Virus record (IMG/VR): IMGVR_UViG_3300013285_000036
Coordinates: 1-36,149 of that record
Length of the DNA: 36,149 bases
Source: a virus
Strand: one strand, 5' to 3'
A program made the position numbers and the translations under genes. Positions within the stretch are counted from its first letter, which is position 1, and each line of letters opens with the position of its first letter. The notes under the pieces were generated by a model. The model was given only the letters and a program-made list of their open reading frames with translations. It ran no database searches and was not told the DNA's origin. This document shows positions 1 to 36,149 of the stretch, piece after piece.

Positions 1-23
1 CTCTTCGCCTGTCTCTTCTCTAA

Positions 24-35
24 TATTTATTTATC
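24..35 (-). promoter_or_regulatory. Candidate late promoter for a gene left of the window
   Basis: On the minus strand this reads GATAAATAAATA, containing two overlapping TAAATA hexamers. It resembles the T4 late promoter element TATAAATA and the TAAATA elements found in front of other structural genes here. It points out of the window, so the gene it would serve cannot be seen. Bases 1-85 hold no other recognisable gene or terminator. Confidence 0.35.
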
Positions 36-85
36 GGGTAAATATCCGTACTAATAGTCGTAGATATACAGTAGTATTGTACCGA

Positions 86-319
86 CTAATCTTTATTAAA
101 GAAAGACTTGAGAGTGAATAACTCTCTATCAACCTTTAAAGCTTCTGAATTGCTATGTTGGATTCGAAGTTCAACTTCGGACACATCGCTTTCAAAAATA
201 AATACTCCGGATTTATAATCTATAAATTTAGCGCCGGAGGCTTTGACAAATGCAGCTAGGTGCAACTCACGTTTTGAAAACTGTACAATCATTTTATTAT
301 TATTATCCAAAGGTAACAT
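86..319 (-). CDS. Small hypothetical protein, last gene of the head operon
   Basis: I do not recognise this 77-residue protein. The frame stays open up to a GTG at 328. I prefer the ATG at 319 because an AGGTG sequence lies six bases upstream, a reasonable ribosome binding site. The start overlaps the end of the preceding gene by 17 bases, which suggests translational coupling. There is no signal peptide, membrane segment or cysteine. It contains a mix of charged and hydrophobic residues (for example YKSGVFIFESDVSEVELRI) suggesting a small folded beta-rich protein. Position downstream of the capsid gene suggests a late or virion role, but this is inference only. Confidence 0.55.
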   Translation of the reverse strand: MLPLDNNNKMIVQFSKRELHLAAFVKASGAKFIDYKSGVFIFESDVSEVELRIQHSNSEALKVDRELFTLKSFFNKD

Positions 320-809
320 CAACAACACCTGACGTAGATGAAGTCAGCGATACTTCAAAACTATTATTGTCTATTATATTTATCTTTGCAATGAACCTAT
401 CACCCTCCGAATCAGTCAGTGTTTCATTAAATATAGTGGTATTTCTATTATGCACTACTAGCCAAACTAGACTATCGGTAAAAGAATACCTAAACGTATT
501 TTGAATAACAGGAGATGCGGCTTCCCATTGTCCGGTTGAAGGATGAAACACCATCAGTGAATTAGATAAACTGTTCCACCATAATGTTCCGGATGCAGGG
601 TTTGACGGTGGAACCCCCGCTATAGTTGCGGCTGCTAGGGTAGAAGTTGATCCGATTACATTACCATAAAAGGTACCTGTAAATTTCGGTGAGTTGATGG
701 CGGCAGCGGATATATTTACAGCAGTAATATTACCGGTTTCATCAATGATTTCAATAGGCGGTATGTTGACTGAATAGCCACCGGCTGAGTTAAACTTACT
801 GATTGCCAT
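303..809 (-). CDS. Putative virion or fibre-like structural protein
   Basis: This 168-residue protein looks like a phage surface or fibre protein. The middle part carries a pattern seen in many phage structural proteins, PSNPASGTLWWN followed by LMVFHPSTGQWEAASP (about residues 68-100). The C-terminal part (about 105-168) has the layout W-x-VxHN, D-x-x-G-D, IDNNSFEVS, SGVVDV, which resembles a small beta-sandwich module common at the ends of tail and decoration proteins. It lies downstream of gp23, beyond a strong terminator, and needs its own promoter; TAAATA elements are present upstream. No clear Shine-Dalgarno precedes the ATG. A capsid decoration or fibre role is inferred; the exact function is unknown. 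Confidence 0.6.
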   Translation of the reverse strand: MAISKFNSAGGYSVNIPPIEIIDETGNITAVNISAAAINSPKFTGTFYGNVIGSTSTLAAATIAGVPPSNPASGTLWWNSLSNSLMVFHPSTGQWEAASPVIQNTFRYSFTDSLVWLVVHNRNTTIFNETLTDSEGDRFIAKINIIDNNSFEVSLTSSTSGVVDVTFG

Positions 810-923
810 AGTCGATTAGATCGTGACCAGTTCTAATTTACTAGAGTATACGTCATACGGGTTACTGCTTTTTGATTTTTTACATTGCACGACTTATACT
901 CCAATTAATGTTAGATTAGCTTA

Positions 924-1010
924 TATTTATTCGGAAAAAATTGCTCAGTTAAAAATGATGATTTATCAAGGTCTACAGTCAATATAATGCTAATATTATA
1001 ATCTATTTAT
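924..1010 (-). promoter_or_regulatory. Candidate late promoters for the 303-809 gene
   Basis: Two TAAATA elements lie on the minus strand between the gp23 terminator and the next gene: CATAAATAG at about 1003-1010 and AATAAATATA at about 922-931. Either could be a gp55-type late promoter allowing the two downstream genes to be transcribed after termination. The rest of 810-1040 is AT-rich and shows no further gene. Confidence 0.35.
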
Positions 1011-1040
1011 GCTACTTTAATTTTAGAAAATTCTTGGCCA

Positions 1041-1068
1041 AAAAAAAGAGCACCGAAGTGCTCTTTTT
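1041..1068 (-). terminator. Intrinsic terminator after the major capsid gene
   Basis: On the minus strand, GAGCAC and GTGCTC form a perfect six-base stem closed by a C(TTCG)G tetraloop, followed by a run of seven T. The flanking A and T runs can extend the stem. It begins about 40 bases after the gp23 stop codon. CUUCGG hairpins are well known in T4 intergenic regions. The A run on the other side means it could also work on the plus strand. Confidence 0.9.
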
Positions 1069-1108
1069 GTAGTAACTTGCTTCCCGAAAGAAGCAAAGTC
1101 AATTCCTT

Positions 1109-2305
1109 TTATTGGAATGTCAAATTGCTGACTGCAATTTCACCAACGTAATCAGCAGCGTTACCAAAAGATGACGCTGTGTTAGTTAATTCAATGTAGC
1201 CATAACGAGTCATGAATGACACGACTGGTTCGAACGTTGACGGATCAAGAACAACACCAGAACTCATCAACGGAATGTAAGGGCAATAGAATGCCGCTGC
1301 ATCTGTCTCTGAAGAACCTTTGTAACCAACTAATACTGGTGTAGTATCAGGAGCATATGAGTCAACGAATACGCGCATAGCGCCATTCAATGTACCGACA
1401 AACTTAGTGTTTGTAGGAGCTTCGAATGTACCTTCTGTTGTACGAGCAAAAGCTGACGTAGTAGCAGATTGTAGAACTGTCAATGCAGCAGATGAAACAA
1501 CAGCCCAGTTACCAGCTCCACGACGAGTGCGTTGAGCGATCAAGTTAGCAACACGATTGATAAGAACAGCTAGCGCAGCGTGTTCGTCACCAACGTATGT
1601 AGCTGTACCAGATACAGTAGCTTGGTTATATGTGTACTCAGTTGTAGCTAGAGTACGTAGTGATAACAAGATTTCTTGGTCAATTTCAGCAGTAATTTCT
1701 TGTGCTAGAGCGGCCATGATTTCTGCTTCAACGTCAATACCATGTTGTGATTGAGCATCTTGAGCAGCTTCGAAAGTCCAACGTGCTTGCAATTTACGTG
1801 ACTTAGCTTCAACAGCTTGACGTAGAATCTGAACACTGATTTGTTTACCGCCGTTACCTTCAAGAGCAGCAGTATTATTACCGGTATAACCAGTAGCAGT
1901 ACCGTCAGCTTGAGGCGTACGTGAGTAAGCTTGTGCAATTAAGAACGGGCTTAATGCTTCTTGACCAGCTGTAACACTAGTTGCTGCTGCGCTGGTGTCA
2001 TTCAATGACTGAGCGTAACGAACACGTAGAGTGTGGATCTGACCAACTGGTCCTGTCATTGGCTGAACACCAACCAACTCGTTAGCGATAACAGTTGGCA
2101 TGACACGACGGATAACTGGAAGAATCACGCGATTTAACGTAGCGATGTTACCAGCTGTAGTTGTACCGGCTGATGACTCAGCTAGTAATTGTTTTTTAGT
2201 ATTTTCTAAAATAACACCCATTGTTGAGCGACGATTACCTTTTAAACCTTCTAACAGGGCTTCTTTGGTTTCGTTCCAACGACCTTCTAATAGTACTTTT
2301 GACAT
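1109..2305 (-). CDS. gp23: Major capsid protein, T4 gp23 family
   Basis: This is the precursor of the hexameric shell protein of the head. The 398 residues show gp23 landmarks: an N-terminal stretch (LLEGRWN, MGVILENTKKQLL), then LAES at residues 41-44, then RRVMPTVIANELVGVQPM and GPVGQIHTLRVRY at 66-97. In T4, gp21 protease removes the N-terminus after an LAE sequence; here the equivalent cut would be after Glu43. It is shorter than T4 gp23 (about 520 residues), so some insertion-domain material is missing. The ATG at 2305 has a good AGGAG site. It follows gp22 and precedes a strong terminator, and a TAAATA element overlaps the gp22 stop codon, matching the need for very high late expression. 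Confidence 0.95.
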   Translation of the reverse strand: MSKVLLEGRWNETKEALLEGLKGNRRSTMGVILENTKKQLLAESSAGTTTAGNIATLNRVILPVIRRVMPTVIANELVGVQPMTGPVGQIHTLRVRYAQSLNDTSAAATSVTAGQEALSPFLIAQAYSRTPQADGTATGYTGNNTAALEGNGGKQISVQILRQAVEAKSRKLQARWTFEAAQDAQSQHGIDVEAEIMAALAQEITAEIDQEILLSLRTLATTEYTYNQATVSGTATYVGDEHAALAVLINRVANLIAQRTRRGAGNWAVVSSAALTVLQSATTSAFARTTEGTFEAPTNTKFVGTLNGAMRVFVDSYAPDTTPVLVGYKGSSETDAAAFYCPYIPLMSSGVVLDPSTFEPVVSFMTRYGYIELTNTASSFGNAADYVGEIAVSNLTFQ

Positions 2306-2329
2306 TTATATTCTCCTGATATGTCTTTT

Positions 2330-2336
2330 TATTTAA
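2330..2336 (-). promoter_or_regulatory. Candidate late promoter of gp23
   Basis: The minus strand reads TTTAAATAAAAAG, with TAAATA about 24 bases upstream of the gp23 ATG and an AGGAG site between them. It overlaps the end of gp22. T4 gene 23 also has its own late promoter, so a dedicated promoter here is expected. Confidence 0.5.
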
Positions 2337-3430
2337 AGCCCTGCCAAGCGCTTGATATCGACCACGTTATCACGTGCATCTGTATCAATTTCTTGTTGTT
2401 TGGCAGCTTTATCCCCGGTTATTTCTTTAACTGTTTCTCTAAGCGGAGTCTTGTTAGACTTGCCTGAACCAGTATTTAAAACTGCCGGTAGATACTTATC
2501 GAATGCAGATCCTAACTGTTGAGTTTGGACGCTTTCTAGTAAGCTCTTCATTATTTCTGCTTTTTCTTCATTTAGTGAATTTAGCAGTGTTGTCATAGTC
2601 TTCTGACGAAGATTAGACTCCTTAATAACTCGAACTTCACGTTCTTTACTTTCAACCAAGACTTTTGCTTTCTTGATTGCTGTGACGGATTCGGCTAGTT
2701 GTTTATTTTTTTCATCTAGCTGGGTAAGTAATTTGCGAGTTTCTGATTTTTCATTTAAATGAGTAACAGAGAATTCACTTGCAAATGCTTCGAAAAGACG
2801 ACGACCAAAATTGTTCTCACGAGCAGATTTGATATCTTCTTTTAACTGGCCCAATTCGCCCTTGAGTTGGCTAGTAACAATAACGTTAACTCTCTTAGCA
2901 GATTCAGACACGAAACGTGCCTTCAATGCTTCAAGTTGTTTACGTCCTTCAGCAACTAACTTAACCTTAGCTTCCACAACTGCCTTTTTGTCTTGTGAGA
3001 ATTCCTTGATTTCACGTGCAAGAGCATGAACAACGAATTGTTCTAGCTTTTGTTGACTTTCTGTTTGGATTTTACGTTCAGCACGTAATTCTTTGATTTC
3101 TTCGGATAGTTTAGTAACCATGAAATCATTGAATTTAGTTGCGTTTTCACGTAACTTTTGTTTTGCTTGGACGCGGTCTTCGTTCATTGCTCGTCTTTCA
3201 ACTTGAAATTCTGCAATTTCAGTTGTTAGACCGGTTGTAACCATTTTATCAAGGGCTTCTACCATCACGCTTCTATCATGTTCATAACGCTGTGCGAACT
3301 CTTCTCTTAGTTCAGCACGTACTTGCTCACGAGCCTCATTTAATTTAGATTCCCATGCTTCATTAATAGCTTGGCTTGTATCTTCATTAATTAATCCGCT
3401 CTCAAGTAATGGTTTGATAGCATTTTTCAT
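2333..3430 (-). CDS. gp22: Prohead scaffold core protein, T4 gp22 family
   Basis: This 365-residue protein is the likely internal scaffold around which the prohead assembles and which gp21 later degrades. It is almost entirely charged and helical, with long coiled-coil stretches rich in Glu, Lys and Arg. A conserved-looking core, NNFGRRLFEAFASEFSVTHL (about residues 215-235), matches what I know of gp22 proteins in T4-like phages. It sits between gp21 and gp23, the T4 order. The ATG at 3430 is preceded by AAGGGG. The C-terminus is basic and less structured. Confidence 0.9.
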   Translation of the reverse strand: MKNAIKPLLESGLINEDTSQAINEAWESKLNEAREQVRAELREEFAQRYEHDRSVMVEALDKMVTTGLTTEIAEFQVERRAMNEDRVQAKQKLRENATKFNDFMVTKLSEEIKELRAERKIQTESQQKLEQFVVHALAREIKEFSQDKKAVVEAKVKLVAEGRKQLEALKARFVSESAKRVNVIVTSQLKGELGQLKEDIKSARENNFGRRLFEAFASEFSVTHLNEKSETRKLLTQLDEKNKQLAESVTAIKKAKVLVESKEREVRVIKESNLRQKTMTTLLNSLNEEKAEIMKSLLESVQTQQLGSAFDKYLPAVLNTGSGKSNKTPLRETVKEITGDKAAKQQEIDTDARDNVVDIKRLAGL

Positions 3431-3444
3431 GCGTGTTCCCCTTT

Positions 3445-4080
3445 TTATATCTTGAGTTCTTTGATTAGACGAACTACTTCGTCTTTTAGGTATTTTTGTA
3501 CCTTAATGTCGCTCTGCCCACCTTTTGCAATTTCTAAAACTTTATGACCGTATCTCATATTCATGAGACTTTCATAAATCGCTTTAGGATATGCGTTAGG
3601 TGCACTTGGTTGAGCAACAATATCCACAGTGATTATTTCAAAATCACTGACGCGGCCATCATGTTCGGAAACGTTTCCGCTACCTCTACTTGATACGCCT
3701 AGTTTGACACCAGACTCTAACATGGTCGTGACTAGCTGACCCATCGGAGTTGGTAAAATCTTTAACTTCCCAAAACCATTTGCACCGTCCATCCACATTG
3801 AAGTTATCATATGTGATACACGATCTAAATTAATTTTAAGGTCATCTGGGTGATCTACTTCACCTAGAACACTGTAACCGGTTGTAATCTGTTCATTTAG
3901 AGTATTGACTGCTGTTTCGATTTCATTCACCGGGTAAACACGCTCGTTAGCATTTTTTACGCCGCCTTGAATGAAAATCCCTTTCATGTAAAGAGATTTT
4001 TTATCGCCGTCTTCCTTAACTGATTCGACCACGATATTCGCGCGGTCGAATGTTAAGTTCTCTCTGAGATACAAAGCCAT
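3445..4080 (-). CDS. gp21: Prohead core protease, T4 gp21 family
   Basis: This is the maturation serine protease that cleaves scaffold and capsid proteins in the prohead. In the 211 residues the catalytic His lies in LGEVDHPDD (His77) and the nucleophile Ser in GVSSRGSG (Ser130 or Ser131); both motifs are typical of the herpesvirus-protease-like gp21 family. A conserved VYPVNEIETAV segment lies at about 48-58. It is about the size of T4 gp21. It lies 14 bases from gp67-like and 14 bases from gp22, in the T4 order 67-21-22-23. Its ribosome site is weak (GAGAAC), so coupling to the upstream gene is likely. Confidence 0.94.
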   Translation of the reverse strand: MALYLRENLTFDRANIVVESVKEDGDKKSLYMKGIFIQGGVKNANERVYPVNEIETAVNTLNEQITTGYSVLGEVDHPDDLKINLDRVSHMITSMWMDGANGFGKLKILPTPMGQLVTTMLESGVKLGVSSRGSGNVSEHDGRVSDFEIITVDIVAQPSAPNAYPKAIYESLMNMRYGHKVLEIAKGGQSDIKVQKYLKDEVVRLIKELKI

Positions 4081-4094
4081 TGTTCTCAGCTTTC

Positions 4095-4916
4095 TTATTT
4101 GCGTTTACGAGATTCAGCAACAGGGCTCTTAGCATTAACGCCAGTAGCTTGACTTGTTGTTGGCTTCGTTGCAGGAGCTAAATCTTGTTTGCGTTGTCCC
4201 GGTGCATTTTTATATGTTCCAGGGATTGTCTTCGGAGCAGGAACAGTACGTGTACCGGCTGTTGCATTAGTGAATGCTACCGGCTTGCTTGCCATTCCAG
4301 CTTGTCCGGAATTAGCAGTTACTGTGCTCTTTGTTTGTTGACCATTATCGCCGCCGATTTTAGAACCGTATAGACCTTTAACATTTTGTAAAGCTACTGC
4401 TTCCATCATGTCTTCTTCGCCTTGTTCTTCTTCGTCACCGAAGTCTTCTTCGCCTTGTTCTTCTTCGTCACCGAAGTCTTCTTCGCCTTGTTCTTCTTCG
4501 TCACCGAAGTCTTCTTCTTTACCGTCATTCATGATAGCTTCAAATTCAGCCATCAATGTATCAAGCTTGTCTTCTAGGTCAACAACGCGATCTTCGATGT
4601 CACCTTCTTCTTCGCCGGCAAATTCTTCGCCGTCATCATCAAGAGAAATTTCTTCGCCTTCTTCGTCATCACCAAAGTCTTCGTCGCCGCCAAAGTCTTC
4701 TTCTTCGGTCATGCCTTGTTCTTCAGAATTGATTTCGTCTAGTAGGTCACCAACTTGGCCGCCCATGCCTTCAGACATGTCTTCTTCATCGTCCATCATG
4801 GACTCATAAATCTCGCGTGATTTTTCAACCACGATATCGTGAAATAATGCACGAGCTTGTTCAACATTCTCATTTGTGATAAGATTGATGAGTTGTTCAA
4901 ATTTTTTGTTGTCCAT
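4095..4916 (-). CDS. gp67: Acidic prohead core protein, gp67/gp68-like
   Basis: This 273-residue protein has a short helical N-terminus (about residues 5-42, LINLITNENVEQARALFHDI and on) resembling the start of T4 gp67 and gp68, followed by a very acidic middle (about 43-185) of Glu, Asp and Gly, and a C-terminal tail rich in Thr, Ala, Pro and Lys ending in a basic ESRKRK. T4 gp67 is only about 80 residues, so this is greatly enlarged. Three exact copies of an 11-residue unit, EEDFGDEEEQG, lie at about 136-168. The strong AGGAG site and position between portal and protease fit a prohead core component. The acidic region may help keep DNA out of the prohead or be processed into internal peptides; this is inference. 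Confidence 0.75.
   Translation of the reverse strand: MDNKKFEQLINLITNENVEQARALFHDIVVEKSREIYESMMDDEEDMSEGMGGQVGDLLDEINSEEQGMTEEEDFGGDEDFGDDEEGEEISLDDDGEEFAGEEEGDIEDRVVDLEDKLDTLMAEFEAIMNDGKEEDFGDEEEQGEEDFGDEEEQGEEDFGDEEEQGEEDMMEAVALQNVKGLYGSKIGGDNGQQTKSTVTANSGQAGMASKPVAFTNATAGTRTVPAPKTIPGTYKNAPGQRKQDLAPATKPTTSQATGVNAKSPVAESRKRK
4411..4509 (-). repeat. Three exact 33-bp tandem repeats inside the gp67-like gene
   Basis: Units at 4411-4443, 4444-4476 and 4477-4509 are identical. Each encodes eleven acidic residues in frame. The exact identity at DNA level indicates recent expansion by slippage or recombination. Confidence 0.95.
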
Positions 4917-4950
4917 TAAGAATCTCCTTAGGTAAATGGCTTTGTACAGT

Positions 4951-4996
4951 TATTTAGTACGTAGTTAATAAAACAGCATTAAATGTGCTATTTTTT
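4951..4996 (-). promoter_or_regulatory. Candidate late promoter region of the gp67-like gene
   Basis: The minus strand carries ACTAAATAAC (TAAATA at 4956-4951), about 35 bases before the gp67-like ATG. Further upstream, AAAATAGCACATTTAA (about 4994-4979) nearly matches the element paired with TAAATA at 18020 and 26769. Here the distance between TAGCAC and TAAATA is 34 rather than 19 bases, so the pair may not act as one promoter. Confidence 0.4.
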
Positions 4997-5030
4997 TGCG
5001 TTTTTGGTTAGAATAGTAAAAATCACTCAA

Positions 5031-5261
5031 TTACAGAGTGGGGGCTGCGCCTTCAGCTGGTGCAGCACCGTACTGAGCATGTAATTTTGTTAGATATTTC
5101 TGAGCTTCGTAATTTCTAACATCGTTCATTTTTCGTAGTTTTCTAATTTGTCTAAGGGTCAGTTTGGTCTTTCGGGACTCGCGCCACTTTGGTTTACTAT
5201 TGTCATCCTCGACTGATTGATAACCCTCAATTGCAGGATCGAATAATTCTAGTAATATCAT
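5031..5261 (-). CDS. Small conserved-looking protein between portal and gp67-like
   Basis: This 76-residue protein begins MILLELFDPAIEGYQSVEDD and has a basic helical centre, TLRQIRKLRKMNDVRNYEAQ, then a short Ala/Gly/Pro tail. A small gene at this place, between gp20 and gp67, also occurs in other T4-like phages, but I cannot name a function. The basic helix could bind nucleic acid or the acidic prohead core; this is a guess. AAGGTG precedes the ATG, and a TAAATA element lies just upstream. Confidence 0.75.
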   Translation of the reverse strand: MILLELFDPAIEGYQSVEDDNSKPKWRESRKTKLTLRQIRKLRKMNDVRNYEAQKYLTKLHAQYGAAPAEGAAPTL

Positions 5262-5275
5262 AAGTGCACCTTTTC

Positions 5276-5285
5276 TTTATTTATC
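5276..5285 (-). promoter_or_regulatory. Candidate late promoter of the 76-aa gene
   Basis: The minus strand reads GATAAATAAAG, with TAAATA at 5283-5278, about 16 bases before the ATG at 5261. It shares GATAAATA with the promoters at 18041 and 26790. Confidence 0.45.
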
Positions 5286-5305
5286 ATCATTGATGTGATA
5301 ACGTG

Positions 5306-5331
5306 GCAAAGCTATCCGAAGATAGCTTTGC
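5306..5331 (-). terminator. CUUCGG hairpin after the portal gene, weak or non-terminating
   Basis: GCAAAGCTATC and GATAGCTTTGC form a perfect 11-base stem around TTCG (minus strand), eight bases after the portal stop codon. No T run follows, so it may attenuate transcription or protect an RNA 3' end rather than terminate fully. It shares the C(UUCG)G loop with the gp23 terminator. Confidence 0.6.
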
Positions 5332-5338
5332 TATAATA

Positions 5339-7126
5339 TTACATTGTTGCCGGGCCGCCACCTGCGCCTGATTGTGCGCCGGCCGCCGGGGTTGATACCG
5401 GGGCAATTATCTCAGTAGGCTCGCCTTCTTGTTCAGTGTTTCCCATGTTCTCGATAGCTTGAGAATCAGCATCCATATCACCAACTGATACCCCGATACT
5501 GCGTAGATCAGAGCCTTCAGGTTCAATATCAACTTCCTGGTTGTTCTCTTCACGCCACATTTTTTCGTTCTTAGTAATTTCTTCTTCGCTCAAGCCCAGA
5601 AATCGTTCTAGTGCAAAGCGTTTAGATATGTACGGGTAAGCTTCAATAGCAGAGAAAGTAGATACACGTGCAGTATCAAGTTCACTCTGGCGATAAGCAG
5701 CAAAGTTTTGCGGAGGATTGAATTCTAAGGTGAACAGACCGGAATCAATATTCAACCCTCTCCAACGCAAGAATAGTTTAAATTCTTCGTCAAGCTTCTG
5801 ACTGATGTACTTCTGTAAACGTTCACAGTATTGATTGAATCTGAATTCCTGAATCATTGCTGTACCGACCCGGCCATCACTCATCGGAGTAGGATTATCT
5901 TCAGGGCCAGTTGGCAAGTAGCTACTTGGTACACGCAAACCACGTGCTAATCTATTATTAAAGTAGCGCAAGTCATCAATTTCACCCAAGTTTTGACCAC
6001 CGGGTAATACTTCTACACTTGAGCCACGACCGTCAGCCGTTACTGGGAAGAAGTAATCTTCGTTCATTGAGAGTGGGTTGTATGTCGCATCGATTACGCT
6101 TGAACCACCTTGTGAGGAAGGAATACGTCTTTGATGAATTTCATTCTTGATGCGTTCGACAAACGCCATAGCCATGTGACTTGGCATATTACCAACGTCG
6201 ATCTTAAACATCCTACGTTCAGGAGCACGTTGAACACGATAGATCAACACTGCATCTTCAAGTAATTCTTTTTGTTTAAAGACTTTGAAAATATTCTCTA
6301 AGATAGACTGACCAAAAGGCCAAAATCTGTCTAAGCCTTCCGTTAGACTTAGGTGAACCACATGCTTAGAATCAATTGCAGCTTCATTCATACCCAATGA
6401 AAAGCGACTACCTGAGGTGTTGTATGGCATAGCAGGCACAGTATAGCCGCCACCTGCTGCGCCGCCACCGGTTCCACCTGAACCCGTTGATGGGTTGGCT
6501 GCAAAGTCAGTATTTGTTTTTTGAGCTACAGTTAAGTTCTCTAAGTTGATATTCAAGTCTTTGATAATGTACTGCTCAGGCTTCTTACCTTCGCTTTCAT
6601 TAACAATAACCTTGATAACTTTAACAACGTCAATCCAATATAGCTTGAAGTTTTCCGGGTCACGAACGAAACATTGATCACCGTACTTCAATACGTTTCT
6701 AAAAATCTTAAATGCGCGAGTATCGAACTCGTTAAGCTTACACCACTGCTGCAATTGTGTTTTTAACAATTCAACTTCATGGGGTGTTGGATCATTTGCA
6801 TACTCTAATGTGAACGGAGTCTTGTTATGATCATTTGTTTGTGTTGAAAATTCTGCGATAATGTCTAAACATGCATTAATTTCAGCATCAACGTCCATCA
6901 TTTCGTATTGATTATAACGTTCAATGCGATTAGGGTGGCCTGTATAGACTTCAGGAAGTCTGCTGCGATAGTTTTTGTATCCAAAATCATCGTTATTAAA
7001 GCCGCCGGTTGGTTGTCCGTTTTGCCCGGGACTGCCGTTCCAAGCACCTCTATTGCTATTGGCGCCCGATATCGGACTCATTGAGCCTGATAGGTTTGCG
7101 CTTGAGAATCGTTTTTTGTATGACAT
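5339..7126 (-). CDS. gp20: Portal vertex protein, T4 gp20 family
   Basis: This is the dodecameric portal through which DNA enters and leaves the head, and the site where prohead assembly starts. The 595 residues carry gp20 signatures: DVDAEINACLDIIAEFS early, RAPERRMFKIDVGNMP at about 296-311, MNEDYFFPVTADGRGSSVEV, and LPGGQNLGEIDDLRYFNNRL at about 373-392. Length is slightly above T4 gp20 (524). Extra material includes a Gly/Ser/Asn-rich N-terminus, a Gly-rich loop around 210-225 and an acidic, Gly/Ala-rich C-terminus. It follows the tape measure gene, unlike T4. No Shine-Dalgarno is visible; a TAAATA lies only 11 bases before the ATG. Confidence 0.95.
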   Translation of the reverse strand: MSYKKRFSSANLSGSMSPISGANSNRGAWNGSPGQNGQPTGGFNNDDFGYKNYRSRLPEVYTGHPNRIERYNQYEMMDVDAEINACLDIIAEFSTQTNDHNKTPFTLEYANDPTPHEVELLKTQLQQWCKLNEFDTRAFKIFRNVLKYGDQCFVRDPENFKLYWIDVVKVIKVIVNESEGKKPEQYIIKDLNINLENLTVAQKTNTDFAANPSTGSGGTGGGAAGGGYTVPAMPYNTSGSRFSLGMNEAAIDSKHVVHLSLTEGLDRFWPFGQSILENIFKVFKQKELLEDAVLIYRVQRAPERRMFKIDVGNMPSHMAMAFVERIKNEIHQRRIPSSQGGSSVIDATYNPLSMNEDYFFPVTADGRGSSVEVLPGGQNLGEIDDLRYFNNRLARGLRVPSSYLPTGPEDNPTPMSDGRVGTAMIQEFRFNQYCERLQKYISQKLDEEFKLFLRWRGLNIDSGLFTLEFNPPQNFAAYRQSELDTARVSTFSAIEAYPYISKRFALERFLGLSEEEITKNEKMWREENNQEVDIEPEGSDLRSIGVSVGDMDADSQAIENMGNTEQEGEPTEIIAPVSTPAAGAQSGAGGGPATM

Positions 7127-7134
7127 ATCGTAAG

Positions 7135-7146
7135 TGTATTTAGTCT
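7135..7146 (-). promoter_or_regulatory. TAAATA element in front of the portal gene
   Basis: The minus strand reads GACTAAATACAC in the 24-base gap between tape measure and portal. If used like a T4 late promoter, transcription would begin about six bases before the portal ATG, leaving almost no leader. It may be a promoter for a very short-leader transcript or chance. Confidence 0.3.
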
Positions 7147-7150
7147 TATA

Positions 7151-10100
7151 TTATGCGGCGCGAGAATACTTTAACATTGCTTCCTGCGTATCATTTATAG
7201 TAGTTAATTTGGCAACCACAGTGTCCAATCTATCTGCTAACTGGTTCACCATGTTTGTCATACCAACTTGAATCGGATCAGATGGTGCGGGTATTGTATT
7301 GACAGGGGTAGTCTGTGCGGGTGTAGGTGGGGCCGGTTGATTAGCATCTGGTTTAGTTTTAGCAAAGTCTGCTGGCGTCGGTGTCGTTCGCACTGCTTTC
7401 GAAGGCGGGGTTAATGCTGCGACTTGCACCGGAGAAGCAGCCGCTGCATTCATGGTTGGAACAGCAGTAGGCATCATAGTGGAAACAGTAGTAGGCTCAA
7501 CTCCGGCTTGCGATGATTCACCTAATGCGCGATATGCTGAAGCTTTTGTCCCATATGCATCTGCATTATCATTGCCCTTGAATAAAGCAGTGGCACCTCC
7601 TACACCCTTTAAATGTGCTGCTGACAGCCAACCTGCAGTTTCTATGTTAGATGATTTACTATTCAATACACCTGCTTTTTGCAATCCCGCCATATTTTGT
7701 GAAGTATAGAGTGCAAATAATTTATCCTGCAGGGCCTCGTCTTTCAAAAACGCTGCCTTGCCGCCGGGTATTTTCCAAACCCCCGGATCATTCATAATTT
7801 CTTTATTTTTTAAGCCCCTACCTTTCAACTCCTGGTACTTCTTATTATCCAACGCACCCACACTAGCCAATGCCTCTGCACCAAACTGGTACTTACCTGC
7901 ATATCCCAGTGTGTTCTCGATACTAATATCGCCACCACTTTCACGATTAGCAACTGTCATTGCATAATTCTTTGACTGACTTTCAGTTAAGTTACCTATC
8001 GCACCTACTTTGGTATTTTGTAGTGATTCGGGGCGCTTTCCTTGAGTCAAACCACGTGACTTGTTATATGACTCTACATCAGATTTTGCCCTTTCGACTA
8101 GTTCGCGACCAAGCCGTTCTTGTACATCTTTTTCTAATTTTAGATTTGCTTCTTTCAGTGCGTTTAGTGCATCGGTCTGTGGTTTCAATTTTGCCGCTAA
8201 TCGTTTCTGAAATTCTGCTTTATCATGATCGGTCTTGTAACGATTAGCTTCTGCTTCCACTGAATATTTGATACCTGCATTCTCGGCTTCAAATAGCTTG
8301 ACTTTTGCATCATTTGACGCTGAGATTAGCAGTAGTTCACTATTTGCCAAATTCTTGCGGGCAGCTACTATTTCCGGATCAGTATCCATTGTCTTTTCTA
8401 CCGCAGCTTCTTTTACAGTAGCTACTCCAGTGATCTTATTATAGTTCTTTGTACTCTCCGCGATTCCTGCTTCAATTTCCTTTATCTTCTGCTTTGCATA
8501 CTTGATACTTAACTCTCTGGTCTTGTCTTCACCTAGGTGTGATAAAGACCGTTTCTGTAATGCCAGGCCGGCGCCTTGATGGTCGGTTTTGGCGGCTTGT
8601 TGTTCTTTAGTAGCGGCAGCTATATCAGCCGTTAACTGTAAATTACTACCGGGGCGGGCTAATTTTGATGCTTGCTCTTTAAGAGCCGCTAATTTAGTAT
8701 CAGCCGCAATTGACTTCTCTCTTGCTATCTTTTCTTTGTCTGATAGGGCAGTATAGTCAGCTAGCTTTGCAGCACTTAATGCCTCATCTCTCTTGAGATT
8801 CTCTTCTAATCCTTCTTTTTCTTTCTTGGCATTTTCTATGTTTGCTTTGACTTCTTCAGGGTCAGTAAACTGTTCCATCATCTTTTGGCCGGCTTCTTTA
8901 TATCCGGGAACCCAACTAATGATCTTACCAACTGCTTTACCAAATAGGGTCATAGTAGCAGTTAGCATTTGGAAGACGCTAGTGACAGGGCCGCGGATAG
9001 TATCAGCTAAGGTGTCCATTGCTTGTCTAGCTTTTAGCTCCACTGATAACTGGTCGTTCTGCGACTTCTTAACGACATCAATTAAGCCAATGCCCTTTTT
9101 CTTGTCATCAATTTCTTTATTAGTAAGTGATATTTTTTCTAAGAAGGCTTTTTTATCTTCTTCGGTTGTTAGGCGGGCCCATTCGGCAGCAGTCTGTCGC
9201 ATTTTGTTATCAACACCGAATACTTTTTGTAGTTCAACACTATGCTCACCAAATGCATACCCCACTTCACCAAAGTTCTTATCAAATCTTTTTGCAGCTT
9301 GCACTTGGCTAGTAAGCAAGTCACCTAGTGCAGACTGCCCTTTATTCAATTTTGCAGCCATCGCACCTATGGGTTCACCCGACAACAACAAGTTTGCGTT
9401 GGCTTGAGTAAACGCCACTGCCCCATCTGTCGCAATACTTTGTAAATGGGCGGCTGCTTTGCCGGCACTCATATATGTTACGGCTGACTTTGCGTATTCA
9501 TTCTTAGCATTAATTACCTGAGTTATTTCATCGGCTTTAGCCTGTAACTCTCTGCCGCGCGCGGTGTCGCCGGCGGCATTTGCCTGATCTTGTAACGAAT
9601 CCCTCTGTTGACCTTTATGGAAGATGTATGCATTAAAGTTTTCATTGGCATTAGCAACGTCCATTGCTGCTTGTTGTTTCTCTACTGATATTCCGGTTAT
9701 AGCAGCAAGTTGGTTCAAAGAGTCGATGTATGCTAGTGAACTTTTGCGCTGTACATCCACGTTCTTTGATAAAGTAAGACCCGATTGTACAGTTTGTCTT
9801 ACATAATCAGTTTGCAACTGCGTAACTTTTTCTTGGCTCATCCCAAGACGATTATACGAGTTACGTTGTTCCTGTGTTATTTGTGTTAGTTTACCAAATG
9901 CAACTAAACCGTCGCTTGCTGAGCCTGCTAGTCCAGCAAGCTCCTGACTTACTTTAATTGCATTCTTAGTGAAGATATCTAAGTTATGCGATGTGTATCC
10001 TGAAGCAGAACCTAGCTTTAAAATATCAGTAGTAGTTAACGATGTGGTCTGACCAAACTCACTTAGTGAGTCATAAGCCTTGATCATTGCATCATTTTGC

Positions 10101-10468
10101 TTGAGGACTAATTCGGCCCCCATAGTGAATAATTTGACTAACCCGCCGATGGCAAAGCCTAATATGCCAAATTTACTGCCGATATCCATAGCAGCATTGC
10201 CGGCTGCGCCTATGCCGGCATTATACTTGCTCATTCCTGCTTCAGTTGACATTACTGATTTACCAAAACCCTCAAACGTTTGGCGCAGTCCATTAGCAGC
10301 ACGTTCAGCCGCCGCTTCATACTTTGCTTTTTTAGCTGCCGCCTCGCCTTCTTGCTGGGCTCTTGCACGTTCAGACAGACTTACACCTTCCAAGATTTCT
10401 CTGTGGGCACGGAGCGCTTCAGAAAGTGCTTGAAGCTGTTCGTTTGCGTCTGTTGTTGGATCTGCCAT
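7151..10468 (-). CDS. Tape-measure-like tail protein with C-terminal wall hydrolase domain
   Basis: This 1105-residue protein is the best candidate for the tape measure, which sets tail length. It starts with charged helices, then hydrophobic segments at about 97-122 (FGILGFAIGGLVKLF) and 490-520, with long Lys/Glu/Ala-rich coiled-coil stretches between 540 and 815. Residues about 835-985 look like a lysozyme or lytic-transglycosylase domain: ANRESGGD (likely catalytic Glu near 843), GYAGKYQFGAEAL, and LSAAHLKGVGGA. A Pro/Thr/Ala linker and a short C-terminal coiled coil follow. It lies divergently next to gp26/gp51, whose products are tail-assembly factors. A good AGGAG precedes the ATG. Alternative: a virion-associated lysozyme protein not measuring length. 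Confidence 0.7.
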   Translation of the reverse strand: MADPTTDANEQLQALSEALRAHREILEGVSLSERARAQQEGEAAAKKAKYEAAAERAANGLRQTFEGFGKSVMSTEAGMSKYNAGIGAAGNAAMDIGSKFGILGFAIGGLVKLFTMGAELVLKQNDAMIKAYDSLSEFGQTTSLTTTDILKLGSASGYTSHNLDIFTKNAIKVSQELAGLAGSASDGLVAFGKLTQITQEQRNSYNRLGMSQEKVTQLQTDYVRQTVQSGLTLSKNVDVQRKSSLAYIDSLNQLAAITGISVEKQQAAMDVANANENFNAYIFHKGQQRDSLQDQANAAGDTARGRELQAKADEITQVINAKNEYAKSAVTYMSAGKAAAHLQSIATDGAVAFTQANANLLLSGEPIGAMAAKLNKGQSALGDLLTSQVQAAKRFDKNFGEVGYAFGEHSVELQKVFGVDNKMRQTAAEWARLTTEEDKKAFLEKISLTNKEIDDKKKGIGLIDVVKKSQNDQLSVELKARQAMDTLADTIRGPVTSVFQMLTATMTLFGKAVGKIISWVPGYKEAGQKMMEQFTDPEEVKANIENAKKEKEGLEENLKRDEALSAAKLADYTALSDKEKIAREKSIAADTKLAALKEQASKLARPGSNLQLTADIAAATKEQQAAKTDHQGAGLALQKRSLSHLGEDKTRELSIKYAKQKIKEIEAGIAESTKNYNKITGVATVKEAAVEKTMDTDPEIVAARKNLANSELLLISASNDAKVKLFEAENAGIKYSVEAEANRYKTDHDKAEFQKRLAAKLKPQTDALNALKEANLKLEKDVQERLGRELVERAKSDVESYNKSRGLTQGKRPESLQNTKVGAIGNLTESQSKNYAMTVANRESGGDISIENTLGYAGKYQFGAEALASVGALDNKKYQELKGRGLKNKEIMNDPGVWKIPGGKAAFLKDEALQDKLFALYTSQNMAGLQKAGVLNSKSSNIETAGWLSAAHLKGVGGATALFKGNDNADAYGTKASAYRALGESSQAGVEPTTVSTMMPTAVPTMNAAAASPVQVAALTPPSKAVRTTPTPADFAKTKPDANQPAPPTPAQTTPVNTIPAPSDPIQVGMTNMVNQLADRLDTVVAKLTTINDTQEAMLKYSRAA

Positions 10469-10491
10469 TTAAATTTCTCCTGTTTTTCGCC

Positions 10492-10517
10492 ACTAAATAG
10501 TCTATAACGTATTTAGT
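10492..10517. promoter_or_regulatory. Overlapping divergent late promoter pair
   Basis: A perfect 8-base inverted repeat, ACTAAATA (10492-10499) and TATTTAGT (10510-10517), with a 10-base spacer, lies in the 83-base gap between tape measure and gp26. Read on plus, TAAATA faces gp26; read on minus, TAAATA faces the tape measure. With T4-like spacing both start sites would fall near 10504-10505, so two polymerases could not occupy the site at once. Both genes have good ribosome sites downstream (AGGA for gp26, AGGAG for the tape measure). Confidence 0.55.
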
Positions 10518-10551
10518 ATTAAATTACGTACTCATTTTATAGGATATAAAA

Positions 10552-11379
10552 ATGTCAATAGATAACAACCCCCTAAAGCAATATTTTCGCAGACCGTCGA
10601 TTTACATTAAACTACCTAGCGGCGGTAAATACGCTCCGGGCGTGATTGATATGCCTGAAAACGGTGAGCTTCCTGTATACCCGATGACAGCCATTGATGA
10701 TATTACTAGTAAAACACCGGATGCTTTGTACAACGGCAGTGCAATCGTAGAAGTGATCAAAAGCTGTGTGCCGAACATCATCGATCCGTGGCAAATCAAT
10801 AACGTTGACTTTGATGCGATCCTTATTGCAATCAGATCAGCAGCCACAGGTAATGATATGGAGGTCGAAACAACATGTCCTGCATGTGAGGAGGAATCTA
10901 AGTACAATATCAGCTTAGTTGGTTTGCTATCTACTCTAAAAGCAGGTGATTATGCTACTGAATTGAATATCAAAGATATCGCAATTAAATTCAAACCTCT
11001 CACATACAAAGAGATGTCCGAAGCCAGTGTTGGTCAATTTGAAATGCAACGCCTATTCATTATGATTAATAATATTGAGAATGAAGAAGAAAAGTCGGCG
11101 CGCAGCAAAGAAGCATTGAAGACTATCACTGATATCACTATGCAAGTACTGTCAAAAACAGTAGAGTATATTAAGGTACCCACAGCATTTGTGGATAATA
11201 ATGAATATATCCTAGACTTCTTGCGAAACTGTGATAAGATGATGTTTGATCAGATCAAGGATCATAACTCGCTGTTAAAGAAACAAACAGAAGTTAAACC
11301 ATTGCATGTAAAATGCATCAGTTGTTCACATGAATATGAGCAACCATTTACGTTGAATGCTTCTGATTTTTTCGCATAA
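10552..11379 (+). CDS. gp26: Baseplate hub assembly protein, T4 gp26 family (zero-frame product)
   Basis: This 275-residue protein resembles the T4 gp26 baseplate family. It has an N-terminal IKLPSGGKY segment like the start of gp26 proteins, a CPAC pair (Cys109, Cys112) and a CISC pair near the C-terminus (Cys255, Cys258), which together could bind zinc. The middle FKPLTYKEMSE segment is also typical. AGGA lies seven bases before the ATG. The gene ends in a slippery sequence T TTT TTC three bases before its TAA stop, and an open -1 frame continues for 76 more codons, so both a short and a long product are likely, as in the tail-chaperone genes of other phages. Its neighbour across the divergent promoter is the tape measure. 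Confidence 0.82.
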   Translation: MSIDNNPLKQYFRRPSIYIKLPSGGKYAPGVIDMPENGELPVYPMTAIDDITSKTPDALYNGSAIVEVIKSCVPNIIDPWQINNVDFDAILIAIRSAATGNDMEVETTCPACEEESKYNISLVGLLSTLKAGDYATELNIKDIAIKFKPLTYKEMSEASVGQFEMQRLFIMINNIENEEEKSARSKEALKTITDITMQVLSKTVEYIKVPTAFVDNNEYILDFLRNCDKMMFDQIKDHNSLLKKQTEVKPLHVKCISCSHEYEQPFTLNASDFFA

Positions 11380-11415
11380 GGCTTCTACACCTTTCCCCTG
11401 AGGGTGTACAGAAGC
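11367..11415 (+). promoter_or_regulatory. Programmed -1 frameshift signal
   Basis: The heptamer T TTT TTC at 11367-11373 sits in the correct phase for simultaneous -1 slippage (preceding codon GAT). Seven bases later a hairpin begins: GCTTCTACACC (11381-11391) pairs with GGTGT (11403-11407) and AGAAGC (11410-11415), an 11-base-pair stem with a two-base bulge. The zero-frame stop TAA (11377-11379) lies between them. Slippery site, spacer and stem match the classical design. Confidence 0.85.
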
Positions 11416-11603
11416 TGATAGATGGTATGGAAAATGAATGTACTGAGATAAAGAAAAACGCATTAAGTTTATCTTGGTACATGAGGGGAGGGGTATCATA
11501 TGTAGATGTGCTCAATATGTCCTCTGAGGAGAGGGGCCATATAAATGATATCATAACTTCTAACTTAGAAACTACAAAGAAGAGTCAGTTACCATTCTTT
11601 TAA
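11373..11603 (+). CDS. gp51: gp51-like C-terminal extension made by -1 frameshift
   Basis: The -1 frame continues from CGC at 11373 for 76 codons to a TAA at 11601. It encodes a well-formed peptide with SPEGVQKLIDGMENE, then SLSWYMRGGVSYVDVLNMS, then ending ETTKKSQLPFF. A tryptophan-tyrosine-methionine-arginine-glycine-glycine core and an LPFF end look like gp51-type baseplate assembly proteins of T4-like phages. T4 also has gene 51 directly after 26. There is no suitable early start codon for independent translation with a ribosome site; the first ATG would lose about a quarter of the segment. The full fusion would be about 350 residues. Identity as gp51 rests on position and remembered motifs, so it is moderate. 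Confidence 0.75.
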   Translation, partial: RIRLLHLSPEGVQKLIDGMENECTEIKKNALSLSWYMRGGVSYVDVLNMSSEERGHINDIITSNLETTKKSQLPFF

Positions 11604-12226
11604 GATGATATGAATAATAGGCATAGCGATATGCCTATTGCCATATCTAATAACCCATAACAAGTACTACGAAACATACAGACGGAATCTGTCATTTATA
11701 GTAATGCGTTTCTTTAAGAGATGAGCAAGCTCATCTTATCCCTTCGCTATCGCTCGGGATATATTTAAATTCTGAATTATTCTAAAGATTCTTTAGAGAT
11801 ACTATCTGTATCAGGGATTCTAATAACAACTTGCTGATTTGAGCCATGGTAGTGCTAAACAGCACTACCAAATGGGAAGGATATTTGCTATGACCGTCCG
11901 CCTTTGTTGTCTGTCCCCCGAATGATTAGGCGTTAACTATCATTCGCCACCGGTCGCCCTCTAAAGTTATTATAGGTCTGTAGTAGCATCGAAGTGAAAT
12001 TTCATCACAGCCATGCTAAGCAACGCACTTTCCGTAGACTTCAAGACAAAGTATTCTACGGACTAGTTCAGGGTTCGATTTGTCGAGAGCCCTGTCGGTA
12101 TTCCTCGGGTTTTTAACGTAATATTAAGTTGCCTCAATATAACCCGAGCTATACTCCAGAATCTGACGGCACAGCACAACCTGTACAGCCTCAAGGAGAG
12201 TCGAGGATCCTCGACCAAACGAATTA
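11604..12226 (+). other. Hairpin-dense intergenic region, candidate structured RNA
   Basis: This 623-base gap between convergent operons has no convincing gene but many perfect stems. They are: 11616-11625/11630-11639 (GCGA loop, 10 bp); 11719-11725/11730-11736; 11737-11742/11756-11761; 11781-11787/11791-11797; 11847-11856/11861-11870 (AAAC loop, 10 bp); 11984-11989/12013-12018 with inner GTGA/TCAC; 12031-12038/12055-12062; 12069-12073/12090-12094; 12104-12111/12141-12148. A nested domain at 11892-11955 has an outer stem GACCG/CGGTC, an inner stem CGAATGAT/ATCATTCG, and CGCCT (11899-11903) able to pair with AGGCG in the inner loop, forming a pseudoknot. A 16-base palindrome lies at 12200-12215. 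I tested tRNA, tmRNA and group I intron patterns and found no match. The transcribed strand is unknown. Its first hairpin lies 12 bases after the gp51 stop and may end that transcript. Confidence 0.55.
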
Positions 12227-12823
12227 TTATGTTGTAGTTGTTACTTGTGAATTGGATATGTTGATAGAAGTATTAATTGACTTGGTGTCTATAATGTTAT
12301 CGGGTGTTGACGTGGTGTCTGTTGAGTATGTTTTAAATAATGCGGCATTGTGTTTGAAAAAGTCATCGAATTCAACAAGCAGCCAATCGCCATGTTTGCT
12401 TGAAGAGTAGTACATAAAGTTATCAGTGATCCAAGTAGAGCCGCATTGCACAGCGATATACTTGCCCTTTCTGTTAAACTTCATAAATAAAATATTTACA
12501 TCTTTTGGTTCGGCTACAGCCATTAGCTGCTCCAACCAGGTGTCAAGTTGCTTGCAACTTCCAGAAAGAACTAAATGCCACGGAAAATCAGCATAGAACT
12601 TACATTCCGCATTAAATCTAGTGAAACTTTGTCCTGGAACAATATCTCCTTTAAAGTTGCGAATCTGCCCTTCATGTAAGAACTCTGTTCTAGACTGATT
12701 CTTTCCGCCGATGTATGCACCTGAGCCCGGCGCCCGAATAAAGCTTTCAGAATACAGGTCTGATAGAAATTTTGCAACTTCTCTTTCGAATCCTGAACCT
12801 TTAGCTTTTTGCGGTGATGTCAT
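12227..12823 (-). CDS. Holliday-junction-resolvase-like PD-(D/E)XK nuclease
   Basis: This 198-residue protein resembles Hjc-type and related phage resolvases of the PD-(D/E)XK fold. It has KGSGFEREVAKFL (Glu13, Glu15), then RAPGSGAYIGG (about 30-40), then GDIV (Asp60), then the AECK pair (Glu73, Lys75), the expected order of catalytic residues. It would cut branched DNA before packaging or during recombination, a job done in T4 by the unrelated gp49 endonuclease VII. The last 35 residues are a low-complexity Thr/Ser/Asn/Ile tail, odd for this family. It is the last gene of the gp55-47-46 operon, 38 bases after the radical SAM gene. No Shine-Dalgarno is seen; GATAAGTACT lies just before the ATG. 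Confidence 0.75.
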   Translation of the reverse strand: MTSPQKAKGSGFEREVAKFLSDLYSESFIRAPGSGAYIGGKNQSRTEFLHEGQIRNFKGDIVPGQSFTRFNAECKFYADFPWHLVLSGSCKQLDTWLEQLMAVAEPKDVNILFMKFNRKGKYIAVQCGSTWITDNFMYYSSSKHGDWLLVEFDDFFKHNAALFKTYSTDTTSTPDNIIDTKSINTSINISNSQVTTTT

Positions 12824-12861
12824 ATAAGTACTTATCAGCTAGTGAGTGATGCTAATTTTTT

Positions 12862-13887
12862 CTACCATGCTAAGGCGTAGTCCATTGATACTTGCTGAGC
12901 ACCGCACTTAGATCGGCATTCTATGCTATCCTGAATGAAGTCGCTCTGCCAGATATTATCATTCACTACTGCAATCAAGTCGTTGTTGAATAGATTAAAT
13001 CTCTTACCTATCTCGATCCAATAGGCATTATGTGCGTATCGGTTGGCAACCCAACTACATGGGTAAAAATCACCTTGACTATTAATAAACAGCCCCTTGT
13101 TTCCTATGTGACACAATGGTTTAATGTTGTCTGCTATGATTTCAGCTTTGTTATAAAACTTGATATTAGTTTCCATCCAAGGTTCAGTCAAGGTGCGCTC
13201 TGATAACTGTTGTATCTCACGCTCAAACCTCTTGCTTGAACTCATTAGTGAATCTTTCGGCTGCAACGGATCCACTAGCCCATAAACATTGGGATTCATT
13301 TTTCCAAATTTTGTACTTTTTGTTAATTGGAATTGGTCAAATCCCAACTTGTCTGCCATGTCTCGCATTACATCGATTTCATTTTGATTGAACTCGAACC
13401 CGATAGCATCCCATATCATCCAACAGTCAGAATTCTTTCTAACAGTTTCGATTCCATTGATGACGCTAGCAAAGTCAGAATTCACTCGGTACTTCTCATT
13501 ACTCTCCTGATCCCACCCGTCTAGGCTAAAGTGAATTTGATCAGGGAAACTAAGTGACTTAGCTAGACTTTCCCACCAAGTAGTCTTCTTATGACTGCCG
13601 TTGGTAACAATAATCATAGTGACTGGCTTGATAGACTTGATATAGTCTATGATTTCAGCAAACTCATGTGCATATATAGGATCACCATCGTTACCGCAGA
13701 AGGTTATCTTCTCCACGTAGTTCATAATGAACTCGGGGGTGAAGTTCTTCTTAAAGAACTCCAGGTCCAGTTCAGTGTTAACCAACGTACCGGGTACCTC
13801 TTGACGAGGACAACGTAGGCACGCTAGTGTACATTTGCTACTGACCTCTATGTGCCAGTGCCACAAAGCTATTGTGGGTTTATTCAT
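12862..13887 (-). CDS. Radical SAM protein with SPASM/twitch-like C-terminus
   Basis: This 341-residue protein has the radical SAM CX3CX2C motif (Cys19, Cys23, Cys26) that holds a 4Fe-4S cluster to cleave S-adenosylmethionine. FCGNDGDP (63-70) stands where the GGE motif of the family binds the SAM amino group, and IIVTNGS and IHFSLDG follow. Four more cysteines (259, 277, 324, 328), with GLFINSQGDFYPC between the first two, resemble a SPASM or twitch domain for a second cluster. Such enzymes usually modify peptides, but the substrate here cannot be read. It overlaps the gp46 stop by one base (TAATG) and has a GGAG site, so it is in the recombination operon. Related genes occur in other large environmental phages; their function is not established. 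Confidence 0.87.
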   Translation of the reverse strand: MNKPTIALWHWHIEVSSKCTLACLRCPRQEVPGTLVNTELDLEFFKKNFTPEFIMNYVEKITFCGNDGDPIYAHEFAEIIDYIKSIKPVTMIIVTNGSHKKTTWWESLAKSLSFPDQIHFSLDGWDQESNEKYRVNSDFASVINGIETVRKNSDCWMIWDAIGFEFNQNEIDVMRDMADKLGFDQFQLTKSTKFGKMNPNVYGLVDPLQPKDSLMSSSKRFEREIQQLSERTLTEPWMETNIKFYNKAEIIADNIKPLCHIGNKGLFINSQGDFYPCSWVANRYAHNAYWIEIGKRFNLFNNDLIAVVNDNIWQSDFIQDSIECRSKCGAQQVSMDYALAW

Positions 13888-15968
13888 TATTCTATCTCCA
13901 CTGCGCTATTGTAAGATGTAAATCCATTTTCTTTAACTACCTTCAGAACACTAGGAACACGTCCTGCTAGTTCTTCCCGGTGACTTACTAACCAAATCGA
14001 CTTGTTGCGCCTGCGTGACATATCTTTCAGGATAGCAATACTATTTTCAACGCCTACTGTATCAAGCCCTGAGTCAATAAGTTCGTCAATGAATAATGTA
14101 TTGATTGGCTTATATAAGTTCTCCCACACATCGCGGAATGCAAAACTCAATCCAAGAATCAATCGATTACGCTCACCTCTACTCAGATTGTCAAAGTCTA
14201 GCTCACGACCCAACTCAGTGATTTCCACAGTAAGATCATTCTGAAATACTACTTGATGGGGCAATCCGATAGCATCAAGATAATGTGTTAGTCTAGTATT
14301 TAGATAGCTCAAGTTTTGATCAATAATTCGTTTACGAACAAAGCTGTCCTTGCTCATTAATAAGTCTAATAAGAACTTCTGATGATCTAGTGTGCGGTTG
14401 ATCTTGTTAATAGTATCAAAGTTTGTTTCTTGCAGAGCCTGAGTTTCCATATCAGTGATTTGTTCAGAATATGGATCAGTCTCGTTGTTCTTGGTTTCGA
14501 TCTGTGCTAACAGATTATCAACTGATGAACTATGGGTAACAGCCTCAGCTTCAGTATCATAAATTGTAACAGGTGGTCTACCCATGACAACAACACTACC
14601 GCTGATTTCATCAATCTGTTCTGCATACGGATCGTGCTCGGTCTTCTTCTCTTCAATCTGCTTAACTAGTCGTTCGACTTCACCACTATGCTTGATAGCT
14701 TCGGCTTCGGTCTTATAAAGTGTTGCTGCCATCTTGCCTAACACAACCGGGTTAGCTAACAACGCATCAACTACTACTTGGTTAGCATAAAGGGCCGCAG
14801 TTGCAGTTGCAAGCGCTGCCTCTTTAGCAGCTAACACACTGGTATGACTATCATCGTGAAACTCTTGCCCGCATGCATAACATGTGTGTTCACGCAGACT
14901 CGTTAATTCTGTTGTAAGTTTAGTAACCTCTTTAGTTAAGCGTGTACTTTCAGTCTTACCTCGGGCTAATTCATTGTCATGTGTGGCTTTGTCACGTACA
15001 CGTTGGTTGTAGGCAGTGACTTGCACATGCCGCTCTAACTCGGCTGTGATATCAATATCATTTAGCTTTGCAAAAACTCGCTCTAACTCAACAGTTTCTC
15101 GGTCACGCTTTTGTGCCCAAGCCATTTGTCGAGCAACTAACGAATTATAATTTTCGCTGATCTTTTTGGTTTGGTTATATATAACCAAATCTTTATGCGA
15201 CTGTAGTTCAACTCCGATATCAATCTTGGACAACTCATCATATGCAGCAATGAACTTATATAAGTCATCATTGTGCTTAGTTAACCAAAGCTTTTGTCTA
15301 CGCTTGAGACTTTCAATCTGCTCTGAAATTCGTTTGTTGGCTTCTTCTACAGCCTTGATTCTAAACTCTTCAAGTTGAATTGCATCTTTGCTATCCTTCA
15401 TCAAGGTCTTGATATTCTCAGCCTTCTCACTCAATATAGTGATACCAAGCAACTGCTCAATAATGTTACGTTGTTCGTTGGTCTTCAGTGCCAAGAACGG
15501 TTCACTATATGTATTCAGTGCAACGATGTGCTTAAACATATCCGCAGACATACACAGTACACGCTCAATGGCTTGCTGGGTTTCTTTGTTCTCACCTTGC
15601 GCATCGTCAACCGTCTTTTGCAAGTTGCTGTTAACATAGAACCTAAGCAAGTTGGGCTTACGCCCGCGCTCAAGTTTATATTCAATGCCATCGACGCTAA
15701 ACTCTAGCGTGACTAACATACCCTTTCCATTTGTTCGATTAACTAAATTATCTTTTCTGATTGAGTTAATGGGTACACCAAATAGAACATAGCTAAGACC
15801 CTGGATAAGACTGGTTTTACCAGTACCGTTACGCGCACCGTCACCACCCATATCTAAGTTCTCACCTAGAATCAGTGTTAAGTCTTGTCTATCAAAGTTT
15901 ACTGCCTGAGTAACTTGTCCAATCGATAAGAAGTTTTTTAAAGTTATATTTTTAAGAGTTATGGTCAT
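13887..15968 (-). CDS. gp46: Recombination endonuclease subunit, gp46 (Rad50/SbcC-like ATPase)
   Basis: This 693-residue SMC-like ATPase forms, with gp47, the nuclease complex that resects DNA ends for recombination-dependent replication. Walker A is GARNGTGKT (44-52). Two coiled-coil arms flank a zinc hook, CYAC, near residue 362. The ABC signature LSRGERNR begins at 595, Walker B is TLFIDE (Asp628, Glu629), and the switch His is in VSHR (His663). The length is slightly more than T4 gp46 (560). Its ATG overlaps the gp47 stop by four bases (ATGA), and no strong ribosome site is present, so its translation is probably coupled to gp47. Confidence 0.95.
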   Translation of the reverse strand: MTITLKNITLKNFLSIGQVTQAVNFDRQDLTLILGENLDMGGDGARNGTGKTSLIQGLSYVLFGVPINSIRKDNLVNRTNGKGMLVTLEFSVDGIEYKLERGRKPNLLRFYVNSNLQKTVDDAQGENKETQQAIERVLCMSADMFKHIVALNTYSEPFLALKTNEQRNIIEQLLGITILSEKAENIKTLMKDSKDAIQLEEFRIKAVEEANKRISEQIESLKRRQKLWLTKHNDDLYKFIAAYDELSKIDIGVELQSHKDLVIYNQTKKISENYNSLVARQMAWAQKRDRETVELERVFAKLNDIDITAELERHVQVTAYNQRVRDKATHDNELARGKTESTRLTKEVTKLTTELTSLREHTCYACGQEFHDDSHTSVLAAKEAALATATAALYANQVVVDALLANPVVLGKMAATLYKTEAEAIKHSGEVERLVKQIEEKKTEHDPYAEQIDEISGSVVVMGRPPVTIYDTEAEAVTHSSSVDNLLAQIETKNNETDPYSEQITDMETQALQETNFDTINKINRTLDHQKFLLDLLMSKDSFVRKRIIDQNLSYLNTRLTHYLDAIGLPHQVVFQNDLTVEITELGRELDFDNLSRGERNRLILGLSFAFRDVWENLYKPINTLFIDELIDSGLDTVGVENSIAILKDMSRRRNKSIWLVSHREELAGRVPSVLKVVKENGFTSYNSAVEIE

Positions 15969-16981
15969 AGGGTGTTATAGATTTCAAGTAAAATTTTCTT
16001 GTCGTAGAACTCAGATTCGATGTTGCCGATTTGATCTAGAATAATCTGGTCGACGCTTTCAAATTTTAGTTCTCCGGTTTTACCGTCTGCTGTGGCGTGT
16101 TCTACTCTCATTGGAATTAATGTCATTTCTCGTAACTTATATTCTGGTATAAGTGTTTCTCGAATGAAATTGGCTTCTTCGTAGCTAATATCAATGTCAA
16201 GATGTACCCTAACATGACTGCTAGGTAATAGCAAACTTTTAGGACTCTCTAGTATGTCGCTAAGTTTGTGTACTCTGAATTTAGGTTGATTGGGCCAACT
16301 ATGAAATACAGGTGCTTGACCCCAATCCAAAACCATCATACCACGTGCATCATCGTTTGCGTCAGCATAGTTATGCGGGAACGCATTACCTATATACCAA
16401 ATATTCTTTTTAGCCTGTCTCTTGTGAAAGTGACCACTGAACATCGTTCCGGTGTTACCAAAGTCTTCTAATTTAATAGTGCCGTGGTCAGGCATTTCAA
16501 CCATAGCATTCATATAGAAGTACGGTAGTTCAAAGTGACCAAAAGTATATTGAGTTTTGATTTTCTTAACTGTAGCAAGGTCATCACCTACTAACCAAGG
16601 GCAGAATGTAACATCGCCCTCGCTTAGTATGTCATTGACCACAGTGACATTAGGTAAGTAACCGGCCCATGCTACGCTATGGACATCACGTTTCTCACGA
16701 TAATACAGATCATGATTGCCTGTTATAAAAAATACTTGACTAAAAGCATTGTTCAATAGTTCTAAACACTTCATCGAATAGTGAAGGCTTAGTACGTTGA
16801 TACTTGCCCTGTGATTATGCCAATCACCGCATACAATTGCAGTATCGCAATTTTCTGCTTTTGCTTTTTGGATAAACCATTCAACGAACTGTAAACAATC
16901 TTCATTGTGTACGATGCTGTTTGATTTAAGTCCAATATGTAAGTCGGTGAAGACTGCTGCTTTTTTAAATAGATTTGCCAT
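15965..16981 (-). CDS. gp47: Recombination endonuclease subunit, gp47 (Mre11/SbcD-like)
   Basis: This 338-residue metallophosphoesterase is the nuclease partner of gp46. The metal-binding motifs are in order: FTDLHIG (Asp13, His15), CGDWHNH (52-57), TGNHD (88-91), FGHFE (His149) and SGHFHK (His184, His186). The length matches T4 gp47 (339). The chosen ATG fits the family start, with motif I at residue 13. Unusually, a consensus sigma-70 promoter ends only six bases before the ATG, and no ribosome binding site precedes it, so the transcript from that promoter would be leaderless or nearly so. Longer transcripts from the gp55 promoter would also cover it. Confidence 0.94.
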   Translation of the reverse strand: MANLFKKAAVFTDLHIGLKSNSIVHNEDCLQFVEWFIQKAKAENCDTAIVCGDWHNHRASINVLSLHYSMKCLELLNNAFSQVFFITGNHDLYYREKRDVHSVAWAGYLPNVTVVNDILSEGDVTFCPWLVGDDLATVKKIKTQYTFGHFELPYFYMNAMVEMPDHGTIKLEDFGNTGTMFSGHFHKRQAKKNIWYIGNAFPHNYADANDDARGMMVLDWGQAPVFHSWPNQPKFRVHKLSDILESPKSLLLPSSHVRVHLDIDISYEEANFIRETLIPEYKLREMTLIPMRVEHATADGKTGELKFESVDQIILDQIGNIESEFYDKKILLEIYNTL

Positions 16982-16987
16982 GTATGT

Positions 16988-17016
16988 ATTATACGCTTAA
17001 ACGCCCGTGGATGCAA
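16988..17016 (-). promoter_or_regulatory. Sigma-70 promoter in front of gp47
   Basis: The minus strand has TTGCAT (17016-17011), a 17-base spacer and TATAAT (16993-16988), a perfect -10. The predicted start site falls at about 16982-16981, on the gp47 ATG itself. It implies early or middle expression by the host holoenzyme. Confidence 0.8.
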
Positions 17017-17030
17017 CCGGTTAGGTTACC

Positions 17031-17945
17031 TTATTCTTCGTAAGTTGCTGATGGATTAACTGATTGCCTCGACCAACTTGGATTTAGACCATTCATCTCC
17101 AAAATATCATCACGAATATTTTGATTTCGCTTTTCGGTATTGAGTACCCGACAAAAGCTATTAGTGATGGCAGCAGTATAATATGCAAACGGGTTAGCAG
17201 ATTTTGCTTCATTAAAGCGCAATCCCACATATGTTAACTGTAAAATTGCACTATTGCGCATCTCATCATTATATGTGTACCCACGCCAATTATACTTCAT
17301 GGCATAACGTTCACACATCATAATATACATTTTGGCTAACGTTTTTGTAATCTCTCCGCGATCTTTGGTGAATGTACCTGTAATCAAGTCACCATGCCAA
17401 TGTGAGAACCCAACGCAAGTCCACTCATTATCTACGTCTAGTTTAAAGTGCTTGAATGGAGGGAAGTTGACCTTAACGTGAACCATATCATCGACTTCAC
17501 CCTTAGTTGTATTATCTTCTAGGTCGGCAAATGCGTTATCAGATGATTCGGGTTCTTCAAACTCAATGATATCTTTAGCAGTTCGTTTCTTTACGGTCTT
17601 CCTTGGTTGCTTGGGCGCGACCGGAATGTGATCCCAGGTCATTACTCGAAATACCAAATCAGATAACGGAATAGTAATCGGATCAGTTGTACCTTTAGAT
17701 AGCCCCTGATCAATATCTAGTCTGAGGGCACGAGTTTCCCTTGCCAACTGAATTGATTCGGGTAACAAAGCATGTGCCAGGCTATCGACAACCTCTGCCT
17801 GTGGCATATCAACGATGAAATCATATCGATGATATTCCGGGGCAGTAAAGCTACAGTAAGTAGTTTTACTTGTATGAATCTCCTTGAGCATGTCTTTATT
17901 ATTTAAATAGTTGACAGGCTTTCTAGGTGCGGGTAATAGGGACAT
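17031..17945 (-). CDS. gp55: Late transcription sigma factor, T4 gp55 family, enlarged
   Basis: This 304-residue protein matches T4 gp55 at both ends. Residues 10-28 (PVNYLNNKDMLKEIHTSKT) correspond to the gp55 start (NYVNNKELLQAI), and residues about 200-275 (YAMKYNWRGYTYNDEM, FNEAKSANPFAYYTAAITNS) correspond to the core that contacts RNA polymerase and the late -10 element. T4 gp55 is 185 residues; here about 165 residues (roughly 31-198) with no counterpart are inserted between the two parts, including a basic patch (KQPRKTVKKR) and an acidic patch. I chose the ATG at 17945 because AAAGGA precedes it; the frame extends 28 codons further upstream without support. It is the first gene of the early/middle operon and has its own sigma-70 promoter. 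Confidence 0.88.
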   Translation of the reverse strand: MSLLPAPRKPVNYLNNKDMLKEIHTSKTTYCSFTAPEYHRYDFIVDMPQAEVVDSLAHALLPESIQLARETRALRLDIDQGLSKGTTDPITIPLSDLVFRVMTWDHIPVAPKQPRKTVKKRTAKDIIEFEEPESSDNAFADLEDNTTKGEVDDMVHVKVNFPPFKHFKLDVDNEWTCVGFSHWHGDLITGTFTKDRGEITKTLAKMYIMMCERYAMKYNWRGYTYNDEMRNSAILQLTYVGLRFNEAKSANPFAYYTAAITNSFCRVLNTEKRNQNIRDDILEMNGLNPSWSRQSVNPSATYEE

Positions 17946-17969
17946 AGTTTCCTTTAATATGATTAAAAG

Positions 17970-17998
17970 AGTATAACACATTGGGTTACAGAATGCAA
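17970..17998 (-). promoter_or_regulatory. Sigma-70 promoter of gp55
   Basis: The minus strand has TTGCAT (17998-17993), a 17-base spacer ending in TGT, and TATACT (17975-17970), giving an extended -10 (TGTTATACT). The start site would lie about 20 bases before the gp55 ATG, leaving room for its AAAGGA site. The same TTGCAT and spacing recur in front of gp47. Confidence 0.8.
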
Positions 17999-18019
17999 CC
18001 TTTATGGTGAGTATGGGTA

Positions 18020-18050
18020 AAAATAGCACTTTTAATTAGCGATAAATACT
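18020..18050 (+). promoter_or_regulatory. Bipartite late promoter of the baseplate operon
   Basis: AAAATAGCACTTTT (18020-18033) is followed by GATAAATACT (18041-18050). The same two blocks with the same spacing recur at 26769-26799; 25 of 31 bases agree. TAAATA is the core of the T4 late promoter, and TAGCAC to TAAATA is 19 bases start to start in both. The first gene begins at 18072. Confidence 0.7.
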
Positions 18051-18071
18051 AATATAGGATAAAAACATAAT

Positions 18072-19586
18072 ATGGCCCAATTTACCAAAACGGAAACAAC
18101 TACTAGGGGAGTAGTTGTAACTGCGGTTTTAGACACAGTTACGGACTCTATTACATACACCGCAACCGCCCCAAACGGAGCAACTGCTACTACGACTGCA
18201 CCTGCAGCAGAAGCCGGAAATGCATCCGCCAACGTTTCATCTATTTTCTCTCAACTTCAAACCGGCGGCCTTACAACTTCTCCCGGTAATCTTCCGACTG
18301 TGCTATCATCAATTCAAACTGATCTAGCGAATGATGCAGCAATAGCTGCACGTGCCGATGCACCAGCACCAGCAACCGTACCAATTCCGGTTGCACCTGC
18401 AAATAACCCAAACCCAACCCCCGCACCCTCAATCCCGCCGATTGAAAACCCTGCCCCAGTTGATACAACTGACCCTGAACTATCTGCATATCCGCCTAAT
18501 CCAGTAGATGTTGCGAGAGAACAGGCACTGATAAGCGATGCAGAGGCATATCCGCCTAATCCAGTAGATGTTGCGAGAGAACAGGCACTGATAAGCGATG
18601 CAGAGGCATATCCGCCTAATCCAGTAGAAACCCTTGCGAGAGAAAGGGCAATAATAAGTGATAACGAAGCATATCCGCCCAATCCACAAATTCTAGAGAG
18701 TGATTTAGCAGTATACCCTGCTAACCCGGTGACGAATGGGCTGCAAGGTGCAACTAAAGCTGCACAATCAAAAGCAACTAGACAAGACCTTGCTAGTCTA
18801 GGACAAAAAGATGATTGGCGTGTTAAACTAAGTTTAGCCCCCGGCTCTAATTATCTTTATAACGTGGGGTCCGACGCAGAGGCGGGCATCCTTGCACCAC
18901 TACGCAACACTAGCGGCGTAGTATTTCCGTACACCCCGTCTATCACTGTTTCTTATGCAGCACACTATGACAATTCTACACTGACTCATAGCAACTATAA
19001 GATATTTCAATATGGTAGCAGCAGTGTAGATACGATAACTATCACGTGTGATTTCACAGCGCAAGACACATTTGAAGCAAATTATTTGTTAGCTGTCATT
19101 CACTTTTTCAGAAGTGCAACTAAGATGTTCTATGGACAAGATCAAACTCCAAAGCCAGGTACACCCCCTCCGTTATGCTTTCTTACTGGCTTGGGAGACT
19201 TTCAATTTCAACAACACCCGCTAGCTATCACAGGATTTAATTATACACTGCCTACTGATGTGGACTATATACGTGCAGGGAAGGCATCTTCGGGAGCAGG
19301 AGTTAACACATCACCGCAAGTACCCAAATCACCATTTGGTGACGTAGCATCACTTGTCCGCGCAGTAGCCGCCGGCCTCGGCGCTTTGGGTGGTAAGGCA
19401 CCCCCTCCGAATTTTAATGCGACTTCTACGGTGGGCTTGCAATCAACGTCGGGTGCAACATACGTACCGACTAAAATGTCATTGACGATAACTGCGATAC
19501 CAATCGTGACTCGAAATGACATAAGCAATAACTTTAGCTTGAGAGATTATGCATCAGGCAAATTAATACGAAAAGGTATTTGGTAA
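18072..19586 (+). CDS. Baseplate/tail-tube junction protein, gp48/gp54-like, with YPPNP repeats
   Basis: This 504-residue protein has three parts. Residues 1-135 are Thr/Ala/Pro-rich and low complexity. Residues 139-222 carry five copies of a repeat with consensus SDxEAYPPNPVxxxARE. Residues about 235-504 form a folded domain (KLSLAPGSNYLYN, FPYTPSITVSYAAHYD, HSNYKIFQYGSSSVDTITI, AVIHFFRSATKMFYGQ, PPPLCFLTGLGDFQF, LPTDVDYIRAG) resembling proteins annotated as gp48 or gp54 in T4-like cyanophages, where the tail tube starts on the baseplate. I cannot tell gp48 from gp54. It is the first gene of the baseplate operon; its stop overlaps the gp53 start. The repeat-bearing part is absent from T4. 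Confidence 0.65.
   Translation: MAQFTKTETTTRGVVVTAVLDTVTDSITYTATAPNGATATTTAPAAEAGNASANVSSIFSQLQTGGLTTSPGNLPTVLSSIQTDLANDAAIAARADAPAPATVPIPVAPANNPNPTPAPSIPPIENPAPVDTTDPELSAYPPNPVDVAREQALISDAEAYPPNPVDVAREQALISDAEAYPPNPVETLARERAIISDNEAYPPNPQILESDLAVYPANPVTNGLQGATKAAQSKATRQDLASLGQKDDWRVKLSLAPGSNYLYNVGSDAEAGILAPLRNTSGVVFPYTPSITVSYAAHYDNSTLTHSNYKIFQYGSSSVDTITITCDFTAQDTFEANYLLAVIHFFRSATKMFYGQDQTPKPGTPPPLCFLTGLGDFQFQQHPLAITGFNYTLPTDVDYIRAGKASSGAGVNTSPQVPKSPFGDVASLVRAVAAGLGALGGKAPPPNFNATSTVGLQSTSGATYVPTKMSLTITAIPIVTRNDISNNFSLRDYASGKLIRKGIW
18486..18738 (+). repeat. YPPNP tandem repeats, including an exact 60-bp duplication
   Basis: Units at 18486-18545 and 18546-18605 are identical over 60 bp. A third unit (18606-18668, 63 bp) and shorter fourth and fifth units (from 18669 and 18711) have diverged. 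All are in frame and encode YPPNP-type motifs spaced about 20 residues apart. Confidence 0.93.
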
Positions 19587-19897
19587 TGGCTAATAATTCT
19601 CTATATCCGGCAAGTAGTCCGTATTACGGTACGGATACTGTTAACGGTAAGTTCCTCGATGTCATGGTAGATAGACCTATACCTAAGTTACCGTCAGACA
19701 TATATTGGCAAATCACTGCGGTATATGATCAGCGCCCCGACTTACTAGCGTATGATATATACGGTGACTCACGCTTATGGTGGATATTTGCAAGTAGAAA
19801 TCCTAATCGATTAGCCGATCCTCTATTTGATTTTGTCACCGGTGTTGGCATTTACTTACCCAAGTCTGATGTATTGATTCAAGTGTTGGGTTTATAA
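19586..19897 (+). CDS. gp53: Baseplate wedge protein, T4 gp53 family
   Basis: This 103-residue protein carries the gp53 pattern WQITAVYDQRPDLLAYDIYG then DSRLWWIFASRNPN (about 42-75), ending in GVGIYLPKSDVLIQVL, a LysM-like core. T4 gp53 is about twice as long, so this is a minimal version. The ATG at 19586 shares its A with the preceding TAA (TAATG). A TTG two codons upstream is open but less likely. AAAAGG lies a little far upstream. It is followed at once by the hub gene. gp53 joins neighbouring wedges of the baseplate in T4. Confidence 0.88.
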   Translation: MANNSLYPASSPYYGTDTVNGKFLDVMVDRPIPKLPSDIYWQITAVYDQRPDLLAYDIYGDSRLWWIFASRNPNRLADPLFDFVTGVGIYLPKSDVLIQVLGL

Positions 19898-19898
19898 C

Positions 19899-22886
19899 AT
19901 GTCAGCACTAAGTCTTTATGCAGACGCAGTAGCAGCAGTATCCGCTTATGCCCCGGCTTATATCGCAGCGCAAGACGGGATGGTCTCAAAATATTCAGCG
20001 ATAGATCCGAGGGCGAATAATGCTCAGGCACAATTTGATGCATTGGCGAATGAGCGCGCCGCTATAGTCGCAAATACTACTTATGGTCGTGCCGGCTGGG
20101 ATGCTGCCATTGTTGCAACAATCGCGCTGAAAGCCGCTGCCTTTGCAGAAGATCCGACTGCAACGGATCAAATCACCGCAACATTGAACGCATTGGTCTC
20201 TTCTCGAAACGGAGTAGTAACTACAGTGGCGGCATCAGTTCAATCTGCGATAACTGCTAATGCAAACCCTGAGCCTGAAGCACCCGCAGGATCATCAACT
20301 TCACCTGTTGCTACCTCATCACCAACTGCCCAACTAACCGGAGCCGCAGATGCAGACCATGCTACTCCACCTAGTGCAACTGTAGCAGGTACTGCAACAG
20401 GTGTTGCGAACAACGCGCCCGCAGCATTCGCCGCACAAAAAGACCCAAATGCAGCTAACGTAACTCCGGGTCAACAAGTAACACAGAACACAACAACACC
20501 CAATGCACCTAGTAAACCGGGTGCAAGATTACAAAACCCATTGGGTAACTTTTCTAGTTACACCTATCAATTGACACTGTATATGATTTCACCTGATGCA
20601 TATTCTGCATTTAATGAATCAGGTAGAAAAAGTATCAGAACAGCAGGTCCCAACGGATCAACCGGTCTAGAAGCATATGTAGTTGCGCAAAGTGGTGGGG
20701 TGAACAATACTGCTAATACTCGCGCCCCGGGGTTCGAGTTAGATTACTATATTGATGATTTGAAGATTAAAGCTGAATTAAGCGGTACAGCGACACAAAC
20801 AGCTTCTAACATTACTGAAATGTCATTCAATATTTATGAACCGTACGGGTTCTCATTTATATCTCACTTAAAGAAAGCCGGCGATGCAATCAAGGCGTCA
20901 AGTAAGTTACCCAATATGACTGACGTGAACAACTCATTGCGACAGTTCTTTGTGTTAGGTATCCGCTTTCAGGGATATGATAGAGACGGCAATGTGGTTA
21001 CAGGGTCAGATATTTTCGCAACAGATACCTTCAATCCGCAATCAGGTGGGGTATTTGAACGCTTTTACGATATTTGTATTACTAAGATGAATTTCAAGAT
21101 TGACGGTAAAGCAACGGTATATCAAGTGAAGGCAGCAGTGACAGCACCTTATATCGGGTACGGTATCAAGAAGGGCAGACTAGATCATAGTACAAACATC
21201 GTTGCTACTACCGTCGAAGAAGCATTGGGTGGTAACGGCAAACCTCGGTCACCGGGTGTTATTGGTTTGTTAGATAAGCTAAATGCCGATCAGTTGAACT
21301 ATGCAAAAGAAGCTAATCAATCTGGTAGCAAAAAGGTAGCAATTGCGAATACATATTCGCTTGAATTTATTGGCCCATCAGATAGTATAAAGAATGCTAG
21401 AATTGTAAACGATAATGATAAGTCTACTTGGCCCATGAGCTTAGCAAAGACAATTATTGAATCAACCCCGGCAGTTGAAGTAACCACTATACCTAATGCA
21501 ACACAACGATCATTAACCTTTAAGAATGATACTGCTATTATACAAGCTATTCAGATCATCATAACAAATAGTTCATACCTGGGTGATGCACTAACAGTTA
21601 TGTTTAACAATGCATTGGAGCCAGCTCCGGCCGGCACTAAAGACGGCACGGCTGATGCAGACAAAGAATCTAACAAGAAACCTGACCCGGTTAAGTGGTA
21701 TAACTTGAGTACAGTAGTAACATGTCTAGGATGGGACCCTGTTGTGGGTGACTATGCGTATAATATCAAATATGTTATACAACCGTATGATACGCCGGCC
21801 ACAGTTAGTGCATACACCGGATCATCAACATCATACTACGGCCCGCATAAAAGATATGACTATTGGCTCACCGGAAAGAATTCTGAAATCATAAACTATG
21901 AGCAGTCGCTAGATAATACTTATTTTAATGCATTGGTCTCTGCTAGTGGATCAGACCAATCACAGGGCTTTGGCGCCGATATACCCGGTTCGGTCGGAAA
22001 ACAACCCGATGCTCCTAAATTGGGTGGTCTTAATCAACGCCTTGCAGCAGAAAACTCATACGTGGCGACTCTGTACTCACCCACTGATTTTGCGCAAGCA
22101 AAGCTCACTATTTTGGGTGATCCTGACTATTTGGTACAAGATGCAGAGGGCGCGCTCAGTACCGTATACAATAAATTTTACGGAACAGATGGTTTTACTA
22201 TCAATGCGAACGGTGGGCAAGTATTCATTGAAATAAATTTTAAAGAAGCGCAGGACTATGATCTTACTTCAGGTCTATTGAGTATAAATGATTCGATTCT
22301 ATTCTGGAAATATCCCAAGAGTATCACTAAGAATATAAAAGGGATAAGCTATCATTTGCTATCTGTTCGTAGTACATTCAGTAAAGGTAAGTTCACACAA
22401 GAGTTAGATTGCAAAATTAATAACTTCCCCGATGAACCGGAAGATTCGAATGATCCGGCAGCTAGAGAGGCCGCGATACAAAGCGACTTATCAGTGTATC
22501 CTGAAAATCCACTAGCCGCCGGCGCAAGAGAAGCAGCAGCAGCAAGTGATAACGAAGCATATCCTCCGAACCCGGTCGATGTACTTGCTAGAGAAAAGGC
22601 TGAGTTGAGTGATGCTGAAGCATACCCGGTCAACCCGCAGATACTAGAGAGTGAGTTATCAGTTTATCCACCAAACCCGGTGACACCGGCAAGTGATCTT
22701 GCGGTATATCCGCCGAACTTAGCAGAAGTAGCAGCAGCCGCAAGTGACCTGGCGGTCTACCCGCAGAATCCGATATCAGTTAATCAAGCGGTAGCAGATG
22801 ATGATGGTAGTTATGACAAAGCGGAAACAGCACGATTAGCACGATTGAGTAGTGCAAGTGCAGCAGCAGGCGGTAGAGAAGGCTAA
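19899..22886 (+). CDS. Large baseplate hub-like protein (gp27-type) with C-terminal YPPNP repeats
   Basis: This 995-residue protein is probably the baseplate hub, on which the spike sits. Residues 1-210 are Ala/Thr/Pro-rich and low complexity. From about 211 a folded part starts with NPLGNFSSYTYQLTLYMISP, a pattern seen at the start of hub proteins, followed by ELDYYIDDLKIKAEL and TASNITEMSFNIYEPYGFSF. The folded part ends with GISYHLLSVRSTFSKGKFTQ (about 822-842), typical of hub domains where the last strand builds the ring. Residues about 860-960 hold six YPPNP-type repeats. T4 gp27 is only 391 residues. It lies directly before the spike gene, as expected for a gp27-gp5 pair. Assignment rests on position and general pattern. 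Confidence 0.55.
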   Translation: MSALSLYADAVAAVSAYAPAYIAAQDGMVSKYSAIDPRANNAQAQFDALANERAAIVANTTYGRAGWDAAIVATIALKAAAFAEDPTATDQITATLNALVSSRNGVVTTVAASVQSAITANANPEPEAPAGSSTSPVATSSPTAQLTGAADADHATPPSATVAGTATGVANNAPAAFAAQKDPNAANVTPGQQVTQNTTTPNAPSKPGARLQNPLGNFSSYTYQLTLYMISPDAYSAFNESGRKSIRTAGPNGSTGLEAYVVAQSGGVNNTANTRAPGFELDYYIDDLKIKAELSGTATQTASNITEMSFNIYEPYGFSFISHLKKAGDAIKASSKLPNMTDVNNSLRQFFVLGIRFQGYDRDGNVVTGSDIFATDTFNPQSGGVFERFYDICITKMNFKIDGKATVYQVKAAVTAPYIGYGIKKGRLDHSTNIVATTVEEALGGNGKPRSPGVIGLLDKLNADQLNYAKEANQSGSKKVAIANTYSLEFIGPSDSIKNARIVNDNDKSTWPMSLAKTIIESTPAVEVTTIPNATQRSLTFKNDTAIIQAIQIIITNSSYLGDALTVMFNNALEPAPAGTKDGTADADKESNKKPDPVKWYNLSTVVTCLGWDPVVGDYAYNIKYVIQPYDTPATVSAYTGSSTSYYGPHKRYDYWLTGKNSEIINYEQSLDNTYFNALVSASGSDQSQGFGADIPGSVGKQPDAPKLGGLNQRLAAENSYVATLYSPTDFAQAKLTILGDPDYLVQDAEGALSTVYNKFYGTDGFTINANGGQVFIEINFKEAQDYDLTSGLLSINDSILFWKYPKSITKNIKGISYHLLSVRSTFSKGKFTQELDCKINNFPDEPEDSNDPAAREAAIQSDLSVYPENPLAAGAREAAAASDNEAYPPNPVDVLAREKAELSDAEAYPVNPQILESELSVYPPNPVTPASDLAVYPPNLAEVAAAASDLAVYPQNPISVNQAVADDDGSYDKAETARLARLSSASAAAGGREG
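22482..22775 (+). repeat. YPPNP repeats in the hub gene
   Basis: Six diverged units encode YPENP, YPPNP, YPVNP, YPPNP, YPPNL and YPQNP, each preceded by SD or SE plus two or three residues, at protein positions about 860-960. They share wording with the units at 18486, for example NPQILES and AYPPNPVDV. Confidence 0.88.
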
Positions 22887-22898
22887 TGAGGAATAATA

Positions 22899-25469
22899 AT
22901 GGCTAATGAAATATTTAAACCCACTGGCTCTACTCGTGCGAGTAGACCGGACGCGGGCGGAGCAAACATACGCACTGTACCTATACTTGCGATTGTGAAG
23001 AGTAATATTGATCCGACTCGTTCCGGTAGAATCAGTGTTTATGTATCTGACTTTGGTGGTGATCCCACAGATAGTAGTAGCTGGATCACTGTAAAATATA
23101 TGAGTCCGTTTTACGGTAGAACTGACCCGTCAGGCCCCGGAACTGGTTACGGCGACTTCTTAACTAATTCCGGATCATATGGTGTATGGAATAGTCCACC
23201 TGATATCGGTACGACAGTCATTTGTATTTTCATTAACGGTGATATGAATGCAGGGTCCGGCTTTTATATCGGTTGTGTTCCTGAACCCGAAGCACTGCAT
23301 ATGGTACCTGCTATCGGCTCAAGTACTAATGTTGTCACCAATGAAGGCGAAGCAAATAGTTATGGTGGTGCGACTAGACTACCCGTTACTAACATCAATT
23401 CGAATAATACTGGAATCTCAAACGGCGGCAACTTCTTAAATGAAGCTAAACCAGTGCATAGTTATGCAGCCGGCATATTAAGTCAGCAAGGTCTGCTGAG
23501 AGATCCGATTAGAGGGGCGATCAGTTCGTCAGCACAAAGAGAATCACCCTCACGTGTAGGTTACGGGGTAAGCACTCCCGGTCGACCAATTTATGAAGGT
23601 GGATTCGACGACCAAACGATTGCAAGTAATCTTAATATCAAAGATTCTGCAAAATTAAAAGTTGTCGCAAGACGATCAGGTCATACTTTCGTTATGGATG
23701 ACGGAGACATATTAGGTCGTGATCAATTAGTGCGACTACGTACTTCAGCCGGCCACCAAATTTTAATGAGTGATGATGGACAATGTCTACATATTATTCA
23801 TGCTAACGGACAGAGTTGGATTGAATTGGGTAAAGAAGGTACCATCGATATGTATGCCACAAATAGTGTCAACATTAGAACGCAGGGTGATTTGAATCTT
23901 CATGCTGATAACAACGTAAATATCAATGCAGCGAAGGCATTAAATATATCGGCCGACTCTATCAATATAGAATCTGCTGCTGATACTAAGATTAAAGTAG
24001 GTTCAAACTTCAACATGTATGCAGCCGCAACCTACACCGTAAAAGTAGATTCAGGCATGAGTATGTCATCCGGTGGAGAGGCTTCGTATGCTAGCGGAAG
24101 CACAACATATATTAACGGTAGCGTAGTTAATTTGAACACAGGGTCAACCTCTTTAGTCCCTTCTACTGTTCCTGCTATTGCTAGAGTAGCACACACTGAC
24201 ACATTATTTGACAGTGTGGTTGGATTTGCTGCGGCCCCTGGCAAGCTACAAAGCATAGTATCACGCGCACCCGCTCACGCACCATGGGCAAGTGCAGGAC
24301 AAGGGGTTGATGTAAAAGTAAGTGTTAATGCAAGTAGCAACTTGCCGGCCGCACCGACGCCGGCAGTAGCCGCCGCAAATGCGACCGCACCGACACCGGT
24401 CAACCCGGTAACAGCAGCAGTAGCAGCCACTGTACCTCCCACTTCGGCAGTAAGTGCAGCACTCGACAAGAACACTACCGCTGCATTAGTTGGTCAAGTA
24501 TCGACGTTAGCTGCATCGGGGCCGGCAGCGGCTGCGGTGCAGCTTGGCGCCGGCGTCGTTAACACAGCAGCAGGCCCGGTAGCATCTATTGGCGCTTTTG
24601 CAGCATCGGCTGAAAATATGTGCTCAGCTGGATATTTGAAGCCCGGTGCAGCACCGCTGATATCAGCGCTGATATCGGGTGGCAAAACAATCGATCAAGC
24701 ATTAAGTCCTAACATGTTCACTGGTAAAGACGGTATATCAAATCTAACTGCACTTGTAAATAATCCGGGTGCACAGGTAAGTGCAGTCGTTAGTAATCTA
24801 AAATCATCACAGTCGGCACTTGAAGCATCCGGGGCAATTACCGGCAACATGTCATCGAACTCAATAGCGGGCCCGATACTAGCAGGAGCTATCGCCGGCC
24901 CGGTCGCCGCTCTAGGTGCAATCGCAGGCACCGGTGCGGCCTTAGGTGTAATCCCCGGTGCGAGTACTGCACTGGGTGCAGCATCAGGACTGCTCGGATC
25001 ACTCCCGAATGCATTGTCAGCCGGAGCATTCGCGTCTAAACTGGCAGGTTCAGTTACGGGCGGGCTGTCATCTATTGCGGGCGGTCTATCAGGAGCAATC
25101 ACTTCTGCTCAAGGTGTTGCCGCCGGAGCATTTAGTGCAGTCACATCAGCATTTAAGGCACTTGGTAAACCCGGCGTCCCCCAAAACCTAACTGCAATTG
25201 CAGCAAAGAATGCAGCAGACTCGGCGGGGGTCGATGAAACTTCAGCATACCCTACTAACCCAGTAGATGTTGCAGCCGCCGCAAGTGACTTGGCTGCATA
25301 CCCACCAAACCCGTTACTATCAGGTAACTTAACTGCAGGCGCGCTTACCGCAGCTGCCGGTGCCGCGTACGGGGCAGCAGCGTCAGCTCCATCTCCTGGC
25401 ATTAGTAATATAACTCAGGGTATGACTGCCGCACAACAAACTGCTAATAAAATATTAGGTAACGGATAA
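22899..25469 (+). CDS. gp5: Central spike protein, gp5/VgrG-like, without lysozyme domain
   Basis: This 856-residue protein is the likely membrane-piercing spike. Residues about 25-135 form an OB-fold of the gp5/gpV type: VPILAIVKSNIDPTRSGRIS, then SSWITVKYMSPFYG, then PPDIGTTVICIFINGD. Residues about 240-410 look like a triple beta-helix with repeated short strands (GDLNLHADNNVNINAAKALN). The lysozyme domain that T4 gp5 carries between these parts is absent; the tape-measure-like protein has a wall hydrolase instead. Residues about 455-856 are Ala/Gly-rich and hydrophobic, with glycine-zipper-like stretches near 650-760 and two YPPNP units near 784 and 801. An AGGA site precedes the ATG. Confidence 0.82.
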   Translation: MANEIFKPTGSTRASRPDAGGANIRTVPILAIVKSNIDPTRSGRISVYVSDFGGDPTDSSSWITVKYMSPFYGRTDPSGPGTGYGDFLTNSGSYGVWNSPPDIGTTVICIFINGDMNAGSGFYIGCVPEPEALHMVPAIGSSTNVVTNEGEANSYGGATRLPVTNINSNNTGISNGGNFLNEAKPVHSYAAGILSQQGLLRDPIRGAISSSAQRESPSRVGYGVSTPGRPIYEGGFDDQTIASNLNIKDSAKLKVVARRSGHTFVMDDGDILGRDQLVRLRTSAGHQILMSDDGQCLHIIHANGQSWIELGKEGTIDMYATNSVNIRTQGDLNLHADNNVNINAAKALNISADSINIESAADTKIKVGSNFNMYAAATYTVKVDSGMSMSSGGEASYASGSTTYINGSVVNLNTGSTSLVPSTVPAIARVAHTDTLFDSVVGFAAAPGKLQSIVSRAPAHAPWASAGQGVDVKVSVNASSNLPAAPTPAVAAANATAPTPVNPVTAAVAATVPPTSAVSAALDKNTTAALVGQVSTLAASGPAAAAVQLGAGVVNTAAGPVASIGAFAASAENMCSAGYLKPGAAPLISALISGGKTIDQALSPNMFTGKDGISNLTALVNNPGAQVSAVVSNLKSSQSALEASGAITGNMSSNSIAGPILAGAIAGPVAALGAIAGTGAALGVIPGASTALGAASGLLGSLPNALSAGAFASKLAGSVTGGLSSIAGGLSGAITSAQGVAAGAFSAVTSAFKALGKPGVPQNLTAIAAKNAADSAGVDETSAYPTNPVDVAAAASDLAAYPPNPLLSGNLTAGALTAAAGAAYGAAASAPSPGISNITQGMTAAQQTANKILGNG
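25240..25320 (+). repeat. Two YPPNP units near the end of the spike gene
   Basis: The units encode SAYPTNPVDVAAAASDLAAY and a following PPNP. They match the repeat family in the two preceding genes, especially AAAASDLAVYPQNP of the hub. Confidence 0.85.
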
Positions 25470-25477
25470 GGAATATC

Positions 25478-26299
25478 ATGGCAAGTTTATTAGATTCAGC
25501 TACATCAGTGGTGACCTCATCGGTTGCGTCAGTCTCAACTGGGTTATCTGCTATCCCCGGCGGTGCCGGTGCAATCGCATCAGTTGTGAATAATGCCACC
25601 GGAGCAATTAATAGTATTCCGGGAACGGCATCTATCTCTAATTTAATAGGTAGTGCAACTAGTGCAGTCTCTAATGGGCTGGCTGCAGTAGGAGGCGCCA
25701 TTGGATCTGCGGGCAGGCTAGCCGGGTCAATTCCCGGATTAGGCGCCGTCGCAGGGTTAGCTGGCGCAGCCACCGGGATAGCAGGAGCAGCGTCCGGACT
25801 ACTTGGTAAACTCGCGGGCGGAACTGCTACTCTATCTTCACTTGCATCTACTGGGCTATCACCCGCAGCAGCCGCACAGATGCAGGCAGCAATATCTTCT
25901 TTGAGTTCAGGTGGCTCTGTTCCCATTAAACTTCCAGTAGTAGCATTGAATACTACTGATAGGGGAGAAATCGCTTCACAACTATCATCAGTGTTCGGTA
26001 GTTCTAAGATAGCTGCCCCTAACTTTTCAGGTAACCCTGCGACATTCGGAACGTCACCTGCAATAGCTGAAATGGATGCGCGAAATGCATTAATACGGAA
26101 AGCAGTTACTGCGCTTGACCACCGATCGGCGACAGAGCGCACCTTAATTGATGCACAAACTGCATTTAAAAACGCAGAGAACGTACTACCAGCCGGCGAC
26201 CCGCAGTTGGCCATAATAAAGGCGAAGATGGATGCTGCATATGCAAGATATTCAGTTGCATATGATGAATTCAAGGCAGCAACAGCGGCAGCATCATAA
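25478..26299 (+). CDS. Ala/Gly/Ser-rich protein of unknown function after the spike
   Basis: I do not recognise this 273-residue protein. Residues 1-150 are almost wholly small and hydrophobic (Ala, Gly, Ser, Val, Leu), with alternating Gly patterns such as LGAVAGLAGAATGIAGAASG, very like the C-terminal part of the preceding spike protein. Residues about 195-273 are a charged helix, probably coiled coil (AEMDARNALIRKAVTAL, ATERTLIDAQTAFKNAE). AAGGA lies before the ATG, eight bases after the spike stop. It may be a spike-tip, membrane-interacting or spike-associated factor; that is inferred from position and composition. A copy and divergence of the spike's C-terminal region is another possibility. 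Confidence 0.7.
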   Translation: MASLLDSATSVVTSSVASVSTGLSAIPGGAGAIASVVNNATGAINSIPGTASISNLIGSATSAVSNGLAAVGGAIGSAGRLAGSIPGLGAVAGLAGAATGIAGAASGLLGKLAGGTATLSSLASTGLSPAAAAQMQAAISSLSSGGSVPIKLPVVALNTTDRGEIASQLSSVFGSSKIAAPNFSGNPATFGTSPAIAEMDARNALIRKAVTALDHRSATERTLIDAQTAFKNAENVLPAGDPQLAIIKAKMDAAYARYSVAYDEFKAATAAAS

Positions 26300-26308
26300 T
26301 TAGCCTAG

Positions 26309-26317
26309 TATAAATAC
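26309..26317 (+). promoter_or_regulatory. TATAAATA element directly before gp25
   Basis: TATAAATAC at 26309-26317 matches the T4 late promoter exactly, but ends only three to four bases before the gp25 ATG. A T4-like start site would fall on the start codon. It may give a leaderless message or be an unused match. Confidence 0.3.
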
Positions 26318-26320
26318 ATC

Positions 26321-26770
26321 ATGCCAGCATACATCGGTTTCTCAACAATTAATGCAAACAAGCCGCGCTCCACTGACCTAAATACCGGCATTGATGGTGG
26401 TACAGGCAGTACAACTGCTCCGATCATATTCGGTAAAAAGTTTAGATTAGTGGATGAACAACTTGTGATACAAGACTTCGTTAATGCATTAAACATTCCT
26501 AAAGGTCAAAAAGTCGGTAACCCGGGTTACGGGACCACTCTCTGGTCATTCGTATTTGAACCCAATACTGTTGATGTGCAGTTTCAACTACAAACTGAAA
26601 TCAAGCGAGTAGCAAGTCAAGATCCGCGCCTAATTGTAAATGCAGTTAATGCATATCCACAAGAAAATGGAATTCTTCTGGAAGTCGAACTAGCGATTGC
26701 ACCATTCAATAACGCGCAGTTACTTACTGTGTTTTTCAACAACGCTACAAATACTGCTGCTATTCAATAA
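26321..26770 (+). CDS. gp25: Baseplate wedge protein, T4 gp25 family
   Basis: This 149-residue protein belongs to the gp25/GPW family of contractile machines, which holds the sheath to the baseplate. It has IFGKKFRLVDEQLVIQDFVN (36-55), PGYGTTLWSFVFEPN (68-82) and QDPRLIV (100-106), the last standing in place of the usual EPR motif. The length is a little above T4 gp25 (132). No ribosome binding site is visible before the ATG; a TATAAATA lies there instead. It is followed after about 50 bases by gp6, as gp25 and gp6 interact in the wedge core bundle. Confidence 0.92.
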   Translation: MPAYIGFSTINANKPRSTDLNTGIDGGTGSTTAPIIFGKKFRLVDEQLVIQDFVNALNIPKGQKVGNPGYGTTLWSFVFEPNTVDVQFQLQTEIKRVASQDPRLIVNAVNAYPQENGILLEVELAIAPFNNAQLLTVFFNNATNTAAIQ

Positions 26771-26799
26771 AATAGCACTTTTTAGGTAAGATAAATACT
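26769..26799 (+). promoter_or_regulatory. Bipartite late promoter in front of gp6
   Basis: AAAATAGCACTTTT (26769-26782) and GATAAATACT (26790-26799) repeat the arrangement at 18020-18050 with identical spacing. The start site would be near 26803, within a small hairpin CTCTTA/TAAGAG (26798-26812), and the gp6 ATG is at 26822. Confidence 0.7.
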
Positions 26800-26821
26800 C
26801 TTATTATAAGAGAATACTATC

Positions 26822-29800
26822 ATGGCCACAAGCAGTAGACAAAGCGCCCTTTTCGGAATCAACGATTGGAAGGCGATATATCAAACATTCCGCGAAGCCG
26901 ATTTTCGCAGTTACGATTATGAAACACTGCGCAAGAGTTTCATCGATTACCTGCGTGTTTACTATCCAGAAACGTTTAATGACTACATAGAAAGTTCTGA
27001 GTTTACTGCACTCTTGGACGTCATGGCCTTCATGGGACAAGGCTTGGCGTTTCGCAATGACTTGAATACACGTGAAAACTTTATTGATACTGCTGAACGC
27101 CGGGATTCTGTCGTTAAATTAGCTAACCTAGTTAGCTATACCCCAAAGCGTAACTTAGCAGGTCAGGGGTATCTTAAGGTGACGAGTATCCAAACATCAC
27201 AGAACATTACTGACTTGAACGGTTTTAATCTATCAAATCTACCGGTACTTTGGAATGACCCGGCCAACCCTGCATGGTTAGAGCAGTACAACACTATTGT
27301 CAATGCATCGTTGATTAATACCCAACGTGTGGGTGTTCCGGGTAACTCTGCGCAATTATTAGGTATCAAGACGGACGAGTATGCAATTAATACTCCTACT
27401 AATACTAGCCCTGTTGTGCCGTTTTCATCATCGATTGACGGCAACACCATGAACTTTGAACTAGTTAGTGTAACCAGTGTCGGTACTGATTATCTATATG
27501 AGATGCCACCTGGCCCGACAAACGTATTCAATATGCTCTATCGTAACGATAAGCTAGGATACGGTAGTCCAAATACAGGATTTTTCTTTTACTTTAAACA
27601 AGGGCAGTTGAAGCACTATGATTTTAACTTAGCGCAACAAATTGCCAATCAAGTAGTTGACATTGATATTCAAGGCATCAACAATACTGATACTTGGTTA
27701 TATCAGCTTAGCGCATCAAACGGGGCCCCTTCATTATGGAAGCAAGTTGAAAATGTTTATGCAGATGCATATCTACAAACTGAATCTAGTATACGTAGAA
27801 TCTTCTCAATTGCATCACGCTTCAATGACCAAGTGAGTTATGTATTTGGCGACGGCGTGTTTTCCGAAATCCCGGTTGGTAGCTATCGCTCATATGTACG
27901 TTCAGGGAATGCACTAACATATGAAATATCACCCAGTGAGATGCAAGGGATTACTATTTCAATTCCGTATATCAGTCGCCTAGGCAGAACTGAAGTTCTT
28001 ACTATTGGGCTAGAATTGCAAGTACCGGTAACGAATGCACAGTCAAGAGAAACACTAGCTAATATTAAGCAACGTGCGCCCACTCGATATTATACACAGA
28101 ATCGTATGGTTAACGGTGAAGATTATAATAACTTCCCGTACACATTGTATAGTTCAATTATTAAGAGTAAGGCGATCAATCGCAGTTCAGTTGGTGTGGC
28201 AAGAAACTTAGACTTACTAGATCCTACTGGAAAATACTCTAGCACTAACTCATTTGCAAATGATGGTGCGATGTATCAAGACAGCAATAACGGTAGCGTA
28301 CCTCTTACTATCACTAGCTCAGGTAACATCATTACTTTCTTGACTGATACTTTGGCATCTATCTTAGCAGCTAACAGAGCAACACAATATTATAATCAAA
28401 CCTATGCCCGATATGATGTTAGCACAACATCAGGTGACGGCACGGTGTATTGGGATACTTCTACCGTTGATGCAAATAGCACCACTGGATATTTCTATAA
28501 CTTAAATGGTAGTGCAAAGGTTTCTATTCCGGTTGGTACATATTCAACGCATAATATGAAGTATGTGACTAAGGGTGCATTGGTCAAATTTGATGCCCCG
28601 GCTGGTTATTACTTTGATAAATCTAATCGATTAGTGGCCGGTATTGCCGGCCCGTCCGGTATTACTTATATCTGGACAACTATATTAAATGTTATCGGCG
28701 ACGGATATAATAACGGTGAAGGTGCGTTCGCAAACGGCACCGGCCCTATCACGGTAAACGGATTTATACCTGCTACAGCAGTCATAACCACTGTGCTACC
28801 TGCATTTGATAATGCACTTCCTAATTCCGTAATTCAAGAGTGTATTATCCGTATGGAACTTCAACAAAGTTTTTCATTACTGTTTAATAACTCGTTGACT
28901 ATTGCACAGGATAGATGGAGTATCGGTGCATTTAATGCCCCCGGCTATTTTGTAAATTTAGAGAGCAAGGGCAATAACGTATACTCAGTGACCTACTGTT
29001 CCCTTGCATATTATTTTGGTAGTGTTGCGGACACTAGGTTCTCGTTTGAGACAGCTAAGTTAGTATATGATCCGTTCTCTGGTAAGATTTTACAAGATTT
29101 CGTCAACGTGTTGGCCACCAATACACAACCTACGTCAAATAATCCGCTATCCAAAGATGTGGTCACCAGTATTGTTGCACAACCGGTATCATCTGATGGT
29201 TACGCTAACGACTATGAAGTAGAGATTGCAAGTATTGATGTAAATAATCGCACAATCGTTTCTAATCCTGATTTTTTCGGTGTAGTCACGGGGTATGTTA
29301 CTGGTAATACTAATATCGGTGTCTATGTGTTCTTTGAGTTAATTGAAGATGCAATTAACTTGTCACGTTATCAGATTATTCCGACTTCGACAGTGGTGTA
29401 TCAATATCCGAACAAGACACAAATTGATGTTGTCAAATATGAATACCCTATGGGTCAGATTTTCTACGCATACACTGAAAACATTTTCTACACTACTATA
29501 CAAGATGCAGCAGTTCTTACTCCGTTCTATAATTTGATAACCCAGCCTCAATATTCAATGCAAGCTGGTCGACAAGGCTTGGCGTTCCAGTATAGGCACA
29601 ATTCAAACAATACAACTCGAATTGACCCGGCAACTACAAACATTATTGACTTGTATGTAGTAACACAGGCATACTATACTGCGTATCAAAAATGGATTCA
29701 GGATACCACAAATACAATAGTTGCTCCTAATATACCTACTATCAACGAGTTGAATCAGGCATACGGTAAAATACAAGATTACAAGATGCTGAGTGATAGT

Positions 29801-30193
29801 GTTATTTTAAACAGTGTTGTCTTTAAGCCATTATTTGGTGCAAAGGCTGACCCAGCATTACGTGCAACAATTAAGGTTATCAAATCGTCGTCCACCAATG
29901 CGAGTGATAGTGTTATTCGTAGCGCAACATTAACAGCCATGAATACGTATTTTGATATTAACAATTGGAATTTTGGTGATACTTTCTATTTCTCTGAACT
30001 AAGTGCATATTTACATGCACAGATCGGCACATTAGTTAGTTCGGTGGTACTTGTACCTAATGATCCTACTATGTCCTTTGGTGATTTATATGAAATCAGA
30101 TCATCACCTTATGAAATTTTTGCTAATGCAGCAACCGCTAATGATGTGGTTGTAATCGCGGCATTAACTCCCGTCGAATTACAGATAAGATAA
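26822..30193 (+). CDS. gp6: Baseplate wedge protein, T4 gp6 family, enlarged
   Basis: gp6 forms the continuous ring that holds the baseplate wedges together. The N-terminus is diagnostic: FREADFRSYDYETLRKSFID, then SSEFTALLDVMAFMGQGLAF and RNDLNTRENFIDTAERRDSV (about 22-98). A TRYYTQNRMVNGEDYNNFPY segment near 420-440 is also typical of the family. At 1123 residues it is much longer than T4 gp6 (660); the extra length lies in beta-rich inserts in the middle and C-terminal part. AAGAGA gives a moderate ribosome site. It has its own late promoter and is followed by gp7. Confidence 0.94.
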   Translation: MATSSRQSALFGINDWKAIYQTFREADFRSYDYETLRKSFIDYLRVYYPETFNDYIESSEFTALLDVMAFMGQGLAFRNDLNTRENFIDTAERRDSVVKLANLVSYTPKRNLAGQGYLKVTSIQTSQNITDLNGFNLSNLPVLWNDPANPAWLEQYNTIVNASLINTQRVGVPGNSAQLLGIKTDEYAINTPTNTSPVVPFSSSIDGNTMNFELVSVTSVGTDYLYEMPPGPTNVFNMLYRNDKLGYGSPNTGFFFYFKQGQLKHYDFNLAQQIANQVVDIDIQGINNTDTWLYQLSASNGAPSLWKQVENVYADAYLQTESSIRRIFSIASRFNDQVSYVFGDGVFSEIPVGSYRSYVRSGNALTYEISPSEMQGITISIPYISRLGRTEVLTIGLELQVPVTNAQSRETLANIKQRAPTRYYTQNRMVNGEDYNNFPYTLYSSIIKSKAINRSSVGVARNLDLLDPTGKYSSTNSFANDGAMYQDSNNGSVPLTITSSGNIITFLTDTLASILAANRATQYYNQTYARYDVSTTSGDGTVYWDTSTVDANSTTGYFYNLNGSAKVSIPVGTYSTHNMKYVTKGALVKFDAPAGYYFDKSNRLVAGIAGPSGITYIWTTILNVIGDGYNNGEGAFANGTGPITVNGFIPATAVITTVLPAFDNALPNSVIQECIIRMELQQSFSLLFNNSLTIAQDRWSIGAFNAPGYFVNLESKGNNVYSVTYCSLAYYFGSVADTRFSFETAKLVYDPFSGKILQDFVNVLATNTQPTSNNPLSKDVVTSIVAQPVSSDGYANDYEVEIASIDVNNRTIVSNPDFFGVVTGYVTGNTNIGVYVFFELIEDAINLSRYQIIPTSTVVYQYPNKTQIDVVKYEYPMGQIFYAYTENIFYTTIQDAAVLTPFYNLITQPQYSMQAGRQGLAFQYRHNSNNTTRIDPATTNIIDLYVVTQAYYTAYQKWIQDTTNTIVAPNIPTINELNQAYGKIQDYKMLSDSVILNSVVFKPLFGAKADPALRATIKVIKSSSTNASDSVIRSATLTAMNTYFDINNWNFGDTFYFSELSAYLHAQIGTLVSSVVLVPNDPTMSFGDLYEIRSSPYEIFANAATANDVVVIAALTPVELQIR

Positions 30194-30198
30194 GTACT
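30189..30198 (+). promoter_or_regulatory. Possible variant late promoter before gp7
   Basis: GATAAGTACT overlaps the gp6 stop codon and differs by one base from GATAAATACT of the two strong late promoters. The same ten bases occur in front of the resolvase-like gene (12837-12828, minus strand). Use as a promoter is uncertain. Confidence 0.25.
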
Positions 30199-30218
30199 AT
30201 ATAAGATAGAGAGAAACA

Positions 30219-33200
30219 ATGGCAACTAGAATTAGAACATTAAATTTTTTACCGGAAATCTTTAAAACTACTACGAACACGCAGTTTTTAAAGGCAACAT
30301 TAGATCAAGTTGTTGCACAGCCAAATTTAGAAAAGATTGAAGGCTATATTGGTAGCACGTTGGGGTATGGCATTAACGCCACAAACAACTACGTAGTTGA
30401 ACCTACAAAAGTGCGTACTGATTATCAACTAGATCCGGGTGTAGTGTTCTTGAATAAAGACTCACCTGTTGCGCAAGATTTCATTAGCTATCCCGGTATA
30501 ATTGATGCACTGAAATTAGAAGGTGGTATTACTGATAACAATAATAGATTGTTCAACAGCCAATTCTACTCATGGGATTCGTTCACGCAGTTAGATAAAA
30601 TTATCAATTTTAATCAATACTATTGGATACCAGAGGGTCCTGATCAAGTTCAAGTAACCTCTAATGTAGTATTCAATGCACTTGATTATATTGTTACTGA
30701 CGAAACCAACGGATACAATATCTCCGCTATTAATCAGGCATCAAGTTCTACTAATCCTACGATTACATTGCTACGTGGTGGTACATACACGTTTGCCGTA
30801 AATCAAGCGACCCAGTTTTGGATTCAAGGCATGCCGGGTGTCACTGGATATAGCCCAACACAACCCAATTTGCAAACTAGAGATGTATTGGGTGTTGTTA
30901 ATAACGGTGCTACTACGGGTATCGTCACGTTTACTGTACCTAGCAAGAATGCACAATCTGAGTTTAACTTTCCTGGTAACAACTTAGTAGATGTTGTAAG
31001 TACGTTACCGTATGATCAAGTCAACGGTATGTTATTGAGTGACTTAGTAAGTATCGACGGTATTACTGCACTTAATGGTTTAACTCTGATGTTTTATGAT
31101 ACCGGCGTCGATAGTGAACAGGGATTCATTTCATCATTCTATGATACAACAACCTATGATCAAGTTGATCCTGCGCTGGTAGACGGCTTTGGTAATTATG
31201 AAGGCGGCTACTATACTGATGTTAGCGCAACCTTTTATCAAATCACCTACGTAGGTGAAGCATCATCCCAGTCTATCAAATTAGTGGAATATGCACCTAT
31301 CCCGACTAATCAGAAAATTACTGCAATGTTTGGTACAGAGTGGATTTCTCGCAACTTCTATAGAAATATAGCAGGTACGATCTCCTTAATCCCATATCTA
31401 AGTTCATTACTTGATACATTATACTATCAAGACGGAACATCTGGTAATAAAGTAGGTGTATTGAAACTAATTGATAGTAATGCAACATATACAATTGATG
31501 TCATCACTGACATCTTGGGTAAAAAGCAATATACTGCAACGAACGGGGTGGTGTTTACTAACGGTTTAAAGATCATACTATCAGGTGATATTTATCCTGC
31601 CAGCTACCAGAACATTCCGTACTACGTCGAAGGTGTAGGTACTGCTATTGAATTGATTCCGGTCTCTGATTTAGTCGCACCTGAATTATTCACAGCCGGC
31701 ACATACATTCCGTATGACACGACTGCGTATGATATCGGTAACTTTGACAGTAGCTTGTATATTCCGGTAACACCTGATTACATTACTGTTGCTAGAAATG
31801 CCATCAACAAAAATGCATGGTCTAGAAGTAATCGATGGTTTCACATTGATGTTATCAATGCGACTGCTACCTATAATAACAATCCTGCATTGGCTACGAT
31901 ATACACTAATGCAGCATACAAAGCTAAGCGACCGATTATCGAATTTTATCCTAACCTAAGAATGTTTGATTCCGGTGTGGTGGGTAAACAGCCGGTTGAC
32001 TTTATTGACTTCAGAACAGTTGATGCATTCTCGCATGTCGCTGGTCAACAGAACTACTACCCTGACGTACAAGTATATACCGGGTACACGGCTTCTATTG
32101 TCGGAATTTCCGGCCCTATCACCGTGCTTGCATCGGCTACTGCAACAGTTGATAATGAAATTACGGTTTCATCAACCGTCGGCTTTCATATCAATGACCG
32201 GGTTACCTTTACAGGTACGGTATTCGGCGGCGTAACGGCAAGTACAATTATTCCTCCTGCTACTACCATTTACTATATTAGTAAAATTCTTAGCCTAACT
32301 ACATTTACTATATCTACTGCACTCGACGGCGCTGAGTTTCAGCTTACGCCTGCTACAGGGTCAATGACTGTAATTGTCGTACCATTCAGTACAACAGTTA
32401 CTATTCCGTCTACCGATATAACGGGTAGTTTTCAAGTTGGACAGTATATAGCTGATACAACTAATGTGCTGCCTAGAAACTCATACATCTCTGCAATCAC
32501 CGGAACGGTAACTACTGTTCTAACGGTTACATGGAATAATGAGAAAACTTTCACATCAGCTACTTCAGCATCGCTAATAGCAACTGACACGACTAATGAT
32601 AATTACGCATTATTCGATGGTGCTAGGGTGGTGTTCGCTGCGGATTTCAATAGTGCAGTAAAAAATAAAATCTACGTATCTCGTTTCTCTACGGTGTCTA
32701 ACTCGGCAACACCTGTATTAACTCTTACTGAAGCGAGTGACGGTATTGTATTAGCTGACGAACAGACAGTTGCATATCGCGGTTATAATTATAAAGGTAA
32801 AGACTTTTATTATACCGGATCTAATTGGGTTGAGGCTCAGCAAAAAAGCACTGTTAATCAGACACCGTTATTTGATATTTTTGATCATAACGGTATTAGC
32901 TTCGGTGATGCATCGGTGTACACCGGCACATCCTTCACGGGTACTGCTCTGTTCAAATACGGTGCAGGAACCGGATTATCCGACACTGTGTTGGGTTTCC
33001 CGATTCGATATAGTTCAGTTAACAACGTAGGTGACATTAGCTTTGATGTATCATTGAATAATGATACCTTCGATTACGTGAGTGGTCTTGCCCCGATCAC
33101 ACAAAAAGTAAACACCGGTTATGTCTACAACTATACTAGTACGGCTACATACGTGCGTGAGTTGGGCTGGCAAACAGCGATTGCACCGAGTATTCAGTAT

Positions 33201-36149
33201 CAAGTATTTGAATTCCCTTATACCGCTGCAAACCCAACCTCAACTTTCATATGTGATGTTGCAATGACTAGCACTAGTGTTTGGGCTCCTATTCAGTTGT
33301 TGGTTAATAATCAGCTACAAGATATTGCTTCATACACCACTGTTGTTACTGCTGATAGCACAACGGTTACGTTCATCTTACCGGTCACTAGTGTTGATAC
33401 GGTCGTGCAAATTTTATTACTTAGTGATCAGGCTAGTAAGGTTGCGTATTATAGCATCCCTGCTAACTTGAATAATAACCCACTGAACGCAGACGTGACC
33501 ACAGTTAACGTCGGTGATATTCGCGGTCAATATCGTAGTATGTTTACTAACTGCCCCACAACAACTGGTCCTGTATTCGGTGCCAATAACTACAGAGACT
33601 TGGGTAACTTAGTACCTTACGGTAACAAGATCATTCAAAATAGTGCATCACTTGTGCTACCGGGTGTATTTTTACGCAAGCAAAATCACAACTTATTTGA
33701 TGCATTATTGTTCAATGGTAGAGAATATGTCACCTTTAAGACATTATTAGTTGACACCGTTAATAATACTGAATTCTCAGTGTATCAAACTCCTGCAAGC
33801 ATGTTAGATACTGCATTGGATCAGATCACGGCGGCAAAGACAGATAGCAATTCATTCTTCTGGAGTGATATGTTACCTACTAAGGCGGCATACATTACCA
33901 ACACATATACTTTCGCTAACTCATTGGCAGTAAGTATATACCCGCTAAGTAGAATATATGATTTCACTGCCGCAAACTACTACGGTTTACTAGTTTACTT
34001 GACACGTACTACGAGCGGCTTAACTCAGGTCACACAGCTAACTCGCACCAATGATTATGTGGTTAGTGTTGATAGTCCTGCATTAACAATTACTATGGCC
34101 TTGTTACCGGGCGATCAGATTACTATCGGTGAATATAATCAGACATACGGTAGCTATGTGCCAAACACTCCTACTAAGCTAGGTTTGTATTCTGCTACTA
34201 CGCCTACTGTCATGCTAGATAGCAACTATACACAGCCAACATACTTTATTCTTGGACATGATGGATCATTTAATAAATTATACGGTGCATATAACCCTAC
34301 TACAAATCAACTAGTTGATTTTAGAGACCAAGTGTTGTTGGAATTCGAAAAGCGTATCTATAACAATTTAAAAATCAGCGCAACCATTCCTATTAAGGAA
34401 TATGAAGTGATGCCCGGTTTCTTTAGAGATACAGATTACTCATATGATGAGATTTTAAATATATACTCAACTAGTTTCTTGAACTGGGTGGGTCAAAATA
34501 GAATTGATTATAAAAAGCAATTCTATAGTGCGGCTGATGAGTACACATTTAATTATGCGAATAGCGGCAACAAGATTGACAAGGCTCCTATTCAACCGGG
34601 GTACTGGAGAGGTGCATATGAGTATTTCTATGACACAAGTACCCCTGAAACCACGCCGTGGGAAATGTTGGGCTTTAGTGAACAACCATCATGGTGGCCA
34701 GCACGTTACGGCGTAGCACCATATACTAGTGATAACTTAGTATTGTGGGATGATTTAGCACAGGGTATTAATTGGAACAACGGTAATCCGATTGTTATTA
34801 CTCAGGCAATCAGACCCCAATTGTTAGCAGTATTACCGGTTGATAGTCAAGGTAATCTAGTATCACCGTTCATATCATTAGTCGGTAATTATAACAATCA
34901 AACGTTTAATCACGACTGGAAAGTCGGTGATGTAGGCCCGGCAGAGTTTAGTTATAGACGCAGTAGCACATGGCCATTCGACTTGATGAGAATATTGGCG
35001 TTGACTAAGCCGGCTGAATTCTTTAACTTGGCAGTAGACCTAGACAATTACAAATATAATACAGAATTTAATCAATATCTAGTTAATGATAGAAGCCATC
35101 TTGTAATCAATAACATTGACATATACGGATCAGGTACACCAAAGACCAGTTATTTAAACTGGATAGTTGACTATGAAAAACAAGTTGGTATCGATGCCAC
35201 ACAAAGTCTGACTGACGTTTTAGACAATCTTGATGTTAGATTAGTGTACCGAGTCGCCGGCTTCAGTGACAAGAATCTATTGAAATTCTACGTTGAAAAG
35301 GGTACACCTAACAGCAAGAGTAGTTCATTGCTAATCCCGGATGAGAGCTATTCTGTATTATTGTATGAAAATCAACCGTTTAGCCGAATTATATATAGCG
35401 GTGTTGTCGTGCAAATCAGTGCAAATGGGTACACAGTATACGGTAACTCACAGACTAATGCGTATTTCAGAACTCTTCGCCCGAAGATTAACGGAAACTC
35501 TTCTACTATAACTGTTGAAAAGTTAAGTGTACAAGTAGCCAACTCATATTATGATGAAGAAGTATTAATACCATACGGTACTGAATTTTATTCAGCACAG
35601 GAACTAAGTCAGTTCTTAGAAAGCTACGGCAAATTCTTAGAGAGTCAGGGTGCAGTATTTGATCAACTTGAATCTGAGTTAACAATCAACTGGCGCCAAA
35701 TGGTTGCTGAATTTTTATATTGGGCTCAAACAGGCTGGGATATCGGTAGCATTACTACGATTAACCCAGCTGCTACTTTACTAACTATCAATAAAGATAG
35801 TAATATTGTTCAACCTCTGACATTGCAAAGACAGAACTTTATTCTAAATCAAAACTTGTATCCAATCCAAGCAAGTGATTTAGCCATTGTCCGCGACGGT
35901 ACATTATTCTCTGCTCAACCATTGGCATCTGGTGATACCATCGGATACGGTACATTCAACATCAGTAATATTGAACACGGTATTGTATTTGATAACGTGA
36001 CATTATTCAATGACATTATTTACAACTTAGTGACAGGTTTACGTCAAAATAGAATCACTGTTCGGGGTACAAAAACTGCCGAATGGAATGGTACAGTTGA
36101 CGCACAGGGCTTTATCTTGAATCAAGATAATATCGCTGAATGGACTAAA
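30219..36149 (+). CDS. gp7: Baseplate wedge protein, T4 gp7 family, cut by the window end
   Basis: The frame is open from the ATG at 30219 to the last base, at least 1977 codons with no stop seen at the points I read, so the gene continues beyond the window. It starts MATRIRTLNFLPEIFKTTTN and soon reads FDxTQLDKIINFNQYYWIPE-like text (actual: SFTQLDKIINFNQYYW), typical of gp7-like proteins of T4-like phages. Near 34600-34700 it encodes GYWRGAYEYFYDT then PWEMLGFSEQPSWWPARYG, another strong family segment. T4 gp7 has 1032 residues, so this version is at least twice that. A stretch near 32100-32800 is Thr/Ser/Val-rich and looks like inserted beta-sandwich modules. A weak AGAGAG site precedes the ATG. 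Confidence 0.9.
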   Translation, partial: MATRIRTLNFLPEIFKTTTNTQFLKATLDQVVAQPNLEKIEGYIGSTLGYGINATNNYVVEPTKVRTDYQLDPGVVFLNKDSPVAQDFISYPGIIDALKLEGGITDNNNRLFNSQFYSWDSFTQLDKIINFNQYYWIPEGPDQVQVTSNVVFNALDYIVTDETNGYNISAINQASSSTNPTITLLRGGTYTFAVNQATQFWIQGMPGVTGYSPTQPNLQTRDVLGVVNNGATTGIVTFTVPSKNAQSEFNFPGNNLVDVVSTLPYDQVNGMLLSDLVSIDGITALNGLTLMFYDTGVDSEQGFISSFYDTTTYDQVDPALVDGFGNYEGGYYTDVSATFYQITYVGEASSQSIKLVEYAPIPTNQKITAMFGTEWISRNFYRNIAGTISLIPYLSSLLDTLYYQDGTSGNKVGVLKLIDSNATYTIDVITDILGKKQYTATNGVVFTNGLKIILSGDIYPASYQNIPYYVEGVGTAIELIPVSDLVAPELFTAGTYIPYDTTAYDIGNFDSSLYIPVTPDYITVARNAINKNAWSRSNRWFHIDVINATATYNNNPALATIYTNAAYKAKRPIIEFYPNLRMFDSGVVGKQPVDFIDFRTVDAFSHVAGQQNYYPDVQVYTGYTASIVGISGPITVLASATATVDNEITVSSTVGFHINDRVTFTGTVFGGVTASTIIPPATTIYYISKILSLTTFTISTALDGAEFQLTPATGSMTVIVVPFSTTVTIPSTDITGSFQVGQYIADTTNVLPRNSYISAITGTVTTVLTVTWNNEKTFTSATSASLIATDTTNDNYALFDGARVVFAADFNSAVKNKIYVSRFSTVSNSATPVLTLTEASDGIVLADEQTVAYRGYNYKGKDFYYTGSNWVEAQQKSTVNQTPLFDIFDHNGISFGDASVYTGTSFTGTALFKYGAGTGLSDTVLGFPIRYSSVNNVGDISFDVSLNNDTFDYVSGLAPITQKVNTGYVYNYTSTATYVRELGWQTAIAPSIQYQVFEFPYTAANPTSTFICDVAMTSTSVWAPIQLLVNNQLQDIASYTTVVTADSTTVTFILPVTSVDTVVQILLLSDQASKVAYYSIPANLNNNPLNADVTTVNVGDIRGQYRSMFTNCPTTTGPVFGANNYRDLGNLVPYGNKIIQNSASLVLPGVFLRKQNHNLFDALLFNGREYVTFKTLLVDTVNNTEFSVYQTPASMLDTALDQITAAKTDSNSFFWSDMLPTKAAYITNTYTFANSLAVSIYPLSRIYDFTAANYYGLLVYLTRTTSGLTQVTQLTRTNDYVVSVDSPALTITMALLPGDQITIGEYNQTYGSYVPNTPTKLGLYSATTPTVMLDSNYTQPTYFILGHDGSFNKLYGAYNPTTNQLVDFRDQVLLEFEKRIYNNLKISATIPIKEYEVMPGFFRDTDYSYDEILNIYSTSFLNWVGQNRIDYKKQFYSAADEYTFNYANSGNKIDKAPIQPGYWRGAYEYFYDTSTPETTPWEMLGFSEQPSWWPARYGVAPYTSDNLVLWDDLAQGINWNNGNPIVITQAIRPQLLAVLPVDSQGNLVSPFISLVGNYNNQTFNHDWKVGDVGPAEFSYRRSSTWPFDLMRILALTKPAEFFNLAVDLDNYKYNTEFNQYLVNDRSHLVINNIDIYGSGTPKTSYLNWIVDYEKQVGIDATQSLTDVLDNLDVRLVYRVAGFSDKNLLKFYVEKGTPNSKSSSLLIPDESYSVLLYENQPFSRIIYSGVVVQISANGYTVYGNSQTNAYFRTLRPKINGNSSTITVEKLSVQVANSYYDEEVLIPYGTEFYSAQELSQFLESYGKFLESQGAVFDQLESELTINWRQMVAEFLYWAQTGWDIGSITTINPAATLLTINKDSNIVQPLTLQRQNFILNQNLYPIQASDLAIVRDGTLFSAQPLASGDTIGYGTFNISNIEHGIVFDNVTLFNDIIYNLVTGLRQNRITVRGTKTAEWNGTVDAQGFILNQDNIAEWTK

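Follow-up and report, generated by a model that had tools for sequence, protein, structure and literature searches.

The window considered here, by which we mean the whole stretch of 36,149 nt that was analysed, is the IMG/VR record IMGVR_UViG_3300013285_000036. It is a fragment, and it carries jumbo-myophage genes for a major head protein, a protease, a portal, a gp46/gp47-like nuclease, a late sigma factor and baseplate proteins. The features of the locus under study are the following:

7151..10468, minus strand: divergent neighbour gene, 1105 aa, with a transglycosylase/lysozyme-like stretch (phrog_27932, E 3.8e-18)
10552..11379, plus strand: zero-frame open reading frame, 275 aa, PF12322 (T4_baseplate); short form, T4 gp26 counterpart
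11367..11373, plus strand: slippery heptamer T_TTT_TTC, in phase with the reading frame 10552-11379
11367..11603, plus strand: -1 frame extension, 78 aa (FFRIRLL...WYMRGG...LPFF) plus stop, homologous to the T4 gp51 C-terminal tail
11377..11379, plus strand: zero-frame stop TAA, between the heptamer and the stem
11380..11416, plus strand: predicted stimulatory hairpin from RNA folding, 15 pairs (7 outer and 8 inner) with a 2-nt bulge

The zero-frame product matches PF12322 with E 3.1e-14 (53.6 bits against a curated cut-off of 24.5) and the baseplate hub family phrog_150 with E 2.2e-16, and a PF12322 search of the 36-kb record, itself a fragment, returns this one gene. Its last codons are GAT TTT TTC GCA TAA, with the heptamer lying three codons ahead of the stop. 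The overlap with the -1 frame thus holds an in-phase heptamer of the form X_XXY_YYZ, which is one criterion for programmed -1 ribosomal frameshifting, and the locus has the capacity to encode two isoforms of 275 and approximately 350 residues with a common N-terminal domain. The initial annotation had described an in-phase T TTT TTC heptamer, a zero-frame stop between heptamer and hairpin and a WYMRGG core, and each of these is found, at 11367-11373, at 11377-11379 and in the -1 translation, respectively. The -1 frame is also open as described, although its length is 78 codons plus stop, the 76 codons given earlier omitting the two Phe codons of the heptamer. The heptamer by itself is not rare (7 occurrences in the window versus 9 expected), and the case must therefore rest on its phase, position and conservation.

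The divergent neighbour carries its transglycosylase/lysozyme-like stretch at approximately residues 809-1015; the corresponding PF06737 match (E 1.9e-4) is under the family cut-off. In phage RaK2 the divergent gene in the equivalent position carries a note of similarity to a tape measure protein, which suggests that the 1105-residue product may be a tape measure as well. It is possibly a tape measure or hub protein and, as a tape measure, would perhaps have a built-in wall-degrading domain. Elsewhere in the window, a radical SAM protein with a SPASM-like stretch (12862-13887, minus strand; PF04055, E 1.5e-8) adjoins the gp46/gp47-like recombination genes, and past the baseplate wedge gene a 1977-codon open frame (30219-36149, plus strand) runs off the record end; it probably encodes a very large structural protein.

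Relatives were collected as 61 IMG/VR loci found with the window protein and as cultured phages retrieved from GenBank by tblastn. All IMG/VR loci that span the site have the in-phase T_TTT_TTC, followed by a -1 product of 72-81 residues. Both are also found in every one of the 14 cultured jumbo phages compared (Atu_ph07, 121Q, Phosso, 30-2, PA5oct, BF, Munch, CBB, SCTP-2, GAP32, RaK2, Vibrio 2.275, XacN1 and XaC1), where the identity of the short-form protein to that of the window falls to 22-34%; XacN1 has the variant T_TTT_TTT. Distant phages with a single gene also carry the heptamer, namely phiAS5 (Straboviridae), the cyanophage Sf-FS3 and the Rhizobium phages IC12 and RL38J1, the last with the variant T_TTT_TTG. 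After removal of near-duplicates, the in-phase heptamer is kept in 54 of 55 loci, comprising jumbo phages, the cyanophage, two rhizobial phages and Aeromonas phage phiAS5, and a second IMG/VR scan adds 66 distinct loci, some overlapping the first set, of which 66 of 66 have TTTTTTC and encode a -1 product of 78 residues. The heptamer conservation on which the initial reading had been staked is thus borne out. The amino acid ahead of the two Phe residues varies (D, N, S, H, R, Y or A), but the wobble base of its codon is T throughout the 54-locus set. Given the residues, the joint chance of this wobble T and of TTT at the first Phe is approximately 1e-21, a figure that assumes independent loci, an assumption only partly true. 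The same data bear on the idea that a sequencing error or a recent frameshift mutation has split a once-continuous gene. T homopolymers are indeed error-prone; however, the identical phase and heptamer recur in approximately 120 distinct loci with very divergent proteins, including isolate genomes from many laboratories. This conservation refutes the explanation, whose probability is practically nil.

Coding selection was examined in 20 members of the window's clade by comparing the synonymous share of differing codons across frames. Of the codons that differ within -1 codons 21-78, 41% are synonymous when read in the -1 frame, compared with 4-11% in the other frames, and in -1 codons 6-20 the share is 35%, compared with 11% and 4.5%. 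The median dN/dS of the -1 frame is approximately 0.19 in this clade. The protein-like content attributed to this frame at the outset is consistent with such purifying selection, which extends ahead of the possible starts too. These data bear directly on deposited annotations, which treat the -1 frame as a small gene of its own whose translation would depend on re-initiation or on an internal ATG at window position 11427 (-1 codon 21). About half of the loci have an in-frame ATG at codon 21, overlapping ATGs are present in 121Q and Phosso, Pseudomonas phage Cygsa01 has a TAATG and no heptamer, and the records of Atu_ph07, GAP32, CBB and 121Q annotate a separate gene. Codons 6-20 are, however, under -1 selection upstream of this ATG, so that translation must come through the junction; codons 3-20 are moreover conserved in protein and under purifying selection. 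Among the loci compared, -1 codons 1-15 hold no conserved start codon, and in many loci they hold none at all; a separate start for the gp51-like frame, an observation named initially as contrary to frameshifting, is thus not seen. In addition, the heptamer is kept at synonymous sites, and in T4 the counterpart, gp51, is one continuous fusion. A separate gene is for these reasons very improbable, and we rejected it on the selection upstream of the internal start and the heptamer conservation. The programmed -1 frameshift proposed in the initial annotation, by contrast, draws support from both heptamer conservation and -1 coding selection.

Folding of the 50 nt after the heptamer places the hairpin at 11380-11416 with -17.3 kcal/mol (z -2.84 versus dinucleotide shuffles). 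A bulged hairpin had been noted before and is recovered, with 15 pairs rather than the 11 bp first given; the earlier seven-base spacer holds when the closing G-U pair is left out, and is otherwise 6 nt. The 53 nt after the site were also compared with recodings that keep the -1 amino acids. The window hairpin is more stable than these synonymous recodings (z -3.34), as is the site in the window's clade overall (mean z -3.35, n=21), whereas other lineages give a mean z of -1.31 (n=33), with values near zero in BF, Munch, GAP32 and RaK2. Control windows upstream and downstream have mean z values of -0.1 to -1.3, compared with -3.42 at the site. In the aligned clade (20 relatives), the window structure is paired in 70% of cells versus 38-49% when slid, and changes on both sides of the stem are modest. 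RNAalifold on the clade alignment does not return the window stem as consensus and gives a different short helix of near-zero energy, so that the case for the stem rests on energies against synonymous recoding and not on covariation. Since the outer arms of the hairpin also encode conserved residues, the recoding test is stronger than the pairing and covariation test. The hairpin is a lineage feature and not a universal part: it is clear in the window's clade and weak or absent in enterobacterial jumbo phages. Stem conservation, which had been put forward as a test of the initial reading, therefore holds within the clade and fails in the distant enterobacterial phages.

Six consecutive T, as in the heptamer, can induce transcriptional slippage, so that the shift could in principle be made by RNA polymerase during transcription instead of by the ribosome. 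Polymerase slippage favours longer runs, whereas here a C caps the run in 52 of 54 loci; the hairpin spacing of 6-7 nt, furthermore, fits ribosomal -1 frameshifting. Slippage by the polymerase is accordingly a highly improbable source of the -1 product.

Taken together, ribosomal frameshifting is the preferred reading, and it is very probable, as judged from sequence, that the single PF12322 gene of this jumbo myophage gives two tail assembly chaperone isoforms by programmed -1 frameshift. Most ribosomes would stop at the TAA at 11377 and yield the 275-residue short form, corresponding to gp26, and a fraction would slip by -1 on T_TTT_TTC and yield a long form of approximately 350 residues, corresponding to gp51. 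In the window's clade, slippage would be helped by the hairpin 6-7 nt downstream. The tape measure or hub may then be the target of both isoforms, by analogy with lambda G and GT. The heptamer, its phase and conservation, the coding selection in the -1 frame, the local RNA structure and the homology of the long form to T4 gp51 are the observed basis on which we infer the occurrence and frequency of slippage.

With respect to the T4 proteins, gp26 and gp51 both match PF12322 over the full length of the family and are paralogues; gp51 adds a C-terminal tail to a gp26-like domain. In the jumbo phages, the long form aligns with the gp51 family across the junction (hhalign E 6.6e-7), as do the long forms of phiAS5, Sf-FS3, IC12 and RL38J1 with the same family at E 3.3e-17. 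The isolated -1 domain matches the gp51 tail with E 1.5e-6, compared with 0.018 or worse for reversed, column-shuffled and other-segment controls. T4 gp26, read against the phiAS5 end LSDFFA, ends in LKEFFELL, with FF at the slip-site position. Because gp51 aligns through the junction and gp26 ends at the FF, the short product can be regarded as the gp26 counterpart and the whole long product as that of gp51. The initial view of gp51 as present only in the form of a small fusion domain does not hold, given that gp51 itself matches the whole of PF12322 and only its tail matches the -1 domain.

The comparison of the gp26/gp51 arrangement in relatives, also suggested at the outset, was made by a genome-wide PF12322 search across T4-type and heptamer-bearing phages, and, with one exception, the genomes fall into two types: a single gene carrying the heptamer, or a pair of genes lacking it. 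Two PF12322 genes each are found in T4, RB43, phage 31, Acj9, SFHK24 and PhT2, and in none of these six T4-type genomes does either gene end in a suitable heptamer. The heptamer-bearing phages tested have a single PF12322 gene, that of SCTP-2 falling below the search threshold and RL38J1 showing an extra 20-residue PF12322 fragment at its terminal repeat. The exception is Cygsa01, where one PF12322 gene without heptamer overlaps a small -1 open reading frame through TAATG, a third arrangement that is possibly based on translational coupling. Aeromonas phage phiAS5, a member of the Straboviridae, keeps the single-gene TTTTTTC form, unlike T4, RB43 and phage 31. In a tree of the shared domain, whose root is arbitrary and some of whose branches are long, gp26 and gp51 group together (96/90) next to the single-gene phiAS5, which is compatible with a duplication on the T4 side. 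We lean slightly towards a scenario where one gene with a -1 frameshift would be ancestral in the T4 superfamily and the T4 branch would have duplicated the gene and fixed the shifted frame in one copy; gp26 and gp51 would then be a separated frameshift pair, and phiAS5 would retain the frameshift.

In the literature, T4 gp26 and gp51 appear as hub assembly chaperones (PMC3004832). According to papers that cite Vladimirov, Gautam and Davidson 2022 (Virology 566:9-15), that work identified the two as tail assembly chaperones and described poly-T frameshift signals in some T4-like phages, whereas a 2016 review still presented T4 as an exception to the conserved tail-chaperone frameshift (PMC5009743). 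The mechanism class is thus already known, with the T4-like case reported as published by those citing papers. Our literature search found no paper on a frameshift at the PF12322 gene in jumbo phages; new here are how widely the site is conserved among jumbo phages, the local hairpin signal of one clade and the pattern of one gene with the heptamer versus two without.

The initial proposal that the T4 26/51 pair connects with the lambda G/GT design is supported. As in lambda gpG/gpGT (PMC5009743), a short reading frame has a slippery site near its 3' end and a -1 extension, and one gene would give two isoforms of which the long one is minor. Unlike in lambda, the gene belongs to PF12322, a stable hairpin follows the heptamer in the window's clade, and the large structural gene next to it is divergently oriented instead of lying downstream. 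Relative to T4 itself, the gene shares the PF12322 family, a short form that stops where gp26 stops and a long form that aligns with gp51 including its C-terminal tail; it differs in that T4-type phages encode the two forms in two paralogous genes without heptamer, and the window would make them from one gene with a frameshift.

A tail assembly chaperone function of both isoforms is suggested by homology and architecture. Next to the PF12322 gene lies the large divergent structural gene, a possible tape measure. The N-terminal part was modelled with pLDDT 87, and the AlphaFold2 model of the -1 domain is all-helical, with the same pLDDT of 87. VIA-align of the N-domain to the HK97 tail chaperone 2OB9 gives a weak match that is tied with unrelated chains (Z 5.7, 87 residues, rmsd 7.0). 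Neither Foldseek of the N-domain against the PDB nor a fold search of viral models with the -1 domain returned a significant match, and sequence searches of solved structures with both parts gave no convincing match. A Pfam scan of the -1 domain found no convincing family, and a PHROG scan matched only phrog_18291, of unknown function, in some relatives (best E 6.8e-6).

In public records, the -1 domain appears as a separate hypothetical protein starting from an internal or overlapping ATG (e.g. GAP32_242 and 121Q 595), and in RaK2 and PA5oct it has no annotation. Such entries look like a misannotated frameshift product. A comparable situation is found in Pseudomonas phage Adele and the Vandenendeviridae, where a conserved -1 frameshift in a myophage tail chaperone, there with the slippery sequence GTTTTT, has a -1 part that is routinely entered as a hypothetical gene (PMC12846349).

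For jumbo myophages, these results point to a broadly conserved and testable frameshift site, which would correct the many records where the -1 domain passes for a hypothetical gene and would supply a single-gene counterpart of the T4 gp26/gp51 pair. By comparing lineages with and without the stem, one could examine what determines the isoform ratio. The single-gene frameshift relatives, including phiAS5 within the Straboviridae, indicate how the T4 exception could have arisen.
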